From positions 1 through 49,591 of the forward strand of contig WQZX01000016.1 of NCBI GenBank assembly GCA_009780515.1: a DNA stretch of 49,591 nucleotides. The letters run 5' to 3'. The translations under genes were made by a program, and so were the position numbers. The DNA is from Nocardioidaceae bacterium (GTDB taxonomy: Bacteria; Actinomycetota; Actinomycetes; Propionibacteriales; Nocardioidaceae). The notes beneath the pieces are model-generated. The model was not told the origin of the DNA, did no database searches, and worked only from the letters and a program-made list of their open reading frames with translations. Of the stretch, positions 1-49,591 are shown in pieces; position 1 is the first letter of the stretch; every line of letters starts with the position of its first letter.

Positions 1-3
1 CGG

Positions 4-77
4 AGCCGCGTGTCGGACTCGAACCGACGCCCCTTCGCTTACAAGGCGAACGCTCTGGCCAACTGAGCTAACGCGGC
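4..77 (-). tRNA. tRNA-Thr (anticodon UGU)
   Basis: On the minus strand this 74-nt stretch folds as a complete cloverleaf. The acceptor arms GCCGCGT (77-71) and ACGCGGC (11-5) pair fully, the D-arm reads TTAGCTCAGTTGG, and the T-arm contains GGTTCGAGTCC. The anticodon stem TTCGC/GCGAA encloses the loop CTTGTAA, giving anticodon TGT, which reads ACA (Thr). G1-C72 and C2-G71 match known threonyl identity elements. CCA is not encoded (CCG follows). Upstream on the minus strand there is an 8-bp hairpin (79-97) and a possible -10 TACGAT (108-103); both are weak. Confidence 0.95.
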
Positions 78-234
78 GCGTGCTCACGATGAGCACGGCG
101 ACATCGTAGTCAGGCGGACTGCCGCGACGATCGTCACTCCCAGAACCCGTCTACGGCCCGGCAGTTGGCGAACCTCACCACCTGTGCGCCACCATGTGGT
201 GCGTCCGACCCAAGCCACTCGGGAGGCCCTTTCC

Positions 235-429
235 GTGTCCGCAACCAAGACCTTCAGCCGCCGTCTGTTCCTGACCTACCAGGAGCTCATCGAGGGCAGC
301 GGTCGCGACCTCGACAGCGCGGTCGAGAAGTACGCCGCCAAGAACCGCGGCGTCGACCTCGAGCAGCAGCTGACCTTCGCGCAGTGGTTCGAGGAGACCG
401 CGCCGCCGAAGGGCGCGCGCTCGAAGTAG
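235..429 (+). CDS. small conserved-looking protein of unknown function
   Basis: This encodes 64 aa when started at GTG 235, which has GGGAGG at 221-226 eight bases upstream. A longer in-frame start at 184 has no ribosome site and adds a poorly constrained N-terminus. The product is soluble, charged and probably helical (YQELIEGSG, AVEKYAAKNRG, QLTFAQWFEE), with no cysteines, signal peptide or membrane segment. I do not recognise a family. It stands alone between tRNA-Thr and the GMC oxidoreductase. Codon use matches the neighbours, so it is probably a real gene, but no function can be assigned. Confidence 0.6.
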   Translation: MSATKTFSRRLFLTYQELIEGSGRDLDSAVEKYAAKNRGVDLEQQLTFAQWFEETAPPKGARSK

Positions 430-476
430 CGCCAGCGGGGCCGGATCCGGCCGGCGAGAACCTTTCGTGCCCAAAC

Positions 477-490
477 TAGAACGCGTTACA
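477..490. promoter_or_regulatory. KstR-like TetR operator upstream of the GMC oxidoreductase
   Basis: TAGAACGCGTTACA matches the published KstR-type consensus TnnAACnnGTTnnA at every fixed position. It ends 8 bases before the GTG start of the GMC oxidoreductase, so a bound repressor would cover the promoter or transcript start. KstR regulates sterol and lipid catabolism in mycobacteria and rhodococci. That the same regulator acts here is an inference, since many TetR proteins bind AACnnGTT cores. A related palindrome lies at 15841-15858. Confidence 0.55.
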
Positions 491-498
491 GTTCTCGG

Positions 499-2133
499 GT
501 GCGCTACAGCAACGAAGCCGACTACGTCGTCGTCGGGTCGGGCAGCTCCGGCTCCATCATCGCCGGCCGCCTGGCCGAGTCCGGCGCAAGCGTGATCCTG
601 GTCGAGCCCGGCAAGTCCGACGACCAGCTGCTCACCAAGGTCCCCGGGATGATCGGCCCGATGCACGCCGAGCCGAAGATCAAGCGGATCAACGACTGGG
701 GCCTTTACTCGGTGCCGCAGCAGCACATGGACGGCCGCAGGATGCCCGCCCCGCGCGGCAAGGTCCTCGGCGGGTCCAGCTCGGTCAACGGCATGGTCTA
801 CGTGCGCGGCAACCGGGCCAACTACGACTCGTGGGCCGCGGAGGGCAACACCGGCTGGTCCGCCGACGAGGTCAACCCGGCGTTCAAGCGCTACGAGGAC
901 TTCGAGGACGGCGAGAGCGACTACCGCGGCGCCGGCGGGCCGATCAGGATCACCCGCAGCAAGACGCCGCAGGCCGCGACGCAGCAGTTCATCGAGGCGA
1001 CCGCCCAGACGCTGAACGTCAAGATCCTCGACGACTACAATGCAGCCGAGCAGGAGGGCGTCGCCCGGATGCAGCAGAACGCCGCCGACGGTCTGCGCTA
1101 CTCCTCCGCCCGCGGCTACGTCCACCACCTGAACCCGGCGACGCTGGAGGTGCAGACCCGGGTCCAGGCGACCAAGGTCGTGGTCGAGAACGGCCGGGCC
1201 ACCGGCGTACAGGTCGTCGACCTGGACAAGGCCGGCAAGAAGGCCACCACCCACCGGTTCATCCGGGCCGGCAAGGAGGTCATCGTCTCGGCCGGCTTCA
1301 TCGGCAGCCCGCAGCTGCTGATGCTGTCCGGCATCGGCCACGCCGACCACCTGCAGAGCCTGGGCATCGATGTCGTCGCCGACCTGCCGGTGGGCGACAA
1401 CCTGCACGACCACCTGTTCCACCCGCTGACCTTCCACGTGCCGTCGGTGACCCACCGGGGCACGCCCGGCTACTTCGCCCGGGGCCTGCTCAAGGAGAAG
1501 ACCCGCGGTGGCTCGTTCCTCGCCAACTCGGTCTTCGAGTCGGTCGGCTTCGTCCGGACCTCCTTCGCCGGCGACGGTCCGCCGGACCTGCAGCTGCACA
1601 TGCTGCCGTGGGCCTACCCGAGCCCCAACCAGGACGCCCCGGTCCGCCACGACGTCGACCCGCGCCCGGCCATGACGGTCTTCTCGACGCTCATCTACCC
1701 GCGCAGCCGCGGCACCCTGCGGCTCGCGACGTCCGACCCGCTGGCCTCGCCCCTTATCGACTACGGCTACTTCAGCGAGCCGGACGACGTCAGCGTTCTC
1801 GCCGAGGGCACCGAGATGATCCGGGAGATCATGGGCTCCGCGGCGTTGGCCGCTGCCGTCGCCGGCCCGATCCACCCGGAGGCCTCGCTCGAGGGCGACG
1901 CGCTGCGTGCCGCCCTCAAGGAACGGTCGACGTCGGTCTACCACGGCGTCGGCACCTGCCGGATGGGCGTCGACGAGCGGGCGGTCGTGACGCCCGAGCT
2001 CGAGGTGCGCGGTGTCGAGGGCCTGCGGGTAGCAGACGCCTCGATCATGCCGTCGATCACCGGCGGCAACACCAACGCGCCCTGCTACATGATCGGCGAG
2101 CGCGCCGTCGACTTCATCCTGGGCCGCGCATGA
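499..2133 (+). CDS. GMC-family FAD-dependent oxidoreductase
   Basis: A 544-aa flavoprotein of the glucose-methanol-choline family, which oxidises alcohols to aldehydes or ketones using FAD. The N-terminal dinucleotide fold reads VVVGSGSSGSIIAGRLAE, followed by the GMC signature GKVLGGSSSVNGMVYVRG and a second signature at GFIGSPQLLMLSGIG. The C-terminal catalytic region contains VYHGVGTCRMG and the GGNTNAP motif, supplying the usual His and Asn. The GTG start at 499 lies 8 bases after a KstR-like operator and has no clear Shine-Dalgarno sequence, so the message may be leaderless. The stop overlaps the start of the next dehydrogenase (ATGA), giving an alcohol-to-aldehyde-to-acid pair. The substrate cannot be told; choline or sterol specificity is not shown. 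Confidence 0.9.
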   Translation: MRYSNEADYVVVGSGSSGSIIAGRLAESGASVILVEPGKSDDQLLTKVPGMIGPMHAEPKIKRINDWGLYSVPQQHMDGRRMPAPRGKVLGGSSSVNGMVYVRGNRANYDSWAAEGNTGWSADEVNPAFKRYEDFEDGESDYRGAGGPIRITRSKTPQAATQQFIEATAQTLNVKILDDYNAAEQEGVARMQQNAADGLRYSSARGYVHHLNPATLEVQTRVQATKVVVENGRATGVQVVDLDKAGKKATTHRFIRAGKEVIVSAGFIGSPQLLMLSGIGHADHLQSLGIDVVADLPVGDNLHDHLFHPLTFHVPSVTHRGTPGYFARGLLKEKTRGGSFLANSVFESVGFVRTSFAGDGPPDLQLHMLPWAYPSPNQDAPVRHDVDPRPAMTVFSTLIYPRSRGTLRLATSDPLASPLIDYGYFSEPDDVSVLAEGTEMIREIMGSAALAAAVAGPIHPEASLEGDALRAALKERSTSVYHGVGTCRMGVDERAVVTPELEVRGVEGLRVADASIMPSITGGNTNAPCYMIGERAVDFILGRA

Positions 2134-3692
2134 GCGCGCCCACCAGGCCCGCGGGCCTCACCGACGACTTCCTGGAGGGCCTCGTACGCCGGGTGCCCGG
2201 CCGCACCGGCGCCACCTGGAAGCTGACCGAGGTCTACACCGGCGAGGTGCTGGTCGAGCTGCCCCAGTCGACCCCGGAGGACATCGAGGACGCCTTCGCC
2301 CGGGCCCGCGCCGCGCAGGAGCTCTGGGCGCGCTGGCCGGTCAAGAAGCGCCTGGAGGTCTTCCACCGCGCCCACACCCTGCTGCTCGACAACGCGCTGA
2401 CCACAGCGGACCTGATCCAGGCCGAGAGCGGCAAGAACCGGCGGATGGCGATCGAGGAGACCTGCGATCCGCCGATGGTGATCAGCCACTACCTCAAGCG
2501 GGCCGCCAAGCTGCTCGCGCCGACCAGGCACGGCGGTCCGATCCCGTTCGTCTCCTCCTCGACCGAGGTCCGGGTGCCCAAGGGCGTCGTCGGGATCATC
2601 GCGCCGTGGAACTTCCCCTTCGCCACCGGGCTGTCCGACGCCATCCCCGCGCTGATGGCCGGCAACGCCGTGGTGGTCAAGCCGGACAACAAGACGGCGC
2701 TGTCGCCGCTGTTCGGCATCAGGCTCCTGGAAGAGGCTGGGCTCCCTCCGGGCCTCTTCCAGGTCGTGTGTGGTGAGGGGCCCGACGTCGGGCCGACCCT
2801 CATCGACAACGCCGACTACGTCATGTTCACCGGGTCCACCGCGACCGGTCGCGTGATCGGCGAGCGGGCCGGGCGCAACCTGATCGGCTGCTGCCTCGAG
2901 CTCGGCGGCAAGAACCCGATGATCGTCCTCGACGACGTCGACAAGGCGGAGTGGCTGGAGTCGACGGTCTTCGGCGCCTTCGGCAACACGGGTCAGATCT
3001 GCATGCACATCGAGCGGATCTACCTCCCCGAGTCGCGGTACGACGAGCTCAGGTCGGCCTTCGTGGAGCGGGCCGCCAGCCTGAGCATCGGGGCGTCGTA
3101 CGACTTCGGGCCGGAGATCGGCTCGCTCGTCTCGCCCGACCACATGGAGCGGGTCGCCTCGCACGTCGCGGACGCGGTCGGCAAGGGTGCGACCGTGCTC
3201 ACCGGGGGCAAGGCGCGGCCCGACATCGGTCCGGCCTTCTTCGAGCCGACGGTGCTCGAGGGCGTCACCAAGGACATGCTGGCCGGGTCGGTGGAGACCT
3301 TCGGCCCGGTCGTCGGTCTCTACCCCTACCGCTCGGTCGACGAGGCGGTCCGGCTCGCCAACGACACCGACTACGGCCTCAACGCCTCGATCTGGAGCGG
3401 GAACCTCGAGAACGCTGAGCGGATCGCCGCGCGGATCGAGTCCGGCAACGTCAACATCAACGACGCGCTCGCCACGGCGTACGCCTCCAAGGGCTCGCCC
3501 TCCGGCGGCGTCAAGAGCTCCGGCGTCGGCGCCCGCCACGGCGACCAGGGCCTGCTGAAGTACACCGACGCCAAGAACGTCGCGGTGCTCAAGAAGCAGG
3601 TCCTCGGCGCCCGCCCCGGCCAGGACTACGACGGCTACGTCAAGCAGATGCTGAGCTCGTTGAAGCTCATGAAGAAGCTCCACGTGCGTTGA
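2130..3692 (+). CDS. gabD2: NAD(P)+-dependent succinic-semialdehyde dehydrogenase family protein
   Basis: A 520-aa aldehyde dehydrogenase. Visible motifs are the Rossmann strand VGIIAPWNFPF, the cofactor lysine in VVVKPDNKT, the FTGSTATG turn, the general base Glu257 in ELGGKNP, and the catalytic Cys291 in GNTGQICMH. Length and overall sequence resemble mycobacterial GabD2, which oxidises succinic semialdehyde to succinate; other aldehydes are possible. ATG 2130 overlaps the stop of the GMC oxidoreductase by four bases, so the two are translationally coupled and probably act in sequence, with this enzyme removing the aldehyde made upstream. Its own stop codon lies within a long hairpin (3689-3735) that is also the end of the convergent gene. 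Confidence 0.88.
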   Translation: MSAPTRPAGLTDDFLEGLVRRVPGRTGATWKLTEVYTGEVLVELPQSTPEDIEDAFARARAAQELWARWPVKKRLEVFHRAHTLLLDNALTTADLIQAESGKNRRMAIEETCDPPMVISHYLKRAAKLLAPTRHGGPIPFVSSSTEVRVPKGVVGIIAPWNFPFATGLSDAIPALMAGNAVVVKPDNKTALSPLFGIRLLEEAGLPPGLFQVVCGEGPDVGPTLIDNADYVMFTGSTATGRVIGERAGRNLIGCCLELGGKNPMIVLDDVDKAEWLESTVFGAFGNTGQICMHIERIYLPESRYDELRSAFVERAASLSIGASYDFGPEIGSLVSPDHMERVASHVADAVGKGATVLTGGKARPDIGPAFFEPTVLEGVTKDMLAGSVETFGPVVGLYPYRSVDEAVRLANDTDYGLNASIWSGNLENAERIAARIESGNVNINDALATAYASKGSPSGGVKSSGVGARHGDQGLLKYTDAKNVAVLKKQVLGARPGQDYDGYVKQMLSSLKLMKKLHVR

Positions 3693-3735
3693 CCTGCGCT
3701 GCGGTGTCAGCAGGTGACACCGCAGCGCAGGTCAA
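3689..3735. terminator. 21-bp-stem hairpin, shared bidirectional terminator (copy 1 of a duplicated palindrome)
   Basis: The arms 3689-3709 and 3715-3735 are perfectly complementary over 21 bp with a 5-base loop. The palindrome supplies the stop codon of the aldehyde dehydrogenase (3690-3692) and the last codons and stop of the convergent DUF559 gene. No T-tract follows. A near copy with the same right flank (AAGCGCCC) lies at 4749-4793. Confidence 0.8.
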
Positions 3736-4684
3736 GCGCCCGGCGGGCAGTCGGGCACGTGATCAGGGTGCCCTGCCACCCTCGGCGGCGGAGGATGCGC
3801 GCGATCCACGCGGCCGTCGCGCACTGGCCGCCGAAGACCAGGCCGTAGGTGACCCGCGCGGTCAGCCCGTCGGAGATCGCCAGCTCGGCGAGGTCCCGGC
3901 GGGCGTCGGCATCGCGGGCGCGGGGCCGCTCGTGGAGGAGGCCGTCGAGCTCCACGACGAGCCCCTGGTCGTCGTACCTCACGTCCTGGAGGGTGACGCC
4001 GCCGGTGGCGGTGCTCCGCCTCTGACGCGCGCCTGTCGGGAGGCCGTGGGCGCGCTCGACGCGGTGCAGGTAGCCGCGCTCGAGCACCGAGCATGCGCCC
4101 GTTCGTGCGTCGGCCAGCAGCGCGGCGAGGGTACGACGACCGGCGACCCGCCCGCGCCCGGCGAGCGACTGCTCGATCCTCGCCACGGAGGTACGGCGGG
4201 AGTGGATGACGGTGCACAGCGTGGTGAACGCGGAGGCGACGTCGTCCTGCCCGATCGCTCGCGACATCACGTCGATCGTCGCGTGCTCCAACCGGACCCT
4301 CGGCGGGCTGGCCCGCCAGTCGACGCGGGCATCGATGCCGCCGATCCGGTGGACGACCGCGTGGGGAGGACGCCGGACGGTGCGGTCGTCGGCGATGACC
4401 ACCTGGACCGCGAAGCCAGGGTGGTCCGGCAGTGCGCTCTCGAAGCCCAGCGCCGCGGGCCAGGCGGCGAGCACCGCGACCCACTCCTGCTGGGCCCGGG
4501 TCGCACGGCCGTTGTGGTCTGCGTAGACGCCGGGGTGGATCTGGAAGAGCTCGCGACGTCGGAGCATCCTGCGGAGATCGTTCGGAGTGGCGCCCATCGC
4601 GAGCAGCTGCCGGCGGGAGACCACGCCGTCCTGCAGCCGGCGCAGCAGGTGCTGGAGGTCGGGGTGGCCGATGCCGAACGTCAT
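3707..4684 (-). CDS. AbiEi-type winged-helix plus DUF559 (Vsr-like) domain protein
   Basis: A 325-aa protein when started at ATG 4684 (MTFGIGHPDL); a longer in-frame extension to 4720 looks non-native. The N-terminus (about 1-55) has the winged-helix pattern VVSRRQLLAMGAT...LFQIHPGVYADH seen in AbiEi-family antitoxin-like proteins. The C-terminal part contains LVVELDG followed by a conserved His/Arg/Asp stretch, the DUF559 pattern related to very-short-patch-repair endonucleases. Such fusions are common and often multicopy in actinobacteria; their role is not established. No AbiEii-type nucleotidyltransferase partner lies nearby. The gene is bracketed by two copies of one hairpin repeat, and its C-terminal residues are encoded by the first. 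Confidence 0.72.
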   Translation of the reverse strand: MTFGIGHPDLQHLLRRLQDGVVSRRQLLAMGATPNDLRRMLRRRELFQIHPGVYADHNGRATRAQQEWVAVLAAWPAALGFESALPDHPGFAVQVVIADDRTVRRPPHAVVHRIGGIDARVDWRASPPRVRLEHATIDVMSRAIGQDDVASAFTTLCTVIHSRRTSVARIEQSLAGRGRVAGRRTLAALLADARTGACSVLERGYLHRVERAHGLPTGARQRRSTATGGVTLQDVRYDDQGLVVELDGLLHERPRARDADARRDLAELAISDGLTARVTYGLVFGGQCATAAWIARILRRRGWQGTLITCPTARRALDLRCGVTC

Positions 4685-4748
4685 CCGGGAAGCGTGACGC
4701 CTCGCCGGGCAGCGCGCCACGCTCCGTCGCGTGCCTGTGGAAAAGCAG

Positions 4749-4793
4749 TGACCTGCGCTGCGGTGTCAGCGTGTGCCACCGCAGCGCAGGTCA
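4749..4793. repeat. hairpin repeat, copy 2 (17-bp stem), 3' of hsp20
   Basis: The arms 4749-4765 and 4777-4793 pair perfectly with an 11-base loop. The arm sequence is the same as in the 3689-3735 hairpin, and the downstream flank AAGCGCCC is also shared, so this is a direct duplication rather than a chance terminator. It sits between hsp20 and the DUF559 gene (both minus strand) and could terminate hsp20 transcription. Confidence 0.78.
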
Positions 4794-4813
4794 AGCGCCC
4801 CGGGTCCCTGGGG

Positions 4814-5257
4814 TCAGGCCTCGATCGCCTCGTGCTCGGTGGCGGGGGCGAGGCCGGCGACCTGGATCTTGCGCGGCTTGGCCTTCTCGGCGACCGGTAC
4901 GACGAGCCGCAGCACGCCAGCGTCGTACGCCGCCTCGATGCTCTCGAGGTCGAGGTTGTCGCCGAGGACGAGCTGACGGCTGAACTGGCCGTGGACCCGC
5001 TCGGAGGCGAGGCGCTGCCAGTCGCCGTTGCCGGCGACGCGCTCCGCCTTCACGGTCAGCACGTTGCGCTCGACGTCGATGTCGATGCTCTCCGGGCTGA
5101 CCCCCGGGAGGTCGAACTCGATGACGAAGCGCTCGCCCTCGCGCCAGGCGTCCATCGGCATGACGGCGGGCCGGTTGGTGGTGCCCAGGCCGCTGCCGAG
5201 CAGCTGGTTGGTGAGGCGGTCGAGGTCGCGGAACGGGTCGGTGGTGCGCAGCAACAT
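4814..5257 (-). CDS. Hsp20/alpha-crystallin small heat-shock protein
   Basis: A 147-aa small heat-shock chaperone that holds unfolding proteins in the cytoplasm. An N-terminal segment ([20 protein letters not shown]) precedes the alpha-crystallin domain at about residues 40-130, with the typical strands [19 protein letters not shown] and [20 protein letters not shown] 5257 is chosen because AAGGAGGAG lies just upstream on the minus strand; a longer reading to 5305 has no such site. It is transcribed away from the HspR-like MerR gene and has a strong-looking promoter at 5339-5311, so control by that neighbour is likely. A hairpin repeat lies just beyond its stop. Confidence 0.93.
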
Positions 5258-5310
5258 GGGAATCTCCTCCTTCGTGGTGGCTCGTGGCCGAGTCGATATC
5301 TGCAACAGTT

Positions 5311-5339
5311 GTTATAGGTCATCTGTTCCTGACATTCAA
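5311..5339 (-). promoter_or_regulatory. hsp20 promoter with possible HspR half-site
   Basis: On the minus strand the -35 TTGAAT (5339-5334) and the -10 TATAAC (5316-5311) are exactly 17 bp apart. The -35 with its preceding C reads CTTGAAT, close to the CTTGAGT half-site of the HAIR operator bound by HspR. CAACTGTTG (5310-5302) just downstream is an odd-length inverted repeat and a second operator candidate. Confidence 0.6.
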
Positions 5340-5353
5340 GGTACGGTGGGCCT

Positions 5354-5647
5354 GTGAGTGAGCGGACGCGCGGTGTCTATGCCATCTCGGTCGCGGCCGA
5401 GATCGTGGACATGCAGGTGCAGAACCTGCGCGTCTACGAGCGCCGCGGCCTGCTCACGCCGACCCGCTCGTCCGGCGGCACCCGCCTCTACAGCCGGGCC
5501 GACGTCGAGACGCTGCACCGCATCCGCGACCTGCTCGCCGACGGGCTCAATCTCGCCGGCATCCGCAAGGTCCTCGAGCTCGAGGACGAGGTCGCACGGC
5601 TGCGGAGGAAGCTCGATTCACGACACCAGGTCCGGAACCACGGCTGA
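5354..5647 (+). CDS. HspR-like MerR-family regulator
   Basis: A 97-aa regulator beginning at GTG 5354. The sequence YAISVAAEIVDMQVQNLRVY, ERRGLLTPTRSSGGTRLYS and GLNLAGIRKVLELEDEV closely follows the MerR winged-helix pattern of HspR, the repressor of heat-shock genes. A short C-terminal coiled coil (EDEVARLRRKLDSR) would mediate dimerisation. It is shorter than typical HspR proteins (about 125-150 aa) because it lacks a C-terminal extension. The divergent placement opposite hsp20, with a 96-bp shared promoter region, suggests it controls hsp20 and itself. No dnaK operon is nearby, so this is a stand-alone hsp20-linked copy. No cysteines are present, so metal sensing is unlikely. Confidence 0.85.
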   Translation: MSERTRGVYAISVAAEIVDMQVQNLRVYERRGLLTPTRSSGGTRLYSRADVETLHRIRDLLADGLNLAGIRKVLELEDEVARLRRKLDSRHQVRNHG

Positions 5648-5808
5648 GGCGACGCGGGCGATGTCTCGCCCCGGGTGGGCGCGATGCGCGCGTGGCGACG
5701 GCTGTCGCGGGCGGCTCGCCTTGGGCACGGCGGCCGACAGCTGCGACCTCGACGACGGGCATGGCTTCGTGGGCTCCGCGCCGGTCGGGTCCGTCGTGGG
5801 CTGAGCGG

Positions 5809-6507
5809 CTACTCCCGGATCGTCCAGTCGACCGGCTCCGCGCCCTGCTCGACCAGCAGCGCGTTGACCCGGCTGAACGGCCGGGACCCGAAGAACCCCC
5901 GCGACGCCGAGAGCGGCGAGGGGTGGGCCGACTCGACGTACGGGATGGGGCCGAGGTGGGGCTTGAGCGAGCCGGCGTCGCGCCCCCACAGCACCGCAGC
6001 CATCGGTACGCCGGACTCCGCCCGCCGGACCAGCGCCGTGATCGCGCAGGCGGTGACGTGCTCCCAACCCTGGCCGCGGTGGGAGGCGGGCTCGCCGGGC
6101 CGGACGGTCAGCACCCTGTTGAGCAGCATGACGCCCTGCTCGGTCCAGGCGGTCAGGTCGCCGTGCTGCGGGCCCGTCACGCCGACGTCGTTGCCGAGCT
6201 CGCGGTAGATGTTGGCCAGCGACCGGGGGATCGGCCGCACCTCCCGGTCGACCGCGAAGCAGAGCCCGATCGGGTGCCCGGGCGTCGGGTAGGGGTCCTG
6301 CCCGACGACCAGCACGCGCACCGACGCGAGCGGCGTCCGGAACGCGCGGAAGATCGCGTCGCCCGCGGGCAGGTAGGTGCGTCCGGCCGCGATCTCCTCG
6401 CGAAGGAAGCCGCCCAGCGCGGCGACCCTGTCCTCGACCGGCGCGAGCGCCTCGGCCCAGTCCTCGGCCATCAGGCCCTTGTCCACGAGTCCGGCCAGCG
6501 CGCCCAT
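5809..6507 (-). CDS. ung: uracil-DNA glycosylase, family 1
   Basis: A 232-aa enzyme that removes uracil from DNA to start base-excision repair. The water-activating motif [10 protein letters not shown] carries catalytic Asp71, followed by GLCFAV for uracil stacking and the C-terminal DNA-intercalation motif [11 protein letters not shown]. Length fits the family. Both ATG 6507 and an internal ATG 6471 (MAEDWAEAL) are possible starts; the longer is given here. It is transcribed alone. The 161 bp between it and the MerR gene contains no convincing gene. Confidence 0.95.
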
Positions 6508-6896
6508 GCCCGCGAGACTAGCCTCGCCCGTCGTCCGCCCAGGCTTCGCCCGGATCCGGTCGAGCGGTTCGGGCGGCGGTGGTCGCGCGTCCGACCCAGG
6601 AGAAGGAGGCTCCTCCGCGGCGCCCCTCTCCCTCCGAGGGGCGCCACCGATGGCATGCCCGCGAGGGCGCGCCGAAGGAGTAGCTCCGACGCGGATCTCG
6701 AGCCCTGCTGGTCCTTCCGGGGCACTCCATGACGGGGCCTTCCGGACGGGGCTCCCTCCAGCGGTATCGAGATCCGCGTCGGTAGTGAGAAATCTATGGA
6801 ATCCGCGCCGCCCGCGAATCAGGCAGACGTCCGATCCGATCTAGTCATTTGTGACTAGAGGCCCCGGGCGGACGTCCCGGGCATCCGGGACGGTCC
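6508..6896. other. 389-bp non-coding region with several inverted repeats
   Basis: No reading frame here looks like a protein. Structures seen are a 10-bp stem hairpin at 6619-6645 (7-base loop), the long inverted repeat at 6686-6782 listed separately, a small palindrome CTAGTCA-N4-TGACTAG at 6841-6858, and G/C-rich self-complementary sequence at 6861-6895 that could terminate the hydrolase gene. The stretch 6780-6860 is visibly less G/C-rich than its surroundings. Confidence 0.6.
6686..6782. repeat. inverted repeat with 16-bp perfect arms (REP-like)
   Basis: CCGACGCGGATCTCGA at 6686-6701 is the exact reverse complement of 6767-6782, and homology continues inward to CTGG/CCAG. The 65-base interior carries two similar GGGGC/CCTTCCGG segments. 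The arms resemble the dispersed intergenic repeats of actinobacteria containing TCTCGATACC and CCAGCGG. No transposase is present. Confidence 0.6.
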
Positions 6897-8135
6897 CTAC
6901 CGGGCCAGGAACCTCGATGCCTTGGAGGAGTGCCGCCGCTGGCGGTTCGTGCCGATCGACGGTTCCTTGGGCTCGTCGTCGCCGTCTCCGCCCGCGTCGG
7001 CCTCGGCCGCCCGGCCGGAGCACTCGGCCAGCCACTCGTCCATCACCAGCCAGGTCGTACGGCGGGCGGCCCGCCCGGTCAGCATCCCCAGGTGCCCCCC
7101 GGGCACGATCTCGAAGCGCACCTCCGGCGCCCCCGTCAGCAGAGGTACGACGGCCCGCACCGCCCCGACCGGCGCGATGCCGTCGGTCGCCCCGGCGAAC
7201 ACCAGCGTCGGGACGTCGATGTCGGCCAGGTCGATGGTGCGGTCGTCGAGCTCGAGCTGGCCGCTGGCGAGCTGGTTGCCCTTCGCGAAGCGGTGGTAGA
7301 GCTGCCCGAAGGTCCGGCCCGGGTAGGCGATCATGTTGTCGGTGAACCGGTCGACCGCCTCGATCTGCGCGAGGAACTCCCGGTCGTCGATGTGGGTCGC
7401 GAGCGCCAGCGGCTTAGTGACCATCTTCTGCACGGCCGAGAGCTGGAAGGCCCACTTCACCAGAGGCTTCGGCGCCCCGCCCATGAGCTGGTAGCCCTTG
7501 GTGATCGGGCCGCGGCCGTTGAACCAGTTGAGCAGCGGCCGCAACGGCGCGATCAGCGGCACCTGGGCGACGTCGATGGGAGAGCCGACCACGGTCAGCG
7601 ACGCGACCGGCAGCTCGCCGGAGCGCTTGTCGGCCAGGGTCAGCAGGGAGAAGATCCCGCCGAGGCTCCAGCCGATCACGTGCACCGGGCGTCCGCCGGC
7701 GTGCTCGGAGGCCGCCCGGATCGCGGCCGGGACGACCTCGTCGATCCAGTGCTCCATGCCGAGGTTGCGGTCCTTGAACGACACCTCGCCGTACTCCACG
7801 AGGTACGTCGGCCGGCCCTCGTTCACGAAGTGCTCCACGAGGGAGCAGCCACGGCGCAGGTCGTAGCAGATCGCGGGGGCGGCCAGCGGCGTGACCAGGA
7901 GGACAGGGGCGCCCTTCTCCTTGACCGTGCCGGAGGGGCGGTAGTGGTAGACCTCGCGGAGGAGGCCCTCGTCGATGAGGGTGCGGGCCATCGGGCGGAG
8001 GTCGGCGAGGCCGCCGTACAGGACCTTGTGGGCGACGTTGCTCGCGGCCGCGACCACCTGGTCGGGCGCGGGCACGACGCGGCCGACGAGGTTCGCCGGG
8101 GCGGAGCCGAGGGAGCGGACGGGCACGAGGTCCAT
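6897..8135 (-). CDS. PhaC-like alpha/beta hydrolase with a serine nucleophile
   Basis: A 412-aa protein of the alpha/beta-hydrolase fold resembling class III poly(hydroxyalkanoate) synthases. The nucleophile elbow is GWSLGG with Ser157, and the likely triad is completed by Asp318 (ATDGIAP) and His348 (PGGHLGML). True PHA synthases have Cys in this box, so an esterase or acyltransferase role is more likely than polymer synthesis. There is no signal peptide. The C-terminal 50 residues are low-complexity and charged. It lies 24 bp after otsA on the same strand and may be co-transcribed with otsA and the Gfo/Idh gene. No phaE, phasin or granule gene is nearby. Confidence 0.75.
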   Translation of the reverse strand: MDLVPVRSLGSAPANLVGRVVPAPDQVVAAASNVAHKVLYGGLADLRPMARTLIDEGLLREVYHYRPSGTVKEKGAPVLLVTPLAAPAICYDLRRGCSLVEHFVNEGRPTYLVEYGEVSFKDRNLGMEHWIDEVVPAAIRAASEHAGGRPVHVIGWSLGGIFSLLTLADKRSGELPVASLTVVGSPIDVAQVPLIAPLRPLLNWFNGRGPITKGYQLMGGAPKPLVKWAFQLSAVQKMVTKPLALATHIDDREFLAQIEAVDRFTDNMIAYPGRTFGQLYHRFAKGNQLASGQLELDDRTIDLADIDVPTLVFAGATDGIAPVGAVRAVVPLLTGAPEVRFEIVPGGHLGMLTGRAARRTTWLVMDEWLAECSGRAAEADAGGDGDDEPKEPSIGTNRQRRHSSKASRFLAR

Positions 8136-8159
8136 GGGCGGGAATCTACTCGCCGTGGA

Positions 8160-9593
8160 TCAGGATCGGTCAGCCGAGCGGACGGTCTTCGTGTGCTCGC
8201 GCTCGGCGTCGAGCTCGGTCATGAAGCTCTCGGCCCAGGCCTTCACGTCGTGCTGGGTGATCTGCTTGCGCATCGCCCGCATCCGCTTGGTCAGCTCGTG
8301 CTCGTCGGCGCGGCAGGCCGAGAGCAGCGCGGCCTTCATGCCGTCGATGTCGTAGGGGTTGACCAGCCACGCCTGGCGCAGCTCGTCGGCGGCGCCGGCG
8401 AACTCGCTGAGGACCAGCGCGCCGTCCTCGTCGACGCGGCAGGCGACGTACTCCTTGGCGACCAGGTTCATGCCGTCGCGGTAGGGGGTGACGACCATGA
8501 TGTCGGCGGCCCGGTAGAGCGCGGCCATCTCCTCGCGCGGGTACGACGAGTGGAGGTAGCTGATCAGCGGCTTCCCGATGCGGCCGAGGTCGCCGTTGAG
8601 GCGCCCGACGAGGCGGTCGATCTCGTCTCGGAGGAGGCGGTACTGCTCGACCTGCTCGCGCGAGGGCACCGCGACCTGCACGAAGACGGCCTCGTCGACG
8701 TCCAGCTCGCCGTCGCGGATCAGCTCGCCGAACGAGCGCAGCCGGGCGTAGATGCCCTTGGTGTAGTCGAGCCGGTCGATGCCCAGGAAGATCTTCTTCG
8801 GGTTGCCGAGGGCCTCTCGGATCTCCTGCGCCCGCCGCGCGACGATCTCCGAGCGCGCCAGGTCGTCGAAGCCGGTCGCGTCGATCGAGATCGGGAAGGC
8901 GGCGGCCCGGACCGTCCGGCCGTCGGGCAGGTAGACGAGGTCGCGGTGGGTCTTGTGGCCGACGCGCTGGCGCACCAGGCGCACGAAGTTCTGCGCCGCC
9001 CCCGGCAGCTGGAAGCCGACCAGGTCCGCGCCGAGGATGCCCTCGAGGATCTGGCGCCGCCACGGGAGCTGCTGGAACAGCTCGGCGGGCGGGAACGGGA
9101 TGTGCAGGTAGAAGCCGATCCGCAGGTCCGGACGCAGCTCGCGGAGCAGCTGGGGGACCATCTGCATCTGGTAGTCGTGCACCCACACGGTCGCGTTCGG
9201 GGCGGCCAGCTCGGCGGCCTTCTCGGCGAAGCGGCGGTTGACCTCGACGTACTCGTGCCACCACTCGCGGTGGAACTCCGGCTTCGCCACGACGTCGTGG
9301 TAGAGCGGCCAGAGGGTGCCGTTGGACATGCCCTCGTAGTGGTTCTCGATCTCCTCGGGCGTCATCGACATCGGCACCAGGTGCAGCCCGTCGATGTCGA
9401 ACGGCTCGAGGTGCTGCTCGGTCCCGCCCGGCCAGCCGATCCAGACGCCGTCGCCCGCACGCATGACCGGCTCGATCGCCGAGACGAGGCCGCCCGGCGA
9501 GGCACGCCAGCCCATCTTCCCGTCCGGCCCGGCGACGCGGTCGACGGGGAGACGGTTGGCGACGATGACGAGATCGTGGGCCACGGTCCCCAC
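8160..9593 (-). CDS. otsA: alpha,alpha-trehalose-phosphate synthase (UDP/GDP-glucose-forming)
   Basis: A 477-aa GT20 glycosyltransferase that joins nucleotide-glucose and glucose-6-phosphate to give trehalose-6-phosphate. Family landmarks are [10 protein letters not shown], the GWRASPGGL loop, [27 protein letters not shown], and the C-terminal nucleotide-sugar motif [17 protein letters not shown] 9593 starts one base after the stop of the Gfo/Idh gene; a second GTG nine bases further in (9584) is also possible. The partner phosphatase otsB is 2 kb away on the other strand rather than adjacent. The product supports osmotic and desiccation tolerance and supplies trehalose. Confidence 0.95.
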
Positions 9594-9594
9594 C

Positions 9595-10593
9595 CTATCG
9601 GGGCGAGCCCATCTGCCCCTTGAGGTCGTCGATCTGTCCCAGGATCGTGAGGGTCTGGGCGTGCGGGACCCATGGCGACTCGGTTCGGCCCTGGCGGATG
9701 CAGTCGCCGACGTGGGCGACCTCGTTGCCGTAGCCGATGCCGATGATCGGCTCGGGCGGGTCGAAGCGCACGGGCTCCGGGGCGCTGCCGCGCGAGGCGA
9801 CCCGGTGGAAGGTGAAGTACGGCGGGAAGTGGAACTCCCCGGCCACCTCGATCCACCCCTGGTCGGTGTAGATCGTCGCGGTGTTCGGCGAGTACGACGT
9901 CAGGCTGGTCTTCAGCGTCGCGACCACGTCGCCCGGGTAGCGCCCGGCGATCGCGGCGTCGAGGTCCACCTGCCCCGAGTCGTCGAGGATCCCGGTGGCC
10001 CGGAGGTCGACGGCCTCGCCGAGCATGACGTGCGCGAACGTCAGCGGATAGATCCCGATGTCCAGCAGCGCTCCGCCGCCGAGCGCGGGGTTGAGCAGCC
10101 GGTGGTCGGGGGCCACGTCCGCGACGAAGGACAGGTCGGCGGACAGATGGTGGGGAGTGCCGAAGTCGCCGGCGCGCAGCCGTCCCGCGAGGTCGCGCCA
10201 GACCGGGTGGCAGGCGCTCCACATCGCCTCCATAAGGAGCCGGTCGCCCGCGGAGCCGATCAGCTCGGCGGCCGTCGCCCGGTCGAGGGTCAGCGGCTTC
10301 TCGCACAGCACGTGCTTGCCGGCATCCAGGGCCAGTCGGGCCTGCTCGAGGTGCAGCGAGTGGGGCGAGGCGACGTACACGACGTCGACGTCCGGGTCGG
10401 CCACCAGCGCCGCGTAGTCGTCGTACGCCGTCGCTCCGGGCGCGTGCGCCGCGGCGAACGCCTCGGCGCGGGCCTGGTCGCGCGAGCCGACGGCGACCAG
10501 CTCGGCGTCCGGCACCAGGGCGAGGTCGGTGGCGAGCTTGGCGGCGATGCGCCCGGGGGCGAGGATCCCCCAGCGGACTGTGGTCTGGCTCAC
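9595..10593 (-). CDS. Gfo/Idh/MocA-family NAD(P)-dependent oxidoreductase
   Basis: A 332-aa dehydrogenase when started at GTG 10593 (VSQTTVRWGILAPGRIA); the longer frame to 10707 adds a non-conserved stretch. The N-terminal Rossmann domain shows WGILAPGRIAAKLA and the family hallmark KHVLCEKPLTL, whose lysine contacts cofactor and substrate. The C-terminal substrate domain contains GGGALLDIGIYPL, with the conserved Asp-Ile-Gly-x-Tyr stretch. Members act on sugars, inositols or trans-dihydrodiols; the substrate here is unknown. It is immediately upstream of otsA with one base between, so the two are probably co-transcribed and translationally coupled. Confidence 0.88.
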   Translation of the reverse strand: MSQTTVRWGILAPGRIAAKLATDLALVPDAELVAVGSRDQARAEAFAAAHAPGATAYDDYAALVADPDVDVVYVASPHSLHLEQARLALDAGKHVLCEKPLTLDRATAAELIGSAGDRLLMEAMWSACHPVWRDLAGRLRAGDFGTPHHLSADLSFVADVAPDHRLLNPALGGGALLDIGIYPLTFAHVMLGEAVDLRATGILDDSGQVDLDAAIAGRYPGDVVATLKTSLTSYSPNTATIYTDQGWIEVAGEFHFPPYFTFHRVASRGSAPEPVRFDPPEPIIGIGYGNEVAHVGDCIRQGRTESPWVPHAQTLTILGQIDDLKGQMGSPR

Positions 10594-10731
10594 AGCACGA
10601 GACTCTAGTGAGGCCGCCGCGGAGCACGCGAAGCGGTCCCGGTCGATTCCGGCGTGGGAATGACACCGTTGTGATTCCCCGACTACAGTGGCAGGAGACC
10701 AGCACATCCGACTTCAGGGGAGACGTCGCAG

Positions 10732-11028
10732 ATGAACGCGGAGCGGAGCACCCGGCCAGAGGCCGCTGCCGATGGGGCTGCCCTCACCGACCGCGACCGG
10801 GCGATCCTGGAGTTCGAGCGCCAGTGGTGGAAGTACGCCGGTGCCAAGGAGACCGCGGTCCGCGAGAAGTTCGACATGAGCTCGACGCGCTACTACCAGG
10901 TCCTCAACGCCCTCATCGACCGTCCCGACGCGCTCGAGGCCGACCCCCTTCTCGTACGCCGCCTCCGCCGCCTGCGCGCCCAGCGCCAGCGCCAGCGCTC
11001 CGCGCGTCGACTCGGGTTCGAGATCTGA
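10732..11028 (+). CDS. DUF3263 family protein
   Basis: A 98-aa protein with the actinobacterial DUF3263 pattern: LTDRDRAILEFERQWWKYAGAKE, then MSSTRYYQVLNALIDRP and a basic tail. The helical pattern ending in TRYYQVLN resembles a small helix-turn-helix, so DNA binding is possible but unproven. ATG 10732 has GGGGAG upstream. Its stop overlaps the start of the LytR_C gene (TGATG). The same two-gene order occurs in mycobacteria (Rv0430-Rv0431), which supports a conserved functional link. Confidence 0.85.
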   Translation: MNAERSTRPEAAADGAALTDRDRAILEFERQWWKYAGAKETAVREKFDMSSTRYYQVLNALIDRPDALEADPLLVRRLRRLRAQRQRQRSARRLGFEI

Positions 11029-11570
11029 TGCGCCCCTTCGCGCGCACCGACCAGCGCGGTGCCGTCCTGCCCTCGCCGGTCGTCATCCTCAGCGTCGTCG
11101 CCGTCGCCCTGGCCGCGCTCACCTTCGTGCTGACCCGCCACGACGGCGCCAAGGAGCGCGACATCACGACCGTCGCGTCCAGCCACGCCTCCGGCTCGCC
11201 GAAGGCGAACGCCTCCGCGTCCGCCGGCTCCTCGGCCCGGCCGAGCAAGGCCCCGAGCGCGAAGCCGAAGAAGAAGCACAAGGCCATCCAGCGCTCCCAG
11301 GTCGGTGTCGTGGTCTTCAACGACACCTCCATCACCGGCCTCGCCGGCTCGGTCGGCCAGAAGGTCTCCCATCTCGGCTGGCACTTCGTCGCGGCCGACA
11401 ACTGGGTCGGCACCGTGCCCGCCACGACGGTCTACTTCCCCAAGGGCATGCGACCCGCCGCACGCCAGCTCGCCCTCGACCTGGGCGTCCAGCGGATCAT
11501 GCCGGCCGACCCGGCCAGCAACATGAGCAGCTCCAGCCTCACCCTGATCCTGACCGGCCCGTTGAGCTGA
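11028..11570 (+). CDS. membrane-anchored LytR_C-domain protein (VirR-like)
   Basis: A 180-aa protein with a short cytoplasmic N-terminus, one membrane helix at about residues 16-37 (SPVVILSVVAVALAALTFVL), a Ser/Ala/Lys-rich linker (about 50-92), and an extracellular LytR_C domain starting near VGVVVFNDTSITGLAG. LytR_C domains are associated with cell-wall glycopolymer and peptidoglycan metabolism. The arrangement and gene partner match mycobacterial Rv0431 (VirR), which affects envelope integrity and vesicle release; an equivalent role here is inferred. It overlaps the DUF3263 gene by one base. Confidence 0.82.
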   Translation: MRPFARTDQRGAVLPSPVVILSVVAVALAALTFVLTRHDGAKERDITTVASSHASGSPKANASASAGSSARPSKAPSAKPKKKHKAIQRSQVGVVVFNDTSITGLAGSVGQKVSHLGWHFVAADNWVGTVPATTVYFPKGMRPAARQLALDLGVQRIMPADPASNMSSSSLTLILTGPLS

Positions 11571-11687
11571 CCTGTCGGCGCGAGCGCGTCGCCGCGGTGG
11601 GGCCGGTGCGGTGACGGTCGTCTCGGATTCGCCACGGCCCACCCTGCCGACGCCCCACCGGCAGCGGGTTCGTGGTGGGATGGAGAC

Positions 11688-12542
11688 GTGAAGTTCTCTT
11701 CGGACGAGGGCGAACGTCGCTATGCCGCGTTGGTGCGGCGGGCCCAGCACGCTGTGGTCGGCCTCGACTTCGACGGCACGCTGGCCCCGATCGTGGAGAA
11801 CCCGGCCGAGGCGCACATCCACCCCGGAGCGAGCGCCGTACTCGTCGAGCTCGCGCGGGAGGTCCTGGCGATCGCCGTCATCACCGGCCGCCCGGCGCGG
11901 CAGGCGCTCGACCTCGGTGGCCTCGAGGATGTCGGGGACGCCCTGGCCGACATGGGCAAGGAGCTCTACCTCTTCGGCCAGTACGGCAGCGAACGCTGGA
12001 ACACCCGCGAGCGCCACATCATCGCGCCCCGGCCCGCGCGCGGACTGGCGACCTTCGAGCGCGAGCTGCCCCGATTGCTGCGGGCTGCCGACGCCGCCGA
12101 GGCGTACGTCGAGGACAAGGGTCTCGCGGTCGCGGTGCACACGCGGCGGATGACCGAGCCGGCCGCGGCGTACCGACGACTGCTGCCGGTGCTCACCGAG
12201 CAGGCCGAGCGCAACGGCCTGCAGGTCGAGCCGGGCCGCAACGTCATCGAGATCCGCTCGCCCGGCACGCACAAGGGCCAGGTCGTCGACCGGCTGGTGG
12301 GGACCCTCAAGCCGACCGGCTTCCTCTTCGCCGGCGACGACCTCGGCGACCTGGACGCCTTCGAGGCGCTCGACCCACTCCAGGAGAGCGGCGTCGCGAC
12401 GTTGCGTGTCTGCTCCGCCTCCGACGAGGAGAGCACGCTCCTGAAGATGGCCGACGTCGTGGTCCCCGGCCCCGACGGCGTGCTCGACCTGCTGCGGCGA
12501 CTGGCCGCGGATGCCCGTCTCGCGCGGGTGGCGCACGCCTGA
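11688..12542 (+). CDS. otsB: trehalose-6-phosphate phosphatase
   Basis: A 284-aa HAD-superfamily phosphatase completing trehalose synthesis. Motif I is GLDFDGTLAPI with nucleophile Asp27 and acid/base Asp29; motif II is VITGRP; motif IV is FAGDDLGDLDAFEAL. A cap domain lies between (about 105-200). The GTG start at 11688 is preceded by GGATGGAGA. The gene lies on the opposite strand to otsA, with the DUF3263-LytR_C pair between. It is followed by the promoter and riboswitch of thrC. Confidence 0.93.
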   Translation: MKFSSDEGERRYAALVRRAQHAVVGLDFDGTLAPIVENPAEAHIHPGASAVLVELAREVLAIAVITGRPARQALDLGGLEDVGDALADMGKELYLFGQYGSERWNTRERHIIAPRPARGLATFERELPRLLRAADAAEAYVEDKGLAVAVHTRRMTEPAAAYRRLLPVLTEQAERNGLQVEPGRNVIEIRSPGTHKGQVVDRLVGTLKPTGFLFAGDDLGDLDAFEALDPLQESGVATLRVCSASDEESTLLKMADVVVPGPDGVLDLLRRLAADARLARVAHA

Positions 12543-12623
12543 CGTATCGAATACTGGACACGAGTCCCGAATGCCGGGATATCGATTCGGTCGAGCGCGG
12601 GTGTCGGCCCTACGCTGGCTCTG

Positions 12624-12755
12624 CTCATCCAGAGGGACTGAGGGAACGGCCCGACGACGTCCCGGCAACCGCCGCGATCCCCGACCTGCCCGGTCGGCCG
12701 CGGAAACGGTGCCAATTCCGACCAGGCGGCCACACGGGTCGCCCGGGCAGATGAG
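12624..12755 (+). promoter_or_regulatory. SAM-I (S-box) riboswitch controlling thrC
   Basis: S-box landmarks occur in order: P1 CTCATC (12624-12629) pairing with GATGAG (12750-12755), AGAGGGACTGAGGGA, the core GGCCCGACGACGTCCCGGC AACC, and GGTGCCAATTCC before the P4 region. A -10-like TACGCT at 12611-12616 would start transcription about at P1. The Shine-Dalgarno sequence GGGAGG of thrC begins two bases after P1, so regulation may be by ribosome-site occlusion; no U-rich terminator is visible. Confidence 0.88.
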
Positions 12756-12767
12756 AGGGAGGACCCC

Positions 12768-14069
12768 ATGAGCGCCGCCGTGACCGACACCCAGGCCACC
12801 GACAACGTCAGCAGCGCCGGTGAGTCCGGCCCCCGGGAGGGCGCGTTCGGCAACGCCGTCGGGCTCGCCTGCCGCGAGTGCGGCAACCGGATCGCGCTGG
12901 GACCCTTCTACGCCTGTCCGGACTGCTTCGGACCGCTCGAGGTCGCCTACGAGTTCCCGGCGATCACCCGCGAGGAGATCGAGGCCGGCCCCCGCAACAT
13001 CTGGCGCTACAAGGCGCTGCTGCCGGTTCCGTCCGACATCGAGGCGAGCCCCAACACCGAGCCCGGCTTCACCCGGCTGCTGAAGGCCGACAACCTCGGC
13101 CGCGAGCTCGGGATCGACAACCTGTGGGTCAAGGACGACTCGACCAATCCGACGAACTCCTTCAAGGACCGGGTCGTCGCCTGCGCCCTGAGTGCCGCGC
13201 GCGAGCTGGACGCCAAGGTGTTCGCCTGCCCGTCGACCGGCAACCTGGCCAACGCCGTCGCGGCGGCCGGCGCCCGTGCCGGCATCCCGACCGTCGTGTT
13301 CATCCCGAGCAACCTCGAGCAGCCCAAGCAGGTCAACTCCGCGGTCTTCACCGAGAAGCTCGTCGCGGTCGACGGCAACTACGACGACGTCAACAAGCTC
13401 GCCCAGGAGATCGCCGCCGAGGAGGAGGGCTGGGCGTTCGTGAACGTCAACGTCCGCCCCTACTACGCTGAGGGCTCCAAGACGCTGGGCTACGAGATCG
13501 CCGAGCAGCTCGGGTGGCGCCTGCCCGACCAGGTCGTCATCCCGGTCGCGTCCGGCTCGCAGCTCACCAAGGTCGACAAGGCCTTCCAGGAGCTCATCAA
13601 GCTCGGCCTCGTCGAGGACAAGCCGTACAAGATCTTCGGCGCGCAGGCCACCGGCTGCAACCCGGTCTCGACCGCCTTCAAGGGCGGCGTCGACGCGATC
13701 CGCCCGGTCAAGCCGGACACCATCGCCAAGAGCCTGGCGATCGGCAACCCCGCCGACGGCATCTACGTCCTCGACATCACCCGCCGCACAGGTGGTGCCG
13801 TCGAGGAGGTCACCGACGACGAGATCCGTGCCGGCATCGTGCTGCTCGCCCGCACCGAGGGCATCTTCACCGAGACCGCCGGCGGCACCACGCTCGCCGT
13901 CACCAAGAAGCTGGTCGAGAACGGCCTGCTCGACCCGAGCCTCGAGACCGTCGCCATCAACACCGGACACGGACTCAAGACCCTTGACGCCGTCTCCGGC
14001 CAGGTGGGCGCTGCGGCGACCATCGCGCCGTCGTACGACGCGTTCGTCGAGGCCGGCATCCTCGCCTGA
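12768..14069 (+). CDS. thrC: threonine synthase
   Basis: A 433-aa PLP enzyme converting O-phosphohomoserine to threonine. An N-terminal zinc-ribbon-like segment has LACRECGNR and FYACPDCFGPLEVAY (four Cys). The PLP lysine lies in STNPTNSFKDRV, and the glycine-rich phosphate loop is in CPSTGNLANAVAAAGA. Residues after 300 (GAQATGCNPVSTAF, AIGNPADG) fit the fold II threonine synthases of plant and actinobacterial type. It is preceded by a SAM-I riboswitch and runs convergent to the acyl-CoA synthetase gene across a repeat-filled gap. Methionine synthesis may draw on the same phosphohomoserine pool, which gives the SAM control metabolic sense, although the sign of the response is uncertain. Confidence 0.94.
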   Translation: MSAAVTDTQATDNVSSAGESGPREGAFGNAVGLACRECGNRIALGPFYACPDCFGPLEVAYEFPAITREEIEAGPRNIWRYKALLPVPSDIEASPNTEPGFTRLLKADNLGRELGIDNLWVKDDSTNPTNSFKDRVVACALSAARELDAKVFACPSTGNLANAVAAAGARAGIPTVVFIPSNLEQPKQVNSAVFTEKLVAVDGNYDDVNKLAQEIAAEEEGWAFVNVNVRPYYAEGSKTLGYEIAEQLGWRLPDQVVIPVASGSQLTKVDKAFQELIKLGLVEDKPYKIFGAQATGCNPVSTAFKGGVDAIRPVKPDTIAKSLAIGNPADGIYVLDITRRTGGAVEEVTDDEIRAGIVLLARTEGIFTETAGGTTLAVTKKLVENGLLDPSLETVAINTGHGLKTLDAVSGQVGAAATIAPSYDAFVEAGILA

Positions 14070-14088
14070 CCTGGCGGGTGCTGCTGTC

Positions 14089-14236
14089 ACACGTCGTTCG
14101 GTGAGCTGGCCGGCCGTTCACAGCTGTAACACGTCGTTCGCTGACCTGCTCGGCGGTTGGCGGCTGTAGTACGCCGACGCAGCGGCGTACTACAGCCGCC
14201 AACGACCGTCTACCTCGCCCAACAGCGTGTTACAGC
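14089..14236. repeat. three copies of a 40-bp unit forming a large nested hairpin
   Basis: Units at 14089-14128 and 14129-14168 are head-to-tail and identical at 32 of 40 positions, both beginning ACACGTCGTTCG and ending GGCTGTA or AGCTGTA. A third, diverged unit is inverted (about 14191-14230). The second and third pair as a perfect 21-bp stem (14156-14176 with 14183-14203, loop 6), and the outer ends add an 11-bp pairing (14123-14133 with 14226-14236). It fills the gap between the convergent thrC and fadD-like genes and may terminate both. Confidence 0.8.
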
Positions 14237-14241
14237 CGCCC

Positions 14242-15825
14242 TCACCCGAGCAGCTGGCGCGCCAGCTCGGCGCTCGCGGGGTAGTCGACCTTGCTGACCG
14301 GGGTGCGCGGGACCTCGTCCACGAAGAGCAGGACCTTCGGCACCTTGTAGTTCGAGATCAACGCGCGGCAGTGGGTCCGCAGCGCCTCCTCGTCGACGTT
14401 CGAGCCCGGGCGCCGCTGGACCAGAGCGGTGACCTGCTGTCCCCAGCGCTCGTGCGGCGTGCCGACGACGACCGCGTCGAAGACGTCGTCGTGGCGCAGC
14501 AGCACCGCCTCGACCTCCTCGGGGTGGACCTTCTCGCCGCCGGTGTTGATGCAGACCGAGCCGCGGCCGAGGACGGTGATGGACCCGTCCGCCTCGAGCC
14601 GTGCGGCATCGCCGGGGATCGACCACCGCCTGCCGTCGATCTCCTTGAACGTCGCGGCGGTCTTGACGGGGTCCTTGTAGTAGCCGAGCGGGATCGCGCC
14701 CGAGCGGGCGAGCAGGCCCTCCTCTCCGACGGCGGCCGGTCTCAGGTCGGAGGTGAAGACCTGCACCGTCTCGCTGGCGTCGAACCTCGGTGCCCCGAGC
14801 GCGCCCTCGGACCCGTCGTCGACCCGCGACGCGGTGGCGCCGGACTCGGATGCGCCGTACGTGTCGAGGATGAACCGGCCGGGCAGCGCGCGGCGGATCT
14901 CCTCGCGGACCCCGTCGGAGAGCGGTGCGGCGCCGTTGGACACCGCCGCGAGCGAGGACAGGTCCCAGCGGTTCGGCTCGGCGATGATCGCCTCGGCGAC
15001 CGGCCTGCCCATCGCGTCGCCGAGGAAGGTCAGCGAGTTGACCCCCGCCTTCTCGACGAGGTCGAGGATGCCGGTCGCGGAGAAGCTCGGCTCGGTGTAG
15101 AGCGCGATGGTGTAGCCGGCTACGTGGCCGTTGCCCAGGATCCACTGGCTGCCGCCGTGCATCATCGGGCCGCAGGCCAGCAGCGTCATCGGGCTCTCGT
15201 TCGCCGCGGCCTCCCTGCCGAGGTCCTCCACCGAGGTGATCGGGGCATTGAAGCGCGCGGAGTTGAGGGCCGCGTGGATCACGTCGTCGTTGCGCCACAC
15301 CACGCCCTTGGGGTTGCCGGTGGTGCCGCCGGTGTAGAGGACGTAGTGGTCGCCGGGGCTGCGCTCGGCCCGGCGACCGTCGAGCTCGTGGTCGTCGGAG
15401 GCGGCGGCCAGTGCCTCGTCGTACTCGGGGCCGAGGGTGAGGATCCTGCGCAGCGCCGCCGGGTCCACGGCCCGTACGGCGTCGAGGTGCTCGGGCGCGA
15501 CGAGCGCCATCGTGCAGTCGGCGTTGTCGTAGAGGTAGGCGAGCTCGTCGTGGAGGTACTTGTAGTTGACGTTGATCGGCACCGCACGTGCCTTCATGCA
15601 GCCGTAGAGCGCGTCGACCCACTCGATCCGGTTGGCGGAGTGCACGGCGACGTGCTCGCCGGGCTGGAGGCCCAAGCCGATCAGGTGGTTCGCCAGCCGG
15701 GTGGCCCTCTCATCGACCTCGGCGTAGGTGTAGGACCGGTCCGTCGTGAGCACCGCGACGCGGTCGGGGATCGCGTCGGCCATGGTCTCGAGGACGTCGG
15801 CCAGGTTCAGCGGGCGGCTGCTCAT
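14242..15825 (-). CDS. acyl-CoA synthetase (FadD-like AMP-dependent ligase)
   Basis: A 527-aa ANL-superfamily enzyme that adenylates a carboxylic acid and transfers it to CoA. Motifs are the P-loop YTGGTTGNPKGVVW, the DTYGASESGA stretch, the hinge region SVCINTGGEKVHPEEVEAV, and the C-terminal catalytic lysine region RTPVSKVDYP. The expected acidic hinge residue within GRGS is not obvious, but the enzyme otherwise looks complete. The start MSSRPLNLADV at 15825 is 15 bases from an 18-bp palindromic operator of the AGAACnnGTTCT type, which it shares with the divergent OsmC gene. The substrate is unknown; such operators often mark fatty-acid or steroid catabolic genes. Confidence 0.9.
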   Translation of the reverse strand: MSSRPLNLADVLETMADAIPDRVAVLTTDRSYTYAEVDERATRLANHLIGLGLQPGEHVAVHSANRIEWVDALYGCMKARAVPINVNYKYLHDELAYLYDNADCTMALVAPEHLDAVRAVDPAALRRILTLGPEYDEALAAASDDHELDGRRAERSPGDHYVLYTGGTTGNPKGVVWRNDDVIHAALNSARFNAPITSVEDLGREAAANESPMTLLACGPMMHGGSQWILGNGHVAGYTIALYTEPSFSATGILDLVEKAGVNSLTFLGDAMGRPVAEAIIAEPNRWDLSSLAAVSNGAAPLSDGVREEIRRALPGRFILDTYGASESGATASRVDDGSEGALGAPRFDASETVQVFTSDLRPAAVGEEGLLARSGAIPLGYYKDPVKTAATFKEIDGRRWSIPGDAARLEADGSITVLGRGSVCINTGGEKVHPEEVEAVLLRHDDVFDAVVVGTPHERWGQQVTALVQRRPGSNVDEEALRTHCRALISNYKVPKVLLFVDEVPRTPVSKVDYPASAELARQLLG

Positions 15826-15840
15826 GGCGCGACTCTGCCA

Positions 15841-15858
15841 ACGAGAACATGTTCTCGT
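15841..15858. promoter_or_regulatory. 18-bp perfect palindromic operator between fadD-like and OsmC genes
   Basis: ACGAGAACATGTTCTCGT is a perfect palindrome centred 25 bp from the synthetase start and 36 bp from the OsmC start. The AGAACnnGTTCT core is typical of TetR-family lipid-metabolism repressors and resembles the 477-490 box. It could control both divergent genes. Confidence 0.7.
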
Positions 15859-15884
15859 CCAGGGATCCGGGGAAGACTGGGGGC

Positions 15885-16370
15885 GTGACTGAACACCACT
15901 ACTCGCTCGCGGTCACCTGGCAGGGCGACCGCGGCACCGGGACCAGCGGCTACCGCGACTACGGGCGCGACGTCGTGCTGCGGGCCGGCGACAAGCCGGA
16001 CCTCCTCGCGTCCGCCGACCCGACGTTCCGCGGGGACGCCGGCCGCTGGAACCCCGAGGAGCTCCTGGTCGCGGCGCTGAGCCAGTGCCACCTGCTGTCC
16101 TACCTCCACTCGGCCGTCCGCCACGGCATCGTCGTCACGGCGTACGACGACGAGCCGGTCGGCACCATGGAGCAGGTCGGCCAGGGCGGCCGGTTCACCT
16201 CGGTCGTCCTGCGCCCGCGCGTCACCGTCGCCGAGGAGTCGATGGTCGAGGTCGCGCGGTCGATCCACGGCGAGGCGAGCGAGAACTGCTTCATCGCCGC
16301 CTCGGTCGGCTTCCCGGTCACCCACGAGCCTCCGATGCCGCGCGTAGCGAGCGGTGCCAGACGGGCGTGA
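15885..16370 (+). CDS. OsmC/Ohr-family protein
   Basis: A 161-aa protein when started at GTG 15885 (VTEHHYSLAVTWQG); a frame extending to 15849 overlaps the operator and is not used. The family's first redox region appears as ALSQCHLLSYLHSA and the second as SENCFIAASVGFPV, giving the two cysteines of the OsmC/Ohr peroxidase pair. Such enzymes reduce organic hydroperoxides with dithiols. It is divergent from an acyl-CoA synthetase and may protect against fatty-acid hydroperoxides; that link is an inference from position only. Confidence 0.85.
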   Translation: MTEHHYSLAVTWQGDRGTGTSGYRDYGRDVVLRAGDKPDLLASADPTFRGDAGRWNPEELLVAALSQCHLLSYLHSAVRHGIVVTAYDDEPVGTMEQVGQGGRFTSVVLRPRVTVAEESMVEVARSIHGEASENCFIAASVGFPVTHEPPMPRVASGARRA

Positions 16371-16469
16371 CGGGAAGGCGCGCACGCGATGGCGGTCTGG
16401 CTGCACCATCGAGCGGGCGCAACGCCGCCAGCGCACCCGTGTGGCGCCGCGCAGTAGCGCGGCACCGGA

Positions 16470-16491
16470 GGCTCGTGGGTAGCCACGAGCC
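16470..16491 (+). terminator. hairpin downstream of the OsmC gene
   Basis: GGCTCGTGG (16470-16478) and CCACGAGCC (16483-16491) form a 9-bp perfect stem with loop GTAG, 100 bp after the OsmC stop. There is no T-tract, so termination is only a suggestion. The rest of 16371-16561 shows no gene. Confidence 0.45.
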
Positions 16492-16561
16492 GGAGACCCT
16501 CGTCGGCTGACCGCAACCGCGGCGTCGACGTCCGTTCAGGTGAACCTGGCACAAAGGTGAC

Positions 16562-17461
16562 ATGCCGCGCGTCCGCTCCGTCGTGATCTCCGCGGGCGCG
16601 GTGGCCGTCGGCCTCAGCCTCACCGCCGGAGGCGCCCGGGAGCTGCTGCGCCGCCAGGCGGCCATCGCCCGACGTGCCATCGGCAAGCCGCTTGGCGAGG
16701 AGGCGCCGTACGCCGACAGGACCTGGAAGGCGTCGTACGGCGACCGCATGGACCTCCTCATGCTCGGCGACTCGATCGCGGCGGGGCTGGGGGCCGAGCG
16801 GCGCAAGGACACGCTCGGCGCGCGGCTCGCGCGGGGCCTGGCCAAGCACCTGCACCGCGCCGTGCGGCTGCGGACCGCGGCGATCGTCGGCTCGGAGTCC
16901 TCGGCGCTGGGTCAGCAGATCGACAGCCTGCCGCACGACTACGTTCCCGACGTCGCGGTCATCGTCATCGGCGGCAACGACGTCACCCACCGGGTGCCGG
17001 TGGCGAAGTCCGTCGCCCATCTCGAGGAGGCGATCCGCCGGCTGCGTGCCCGCGGCGCCCAGGTGGTGGTCGGCACCTGTCCCGACCTCCGCGCGATCAG
17101 GCCGGTGCCGCAGCCGTTGCGGACCATCGGCTCGCGGCTCTCGCGCCAGCTCGCGGCCGCCCAGGCGCGGGCCGCGGTGGCGGGCGGCGCGCACGCCGTG
17201 TCGCTCGCCCACGTGGTCGGTCCGCTCTTCGTCGACGAGCCCGACCAGATGTTCAGCACCGACCGCTTCCACCCCAGCGCCCTGGGCTACAAGCGCACCG
17301 CCAAGGCGCTGCTGCCGTCGGTCCTGACCGCGCTCGGCATGCAGGACGAGGCGCCGTACGGACACCTCGTGCCGGACTCCCTCCCGGACCCCGCCGCCGG
17401 GTTCGTCGTGGAGCCCGTCGCCGAGCCCGCGGAGGACGCCGGTGAGGGGCCGGGCGGGTAG
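16562..17461 (+). CDS. SGNH/GDSL-family hydrolase
   Basis: A 299-aa esterase-like protein. The nucleophile block is LLMLGDSIAAGLGAE, the oxyanion Asn lies in VIVIGGNDVTH, and the C-terminal triad Asp/His is in STDRFHPSALGYK. An N-terminal hydrophobic stretch (VVISAGAVAVGLSLTAGG, about residues 7-24) without a clear cleavage site suggests a membrane anchor or signal peptide, placing the enzyme outside the membrane. The last 40 residues are acidic and Pro/Ala-rich. The substrate may be an envelope ester or lipid. It ends just before the groEL regulatory region. Confidence 0.88.
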   Translation: MPRVRSVVISAGAVAVGLSLTAGGARELLRRQAAIARRAIGKPLGEEAPYADRTWKASYGDRMDLLMLGDSIAAGLGAERRKDTLGARLARGLAKHLHRAVRLRTAAIVGSESSALGQQIDSLPHDYVPDVAVIVIGGNDVTHRVPVAKSVAHLEEAIRRLRARGAQVVVGTCPDLRAIRPVPQPLRTIGSRLSRQLAAAQARAAVAGGAHAVSLAHVVGPLFVDEPDQMFSTDRFHPSALGYKRTAKALLPSVLTALGMQDEAPYGHLVPDSLPDPAAGFVVEPVAEPAEDAGEGPGG

Positions 17462-17471
17462 CGTCTGCTGC

Positions 17472-17497
17472 TTGCACTCGCCTAGGCCGAGTGCTAA
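17472..17497 (+). promoter_or_regulatory. CIRCE operator (HrcA site) of groEL
   Basis: TTGCACTC, nine bases, then GAGTGCTAA matches the CIRCE consensus TTAGCACTC-N9-GAGTGCTAA. TTGCAC (17472-17477) and TAAACA (17495-17500) are spaced 17 bp and may be the -35 and -10, so HrcA binding would cover the promoter. Confidence 0.88.
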
Positions 17498-17506
17498 ACA
17501 TGAGGC

Positions 17507-17530
17507 TGGCACTCGTAGCATGAGAGTGAC
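17507..17530 (+). promoter_or_regulatory. second, degenerate CIRCE element
   Basis: TGGCACTC, nine bases, then GAGTGAC lies 10 bp after the first CIRCE and keeps the 9-base spacer. The right arm differs from consensus at its end. Paired CIRCE elements are common ahead of actinobacterial groEL genes. Confidence 0.7.
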
Positions 17531-17644
17531 AACACCGGACCGGTGGCGTTGAGGATCAGACGAGCGGCGAGAAAGGGTTCGCCGGGCGGCTGGTCCGGCC
17601 GTCGCGGGCAGCCCATCGGACCGGTCCCACGAACGCACCTGTGA

Positions 17645-19297
<1,653 letters not shown>

Positions 19298-19338
19298 CCG
19301 CCTTCGTGCGGACACAACCCGCACATCCCACGCATCAC

Positions 19339-19372
19339 CAGCAGGGCCCCTCGCCAGCGAGGGGCCCTGCTG
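19339..19372 (+). terminator. groEL terminator hairpin
   Basis: CAGCAGGGCCCCTCGC (19339-19354) and its complement (19357-19372) form a very stable G/C-rich stem starting 41 bp after the groEL stop. There is no T-tract, as is usual in high-GC actinobacteria. Confidence 0.75.
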
Positions 19373-19418
19373 CATCTCGGCGGGCGGCGGGGCGGCGGCG
19401 CGGCGGGGTCGTAGGGGC

Positions 19419-19476
19419 GTCGGGGTCGTGTGCCTGAGACATCGCTATGCCGATGTCTCAGGCACACGACCCCGAC
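19419..19476. repeat. 26-bp perfect-stem palindrome between groEL and the TauE-like gene
   Basis: The arms 19419-19444 and 19451-19476 are exact complements with loop CTATGC. Each arm contains GTGTGCCTGAGACATCG. The element lies between convergent genes, beyond the groEL terminator. Next to it, 19478-19530 is low-complexity with repeated CCGA units. The palindrome may terminate the TauE-like gene. Confidence 0.8.
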
Positions 19477-19536
19477 CCAGCCGACCGACCGACCGACCCC
19501 CACTGACCGACCTCCGCAGACCGACCGAGCGGGGGC

Positions 19537-20310
19537 TCAGGTCAACAGCATGATCAGCCCGACCGCCGTACCGACGACGACGATGGTCCAGCGGAGGACC
19601 TGGGGCGGGATCCGGCGTCCGTAGTGGGCGCCGATCCGCCCGCCGACCAGCGAGCCGGCAAGGATCAGCAGTGCGGCAGTCCACGCGACGTGGGTGAGCG
19701 CGATGAACAGCACCGCGGCGACCACGTTGACGATCCCGGCCAGCACGTTCTTGAGCGCGTTGAGCCTCTGGAGGTCGTCGTCCATGACCAGCCCCAGCAG
19801 CGCCATCAGGATGACGCCCTGAGCCGCGCCGAAGTAGCCGCCGTACACACCGGTGAGGAAGATCCCGACGTAGCCGGCGATGCCGAGGTGCTGGGTGCGT
19901 ACGCCGGCGAGCCGGCGCGCGATCCACGGCTGGGCCGCGATCAGCGCGCAGGCGAGCAGGATGAGCACCGGCACCACCGAGGCGAAGACGCTGCCGGGCA
20001 GGCGCAGGAGCAGGACGACCCCGACGATCGCGCCGAGCAGGGAGGCCGAGCCGAAGCCGAGCGCGCGTCGGCGCTGGCCCCTCAGCTCCCGGCGGTAGCC
20101 GAAGGTGCCGCTGATGGTGCCGCCGCAGATGCCGACGGTGTTGCTCACGTTGGCCACCACCGGCGAGTAGCCGACGGCGAGCAGCGTCGGGAAGGTCAGC
20201 AGCGAGCCGGAGCCGACGATCGTGTTCACCCCGCCGGCGACGACGCCTGCCGCGGTGACCGCGACCGCCTGGATGGGTGACACGGGCAAGGACTCTAGTG
20301 TCGCGGTCAC
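19537..20310 (-). CDS. TauE/SafE-family (DUF81) membrane permease
   Basis: An integral membrane protein of 257 aa from GTG 20310 (VTATLESLPVSPI). An in-frame TTG at 20334 and a GTG at 20283 are alternatives. About eight hydrophobic helices are visible, including AVAVTAAGVVAGGVNTIVGSG, the family's glycine-rich first repeat, and YVGIFLTGVYGGYFGAAQG, the second. Members export or import sulfite, sulfoacetate or related organosulfur anions; the substrate cannot be predicted here. It is divergent from the MoxR gene by 59 bp, so its promoter may be shared with the molybdenum-hydroxylase island. Confidence 0.85.
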   Translation of the reverse strand: MTATLESLPVSPIQAVAVTAAGVVAGGVNTIVGSGSLLTFPTLLAVGYSPVVANVSNTVGICGGTISGTFGYRRELRGQRRRALGFGSASLLGAIVGVVLLLRLPGSVFASVVPVLILLACALIAAQPWIARRLAGVRTQHLGIAGYVGIFLTGVYGGYFGAAQGVILMALLGLVMDDDLQRLNALKNVLAGIVNVVAAVLFIALTHVAWTAALLILAGSLVGGRIGAHYGRRIPPQVLRWTIVVVGTAVGLIMLLT

Positions 20311-20369
20311 TCGGCCGACCGCCCACCCGGCCAACCGCGGGCCAACGCGCGACGGCCTAGCCTGAGCGC

Positions 20370-21251
20370 ATGGACGACGGTGTGGCCGCCCTGGCCGACA
20401 GGTTGCGGGAGGTCGGCTACCTGGCCGACGACGACCTGGCGACCGTCGTCTTCCTGGCGCTGCGGATGGAGCGGCCGCTGTTGCTCGAGGGCGAGCCGGG
20501 GACGGGCAAGACCGCGCTCGCCGAGGCGCTGGCCGCGACGCTGGGCCGCCCGCTGATCCGGGTCCAGTGCTACGAGGGCATCGACTCGACGCAGGCCCTC
20601 TACGACTGGGACTTCCCGCGCCAGATCCTGCACCTCCGCGCGCTCGAGGCGCTCGGTCGCGACGGGGGAGACGGTGAGGTCGCCGAGCTCGAGAAGAGCC
20701 TGTACGACGAGCGGTTCCTGCTCGCGCGACCGGTGCTGACCGCCCTGCAGCAGAGCCCGAGCGTGCTGCTGGTCGACGAGGTCGACCGGGCCGACGACGA
20801 GTTCGAGGCGTTCCTGCTCGAGGTGCTCTCGACGTACCGCGTCACGATCCCGGAGCTCGGGACGGTGGCCGCGGCCCAGCCGCCGACGGTGGTGCTGACG
20901 TCCAACCGCACCCGCGAGCTGCACGACGCGCTGAAGCGTCGCTGCCTCTACCACTGGATCGACCACCCCGGCCTCGAGCGGGAGGTCGCGATCCTGCGCG
21001 AACGGGCGCCCGAGGTGAGCGCCGAGCTCGCGCGGCAGGTGGTGGGAGTCGTGCAGCAGCTCCGGGCCGGCGGCGACCTCCTCAAGCCACCGGGCGTGGC
21101 CGAGACGCTCGACTGGGCGCGGGCCCTGCACCACCTCGGCACCGCCGAGCTCGACGCCGAGACGGCCGCGCGCACGCTCGGCGCGCTGGTGAAGTACCGC
21201 GACGACGCCGAGCGCGTCCGGGCCGCGCTCGACCGGATGCTGACGCCGTGA
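20370..21251 (+). CDS. MoxR-family AAA+ ATPase (CoxD-like)
   Basis: A 293-aa ATPase. Walker A is GEPGTGKTAL (41-50), Walker B is SVLLVDEVDR (131-140), and sensor 1 is VVLTSNRTRELHDALKRRCLYHW. In CO-dehydrogenase clusters the homologue CoxD is needed with VWA partner CoxE to mature the Mo/Cu active site, so a remodelling role on the downstream hydroxylase is likely. The stop overlaps the GTG of the VWA gene by three bases, showing tight coupling. It is the first gene of the run MoxR, CoxE-like, XdhC-like, regulator, S-L-M, CoxG-like. Confidence 0.9.
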   Translation: MDDGVAALADRLREVGYLADDDLATVVFLALRMERPLLLEGEPGTGKTALAEALAATLGRPLIRVQCYEGIDSTQALYDWDFPRQILHLRALEALGRDGGDGEVAELEKSLYDERFLLARPVLTALQQSPSVLLVDEVDRADDEFEAFLLEVLSTYRVTIPELGTVAAAQPPTVVLTSNRTRELHDALKRRCLYHWIDHPGLEREVAILRERAPEVSAELARQVVGVVQQLRAGGDLLKPPGVAETLDWARALHHLGTAELDAETAARTLGALVKYRDDAERVRAALDRMLTP

Positions 21252-22381
21252 CCGTCCTCGAGCGCGGCGGCGACGAGATCCTGGTCGGATTCGCGACGGC
21301 GTTGCGTGAGGCGGGCGTGGCTGTGACGTCCGACCGCACGCGCTCCTACCTCGAGGCGACGGCGCTGCTGGGGGTGGCCGACCGTGAGGCCACGCGGTCG
21401 GCGGGACACGCGACGCTCTGCGCCGGGCCAGACGACCTCCACCGCCACGACCGGGTCTTCGAGGAGTGGTTCTCGACCGATACCGGTGGGGGCGCGCTCC
21501 GGGCCCGCCCGCGGCCAGCCGCCGCCTCGCCCCGGCTGCTGCCCGACGAGCTCCGCGACCACGCGCCGGGCGACGGCGACGTCGAGGAGCAGGACGCGGT
21601 GCACGCCGCCGCCAGCGCCCGCGAGGTGCTGCGGCAGCGCGACGTGGCGACGCTGAGCCCGGCGGAGCGCCGCGAGCTCGCGGCCATGTTCGCCACGCTG
21701 CCGGTCGTGCTGCCGCGGCGATCGGCCGCCCGTCGTACGCCGCAGCGGCGGGGCGAGGTCGACATGTCGCGGACGCTGCGCTCCAGCCTGCGGCGCCTCG
21801 GCGAGCCGGCCCGGATCGAGCGGCGGAGGCGCGGAAGCCGCGTCCGGCGAGTGGTGCTGCTCGTCGACGTGTCCGGCTCGATGAGCGGGTACGCCGACGC
21901 GCTGCTGCGCCTGGCCCACCGGGTCGTCACGGGAGCGCCGGGCGGGGCGGGGCGCGTCGAGGTCTTCAGCCTCGGCACCCGGCTGACCCGGCTGACGTCG
22001 GCGCTGCGGCTGCGTGACCCCGAGCGCGCGCTCGCCGCAGCCGGCGACGTCGTGCCGGACTGGTCGGGCGGCACCCGGCTGGGCGAGACGCTGCGGGCGT
22101 TCCTGCAGCGCTGGGGCCAGCGGGGGATGGCGCGAGGCTCGGTGGTGGTCGTGCTCAGCGACGGCTGGGAGCGCGGCGACCCGGCGCCGCTCGCGGATGC
22201 GATGGCGCGGCTCCACCTGCTGGCGCACCGGGTCGTCTGGGCCAACCCGCACCGCGGCAAGACCGGCTACGAGCCGATCCAGGGTGGCGTGGTCGCGGTG
22301 CTGCCGTACGTCGACGACTTCCTGGCCGGCCACTCGATGGCGACGTTCGCGGAGTTGATGGAGGTGTTGCGCAGTGCGTGA
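21248..22381 (+). CDS. VWA-domain CoxE-like protein
   Basis: A 377-aa protein with a basic, Arg-rich middle region and a C-terminal von Willebrand factor A domain. The metal-ion-dependent adhesion site reads LLVDVSGSMSGY with Asp207, followed by the conserved Thr of SGGTRLGETL and the Asp of VVVLSDGWERGDP. CoxE proteins partner with MoxR/CoxD ATPases in metal-centre maturation of molybdenum hydroxylases. It overlaps the MoxR gene at its start and the XdhC-like gene at its end (8 bases), so all three probably form one transcript. Confidence 0.88.
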   Translation: MTVLERGGDEILVGFATALREAGVAVTSDRTRSYLEATALLGVADREATRSAGHATLCAGPDDLHRHDRVFEEWFSTDTGGGALRARPRPAAASPRLLPDELRDHAPGDGDVEEQDAVHAAASAREVLRQRDVATLSPAERRELAAMFATLPVVLPRRSAARRTPQRRGEVDMSRTLRSSLRRLGEPARIERRRRGSRVRRVVLLVDVSGSMSGYADALLRLAHRVVTGAPGGAGRVEVFSLGTRLTRLTSALRLRDPERALAAAGDVVPDWSGGTRLGETLRAFLQRWGQRGMARGSVVVVLSDGWERGDPAPLADAMARLHLLAHRVVWANPHRGKTGYEPIQGGVVAVLPYVDDFLAGHSMATFAELMEVLRSA

Positions 22382-23570
22382 GGTGCTGCCCCAGCTGATG
22401 AAGTGGTGGGCGGCGGGGGAGACCGTCGGGATGGGCACGGTCGTCGCGACCTTCCGCTCGGCCCCGCGCCCGCCGGGCGCCTCGATGCTCGTCGGCCCCG
22501 ACGACTCCGCCGTCGGGTCCGTCTCCGGCGGCTGCGTCGAGGGCGCCGTCTACGAGCGCGCGCAGCAGGTCGTCGCCGACGGCCGGCCCGCGCTCGAGAG
22601 GTACGGCGTCTCCGACGACGACGCGTTCGCGGTCGGGCTCGCCTGCGGCGGCATCCTCGACGTGTACGTCGAGAAGGTCGATCGCGAGACCTTCCCCGAG
22701 CTCGGCGAGATCGCCGCCGACGTCGAGGCCGGCCGCCCGGTCGCGGTCGCGACCGTGGTCGAGCACCCCGATCCGGCGTACGTCGGGCGGCGGGCGGTCC
22801 TGCGGCCGACGGCGGTAGTCCCTGACGAAAAGCACCAGGATCCGGTCGGAAGTGGTGCTTTTCGTCAGGGACTGTCCGCGTCGCTGGGCAGCCCCCGCAT
22901 CGACGACGCCGTCCACGACGACGCCCTCGGCCTGCTCGCGACCGGTCACGACGGCACGCTGAGCTACGGCCCGGACGGCGAGCGCCGCGGTGAGGGGATG
23001 CGGGTGTTCGTGTGGGCGTTCGCGCCTGCGCCGCGGATGATCGTCTTCGGCGCGATCGACTTCGCTGCCGCGGTGGCACGTGTCGGGACCTTCCTCGGCT
23101 ACCGGGTGACGGTGTGCGACGCGCGGCCCGTGTTCGCCACGAGCTCGCGCTTCCCCGAGGCCGACGAGGTCGTCGTCGAGTGGCCGCACCGCTATCTCGC
23201 CGCCGAGCGCGAGGCGGGCGACATCGACGGCCGCACGGTGGTGGCGGTGCTGACCCACGACCCGAAGTTCGACGTGCCCGTGCTCGAGCAGGCCCTGCGG
23301 ATGCCCGAGCTGGCGTTCGTGGGGGCGATGGGGTCGCGGCGTACCCACGAGGACCGGATGCGGCGGCTGCGCGAGGCCGGCGTGACCGACGAGGAGCTCG
23401 ACCGGCTGTCCAGCCCGATCGGGCTCGATCTCGGCGCCCGCACCCCGGAGGAGACGGCGGTCAGCATCGCGGCCGAGATCATCGCGCGGCGATGGGGCGG
23501 GAGCGGCCATCCGCTAGGTGTCACCGAGGGCCGGATCCACGGCGTGGAGCAGGGCGCGACGACCACGTGA
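22374..23570 (+). CDS. XdhC/CoxI-family molybdenum-hydroxylase maturation factor carrying an in-frame palindrome
   Basis: A 398-aa protein. The N-terminal XdhC_CoxI domain shows GSVSGGCVEGAVYERA and GLACGGILDVYVE. The C-terminal Rossmann-like domain shows MIVFGAIDFAAAVARVGTFLGY and ELAFVGAMGSRRTHEDR. XdhC proteins bind molybdenum cofactor, help sulfurate it and load it into the large subunit, matching the neighbouring S-L-M genes. At about residues 148-167 a stretch (VVPDEKHQDPVGSGAFRQGL) is encoded by a 57-bp inverted repeat. It interrupts the linker between RRAVLRP and SLGSPRIDDAV, where homologues would be expected to have a short turn. The frame stays open, so the protein is probably still made. 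It starts at GTG 22374. Confidence 0.87.
   Translation: MREVLPQLMKWWAAGETVGMGTVVATFRSAPRPPGASMLVGPDDSAVGSVSGGCVEGAVYERAQQVVADGRPALERYGVSDDDAFAVGLACGGILDVYVEKVDRETFPELGEIAADVEAGRPVAVATVVEHPDPAYVGRRAVLRPTAVVPDEKHQDPVGSGAFRQGLSASLGSPRIDDAVHDDALGLLATGHDGTLSYGPDGERRGEGMRVFVWAFAPAPRMIVFGAIDFAAAVARVGTFLGYRVTVCDARPVFATSSRFPEADEVVVEWPHRYLAAEREAGDIDGRTVVAVLTHDPKFDVPVLEQALRMPELAFVGAMGSRRTHEDRMRRLREAGVTDEELDRLSSPIGLDLGARTPEETAVSIAAEIIARRWGGSGHPLGVTEGRIHGVEQGATTT
22817..22873. repeat. 57-bp palindromic element inside the xdhC-like coding sequence
   Basis: The arms 22817-22837 and 22853-22873 are exact 21-bp complements around a 15-base loop. Each arm holds CCTGACGAAAAGCAC or its complement, much richer in A than the flanking coding DNA. 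Total length is 57 bases, 19 codons, with no stop in the host frame. It looks like an inserted dispersed palindrome. Confidence 0.85.
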
Positions 23571-23601
23571 GCGGGGTCACGTTCGGTGCTAGCGTGACGA
23601 C

Positions 23602-24822
23602 ATGGTGCGGCAGGACCTGCAGGACCGGCGGACCGCCACGGTGCGCGCTTGGACGTCGTTCATGGCGCGGCCCGACTCGCAGCTCCCGGTGCGCCCCGAG
23701 ATCCTGACCAGCTGGCACCGCTCGCGCGGCGCGGTCGACGTCGACACGGTCGCGGCGGCGCCGCTCGCCGACGAGGGCGACACCCGCAGCTTCTGGCGCG
23801 ACTCGCCGCTGCAGGTCGGTGTCGAGCGGGTCGAGGCCGAGCTGCGTCGTACGGCCGAGGACGGCGACCTGGTCATCGGCATCACCGACCGCGAGACCCG
23901 CGTCCTCTGGACGTACGGCGGCCGGGTGATGCGCCGACGTGCCGAGACCGTCAACTTCGTGCCCGGCGGGCGGTGGGACGACGAGTCGGTCGGCACCAAC
24001 GCGCTCGACCTCGCCAACCGCTCGTCCGCGCCGGCGATGGTCTTCAGCGCCGAGCACTTCGCGCCGTTCGTGCACAGCTGGGTCTGCTGGGCCGCCCCGG
24101 TCCACGACCCCGTCACGGGCGGCCAGCTCGGCGTCATCGACCTGTCGACCACCTGGGACCGCACCCACCCGATCGGCCTCGCCACGGCCCGCGTCCTGGC
24201 GACGCTGATCGAGCAGGCGATGCCGCGCTCGCGGCTGCTGGTGCCCGACGAGGAGACCGGCGACCCCGGCCTGGTGATGACGCTGCTCGGCAACGCCGAG
24301 GTCCGTCTCGACGGACAGCGGCTGCTGCTGACCCGCCGCCAGACCGAGGTGCTCGCCCTCCTCGCCCTGCACCCCGACGGGCTCTCGCTCGAACAGCTCC
24401 ACGCGGCGCTCTACGGCGACCACGCGGTCACCTTCTCCACCCTCAAGGCCGAGGTCTCGCACCTGCGCCACGCGCTCGGCGGTCAGCTCGCCTCGCGCCC
24501 CTACCGCCTGCTGATGCCGGTCGCCAGCGACATCGAGCACGTCCTCGCCCTGCTCCGCCGCGGCCAGGTCGGCCCCGCCGTCGAGGCGTACGGCGGCGAC
24601 CTGCTCCCCGGCACCGACAGCCCGGCGCTGGTCGAGATGGGCGAGTACGTCGCCGTCGCCGTCCGCGAGGCCCTCCTCGCCGACCCCCAGCCGGATGCCG
24701 TCGTGCGCTACGCCGAGCTGGCGCCGTACGACACCGAGGTGGTGGAGCGCTGCCTGGCTGTCGTCGGCCGGCATCCCGCCGTACCGCTGCTGAAGGCGCG
24801 GCTCGCCGCCGCACGCGACTGA
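23602..24822 (+). CDS. GAF-domain regulator with SARP-like winged helix and BTAD-like tail
   Basis: A 406-aa transcription regulator. Residues about 30-215 resemble the GAF sensor of AcoR-type activators (EILTSWHRSRGAVD, ESVGTNALDLANRS, VHDPVTGGQLGVIDLS). About 225-305 form a winged helix (EVRLDGQRLLLTRRQTEVLALLALHP...LKAEVSHLRHALGG) of the OmpR/SARP type, and about 310-400 resemble the bacterial transcriptional-activation domain (RGQVGPAVEAYGGDLLPGTDSPALVEM). There is no sigma-54-interaction AAA domain. It sits between maturation and structural genes of the molybdenum hydroxylase and is the obvious candidate to sense its substrate and activate coxS. ATG 23602 is used; the gap to xdhC is 31 bp. 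Confidence 0.8.
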   Translation: MVRQDLQDRRTATVRAWTSFMARPDSQLPVRPEILTSWHRSRGAVDVDTVAAAPLADEGDTRSFWRDSPLQVGVERVEAELRRTAEDGDLVIGITDRETRVLWTYGGRVMRRRAETVNFVPGGRWDDESVGTNALDLANRSSAPAMVFSAEHFAPFVHSWVCWAAPVHDPVTGGQLGVIDLSTTWDRTHPIGLATARVLATLIEQAMPRSRLLVPDEETGDPGLVMTLLGNAEVRLDGQRLLLTRRQTEVLALLALHPDGLSLEQLHAALYGDHAVTFSTLKAEVSHLRHALGGQLASRPYRLLMPVASDIEHVLALLRRGQVGPAVEAYGGDLLPGTDSPALVEMGEYVAVAVREALLADPQPDAVVRYAELAPYDTEVVERCLAVVGRHPAVPLLKARLAAARD

Positions 24823-24833
24823 GCGGGCGGTCA

Positions 24834-24867
24834 CCGGTAATTCACTGGGTTCCCAGTGAATTACCGG
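24834..24867. repeat. palindrome, 16-bp arms, upstream of coxS (copy 1)
   Basis: CCGGTAATTCACTGGG (24834-24849), TT, then its exact complement (24852-24867). It starts 12 bases after the regulator stop codon and is clearly more A/T-rich than its surroundings. It could be a terminator for the regulator or a binding site. Confidence 0.8.
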
Positions 24868-24919
24868 GCTCTGGCGCGAAACTTCACCCCAAGACCGAGC
24901 AAATCGCCGCGTAGGTCTT

Positions 24920-24951
24920 CGGTATTTCACTGGGTTCCCAGTGAAATACCG
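24920..24951. repeat. palindrome, 15-bp arms, upstream of coxS (copy 2)
   Basis: CGGTATTTCACTGGG (24920-24934), TT, then its exact complement. It differs from the 24834-24867 palindrome at one stem position (GGTAT versus GGTAA) with the compensating change in the other arm, and lies 76 bp before the coxS start. Confidence 0.8.
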
Positions 24952-25027
24952 GTTGCCCAACCACCAGCCAACCGCGCCTCCCTAGCGTGAGCCGGGTCAC
25001 AGATCTCTGTCTGACCAAGGGAGTGCC

Positions 25028-25540
25028 ATGACCCGGATCAACCTCACCGTCGACGGCCAGAGGGTGGCCGACGACATCGAGCCCCGGATGCTGCTGGTGC
25101 AGTACCTCCGCGAGCGGCTCGGCAAGACCGGCACCGTCGTCGGCTGCGACACCAGCAGCTGCGGGGCGTGCACGGTCCACCTCGACGGGGCCAGCGTGAA
25201 GTCGTGCAACGTGCTCGCGGTCCAGGCCGACGGCGCGACGGTCACGACCATCGAGGGGCTGGCCGCCGAGGACGGCACGCTGCACCCGGTGCAGGAGGCC
25301 TTCCACGAGTGCCACGGCCTGCAGTGCGGGTTCTGCACGCCCGGGATGATCATGCAGGCGGTCGACCTCCTGAAGCAGAACCCCGACCCGTCCGAGGAGG
25401 CGGTCCGGCTCGGCCTGGAGGGCAACCTCTGCCGCTGCACGGGCTACCACAACATCGTCCGGGCGGTGCAGCGCGCTGCGGGGGAGATGTCCGGGGCCTC
25501 GACGGGCCCGACCACCGGCGCAGGGGAGGTCGTGTCATGA
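25028..25540 (+). CDS. coxS: molybdenum hydroxylase small subunit, [2Fe-2S] protein (CoxS-like)
   Basis: A 170-aa iron-sulfur subunit passing electrons from the Mo site to the flavin subunit. The plant-type cluster ligands are Cys40, Cys45, Cys48 ([10 protein letters not shown]) and Cys60; the second cluster uses Cys100, Cys103 (CGFC), Cys135 and Cys137 (CRC). ATG 25028 follows AAGGGAG. Two palindromes lie upstream. The stop overlaps the large-subunit start (ATGA). The C-terminal 20 residues are a Gly/Thr/Ser-rich tail. Confidence 0.92.
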
Positions 25541-27918
25541 CCGCCACCCAGGACGCACCCGTCGCCGAGATCGGCCGCGACCGTCGCCGCAAGGAGGATC
25601 AGCGGCTGATCACCGGCCGCACCCGCTGGACCGACAACATCACGCTCCCCGGGATGCTGCACCTGGCGATGGTGCGCAGCCCGTTCCCGCACGCCCGCAT
25701 CTCCGGCATCGACACGACCGCCGCCAAGGCGAGCACCAACGTCGTCGCCGTGCTCACCGGAGCGGACCTGGGCGAGGGCCAGGGCGCGTGCATCAACGCG
25801 TGGCCGGTCGTCGAGGACCAGGTCACGCCCGCCCACGTCCCCATGCCCAGCGACCGGGTGACCTTCGCGGGCGAGATCGTCGCCGTGGTCGTCGCGCGGA
25901 CCGCCGCCGAGGCACGCGACGCGGCCGAGCTGGTCGAGGTCGACTACGAGGAGCTGCCGGCCGCGCTCGACCTGAAGGACGCGGCCGAGAACAAGGTGCT
26001 CGCGCACCCCGACCTCGGCACCAACGTCTCGGCGGTGTGGCGCTTCGACTCCGCCGAGGCCGGCACAGGCGGCGACGTCGAGGAGGCCATCGCGAAGGCC
26101 CGCGACGGCGGCATCGTGATCGAGCGCGAGTACCGCCAGCAGAGGCTCATCCCCGCCTTCATGGAGCCGCGCAGCGTGGTCGTCGACCCGACCGGCGAGC
26201 AGATCACCGTCTGGTCGGCCACCCAGATCCCGCACATCCTGCGCTTCGCGATCGCCGCGTCCACGGGGGTGTCGGAGTCGAAGATCCGGGTCATCGCACC
26301 GGACGTCGGCGGCGGGTTCGGCGGCAAGCTGCAGCAGACGCCGGAGGAGATGATCGCGTTCGCGGTGGCCCGTCGGCTCGGCAAGCCGGTGAAGTACACC
26401 GAGACCCGCAGCGAGTCGCTGCTGTCGGCCCACCACGGCCGCGACCAGTGGCAGCGGCTCACGCTCGCGGCCGACAAGGACGGCAACGTCACCGGCCTCA
26501 AGGTCGACCTGCTCGCCGACCTGGGCTCGTACGTCGCCATCGTCGGCGGCGGCGTCCCGGTGCTCGGCGCGTTCATGTTCAACGCGATCTACAAGTTCCC
26601 CGCCTACCAGTTCCAGACCACCAACGTCCTCACCAACAAGACCTGGACCGACGCCTACCGCGGCGCAGGCCGCCCGGAGGCGACGTACGCCGTCGAGCGG
26701 CTCATGGACGAGCTCGCGGCCGAGGTCGGGGTGGATCCGCTGGAGATCCGTGAGCGCAACTGGATCAAGCACGAGGAGTTCCCGTTCACCACCGTCGCCG
26801 GGCTGGAGTACGACTCCGGCAACTACGAGGCGGCGACGGCCCGGGCCAAGGAGATGTTCGGGTACGACGCCCTGCGGGCCGAGCAGGCCGAGCGCCGCGA
26901 GCGCGGCGACCGGGTGCAGCTCGGGCTCGGAGTCTCGACGTTCACCGAGATGTGCGGCCTCGCGCCGTCCCGCGTGCTGGGCAGCCTCAACTACGGCGCC
27001 GGTGGCTGGGAGCACGCCGAGGTGCGGATGCTGCCGACCGGCAAGGTCGAGGTCGTGACCGGTGCGTCCGCCCACGGGCAGGGGCACGAGACCGCGTTCA
27101 GCCAGATCGTGGCCGACCGGCTCGGCGTACCTTTCGAGGACGTCGAGATCCTCCACGGCGACACCCAGATCTCGCACAAGGGCCTGGACACCTACGGCTC
27201 GCGCAGTCTCGTCGTAGGCGGCGAGGCGCTGGTGAAGGCGGTCGACAAGGTCATCGAGAAGGCCAAGCCCGTCGCGGCGCACCTGCTCGAGGCGTCGGTC
27301 GACGACCTCGAGTTCGGTGGCGGTCGGTTCACCGTCAAGGGCACCGACCAGGGCATGGCGGTCACCGAGATCGCGACCGCGGTCTTCGCCGCGCACAACC
27401 TGCCCGACGGGGTCGAGGCCTCGCTCGACTCGGAGGCGACGTACGACCCGGTGAACTTCAACTACCCGCACGGCACGCACCTCTGCGCCGTCGAGGTCGA
27501 CACCGAGACCGGCCAGGTGAAGATGCGCAAGTACGCCGCCTGCGACGACATCGGACAGATCATCAACCCGCTCATCGTGGCCGGCCAGGTCCACGGCGGT
27601 CTGGTCCAGGGGATCGCGCAGGCGCTGTGGGAGGAGGCCGTGTACGACGAGAACGGCACCCTCGTCAGCGGCTCCTTCGTCGACTACCTGCTGCCGACCG
27701 CGGCCGACACGATCAGCTTCGACCTCGACCACACCACGTCGCCGTGCACCACCAACTCCCTCGGCGCCAAGGGCGTCGGGGAGGCCGGCACGATCGCCTC
27801 GACACCGGCCGTGGTCAACGCCGTGGTCGACGCGATCCGCCACCTCGGCGTCAACGACATCCAGATGCCCTGCACGCCCGAACGGGTCTGGCGCGCGATC
27901 AACGGAGGTGCGAAGTGA
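25537..27918 (+). CDS. coxL: molybdenum hydroxylase large subunit, form II CO-dehydrogenase-like
   Basis: A 793-aa molybdopterin-binding catalytic subunit of the xanthine oxidase family. The loop diagnostic for CoxL type reads AYRGAGR (373-379), the form II signature, not the AYRCSFR loop that holds copper in true CO dehydrogenases. [14 protein letters not shown] is the usual Mo-cofactor contact region, and Glu749 in GVGEAGT is the expected catalytic glutamate. Form II enzymes are often not CO dehydrogenases and may act on aldehydes, N-heterocycles or other small molecules. The start overlaps the coxS stop and the end overlaps coxM by four bases. Gene order S-L-M is that of form II clusters. 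Confidence 0.9.
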
Positions 27919-28787
27919 TCCCCGCAGCATTCGAGTATGTCGCCCCCGGCTCGGTCGACGAGGCCCTCCGGGCGCTGTCCGAGCACGGCGACGAGGCCAA
28001 GATCATCGCCGGTGGCCAGAGCCTGCTGCCGGTCCTGCGGATGAGGCTCAACGCGCCGGAGTGGGTGATCGACCTCGGACGCATCGACTCGCTGCGCGGC
28101 ATCCGCGACGGCGGCGACCACCTCGCCGTCGGCGCGATGACGACCCACCACGAGGTCGGCAACGACGCGGGCATCCACGAGCACGCGCTCCTGGTCACCA
28201 AGGCGATCGCCGAGCTGGCCGACGCCCAGGTGCGCCACCGCGGCACCTTCGGCGGTGCGCTCGCGCACGCCGACCCCGCCGGCGACCTCGGCGCGCCGGC
28301 GCGGGCGCTCGGTGCGACGTTCGTGATCCAGGGACCGTCGGGCACGCGCGAGGTCGGGGCGGACGACTTCTTCGTCGACCTCTTCGAGACCGCGATCTCC
28401 GAGGACGAGATCCTCACCGAGATCCGGATCCCGAAGCACACCGGCTGGGGTGCGGCGTACCAGAAGTTCGTGCGGATCGCGCACCAGTGGCCGATCGTCG
28501 CGGTCGCCGCGACCGTGCGGATGGACGGCGACACCATCGCCGAGGCGCGCGTCGGGCTGACCAACATGGGCGCCACGCCGCTGCGTGCCACCGCGGTCGA
28601 GGAGGCCCTCGCCGGGCAGCCCGCGACCGAGGACGCCGTCGCGGCCGCCGCCGCGAACGCGCCCGAGGGCACCGACCCGCCGAGCGACCTCAACGGCGAC
28701 GCGGACTATCGCCGCCACCTCGCCACTGTCCTGACCCGTCGGGCGGTCCTGGCCGCCGCGGGCCGCAACGGCATCCCCGCGATCTGA
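27915..28787 (+). CDS. coxM: molybdenum hydroxylase medium subunit, FAD-binding (CoxM-like)
   Basis: A 290-aa flavoprotein subunit that accepts electrons from the 2Fe-2S clusters. FAD-binding motifs are AKIIAGGQSLLPVLRMR (about 29-45) and the T/G-rich segment GTFGGALAHADPAGDLGAP (about 112-130). The C-terminal CO-dehydrogenase flavoprotein domain follows to the end. GTG 27915 overlaps the large-subunit stop, so translation of the three subunits is coupled. The Gly-Gly-Gln-Ser and Gly-Gly-x-Leu motifs are intact, so the protein should be functional. Confidence 0.92.
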   Translation: MIPAAFEYVAPGSVDEALRALSEHGDEAKIIAGGQSLLPVLRMRLNAPEWVIDLGRIDSLRGIRDGGDHLAVGAMTTHHEVGNDAGIHEHALLVTKAIAELADAQVRHRGTFGGALAHADPAGDLGAPARALGATFVIQGPSGTREVGADDFFVDLFETAISEDEILTEIRIPKHTGWGAAYQKFVRIAHQWPIVAVAATVRMDGDTIAEARVGLTNMGATPLRATAVEEALAGQPATEDAVAAAAANAPEGTDPPSDLNGDADYRRHLATVLTRRAVLAAAGRNGIPAI

Positions 28788-28794
28788 GGCGCCG

Positions 28795-29478
28795 ATGGAC
28801 CTCACCCACTCCTTCACCGTCCCCACCCCGGTCGGCGCGACCTGGTCGTCCTTCCAGGACATCGGCGAGCTCGCCGAGTGCTTCCCCGGCGCCCAGGTCA
28901 CCTCGGTCGGCGAGACCGACGAGGGTGCGCCGACGTTCGAGGGCACCTGCAAGGTCAAGCTCGGCCCCATCGCCCTCGTGTACGCCGGGTCCGGCGCCTT
29001 CGTCGAGCGCGACGAGTCCGCCCACCGGTTCCTGGTCGAGGCCAAGGGCCGCGACAAGCGGGGAAACGGCACGGCCGGCGCGAAGGTGACCGTCTCGATG
29101 CAGGCGGCAGGCGATGCCACCCAGGTCGACGTGCACACCGATCTGGCGATCACCGGCAAGCCCGCGCAGTTCGGCCGCGGCGTCATGCAGGACGTCTCGG
29201 ACAAGCTGCTCGGCCAGTTCGTCGCCTGCTTGGAGCAGAAGCTGTCGGCCGCCGCTCCACCGCCCGAGCCCGAGCCAGCGGACGAGGCGGACGCCGCCCC
29301 CGCACAGGCGCCCCAGCCGCCGCCGGCGGCCGGCCCGACACCGCCCGACGACGACGCGCTCGACCTGGGCGCGGCCATGCTGCCGGTGCTGCTGAAGACC
29401 TACGGCAGGCAGGCCGCCGTCGCGCTGCTCGGCCTCGTCGGCGTGTGGGTGCTGATCAGGAGGCTGCGCCGACGCTGA
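28795..29478 (+). CDS. CoxG-like SRPBCC protein with C-terminal membrane anchor
   Basis: A 227-aa protein. Residues about 1-148 form an SRPBCC/CoxG ligand-binding fold (MDLTHSFTVPTPVGATWSSF, FEGTCKVKLGPIALVYAGSG). Residues about 150-190 are a Pro/Ala/Asp-rich linker, and the end is a hydrophobic helix with basic cap (AAVALLGLVGVWVLIRRLRRR). Characterised CoxG proteins link CO dehydrogenase to the membrane and have been implicated in quinone handling. The same layout here suggests this enzyme also passes electrons to the respiratory chain. It follows coxM by 7 bp and ends 6 bp from the convergent TPR-like gene. Confidence 0.85.
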   Translation: MDLTHSFTVPTPVGATWSSFQDIGELAECFPGAQVTSVGETDEGAPTFEGTCKVKLGPIALVYAGSGAFVERDESAHRFLVEAKGRDKRGNGTAGAKVTVSMQAAGDATQVDVHTDLAITGKPAQFGRGVMQDVSDKLLGQFVACLEQKLSAAAPPPEPEPADEADAAPAQAPQPPPAAGPTPPDDDALDLGAAMLPVLLKTYGRQAAVALLGLVGVWVLIRRLRRR

Positions 29479-29484
29479 TGCGGC

Positions 29485-30261
29485 CTACCAGTTGGGGGTG
29501 TAGCCCCAGCCCTGGTCGAGGTTCTGCTGGCTCTTGCGCTGCTGCGCGCCCTGCTGGTTCTGCTGCTGGAGCAGCCGCTCGCGCTTCTGCTGCTGCTTGC
29601 GCTTGCGTTGCTGCTCCTGCTGTTGCTGCTGGCGCTTGTGCTGCTCGCGCTTCTTGTCCTGCTGGCGCTGCTTCTTGCTCTCGCTGCGCTTCTTCTGCTG
29701 CTGTCTCTTCTTCTTCTGTTGCTGGCGCTGCTTCTGCTGCTGGTTGTGCTTGATCTTGTCGTGCAGGCGCTTGTCGACGCGCTTGGCGTCCTTGGTCTGG
29801 TGGGGGCCGTGGCCGGAGTCGGTCGGGCACCTGCCGTCCTCGAGCGCGGTGATGCCGGCCTGGTAGGCGTCGTCGGCGGCGTTGGCGTGGCCGGCCTTCT
29901 CCGCCTTGTCGCCGATCGCCTCGTCGGCGAGCGAGAGGTTGATGCGCACGGTGCAGCTGTCACGGTGGGGTACGCCGAAGGCCAGCGCCGCCTGGTAGGC
30001 CCTGACGGCCACGGCGTACTGGCCGTCGGCGTGGCGGGCCGCGCCCGCGTCGAAGGCGGCGATCCAGTTCTCGAACGGGTCCAGGTGGCCCGCCGACCGG
30101 TAGTGGCCGGCCGCGTCGAGGAAGTGGCCGTCGTCGTACGCGCTGTCGCCGGAGTGCTGGACGAGCAGCATCCGCGCGACCATCGCGGCGAACAGCACGG
30201 CCGCGATCGCGGGCAGGACGCCCACGACGAGCAGGATGGTGCGAATCCGCCGGCGCGTCAT
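29485..30261 (-). CDS. TPR-like membrane protein with Gln/Lys/Arg-rich tail
   Basis: A 258-aa protein starting at ATG 30261. One membrane helix (ILLVVGVLPAIAAVLFAAMVA, residues 9-29) is followed by a TPR-like repeat region (AYDDGHFLDAAGHYRSAG, QYAVAVRAYQAALAFG), and a very unusual tail at about 157-247 made almost only of Gln, Lys and Arg with runs up to QQQQQ. The tail ends in GWGYTPNW. It overlaps the upstream VWA gene by four bases and is the last gene of the MoxR-DUF58-VWA operon, the place where BatE or BatC-like TPR proteins occur. Function is unknown; the tail could bind nucleic acid or anionic wall polymer depending on its side of the membrane. Confidence 0.75.
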   Translation of the reverse strand: MTRRRIRTILLVVGVLPAIAAVLFAAMVARMLLVQHSGDSAYDDGHFLDAAGHYRSAGHLDPFENWIAAFDAGAARHADGQYAVAVRAYQAALAFGVPHRDSCTVRINLSLADEAIGDKAEKAGHANAADDAYQAGITALEDGRCPTDSGHGPHQTKDAKRVDKRLHDKIKHNQQQKQRQQQKKKRQQQKKRSESKKQRQQDKKREQHKRQQQQQEQQRKRKQQQKRERLLQQQNQQGAQQRKSQQNLDQGWGYTPNW

Positions 30262-31148
30262 CGCAGCGCCCTCCGCGTCGTCCAGACCGCGCGCCAGCCG
30301 GCGCGCAGCTCGAGCAGGACCAGCCCCAGCAGGACCAGGCCGAACACCCAGGTGAGGTCGTTCTCGGCCGTCGCGCCCTCGCTCGCGGGCGCCGCGACGT
30401 AGCTCGCCTTGAACGACCTCGCCAGCGCGTCCATGCCTCCGGGCGCGGAGCGGTGCTCGTAGCCGATGCCCATCTGCTGGGCGATCCTCTGCAGGTTCGC
30501 GGGGTCGGCGTGGGAGATGGCGGTCGTGCCGGTCGACGGATCCTGGATCAGGCCCTCGTCGTTGGTCAGGTCGTCGGCCTCGGGCATCGGGCCGCCCTGC
30601 GTGGTGCCGTAGCCGAGCACGACACCGCCGTCGACGTACTTCGCGACGTCGGACATCGACGTCTGCGGTGTCTTGGTGGTGTCCTCGCCGTCGCTGACGA
30701 AGACCAGGACCTGGCGCCGGTCGGGATACTGCTTCTCGGCGTCGGACAGGACCTGGACCATCTGCTCCTTGGGGCGGTCCATCGCCGACCCGATGCCGGC
30801 CGTCGGCTGCTCGAGCGTGAGGGTGTCGACCTCGGAGTCGAACGCGTCGGCGTCGTTGGTGTAGGGCAGCTCCATCCGGCTGTCGAAGCCGAAGGTCATC
30901 AGCCCGAACCGTGCGCCGGGCAGGGCATCGGCGAGCGCCTTGAGATCGGTGCGTACGCCGTCGATGCGCGGCTCGTGGTTGCCGTAGTCCTCGGCCGCCA
31001 TCGACCGGGTGCGGTCGACGACGAACAGCACCTGGATGTCGGACACCTGCGTCGGAACCTTGGCGTGGCCGAAGCCGGGGTGCAGCAGCACCAGGACCAG
31101 GGCGACGACGATCCCGATCCGGCGGGCGAGCAGGAGCGGGAGCCTCAT
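30258..31148 (-). CDS. VWA-domain membrane protein (BatB-like)
   Basis: A 296-aa protein with an N-terminal helix (IGIVVALVLVLLHPGF), a VWA domain, and a C-terminal helix (WVFGLVLLGLVLLEL). The metal-ion site reads VLFVVDRTRSMAAED, with Thr in place of the first Ser of the usual DxSxS, and the later motif is VFVSDGEDTTKT. The layout matches BatA/BatB proteins of Bacteroides aerotolerance-type operons, in which VWA domains work with a MoxR ATPase. Overlaps at both ends (4 bases each) place it firmly in the operon. Confidence 0.85.
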   Translation of the reverse strand: MRLPLLLARRIGIVVALVLVLLHPGFGHAKVPTQVSDIQVLFVVDRTRSMAAEDYGNHEPRIDGVRTDLKALADALPGARFGLMTFGFDSRMELPYTNDADAFDSEVDTLTLEQPTAGIGSAMDRPKEQMVQVLSDAEKQYPDRRQVLVFVSDGEDTTKTPQTSMSDVAKYVDGGVVLGYGTTQGGPMPEADDLTNDEGLIQDPSTGTTAISHADPANLQRIAQQMGIGYEHRSAPGGMDALARSFKASYVAAPASEGATAENDLTWVFGLVLLGLVLLELRAGWRAVWTTRRALR

Positions 31149-32200
31149 GCGGGATCACGGTCCTTCAAGAAGAGCAGTCCCTCGACCAGCCACACGACGA
31201 CGAGCAGGCCGACGCCGATCCCGACGACGACGGTGCCGAGGTGCGGCTCGTCGACGACCTGGATGATCGGCGGCTTCTGGATCCTGCGTGCCTCGGTCCG
31301 CTCGATGGAGTCCACGACGGTCGGCACGCTGCCGTCGGCGCCGAGCAGCGAGAAGGTGCCGCCGGTCAGCAGCACGTCCCTCTTGAACTCCGCCAGCGCC
31401 AGCGGTCGCGCGGACGTCGTCGGGGCGGCGATGCCGTGCACGACGATGTGCCTGCTCTTCGTGTACGCCGCGGCCTGGTCGAAGGTGAAGACACCCCGCC
31501 CGTAGGGCTGGTTGTCGGTGGCCAGCACGATCGAGCGCGAGCGGTGCTGGCTGCTGCGGTCGAAGCGCTGCGCGCAGGAGGCCAGCCCGTCGCCGACCTG
31601 GGACTGCACCTTCTGGTTGACGATGGTGCCCTCGGTGAACTTGTCGTAGGCGTCGGAGAAGGTGTCGCCGGTCGCGAACGCCGCCTCGGCCGCTCGCAGC
31701 TGCTGCTGGACGAAGTCGTAGTCGTCGGTCAGCGGGAAGACGGTCACAGCAGTGCCGCTCCAGATGGTCAGCCCGACCCGGTCGCCCTTCAGGCCGGCGA
31801 CGATCTGCTCGAACTGCTTGAGCACCTCGTAGTCGATCGTGATCATCGAGCCCGACGAGTCGAGGCACAGCATGATGTCGCGCGAGCTCTCGCTCTGGGG
31901 GATCCGCTTGGTCTCCTGGATCCGCCCGGCCAGGATCACCGCGCCGGTGCAGGCGACGAGCGCGGTCAGCGTCAGGGCGACACCGAGCACGACACGTCGT
32001 CGTACGAGTGCGCGGAAGCGGGGGAGCGAGCGCAGCCGCGCGGCATGGGCGACGTACGCCGCCGAGGCCGGGGTACGCCGTGACCAGCCGATCGCCCACA
32101 CGACCATGAGCACGACCACCAGCACGGCGAGCGCGACCACCAGCCACGGCCAGTGGAGGTGGCGGTCGTCTGCGGCGAGGGGCAGGGTCAGCGGCGCCAC
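31145..32200 (-). CDS. VWA-domain membrane protein (BatA-like)
   Basis: A 351-aa protein when started at GTG 32200 (VAPLTLPLAADD), overlapping the preceding gene by 13 bases. Two helices lie near the N-terminus (WLVVALAVLVVVLMVVWAIGW and VVLGVALTLTALVACTGAVIL), one near the C-terminus (VVVGIGVGLLVVVWLVEGLLF). The VWA metal site is complete: IMLCLDSSGSM, then a later IVLATDNQPYGRG. It is the canonical partner of the second VWA protein downstream. The role is probably assembly or quality control of envelope or metal-containing proteins with the MoxR ATPase, but no target is evident. Confidence 0.85.
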   Translation of the reverse strand: MAPLTLPLAADDRHLHWPWLVVALAVLVVVLMVVWAIGWSRRTPASAAYVAHAARLRSLPRFRALVRRRVVLGVALTLTALVACTGAVILAGRIQETKRIPQSESSRDIMLCLDSSGSMITIDYEVLKQFEQIVAGLKGDRVGLTIWSGTAVTVFPLTDDYDFVQQQLRAAEAAFATGDTFSDAYDKFTEGTIVNQKVQSQVGDGLASCAQRFDRSSQHRSRSIVLATDNQPYGRGVFTFDQAAAYTKSRHIVVHGIAAPTTSARPLALAEFKRDVLLTGGTFSLLGADGSVPTVVDSIERTEARRIQKPPIIQVVDEPHLGTVVVGIGVGLLVVVWLVEGLLFLKDRDPA

Positions 32201-32718
32201 GTGCCCACCAGCCCCCGGGCCTGCTGCACCGCGTTGTCGAACCGCTCGGCCGCCTCGCCGTCGTCGTCGGGCGCGAACTCCGGCGGGTACATCACCTCGA
32301 TCATGTCCGCCAGCGGCCGCGGCGCGTGTGCGCGCAGGTCGGCCAGCGTCATGGTCGAGGCGTGCAGCGGGGTGATCCGCTCGACGTACGCACGGACGAC
32401 CTCGCTCAGCTGCTGGTGGCCGTCGCGCGCGCTCGTCCGCCCCTCGCGCACGGCGACGACGACCGCGTCGATGCGCGCGAGGTGCTCGCTCTGCAGGTCG
32501 GGCAGCGGAACCGGCGGGGGAGGCGGCTCCGGCCTGTCGCGGGTGAACCACAGCGCGGCGAGGTAGTAGGCCGCGGCGAGGAGCAGCGCGAGCGCGGCGA
32601 GCCAGAACCACCGGTCGGAGTAGCCGACCGGCCCGTGGAACTCCTTCGGGAGCCTGGCCGGCAGCGTGGCGGGAGCGGAGACGCGCTCTGCCCAATGGAG
32701 GCTAGCGGCGGCGAGCAT
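32188..32718 (-). CDS. membrane protein of a MoxR/VWA operon (DUF4381-like position)
   Basis: A 176-aa protein with one clear membrane helix (WFWLAALALLLAAAYYLAALWF, about 37-58), a Pro-rich linker (RPEPPPPPVPLPD), and a helical cytoplasmic domain containing LSEVVRAYVERITPLHASTMTLADLR. It occupies the position between DUF58 and the VWA genes where DUF4381-type proteins occur in other phyla, but sequence identity to that family is only a guess. ATG 32718 overlaps the DUF58 gene by 17 bases. Confidence 0.72.
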   Translation of the reverse strand: MLAAASLHWAERVSAPATLPARLPKEFHGPVGYSDRWFWLAALALLLAAAYYLAALWFTRDRPEPPPPPVPLPDLQSEHLARIDAVVVAVREGRTSARDGHQQLSEVVRAYVERITPLHASTMTLADLRAHAPRPLADMIEVMYPPEFAPDDDGEAAERFDNAVQQARGLVGTWRR

Positions 32719-33607
32719 GGCGGTGCCTCTCCAGCAGGCGGAAGACCGCGGTGATCGCCGCGTCGGTGTCGCGGACGCGCTCGTGGACGATGCCGAGCTG
32801 GTCGAGGCGGCGGCGGAGTCCCGCCTCCTCGGAGCCGACCAGGGCGGCGTACTCCCTGCGAAGGCGGCGGTCGCCGCGCAGCCAGCCGGGGATCGGGGTG
32901 CCGGCGTCGATGTCGTAGAGCGGCCGGTCGGTCAGCGAGTCCGCGGCCGCGGTGGGGTCGGCGTCGCCGATGGTCACGAACAGGATCTCGTGCTGAGCGG
33001 CCAGACGCCGCAGGACGTCGGCGAGCTCGTCGGACACCGACACCTCGTCGCTGACGATCGCGAGGATCGTCCGGCGTCGTACGACGCGCGCCGTGTAGTG
33101 CAGCAGCGCGACCAGGTCGGCCGGGCCGGACCGCTCGGTGGTCGCGGCGTGGATCGTGGAGAGGAGGCGCTCCAGGTGGAGCTCGGTCGACTCGCGCGGG
33201 CGGATGTGCTGCTGGTCGGCGTCGCCGTACACGAGCGAGACGAGGTCGCCGTGGCGGACGGCGAGGTAGCCGATCAGGCCGGCGACGAAGACCGAGAGGT
33301 CGCGCTTGGAGACCGGCGAGCGCGTGCCGACCTGGTTGAGCGCCGCCATCGAGCGGCCGGTGGAGACGCAGAGCAGGACGGTGTGCTTGCGCTCGGCGAC
33401 GTAGCGCTTGACCAGGAGCTGGCGACCTCGAGCGGACGCCTTCCAGTCGATGTCTTTGACGTCGTCGCCGCGGACGTACTCGCGCAGGTCGTTGAAGTCC
33501 ATGCCGCGACCGATCTGCACGGCGGCGTACTCGCCCTCGAGGAGGCCGAGGACCTTGCGATGCGCGTGGATCGTGAGGCGGGTCCGGATCTTCTGGAGGT
33601 ACGTCAT
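32702..33607 (-). CDS. DUF58-family protein
   Basis: A 301-aa protein starting at ATG 33607. The DUF58 signature is GRGMDFNDLREYVRGDDVKDIDWKASAR (about residues 33-60), followed by a degenerate VWA-like domain (HTVLLCVSTGRSMAALN). DUF58 proteins almost always accompany MoxR ATPases. No membrane helix is visible, unlike many longer DUF58 proteins. The gene follows the MoxR gene by 13 bp and overlaps the next. Confidence 0.9.
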   Translation of the reverse strand: MTYLQKIRTRLTIHAHRKVLGLLEGEYAAVQIGRGMDFNDLREYVRGDDVKDIDWKASARGRQLLVKRYVAERKHTVLLCVSTGRSMAALNQVGTRSPVSKRDLSVFVAGLIGYLAVRHGDLVSLVYGDADQQHIRPRESTELHLERLLSTIHAATTERSGPADLVALLHYTARVVRRRTILAIVSDEVSVSDELADVLRRLAAQHEILFVTIGDADPTAAADSLTDRPLYDIDAGTPIPGWLRGDRRLRREYAALVGSEEAGLRRRLDQLGIVHERVRDTDAAITAVFRLLERHRHARRR

Positions 33608-33620
33608 CGGCGGCGTGCGC

Positions 33621-34664
<1,044 letters not shown>

Positions 34665-35085
34665 CTCGGCGGGATCTCCTGGCTCAGGACGGGCGGGATG
34701 CTGTGCGGATCGTGGCCGCGGCCGTGCGCGACCAAACCTACCGACCGCCCCGCAGCCACGATTTGGATCTGCCTTCGGGCGTCTGCCAAGATAGCCAGGT
34801 TGCTCCGGCGGGGTCGCCGGGGCGCGTCATACCTTGACTACTGAATCGTGTCTCCTCTGCGGCGGCTCTCCGCTGCGATGAGCGTGCTCGGTGGTCACCG
34901 CGTGCGGCGCTCCTGGAGACCCGATCGGTCCCGGATCCCTCAGGGGAGCGGGGCGGCCCACAACAGCAGTTCCCAGCGATCCTCGGATCGGTGTGTGCAT
35001 CAACAGGTGCGACACGCCCGACCTCGGGGGTCGGAGGGGGAGCCCACAGTTCCGGTTGTACGACGAGTAAGGACGAGAGAGACCT
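34665..35085. other. 421-bp divergent region: S10-operon leader and promoter
   Basis: No gene is apparent. TTGGAT (34763-34768) and CAAGAT (34787-34792), 18 bp apart, are a possible promoter for rpsJ, which would give a leader of about 290 bases. A TTGACT at 34834 has no matching -10. The leader is rich in short self-complementary G/C stretches, for example GACCTCGGGGGTC near 35021-35033. The rpsJ start is preceded by GGACGAGAGAG. Confidence 0.45.
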
Positions 35086-35394
35086 ATGGCGGGACAGAAG
35101 ATCCGCATCAGGCTCAAGGCCTATGACCACGAGGTGATCGACACCTCTGCGCGGAAGATCGTGGACACCGTCACCCGTACGGGTGCGAAGGTCGCCGGCC
35201 CGGTGCCGCTGCCGACCGAGAAGAACGTCTTCTGTGTCATCCGCTCGCCGCACAAGTACAAGGACTCGCGCGAGCACTTCGAGATGCGCACCCACAAGCG
35301 CCTCATCGACATCATCGACCCCACGCCGAAGACCGTCGACAGCCTCATGCGGCTCGACCTGCCGGCCGGCGTCGACATCGAGATCAAGCTCTGA
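35086..35394 (+). CDS. rpsJ: 30S ribosomal protein S10
   Basis: A 102-aa head protein of the small subunit, also known as NusE, which with NusB takes part in transcription antitermination of rRNA operons. The sequence [20 protein letters not shown] and [19 protein letters not shown] is typical, and length matches the family. It opens the S10-spc cluster, which continues on the same strand to rplO without a large break. Confidence 0.98.
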
Positions 35395-35414
35395 TCGAGA
35401 AGGCTGATTCAGAC

Positions 35415-36065
35415 ATGACCATCGAACGCACTGTCAAGGGCCTGCTCGGCACCAAGCTGGGCATGACCCAGGTCTGGGACGAGAACAACCGGGTCGTCCC
35501 GGTGACCGTCATCGCTGCCCCGACCAACGTGATCACCCAGGTCCGCCAGCCCGAGCCGGACGGCTACAACGCCATCCAGATCGGCTACGGCGAGATCGAG
35601 GGCCGCAAGGTGAACAAGCCGCAGGCCGGCCACTTCGCCAAGGCCGGCATCACGCCGCGCCGCCACGTCGTCGAGATCCGCACCGCCGACGCGTCGACCT
35701 ACCAGATCGGCCAGGAGCTCCCCGTCGACACCTTCGAGGTGGGCGAGGCCATCGACGTCACCGGCACCAGCAAGGGCAAGGGCTTCGCCGGAACGATGAA
35801 GCGTCACGGCTTCTCCGGCGTCAGCGCCTCGCACGGTGCTCACCGCAACCACCGCAAGCCGGGCTCCATCGGCGCCTGCGCGACCCCGGGTCGCGTCTTC
35901 AAGGGCCTGCGGATGGCCGGCCGGATGGGCACCGACACCGTGACCACCCAGAACGTCACCGTGCACGCGGTCGACGTCGAGAAGGGCCTGATCCTGCTCA
36001 AGGGCGCCGTCCCCGGCCCCAAGGGTGGCGTCATCGTCCTCCGCACGGCTGCGAAGAAGGGCTGA
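35415..36065 (+). CDS. rplC: 50S ribosomal protein L3
   Basis: A 216-aa early-assembly protein of the large subunit whose central loop reaches toward the peptidyl-transferase centre. The conserved segment [20 protein letters not shown] is clear. In E. coli this loop has a glutamine (SIGQNQTPG) that is methylated by PrmB. Here SIGACATPG lacks that glutamine, so the modification cannot occur at this place. Confidence 0.98.
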
Positions 36066-36070
36066 CCTCC

Positions 36071-36703
36071 ATGGCTACCAAGACCGTTGCCGTTGACCTC
36101 CCCGCCGACATCTTCGACGTCGAGCTCAACGTCCCGCTGATCCACCAGGTCGTCGTCGCCCAGCAGGCGGCGGCGCGCCAGGGCACCCACGCCACCAAGA
36201 CCCGCGGCCTGGTCCGCGGCGGTGGCAAGAAGCCCTACAAGCAGAAGGGCACCGGCCGCGCCCGTCAGGGCTCGACCCGCGCGCCGCAGTTCGCCGGCGG
36301 TGGCACCGTCCACGGCCCGCAGCCGCGCGACTACAGCCAGCGGACCCCCAAGAAGATGAAGGCCGCCGCCCTGCGCGGCGCCCTCTCCGACCGGGCCCGC
36401 AACGAGCGGATCCACGTCGTGGAGACGCTGGTCAGCGGCGACAAGCCGTCGACCAAGACCGCTCTGTCGGCTCTGCTGGAGCTGTCCGACCGCCGCAAGT
36501 TCCTCGTCGTGCTCGAGCGCAACGACACCGTCACCTGGCTCTCGCTGCGCAACGCGCCCGAGGTCCACCTGGTGGCCGTCGACCAGCTCAACACCTACGA
36601 CGTGCTCGCCAGCGACGACATCGTCTTCTCCAAGGCGGCGTACGACGCGTTCGTGGCCGGCAACCAGGGCACCAAGGCATCTGCTCAGGAGGACGAGAAG
36701 TGA
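36071..36703 (+). CDS. rplD: 50S ribosomal protein L4
   Basis: A 210-aa protein lining the peptide exit tunnel. The internal loop [20 protein letters not shown] is the macrolide-contacting extension. In E. coli L4 also represses the S10 operon, a role that need not hold in actinobacteria. Its stop overlaps the GTG of rplW. Confidence 0.98.
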
Positions 36704-37005
36704 GCACGCTGCACAAGGACCACCGCGACATCCTGATCGCGCCGGTCGTGTCGGAGAAGAGCTACGGCCTCCTCGACGCGAACAAGTACACCTTCCTGGT
36801 GCACCCGGAGGCGAACAAGACCGAGATCAAGATCGCGGTCGAGAAGGTCTTCAACGTCAAGGTCACCTCGGTCAACACCCTCAACCGGCCGGGCAAGTCC
36901 CGCCGGACCCGCAACGGCCTCGGCAAGCGCAAGGACACCAAGCGCGCCATCGTGAGCCTCGCCGAGGGCGACCGCATCGACATCTTCGGAGGTCCGGTCT
37001 CCTGA
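36700..37005 (+). CDS. rplW: 50S ribosomal protein L23
   Basis: A 101-aa protein at the tunnel exit, the docking site for trigger factor and the signal recognition particle. [23 protein letters not shown] and [18 protein letters not shown] are typical. It begins with GTG 36700, four bases overlapping rplD, and is preceded by GGAGGACGAG. Confidence 0.98.
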
Positions 37006-37034
37006 CCGGGGCTTGAGTAAGGACTGATCGAACA

Positions 37035-37871
<837 letters not shown>

Positions 37872-37876
37872 CTGAC

Positions 37877-38158
37877 ATGCCTCGCAGCCTGAAGAAGGGC
37901 CCCTTCATCGACGGCCACCTCCTCAAGAAGGTGGACGCGGAGAACGACAAGGGCACCCACAACGTCATCAAGACCTGGTCGCGCCGGTCGATGATCATCC
38001 CCTCGATGATCGGTCACACCATCGCCGTCCACGACGGCCGCAAGCACGTCCCGGTCTTCGTGTCCGACTCGATGGTCGGCCACAAGCTCGGCGAGTTCGC
38101 GCCGACCCGCACCTACAAGGGTCACGTCAAGGAAGACCGGAAGGGACGCCGTCGATGA
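37877..38158 (+). CDS. rpsS: 30S ribosomal protein S19
   Basis: A 93-aa head protein forming a complex with S13 and contacting the A-site tRNA region. [15 protein letters not shown] and HNGR-like [22 protein letters not shown] are characteristic. The last codon and stop overlap the start of rplV by four bases. Confidence 0.98.
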
Positions 38159-38568
38159 CCACCACTGAGCGCAGCAACACCAGCGCCCGCCGCGAGCGCC
38201 TGCTCGGCGACGAGCCCGGTGCCTTCGCGGTCGCCCGCTACGTGCGGATCACCCCGATGAAGGCCCGCCGGGTCGTCGACCTGGTCCGCGGTCTGCCCGT
38301 GGACGAGGCTCTGACCACCCTGCAGTTCGCCCCGCAGGCCGCTGCGGCGACGGTCTACAAGGTGCTCGAGAGCGCCGTGGCCAACGCCGAGTCGACCGAG
38401 GGCCTCAACGCTGCCGAGCTGATCGTCTCGGCCGGCACCGTCGACGAGGGTCCGACCATGAAGCGGTGGCGTCCGCGTGCCCAGGGCCGGGCCACCCGGA
38501 TCAACAAGCGCACCAGCCACATCACCCTGGTCGTGCAGCCGGCCGACGTCGCGAAGAAGGTGAAGTAA
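38155..38568 (+). CDS. rplV: 50S ribosomal protein L22
   Basis: A 137-aa protein whose beta-hairpin lines the exit tunnel. [17 protein letters not shown] and the hairpin region [24 protein letters not shown] are well conserved. An extra N-terminal stretch of about 20 polar residues ([19 protein letters not shown]) is longer than in E. coli. It shares one base with rpsC (TAATG). Confidence 0.98.
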
Positions 38569-39377
38569 TGGGTCAGAAGATCAACCCCAACGGCTTCCGG
38601 CTCGGTATCTCCACCGACCACAAGTCGCGCTGGTACGCCGACAAGCTGTACAAGTCCTACGTCGGCGAGGACGTCGCGATCCGCAAGCTGCTCTCCAAGG
38701 GCATGGAGCGGGCCGGCATCGCCAAGGTCGAGATCGAGCGCACCCGCGACCGCGTCCGTGTGGACATCCACACCGCGCGTCCGGGCATCGTGATCGGCCG
38801 CCGTGGCGCCGAGGCCGACCGCATCCGCGGCGAGCTCGAGAAGCTCACCGGCAAGCAGGTCCAGCTGAACATCCTCGAGGTCAAGAACCCCGAGGTCGAC
38901 GCCCAGCTCGTCGCTCAGGGTGTCGCCGAGCAGCTGTCCGGCCGCGTGCAGTTCCGTCGGGCGATGCGCAAGGCGATGCAGACCTCGATGCGCTCCGGTG
39001 CCAAGGGCATCCGGATCCAGTGCTCGGGGCGCCTCAACGGCGCCGAGATGTCGCGCACCGAGTTCTACCGCGAAGGTCGCGTGCCGCTGCACACCCTCCG
39101 TGCCGACATCGACTACGGCTTCTACGAGGCCCGCACCACCTTCGGCCGTATCGGCGTGAAGGTGTGGATCTACAAGGGCGAGGTCGCCGGCTCCCGTGCC
39201 GAGCGCCAGGCCCAGCAGGCCGCCCGCGCCGGCGTACCCGGTCGCAGCGGCCGCCCGTCCCGTGGTGGCGACCGCCCGAGCCGTGGCTCGCGTGGTGCTC
39301 GCAACGAGGCTCCCGCCGCTGCTGCTGCGGAGGCCCCGGCTGCCGAGGCCGCCTCGACCGAGACCCAGGAGAGCTGA
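38568..39377 (+). CDS. rpsC: 30S ribosomal protein S3 with extended C-terminus
   Basis: A 269-aa protein at the mRNA entry channel, with helicase function together with S4. The KH domain carries [19 protein letters not shown], and the C-terminal S3 domain contains [23 protein letters not shown]. After residue 213 there is an added Gly/Arg/Ser then Ala/Glu-rich tail, making it about 36 residues longer than E. coli S3; such tails are frequent in actinobacteria. Confidence 0.98.
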
Positions 39378-39380
39378 CCC

Positions 39381-39800
39381 ATGTTGATGCCGCGTCGCGT
39401 CAAGCACCGCAAGCAGCACCACCCGAAGCGTCGGGGTGCTGCCAAGGGCGGTACTTCTCTCGCGTTCGGTGACTTCGGTATCCAGGCGATCGAGGGCCAC
39501 TACGTCACCAACCGCCAGATCGAGTCCGCTCGTATCGCCATGACCCGCCACATCAAGCGTGGCGGCAAGGTCTGGATCAACATCTACCCGGACCGCCCGC
39601 TCACCAAGAAGCCCGCCGAGACCCGCATGGGCTCCGGCAAGGGCTCGCCGGAGTGGTGGGTCGCCAACGTCAAGCCCGGGCGCGTCATGTTCGAGCTGTC
39701 CGGTGTCACGGAGGACGTCGCCCGCGAGGCGATGCGCCGTGCCATCCACAAGCTCCCCATGAAGTGCCGCTTCATCACCCGAGAGGCCGGTGAGTTCTGA
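39381..39800 (+). CDS. rplP: 50S ribosomal protein L16
   Basis: A 139-aa protein near the A-site and peptidyl-transferase centre, added late in assembly. [19 protein letters not shown] and [22 protein letters not shown] are signature stretches. The stop overlaps the rpmC start (TGATG). Confidence 0.98.
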
Positions 39801-40036
39801 TGGCCAACGCCACCCAGGCCCACGAGCTGGACGAGCTCAACGACGTCGACCTCGAGTCGAAGCTGCGCGAGGCCAAGGAGGAGCTGTTCAACCTCCGCTT
39901 CCAGGCCGCGACCGGTCAGCTCGAGAGCCACGGCCGGCTTCGCACGGTCAAGAAGGACATCGCCCGGATCTACACCGTGGTCCGTGAGCGCGAGCTCGGG
40001 ATCCGCACCGCTCCGGGTGCCAACGAGGAGAACTGA
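39800..40036 (+). CDS. rpmC: 50S ribosomal protein L29
   Basis: A 78-aa two-helix protein beside L23 at the tunnel exit. [21 protein letters not shown] and [18 protein letters not shown] fit the family. Its stop shares one base with the rpsQ start. Confidence 0.96.
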
Positions 40037-40311
40037 TGACTGAGAACACCGAGACCGTCGAGCGCAACTCGCGCAAGACCCGTGAGGGTCTGGTCGTCAG
40101 CGACAAGATGGACAAGACCGTCGTCGTGTCCGTCGAGGACCGCGTCAAGCACGCTCTGTACGGCAAGGTCATGCGTCGCAACACGCGGCTCAAGGCCCAC
40201 GACGAGCAGAACGACTGCGGGGTCGGCGACCGTGTCCTGATCATGGAGACCCGGCCGCTGTCCGCCACCAAGCGCTGGCGCGTCGTGGAGATCCTTGAGC
40301 GCGCCAAGTAG
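40036..40311 (+). CDS. rpsQ: 30S ribosomal protein S17
   Basis: A 91-aa primary-binding protein of the 30S body. [25 protein letters not shown] and [21 protein letters not shown] are typical. It ends the first tightly packed block; an 81-bp gap without a gene precedes rplN. Confidence 0.97.
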
Positions 40312-40392
40312 CTCGACCATATTTTCGGCAAGTTCGGCCAGGCTCACCGCGCAGCGTCGCGCTGAGAACCGGCACGACAACCAGGAGAAGAA

Positions 40393-40761
40393 ATGATTCA
40401 GCAGGAGTCGCGACTCAAGGTCGCCGACAACACGGGTGCCAAGGAGATCCTCTGCATCCGCGTGCTCGGCGGCTCCGGTCGTCGCTACGCCGGGATCGGT
40501 GACACCATCGTCGCCACCGTGAAGGACGCGATCCCCGGTGGCAACGTGAAGAAGGGCGACGTCGTCAAGGCGGTCGTCGTGCGCACCGTCAAGGAGCGCC
40601 GCCGTCCCGACGGTTCCTACATCCGCTTCGACGAGAACGCCGCGGTGATCCTCAAGAACGACGGCGAGCCGCGCGGCACCCGCATCTTCGGCCCCGTGGG
40701 CCGCGAGCTGCGCGACAAGAAGTTCATGAAGATCATCTCGCTCGCGCCGGAGGTGCTGTGA
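40393..40761 (+). CDS. rplN: 50S ribosomal protein L14
   Basis: A 122-aa protein at the subunit interface, contacting 16S rRNA helix 14 and the RsfS silencing factor. [27 protein letters not shown] is near-universal. It has CAGGAGAAG upstream. It starts the spc part of the cluster. Confidence 0.98.
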
Positions 40762-41144
40762 TGACCAACGAGTCCACCCGTAACACGCCCACCCTTCGGA
40801 TCAAGAAGGGCGACACCGTCAAGGTGATCGCGGGCAAGGACAAGGGCGCCGAGGGCAAGGTCATCAAGGTGCTCCGCGAGGAGCAGCGCGTGATCGTCGA
40901 GGGCGTCAACCGGATCAAGAAGCACACCAAGTCCATCGACCAGGGCGGTCGCGCCGGCAACACCGGCGGCATCATCACCACCGAGGCCCCGATCCACGTG
41001 TCGAACGTGATGCTGATCGAGGACGGCAAGCCCGTCCGTGTCGGCTTCAAGCGCGTCGACGTCACGAAGCGTCGCCCCGACGGCTCCGAGTACTCCTCGA
41101 CCCGCAGCGTGCGCATCTCCCGCAAGACCGGGAAGGAAATCTGA
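40761..41144 (+). CDS. rplX: 50S ribosomal protein L24
   Basis: A 127-aa assembly-initiator protein with a KOW motif ([22 protein letters not shown]). ATG 40761 is chosen over an in-frame GTG three bases upstream; it shares one base with the rplN stop. It has a longer N- and C-terminus than E. coli L24 (104 aa). Confidence 0.97.
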
Positions 41145-41713
41145 TGAGCGAGTCCACCATCGAGAAGGTGACCCCGCGTCTCAAGACGAAGTACCGCGAG
41201 GAGATCCTCCCGGCGCTGAAGTCGGAGTTCGACATCGCCAACGTCATGCAGGTGCCCGGCCTGACCAAGATCGTGGTCAACATGGGTGTCGGCGAGGCGG
41301 CGCGTGACTCGAAGCTGATCGAGGGTGCGGTCAAGGACCTCACCGCGATCACCGGTCAGAAGCCGCTGGTCACCAAGGCCCGCAAGTCCATCGCGCAGTT
41401 CAAGCTGCGCGAGGGCATGCCGATCGGTGCGCACACCACGCTGCGCGGCGACCGCATGTGGGAGTTCCTGGACCGTCTGCTGACCCTGGCGCTCCCGCGC
41501 ATCCGTGACTTCCGCGGCCTGTCGCCCAAGCAGTTCGACGGCCGTGGCAACTACACGTTCGGGCTGACCGAGCAGGTCATGTTCCACGAGATCGACCAGG
41601 ACAAGATCGACCGGTCGCGTGGCATGGACATCACGATCGTCACCACGGCGACCGACGACGACCAGGGGCGCGCGCTGCTCAAGCAGCTCGGCTTCCCCTT
41701 CGCGGAGAAGTGA
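41144..41713 (+). CDS. rplE: 50S ribosomal protein L5
   Basis: A 189-aa protein binding 5S rRNA and contacting P-site t[47 protein letters not shown] and [19 protein letters not shown] are typical. It starts with the last base of the rplX stop. Confidence 0.98.
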
Positions 41714-41722
41714 GGAACTGAC

Positions 41723-41908
41723 ATGGCGAAGACTGCGCTGAAGGTCAAGGCCGCCCGCAAGCCCAAGTTCGCGGTCCGGGGCTACACCCGCTGCCAGCGG
41801 TGTGGCCGTCCGAAGGCCGTCTACCGCAAGTTCGGCCTGTGCCGGATCTGCCTGCGGGAGATGGCCCACCGCGGCGAGCTGCCCGGCGTCACCAAGTCCT
41901 CCTGGTGA
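41723..41908 (+). CDS. rpsN: 30S ribosomal protein S14, zinc-binding type (type Z)
   Basis: A 61-aa S14 with four zinc ligands Cys24, Cys27, Cys40 and Cys43 (RCQRCG and LCRICLRE). This is the short Zn-dependent form; many actinobacteria carry a zinc-free paralogue elsewhere for zinc starvation, which is not seen here. A 77-bp gap without a gene follows. Confidence 0.98.
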
Positions 41909-41985
41909 CCCAGGCTCACATCACTAAGTAGTTGCAGGTCCACTGGCCGTGAGCGGGTGGAAACCACAGCAGAAGGAAACACATC

Positions 41986-42390
41986 ATGACGATGACTGAC
42001 CCGATCGCAGACATGCTCACGCGTCTGCGCAACGCCAACCAGGCGTACCACGACGCGGTGGCGATGCCGCACAGCAAGCTGAAGCAGGGCGTCGCGGAGA
42101 TCCTCAAGCAGGAGGGGTACATCACCTCCTTCGAGGTCGCCGACAACGAGAACGGCGTCGGCAAGACGCTGACCATCACGCTCAAGTACGGCCGCAACCG
42201 CGAGCGCTCGATCGCCGGCGTACGCCGCATCAGCAAGCCCGGTCTGCGCGTGTACGCCAAGCACACCGGCCTGCCGAAGGTGCTCGGCGGCCTGGGCGTG
42301 GCGATCATCTCGACCAGCCAGGGTCTGCTGACCGACCGCCAGGCGAACCAGAAGGGCGTGGGTGGGGAAGTCCTCGCCTACGTCTGGTGA
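41986..42390 (+). CDS. rpsH: 30S ribosomal protein S8
   Basis: A 134-aa primary 16S rRNA-binding protein. [20 protein letters not shown] and the C-terminal [26 protein letters not shown] are conserved. In E. coli S8 represses the spc operon; whether the 41909-41985 leader serves that here is unknown. RBS AGAAGGAAA precedes it. Confidence 0.98.
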
Positions 42391-42420
42391 CCCGGAACCA
42401 CTGAGGAAGGAGAGAGAAAC

Positions 42421-42960
42421 ATGTCACGCATTGGCAAGCTCCCCGTCCCGGTTCCGGCCGGCGTGGATGTCCAGATCGACGGCGCGCTCGTGACCGTCAA
42501 GGGCCCGAAGGGCTCGCTGTCGCACGCAGTGGCCGCGCCCATCACCGTCGAGAAGGGTGACGGCGTCCTGGACGTCAAGCGCCCCAACGACGAGCGTGAG
42601 GCGAAGTCGCTGCACGGCCTGTCCCGCACCCTGATCAACAACATGGTCGTGGGCGTGACCGAGGGCTACGAGAAGAAGCTCGAGATCGTCGGCGTCGGCT
42701 ACCGCGTGCTGCCCAAGGGCCCCACGCAGCTGGAGTTCCAGCTGGGCTACTCGCACCCGATCATCTTCGACGCGCCCGAGGGCATCACGTTCACCACCGA
42801 CGGCCCCACCAAGCTGGGCGTCGTGGGGATCGACAAGCAGCTGGTCGGTGAGGTCGCGGCCAACATCCGCAAGCTGCGCAAGCCCGAGCCCTACAAGGGC
42901 AAGGGCGTCCGGTACGCCGGCGAGATCGTCCGCAAGAAGGTCGGAAAGGCTGGTAAGTGA
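42421..42960 (+). CDS. rplF: 50S ribosomal protein L6
   Basis: A 179-aa protein near the GTPase-associated centre. The two L6 folds show [27 protein letters not shown] and the C-terminal [26 protein letters not shown]. It has GAAGGAGAGAG upstream. Confidence 0.98.
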
Positions 42961-42962
42961 TC

Positions 42963-43346
42963 ATGGCTATCACGCTCAAGCACCAGCGGAACCTGTCCAA
43001 GCGCGCCAGCTCCAAGCTGCGCCGCCAGATCCGGGGCCGCAAGAAGATCTCCGGCACCGCTGAGCGCCCGCGCCTGGTGGTCACGAGGTCGACCAAGCAC
43101 ATCAGCGTGCAGGTCGTCGACGACCTCGTCGGCAAGACGGTGGCGTACGCCTCCACGATGGAGGGCGACGTCCGCTCCGTCCAGGGCGACAAGACCGCCA
43201 AGGCGAAGAAGGTCGGCGAGCTCGTCGCCGCCCGGGCCAAGGCCGCGGGCATCGAGTCCGTCGTCTTCGACCGCGCCGGTAACAAGTACCACGGTCGCAT
43301 CGCGGCCCTGGCTGACGCCGCCCGTGAGGGCGGCCTGAGCTTCTGA
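42963..43346 (+). CDS. rplR: 50S ribosomal protein L18
   Basis: A 127-aa 5S rRNA-binding protein. ATG 42963 ([18 protein letters not shown]) is chosen; a GTG six bases upstream overlaps the rplF stop and is possible. [14 protein letters not shown] [17 protein letters not shown] and the end [14 protein letters not shown] are typical. Confidence 0.97.
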
Positions 43347-43371
43347 TCGCGAAGAGGACCAAGGAGTCATC

Positions 43372-44025
43372 ATGAGTGAGACCCAGCAGCGCGGACAGCG
43401 CTCGGGTGGCGAGCGCGGTCAGCGCGGCGGCCGTGGCGGTCGCGACGACCGTCGTGGCGCCGACAAGAACCAGTACGTCGAGCGCGTCGTCGCCATCAAC
43501 CGCGTCGCCAAGGTCGTGAAGGGTGGTCGTCGCTTCAGCTTCACCGCCCTCGTCATCGTCGGTGACGGCGACGGCCTGGTCGGCGTCGGCTACGGCAAGG
43601 CCAAGGAGGTGCCGGCCGCGATCGCCAAGGGTGTCGAGGAGGCGAAGAAGAACTTCTTCCGCGTCCCCCGCATCCAGGGCACGATCCCGCACCCGGTCCA
43701 GGGCGAGAAGGCCGCGGGCGTCGTGTTCCTGCGTCCGGCCGCTCCCGGTACCGGTGTGATCGCCGGTGGCCCGGTGCGCGCCGTCCTGGAGTGCGCCGGC
43801 ATCCACGACGTCCTCAGCAAGTCGCTGGGCTCGTCGAACCAGATCAACATCGTCCACGCGACCGTCGAGGCGCTGCGGATGCTCGAGCAGCCCGAGGCTG
43901 TCGCCGCGCGTCGTGGCCTCCCGGTCGAGGACGTCGCTCCGCACGCCCTGCTCAAGGCGAAGGCCGAGGGCGAGGCCGAGGCGAAGGCGAAGGCCTCCGA
44001 CTCGAACGAGGCGGTGTCGGTCTGA
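43372..44025 (+). CDS. rpsE: 30S ribosomal protein S5
   Basis: A 217-aa protein at the mRNA entry and decoding fidelity region. EYV-type [20 protein letters not shown] and [20 protein letters not shown] are conserved. Both termini are extended: a Gly/Arg-rich N-terminus ([19 protein letters not shown]) and an Ala/Glu/Lys C-terminus. Its stop shares one base with rpmD. Confidence 0.98.
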
Positions 44026-44213
44026 TGGCACAGCTCAAGGTTCAGCAGAAGAAGTCGACGATCGGCTGCAAGGCCAACCAGCGCGAGACCATGCGCACGC
44101 TCGGTCTCAAGCGGATCGGCGACGTCGTCATCAAGGAGGACCGTCCCGAGATCCGGGGCATGGTCCAGACCGTCCGTCACCTGGTGACGGTCGAGGTTGT
44201 CGGAGGCGAGTGA
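44025..44213 (+). CDS. rpmD: 50S ribosomal protein L30
   Basis: A 62-aa protein. [20 protein letters not shown] and [22 protein letters not shown] fit the family. ATG 44025 overlaps the rpsE stop by one base. The rplO start follows after two bases. Confidence 0.96.
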
Positions 44214-44215
44214 CC

Positions 44216-44656
44216 ATGACTCTCAAGCTTCACCACCTCCGTCCGGCGGAGGGCGCGAAGAAGGCCAAGACCCGTGTGGGTCGCGGTGAGGGCTCGAAGG
44301 GCAAGACCGCGGGCCGCGGTACCAAGGGCACCAAGGCTCGCTACCAGGTTCCGGTGGCGTTCGAGGGTGGCCAGATGCCGCTGCACATGCGCCTGCCGAA
44401 GCTCAAGGGCTTCAAGAACCCCTTCAAGGTGACCTACCAGGTCGTCAACCTCGACAAGATCAGCACGCTGTTCCCCGACGGTGGCGACGTCACCCCGGAG
44501 ACGCTCGTGGCGCGCGGCGCCGTCCGCAAGGGCGAGCCGGTCAAGGTCCTCGGTCAGGGCGACCTGACGGTCAAGGTCACGGTGAGCGCGAACGCGTTCT
44601 CGACCTCGGCCAAGGAGAAGATCGAAGGCGCCGGCGGGACCGTCACGGTCCTCTGA
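44216..44656 (+). CDS. rplO: 50S ribosomal protein L15
   Basis: A 146-aa late-assembly protein. The basic N-terminus [31 protein letters not shown] and [16 protein letters not shown] are typical. ATG 44216 is used; a GTG at 44210 is possible. It ends the ribosomal block; a hairpin and a possible promoter separate it from secY. Confidence 0.98.
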
Positions 44657-44670
44657 CGCACAGCATGAGT

Positions 44671-44709
44671 GAAGGGCGCGGCAGTCTGACGAAGGCGGCC
44701 GCGCCCTTC
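44671..44709 (+). terminator. hairpin between rplO and secY
   Basis: GAAGGGCGCGGC (44671-44682) and GCCGCGCCCTTC (44698-44709) form a 12-bp perfect stem with a 15-base loop, starting 14 bp after the rplO stop. TAGGCT at 44723-44728 is a possible -10 for a separate secY promoter. Partial termination between the ribosomal block and secY is likely. Confidence 0.7.
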
Positions 44710-44774
44710 GCACGCCCCCTGTTAGGCTTCCGTGCGACCGTCTGCCGACTGGTCACATCGATGAGAGGACCCGT

Positions 44775-46082
44775 GTGCTCACCGCGTTCCTGAACGCCTT
44801 CCGGACTCCGGATCTGCGGCGCAAGCTTCTGTTCGTCCTGGGAATCATCGTCATCTTCCGGGCGGGGTCGCAGATCCCCGCGCCGGGCGTCGACGTCGGA
44901 CACGTCCAGTTCTGCCTGAACCAGGCCCAGAGCGGTTCGAACGCCAGCCTCTACAGCCTGGTGAACCTCTTCTCGGGCGGTGCGCTGCTCCAGCTGACGA
45001 TCTTCGCGCTGGGGATCATGCCCTACATCACCGCGAGCATCATCCTGCAGCTGCTCGTCGTCGTGATCCCGCGCCTCGAGGCCCTCAAGAAGGAGGGCCA
45101 GGCCGGGCAGACGAAGATCACGCAGTACACCCGCTACCTCACGCTGGGACTGGCGCTGCTCCAGGCGACCGGCATCGTCGCGCTGGCGCGCTCGGGCAAC
45201 CTGCTCAGCGGCTGCAGCGAGGACCTGCTGCACAACAACAACTCGACCAAGACCTTCTTGATCCTGGTGGTCACGATGACGGCCGGTACGGCGGTCATCA
45301 TGTGGCTGGGCGAGCTGATCACCGAGCGCGGCATCGGCAACGGCATGTCGATCCTGATCTTCACCCAGGTCGTGGCGACCTTCCCGGCCTCTCTCTGGCA
45401 GGTCCAGAAGACGCGCGGCTGGTGGACGTTCGGCGTGGTCATCCTGATCGGTCTGCTGGTCGTCGCGGCGGTCATCTTCATCGAGCAGGCGCAGCGCCGC
45501 ATCCCGGTGCAGTACGCCCGCCGGATGGTCGGCCGCAAGATGTTCGGCGGCTCGTCGACGTACATCCCGCTGAAGGTCAACCAGGCCGGCGTCATCCCCG
45601 TCATCTTCGCGTCGTCGCTGCTCTACCTGCCGGCGATGATCGTGCAGTTCCAGCAGAACTCGAACTCGGCCTGGATCGTCTGGCTGAGCAAGCACTTCGT
45701 GGACCAGTCCAACCCGCTGCACATGGCGGTCTACTTCCTGCTGATCATCTTCTTCACGTACTTCTACGTCTCGATCACCTTCAACCCTGAAGAGGTCTCG
45801 GACAACATGAAGAAGTACGGCGGCTTCATCCCCGGGATCCGGGCGGGCAAGCCGACCCAGGACTACCTGTCCTACGTCCTGTCCCGCATCACGCTGCCCG
45901 GTGCTCTCTACCTGGGACTCATCTCGCTCATCCCGGTGATCGCGTTCGTGCTCATCAATGCGAACTCGAACTTCCCCTTCGGCGGTACCTCCATCCTGAT
46001 CATGGTGGGTGTCGCGCTGGACACGGTGAAGCAGATCGAGAGCCAACTCCAGCAGCGCAACTACGAAGGATTCCTGCGATGA
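44775..46082 (+). CDS. secY: preprotein translocase subunit SecY
   Basis: A 435-aa, ten-helix channel of the Sec translocon. The first helix region is LLFVLGIIVIFRAGSQIPAPGVD, and the second cytoplasmic loop and pore regions include GIMPYITASIILQLLVV, TERGIGNGMSILIF, and VNQAGVIPVIFASSLL. The GTG start at 44775 follows GAGAGG. Its stop overlaps the adk start. The substrate is unfolded secretory and membrane proteins, with SecE/G and SecA encoded elsewhere. Confidence 0.98.
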   Translation: MLTAFLNAFRTPDLRRKLLFVLGIIVIFRAGSQIPAPGVDVGHVQFCLNQAQSGSNASLYSLVNLFSGGALLQLTIFALGIMPYITASIILQLLVVVIPRLEALKKEGQAGQTKITQYTRYLTLGLALLQATGIVALARSGNLLSGCSEDLLHNNNSTKTFLILVVTMTAGTAVIMWLGELITERGIGNGMSILIFTQVVATFPASLWQVQKTRGWWTFGVVILIGLLVVAAVIFIEQAQRRIPVQYARRMVGRKMFGGSSTYIPLKVNQAGVIPVIFASSLLYLPAMIVQFQQNSNSAWIVWLSKHFVDQSNPLHMAVYFLLIIFFTYFYVSITFNPEEVSDNMKKYGGFIPGIRAGKPTQDYLSYVLSRITLPGALYLGLISLIPVIAFVLINANSNFPFGGTSILIMVGVALDTVKQIESQLQQRNYEGFLR

Positions 46083-46654
46083 GGCTCCTCCTCATGGGCC
46101 CTCCGGGTGCCGGCAAGGGCACTCAGGCCAAGTTCGTCGCCGAGCACTTCGGCGTCCCCGCCATCTCCACCGGCGACATCTTCCGCGCCAACGTCTCCGA
46201 GGGCACCCCCCTCGGCATCCAGGCCAAGGCCTACATGGACAAGGGCGAGTACGTCCCCGACGAGGTCACCAACCTCATGGTGCGCAACCGGATCGACGAG
46301 CCCGACGCGGCTCCCGGCTTCCTGCTCGACGGCTACCCGCGCACGCTCGCGCAGGTGGAGGAGCTCGACGGGATGATCAAGCACACCGGCCACCAGCTCG
46401 ACGCCGTCGTCGTCATCACGGCCGACCCCGAGGAGCTGGTCGCGCGGCTGCTGCAGCGCGCGCAGGTCGAGGGTCGCGCGGACGACACCGAGGACGTCAT
46501 CCGTCGTCGCCAGGAGCTGTACGCCGCCGAGACCGAGCCGCTCATCGCGGTCTACAAGGAGCGCGGCCTGGTCCACGAGGTCGACGGCATGGGCGAGGTC
46601 GAGGACGTCACGAAGCGCATCTTCGACGCGCTCGACGTCGTCCCGCAGAGCTGA
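46079..46654 (+). CDS. adk: adenylate kinase (short-lid form)
   Basis: A 191-aa enzyme interconverting ATP, AMP and ADP. The P-loop is GPPGAGKGTQAKF (residues 7-19), the AMP site STGDIFRAN, and the LID start LLDGYPRT followed by a short lid without zinc Cys, as in other actinobacterial forms. ATG overlaps the secY stop (ATGA), so it is translationally coupled. Confidence 0.97.
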   Translation: MRLLLMGPPGAGKGTQAKFVAEHFGVPAISTGDIFRANVSEGTPLGIQAKAYMDKGEYVPDEVTNLMVRNRIDEPDAAPGFLLDGYPRTLAQVEELDGMIKHTGHQLDAVVVITADPEELVARLLQRAQVEGRADDTEDVIRRRQELYAAETEPLIAVYKERGLVHEVDGMGEVEDVTKRIFDALDVVPQS

Positions 46655-46659
46655 CGGGC

Positions 46660-47496
46660 TTGTTCGGCTCGCACCGGGTCCAGATCAAGACCCCCGAGCA
46701 GGTACGCCGGATGCGGCGTGCCGGCCTGGTGGTCGGCCGCACCCTCGAGCTGCTGCGCACGGCGGTCCGGCCCGGCGTGACCACCGGCGCGCTGAACGCC
46801 CTCGCCGAGGAGCACATCCGCGGCTGTGGCGCCGTGCCGTCGTTCCTGGGCTACAGCGATCCGCCGTACCCGGCCTCGATCTGCACCTCGGTCAACGACG
46901 AGGTCGTCCACGGCATCCCGGGAGACCGGGTGCTGGCGGAGGGCGACCTCGTCTCCATCGACTGCGGCGCGATCCTCGACGGGTGGCACGGCGACGCCGC
47001 GATCACCGTCCCGGTCGGCGATCCGGCCTCTCTCGACGCACGCGCGGCCGAGCTGCTGCGGGTCACCGAGGAGGCGCTGTGGCGCGGTCTCGCTGCCGCG
47101 CGCCTCGGCGGCCGTGTCACCGACATCTCCTCGGCGGTCGAGCGCTTCGTGCACGGCGAGGGCACGTTCGGCATCGTCGAGGACTACACCGGTCACGGCA
47201 TCGGCACCGAGATGCACATGGAGCCGGACGTGCCCAACTACGGCCGTCCTGGCCGCGGGCCTCGCCTGAAGCAGGGCGTCGCGCTGGCGGTCGAGCCGAT
47301 GGTCACCCTCGGAGCGATCGACACCGACCTCGCCGAGGACGACTGGACCGTGCTCACCCGCGACGGCTCGTGGGCGGCGCACTTCGAGCACACCTTCGCG
47401 CTGACCGACCGGGGCGTGTGGGTCCTCACCGCGCTCGACGGCGGGCGTGAGCGGCTGGCCTCCCTCGGCGTCCCCTTCGGCGGCGAGGCAGACTGA
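46660..47496 (+). CDS. map: methionine aminopeptidase, type I
   Basis: A 278-aa enzyme removing the N-terminal methionine from nascent proteins. The five metal ligands are visible in order: SIDCGAILDGWHGD (two Asp), TGHGIGTEMH (His), AVEPMVTLG (Glu) and FEHTFAL (Glu). The family-typical GVTTGALNALAEEHI precedes them. The start is a TTG at 46660 (MFGSHRVQIKTPEQ), 5 bp from the adk stop; no better ATG/GTG is nearby, so the exact start is slightly uncertain. Confidence 0.95.
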   Translation: MFGSHRVQIKTPEQVRRMRRAGLVVGRTLELLRTAVRPGVTTGALNALAEEHIRGCGAVPSFLGYSDPPYPASICTSVNDEVVHGIPGDRVLAEGDLVSIDCGAILDGWHGDAAITVPVGDPASLDARAAELLRVTEEALWRGLAAARLGGRVTDISSAVERFVHGEGTFGIVEDYTGHGIGTEMHMEPDVPNYGRPGRGPRLKQGVALAVEPMVTLGAIDTDLAEDDWTVLTRDGSWAAHFEHTFALTDRGVWVLTALDGGRERLASLGVPFGGEAD

Positions 47497-47500
47497 ACGC

Positions 47501-48640
47501 ATGGGCGTGGAGGTCATCACCGCGGCGGAGCTGCCGGAGCGGCCGCTGCTGTTCGCCTCCGGCGCCGACGCCTACATGCCCGACCGGGTCGTGCGCACGA
47601 TGCCGTCGTCCGACGGCTCGGACCCGACGTGGGCCGACGAGGTCCTCGCCGCGCTCGCGCCGGGCCAGCGTGCGCTCGGCGCCCTGTCCTTCGCCGCCGG
47701 AGCCCCGGGGATCTTCCACCTGGTCCAGGGCGGTGAGCGCTCCCTCGTCGGGCCGGCGGTGCCACCCCGGCCGCGCGAGTACGACGTGCACGAGTTCCCC
47801 ACCGCCGAGCGGTACGCCGAGATGGTGGCCGCCGCGCTCGAGGAGATCTCGTCCGGTGTGCTGCACAAGGTCGTGCTGGGCCGCTGCCTGGACGTCGTGA
47901 GCCGGCCGCCGCTGGTCGTGGCCGAGGTGATCGACCGCCTCCTCGCTACGCGGCCGGGCCGCTACGTCTTCTCGGTGCCGCTCCAGGCGTGCGAGGAGCC
48001 CGGCCCGGTGCTCTTCGGCGCCAGCCCCGAGCTGCTGGTGCGGCGCGAGGGCGCCCAGATCAGCTGTACGCCGCTCGCCGGGTCGGCCCCGCGCTCGGAC
48101 GACCCCGATGAGGACCGCCGTCGGGCGGAGGGCCTGCTCGCGTCCGCGAAGGACCTCGCCGAGCACGCCTTCGTCGTCGACGCGATCGTGCACGCCCTGA
48201 AGTCCGTCTGCGTGGAGGTCGAGGCGCCCGCGACGCCCGAGCTGCTCGCGACCGACACCGTCTGGCACCTCGCCTCCCCGGTGCGGGCGCGCCTGGCCGC
48301 GGGCCTCGAGGGTCCGAGCGCCCTGCACCTGGCCCAGCTGCTGCACCCGACGCCGGCGGTGGGCGGCGTACCGACCGATGCGGCGAGCGCGACCATCGCC
48401 GCGCTCGAGGGCGACCTTCGTGACTACTTCGCCGGCTGTGTCGGCTGGGTCGACGGCAGCGGTGACGGCGAGTTCGCCGTCACCATCCGCTCCGCGGTGA
48501 TCGACGGCGACCGGCTCCGGCTCTTCGCAGGCGCGGGCATCGTCGCCGGCTCCGACCCCGCCCTCGAGGTGATCGAGACCGGCGCGAAGCTCGCCACCAT
48601 GGGTCGTGTCACCGGACTCTCGGCGGAGCTCGGCTCCTGA
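47501..48640 (+). CDS. isochorismate synthase
   Basis: A 379-aa chorismate-utilising enzyme when started at ATG 47501 (MGVEVITAAELPE). The core motifs of the MenF/EntC/DhbC family are present: SGVLHKVVLGR, PVLFGASPELLVRREG, CTPLAGSAPRSDDP, LLHPTPAVGGVPTDAA, and GCVGWVDGSGDGEFAVTIRSA. It makes isochorismate for menaquinone or for a siderophore; lacking other men or siderophore genes here, menaquinone is the simpler guess. It follows map by four bases, at the point where the infA/alpha operon would normally follow in other genomes. Confidence 0.9.
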   Translation: MGVEVITAAELPERPLLFASGADAYMPDRVVRTMPSSDGSDPTWADEVLAALAPGQRALGALSFAAGAPGIFHLVQGGERSLVGPAVPPRPREYDVHEFPTAERYAEMVAAALEEISSGVLHKVVLGRCLDVVSRPPLVVAEVIDRLLATRPGRYVFSVPLQACEEPGPVLFGASPELLVRREGAQISCTPLAGSAPRSDDPDEDRRRAEGLLASAKDLAEHAFVVDAIVHALKSVCVEVEAPATPELLATDTVWHLASPVRARLAAGLEGPSALHLAQLLHPTPAVGGVPTDAASATIAALEGDLRDYFAGCVGWVDGSGDGEFAVTIRSAVIDGDRLRLFAGAGIVAGSDPALEVIETGAKLATMGRVTGLSAELGS

Positions 48641-48663
48641 CCTCCACTCCGTAGACTGGGCGC

Positions 48664-48772
48664 GACGAGGGGAGTACTCCTTCGCCGCGGGCTCGTCACC
48701 ACGATCCGGTCCGCCGGATCCGGTCCCGCGGGTCGTCGCCCGATCGGGCGGTGGCGGAAGAGACCTCGAGCG
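48664..48772 (+). promoter_or_regulatory. yybP-ykoY-type manganese riboswitch upstream of the TerC-family gene
   Basis: Landmarks are CGAGGGGAGTACTCC near the 5' side, CGTCACC in the middle, and GGTGGCGGAAGAGACCTCG at 48750-48768; CGAGG (48666-48670) pairs with CCTCG (48764-48768) as P1. This matches the yybP-ykoY pattern seen ahead of TerC-family genes. TAGACT at 48652-48657 is a suitable -10. The interior (48705-48735) forms a further G/C stem. Confidence 0.75.
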
Positions 48773-48799
48773 ACCCACCGACCGCTCAAGGAGCCTCGC

Positions 48800-49591
48800 A
48801 TGCAGATCACCGCCATCGGATGGGCCCTGACGCTCGGCATCGCCGTCGTGGTGCTGGCCGTCGACCTCGTCGCCACCGCGCGCAGCCCCCGCGAGCCGAC
48901 GATGCGCGAGAGCGCGGTCACCCTGGCGGCGTACGTCGGAGCGGCGATCGCCTTCGGCACCTGGGTGCTCCTGGCCCACGGCCACGACCACGGCACCCAG
49001 TTCTTCGCCGGCTGGCTGACCGAGTACAGCCTGTCGGTCGACAACCTCTTCGTCTTCGTGCTGCTGATGTCGGCGCTGGGGGTGCCCAGGCGCCACCAGC
49101 AGTCGGCGCTGCTGATCGGCATCGTGCTGGCCCTGGTGCTTCGCGGCGTCTTCATCGCGGTCGGCTACGCGATGGTCGAGAGCTTCTCGGCGATCTTCTA
49201 CGTCTTCGGCGCGTTCCTGGTCTACACCGCCGTCAGGCTGCTGCGGTCCGACGACGAGCGGGAGCATCCCGAGGACAGCGCGGTCGTGCGCCTCGCGAGG
49301 CGCCGGCTCAACGTCGGCGAGGAGTTCCGCGGCCTGCGGCCCTGGTACCGCACGTCGACCGGCCGCGTGGTCTCGCCGATGGTGCTGGTCGTCGTGGCCC
49401 TCGGCGTCACCGACCTGCTCTTCGCGCTCGACTCGATCCCGGCGATCTTCGGCATCACCCAGGAGCCCTACCTGGTCCTCACGGCCAACGTCTTCGCGCT
49501 GATGGGCCTGCGCCAGCTCTACTTCCTGCTCGGCGGCCTCCTGCAGCGCCTGGTCTACCTGCCGATCGGCCTGGCGTTCGTCCTGGCGTTC
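48800..49591 (+). CDS. TerC-family integral membrane protein (partial, window ends inside)
   Basis: An open frame of 264 codons without a stop, running off the window. ATG 48800 follows AAGGAG at 48788-48793. At least six hydrophobic helices occur, with family features LTEYSLSVDNLFVFVLLMSAL (conserved acidic residues in a helix) and GVTDLLFALDSIPAIFGIT. TerC/Alx-type proteins export manganese or help load metal into secreted enzymes. The yybP-ykoY riboswitch upstream supports a manganese-linked role. The C-terminal end cannot be seen. Confidence 0.88.
   Translation, partial: MQITAIGWALTLGIAVVVLAVDLVATARSPREPTMRESAVTLAAYVGAAIAFGTWVLLAHGHDHGTQFFAGWLTEYSLSVDNLFVFVLLMSALGVPRRHQQSALLIGIVLALVLRGVFIAVGYAMVESFSAIFYVFGAFLVYTAVRLLRSDDEREHPEDSAVVRLARRRLNVGEEFRGLRPWYRTSTGRVVSPMVLVVVALGVTDLLFALDSIPAIFGITQEPYLVLTANVFALMGLRQLYFLLGGLLQRLVYLPIGLAFVLAF

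Follow-up and report, generated by a model that had tools for sequence, protein, structure and literature searches.

A palindrome in an xdhC-like gene of a Nocardioidaceae bacterium is one copy of a dispersed ~59-bp repeat that also brackets a gene for a predicted homing-endonuclease-like nuclease

Passages of two papers on REP/RAYT systems describe small palindromes that are dispersed over the genome, also flank an enzyme gene on either side, form families of distinct sequence and in some cases occur in genes (PMC3733652, PMC8266576). For the EDxHD family of homing endonucleases, to which I-Bth0305I belongs, dimerisation on targets of nearly 60 bp is reported (PMC3943268). Rickettsia palindromic elements, as outlined in part of PMC10969869, comprise ten families of ~150 bp that sit in frame in unrelated genes and encode a similar peptide. 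Here we analysed a palindrome in an xdhC-like gene of a Nocardioidaceae bacterium (assembly GCA_009780515.1, contig WQZX01000016.1), and compared it with these systems. The window is the whole stretch of 49,591 nucleotides in which this gene lies, and the features are listed in Table 1.

Table 1 Coordinates of the xdhC palindrome in the window and of the bracketed gene elsewhere in the genome
Feature	Position	Strand	Remark
Whole 59-bp unit	22816..22874	.	TAGTCC...GGACTG here; GGACTA in most copies
Left arm, 21 nt, AGTCCCTGACGAAAAGCACCA	22817..22837	.	Outer 20 nt same in 11/11 genome copies
Variable centre, 15 nt between 21-nt arms	22838..22852	.	Differs among the 11 copies
Right arm, 21 nt	22853..22873	.	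Exact reverse complement of left arm
Host gene, xdhC-like, 398 codons	22374..23570	+	Open frame; palindrome in interdomain linker
Nuclease-like gene, 340 codons	G000:C33:13866-14885 (L009), outside window	+	Enclosed by two palindromes 1.2 kb apart

An earlier note on the window had described exact 21-nt arms around a 15-nt centre, inserted in frame between two XdhC domains, and each of these properties was recovered. The palindrome measures 57 bp, or 19 codons, is free of stops in the xdhC frame and encodes the peptide VVPDEKHQDPVGSGAFRQGL, while Pfam places XdhC_CoxI (best stretch residues 11-78) before it and XdhC_C (residues 222-369) after it. This copy ends with T at 22816 and with G instead of A at 22874. 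At up to 3 mismatches, the 18-nt arm core had two matches in the window, whereas shuffled sequences averaged 0.01 and none of 100 reached two. The same search of this genome (G000; 3.68 Mb, 152 contigs) gave 23 matches: 22 were exact and paired up into 11 palindromes, each 57 bp long, and the last was unpaired with 3 mismatches. The shuffles and the 11 genome copies rule out a chance or lone palindrome, and the recurrence that the earlier note had proposed as a check is thereby established. In each arm the outer 20 nt are the same in all 11 copies, which differ in the intervening 17 nt, and nine of them carry TAGTCC...GGACTA over 59 bp. No known RNA family was detected at the palindrome position at gathering score. 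The motif (T)GACATAA was seen within ~13 nt of one palindrome end in five of the 11 copies (L001, L007, L011, L015 and L019).

What the earlier note missed is a two-part system, in which a gene is bracketed by two copies and the arms vary with the gene. In this genome the bracketed gene is free-standing and chromosomal, with no intron or intein seen and no second gene between the two palindromes of its locus (L009); the order palindrome-gene-palindrome was found at four further loci. Of the 196 genomes compared, all from the genus that this genome shares with Nocardioides silvaticus and this genome included, 182 contained homologues (E ≤ 0.001). A large-database search with the protein matched 1,141 proteins, and among the 120 of these that were listed none carried a Pfam domain and those with a name were annotated 'hypothetical protein'. 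We inspected the 30 best genus homologue matches and 60 more, taken nearly in list order, 90 gene loci in all; a flanking palindrome was counted if 15 or more of its 20 positions paired. A palindrome was present on each side at 79 loci, matching in 77 and mismatched in two (L147, L172), and the other 11 were without one or both. Mean arm identity was 0.917 within loci versus 0.546 between loci. The palindrome upstream of the gene was mostly 70-180 nt away from the matched start and the downstream one 0-50 nt from the stop codon, and the matching ones were ~59 bp long. Outside the genus, 19 homologues were retrieved from further genera and families within the order, and 13 of them had a matched pair with other arm sequences; this genome's paralogue (L298) had no matched pair. 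At two positions (G100:C41:29495-30513 and G191:C1:472862-473346) the nuclease gene was split over two frames, either broken or affected by sequencing error, and many palindromes persist.

Sequence searches assigned the protein to no known family. Three members had no Pfam match at E up to 10, and over 75 members matches were weak only (DUF559 in three, best E 0.016; REase_MTES_1575 in one, 0.091); a transposase Pfam family was absent both from the three proteins (E up to 10) and from the families listed for the 75 members. NCBIfam returned one match far below cut-off and the PDB sequence search a single match at E 0.84. The predicted structure combines an AbiEi-like N-terminal part with a Vsr/EDxHD nuclease domain that is closest to I-Bth0305I, and E191, D225, H242 and D251, invariant in 75 sequences, follow the order of the EDxHD motif, as judged by sequence order. 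For the product of the bracketed gene the prediction is a homing-endonuclease-like nuclease of EDxHD/Vsr fold. Residues 91-120 of this protein (P0001) best tracked the outer arm when whole-protein identity was allowed for (partial rho 0.30, 0.25), while arm positions 13-21 barely tracked the protein (rho 0.08), and residues 91-120 are a candidate for DNA reading.

Like the REP/RAYT systems (REPtrons, TIRtrons), this system has an enzyme gene bordered by genome-dispersed palindromes whose families differ and some copies of which are intragenic. It is unlike them in its units of ~59 bp with ~20-nt arms, in the GTAG tag, carried by only 59 of 96 sites, either at one end or at both, and in the enzyme, a predicted Vsr/EDxHD-fold nuclease here and an HUH/Y1 tyrosine transposase in RAYT. 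Since the enzyme class differs, the REPtron-like layout was not filed as a REPtron. With I-Bth0305I it shares the predicted Vsr-like catalytic fold, the E-D-H-D order of invariant residues and a long site (presumed here, and reported as nearly 60 bp for the family), but the gene here is free-standing and its protein has the AbiEi-like N-terminal part; in contrast to EDxHD homing endonucleases, the presumed site is a dispersed repeat flanking the gene and not one conserved host gene. In-frame palindromes in unrelated genes with a shared peptide recall the Rickettsia palindromic elements, from which the present units differ in their size of 57-61 bp and their cognate gene, passages of PMC10969869 making no mention of an enzyme gene bracketed by such elements. 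The protein also differs from AbiEi antitoxins (type IV toxin-antitoxin) in the predicted nuclease domain that follows the AbiEi-like part, and between the palindromes of this genome's locus there is no second gene, and so no AbiEii toxin partner. Among titles and abstract openings of the open-licence literature, we recognised no description of the repeats and this gene together.

Many copies of the arm or of a near variant were found in a minority of the 196 genomes. In the four best genomes listed the arm copies were uniform or nearly so, and the version differed per genome: among the matches listed, CTGACGAAAAGCACC in G056, with few one-mismatch copies, GTGCGCGACGAAAAGCACC in G082, CTGCCCAAAAGCACC in G100 and CTAACGAAAAGCGCC in G172. 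The exact arm was also present in Nocardioides silvaticus (G064), N. sp. J54 (G146), N. stalactiti and one Propionibacteriales MAG. A loose frame, TAGTCC-N46-48-GGACTA, occurred in 137 of 196 genomes with up to 42 matches per genome, compared with 0 to 4 per genome for the reversed control. TAGTCC-type palindromes were present in 133 of 182 genomes with a nuclease-family match versus 4 of 14 without one (P 0.001).

Solo copies, those away from the nuclease gene, were then classed by placement with a simple codon-usage gene caller at 68 sites from ten genomes, most of which were covered in part only. Results showed 29 sites between convergent genes, 20 between codirectional genes, 1 between divergent genes, 15 in ORFs and 3 undecided. 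A role as promoter operator was rejected: of the intergenic solo sites with a gene called to the left and to the right (50 sites), only 1 is divergent. The in-ORF copies were all in one codon phase (15/15), and most of them read (V/I)VPDEKH-x7-GAF(R/G)QGL. In this genome four of the nine solo copies lie in frame in genes, which answers the question of intergenic or in-frame placement raised in the earlier note, and their hosts are XdhC, a radical-SAM protein with a CofH-type end, a CT_C_D protein and an Mfd-like protein. The proposal of a mobile palindrome, or of one selected for frame neutrality, holds insofar as the element recurs and sits in frame; special selection for frame neutrality is unnecessary, because the other two phases of CTGACG-type arms contain TAG or TGA and a single phase is left to survive in genes.

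Comparison of the same sites across species was begun with xdhC, orthologues of which were found in 75 of 78 genomes searched. Among the 30 compared, the linker held a palindrome in nine, lacked it in 20 (some with remnants of a longer linker) and was ambiguous in one. The earlier note had counted homologues without the insert for its reading and residues shared by distant species against it; the former applies to these 20, the latter in part, as some other species have the same or another such palindrome there. The arms of eight of the nine xdhC palindromes resemble, by eye, those at the same genome's nuclease gene: exactly or nearly so in G000, G002 and G064, closely in G051 (L084), G033 (L083) and G069 (L161), and roughly in G004 (L101) and G057 (L095, one flanking inverted repeat seen); for the G032 palindrome, a cognate was not found. 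On the xdhC tree, palindrome presence required 7 changes, 3 of them forced by strong branches, and clustered no more than with shuffled labels (155-160 of 500 as low), a pattern for which repeated gain and repeated loss are both possible.

Seven more solo positions were common to several species (flanks ~70-90% on both sides); the arms differed by species at two of them (G100 versus J54; G100 versus G000 and J54) and agreed at the others. Identity of the centres was 0.438 for 38 orthologous solo pairs, 0.325 for other between-genome pairs and 0.469 within genomes, values that do not separate descent from within-genome copying. The Mfd linker carries different palindrome families by species (one in G000, G014 and G064, another kind in G051), and in G025 an unrelated palindrome sequence, TTGGTCGAGCTTGTCGAGACC, occupies the same place (L335, 1719-1776), so permissive linkers are hit repeatedly. 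G100 has a single solo palindrome (L233) where G000, G064, G063 and G116 have palindrome-gene-palindrome, with outer flanks of 67-80% on both sides, and the solo copy L015 of G000 can be aligned, on one side only, with one side of the gene locus in five genomes. Gene loss by recombination between the two copies, or gene entry into a solo copy, would both fit these vacant and occupied alleles. In J54, arms were perfect in 12 of 14 copies of the CTGACG family, which has one close gene, versus 6 of 11 of the CGGGTC family, for which no close second gene was found, and in 11 of 17 in G033, which has a CGGGTC-flanked gene. At six places in J54 (L064, L065, L068, L075, L076, L079), copies of the two families stood in pairs with their starts ~90-120 bp from each other, as though a new palindrome family took up positions next to an older one.

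Taken together, the fold prediction, the residue conservation, the target length reported for the closest relative of the fold and the vacant/occupied alleles are best accounted for by a homing-like cycle. We give even odds to the reading that the dispersed, coevolving ~59-bp repeats, of which the xdhC palindrome is one solo copy, are sites of a homing-like nuclease that spreads them. The palindrome is likely the site recognised by a dimer of the bracketed gene's protein. One subunit would bind each arm, and the pair would cut or nick near the variable centre; repair of the break from another copy would spread the palindromes, occasionally together with the gene, and would pull the arms of one genome to a single sequence. 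Copies would persist only where they are harmless, just behind stop codons or, as in xdhC, in a protein linker in a stop-free phase. More tentatively, as a possibility that we place somewhat below even, this may be a new kind of chromosomal homing, in which an AbiEi-EDxHD nuclease targets its own ~59-bp flanking palindromes, sows and rewrites them, and all sites, even that of xdhC, follow changes in specificity. If true, a repeat-enzyme partnership would work like REP/RAYT on an unrelated nuclease. Well over a hundred natural protein/palindrome pairs would make it possible to test how specificity shifts jointly in a DNA-binding protein and in dozens of its sites, and what maintains palindromic repeats in bacterial genomes, and would form a natural collection of long-site DNA specificities.

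The arms stay fixed while the centres drift, and the main rival to the homing-like cycle is that a domesticated protein binds the palindromes without copying them, and that selection keeps them for a chromosomal task such as convergent-gene insulation or chromosome structure, which we regard as rather unlikely. At 11 orthologous solo-site pairs the arms were 95-100% identical with flanks of 76-85%, and, apart from the one unpaired match, this genome shows no decayed copy within 3 mismatches. The excess in convergent gaps (29 of 50, versus 22 convergent, 73 codirectional and 24 divergent among 119 background pairs from 26 loci; Fisher P 9e-7) and the AbiEi-like part of the protein would also suit such binding sites. 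Against selection by the host, 15 of the 68 solo sites are placed within ORFs and just one is divergent, presence in xdhC is scattered and the nuclease residues are conserved. Entire arm sequences also differ from species to species at a single gene locus: in a syntenic cluster of 25 gene loci they range from TAGTCC to GCTGCC and TACGAC types, each matched around the gene. Palindromes kept in genomes without a close nuclease gene (11 in G118, 8 in G158, 4 in G163 and 2 in G150) count against host-selected sites and the homing-like cycle alike, as does the comparison of perfect arms in J54 and G033, which gave no clear sign that arms decay once the gene is lost.

Those same genomes would suit a passenger gene, that is, to palindromes moved by another cell enzyme, as proposed for other small palindromic elements, with the nuclease gene enclosed by accident; gene-bearing copies are moreover far fewer than solo copies. 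We judge this improbable, as one family is enclosed at 77 of 90 loci with locus-specific arms and matched pairs recur in other genera. That the palindromes act in cis as RNA hairpins, e.g. as bidirectional transcription terminators with no need of the protein, would suit their stability (-42 to -52 kcal/mol) and their position a median of 19 nt behind the stop codon (n = 78), but is very improbable, because a terminator requires pairing and not a single arm sequence per genome, some copies lie in reading frames, and one copy is upstream of the nuclease gene.

Other features were noted in the window. A tRNA lies at 4-77 (-) and a SAM riboswitch at 12622-12757 (+). One palindrome (arms TTGACCTGCGCTGCGGTGTCA, 5-nt loop) occurs twice, ~1 kb apart (3689-3735 and 4749-4793), and perfect inverted repeats were seen at 19419-19476 (26 nt, 6-nt loop) and nearby at 19339-19372 (16 nt, 2-nt loop). 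Behind the gene at 23602-24822, two near-identical perfect hairpins (24834-24867 and 24920-24951; arms CCGGTAATTCACTGGG / CGGTATTTCACTGGG, 2-nt loops) represent either another palindrome family or tandem terminators.
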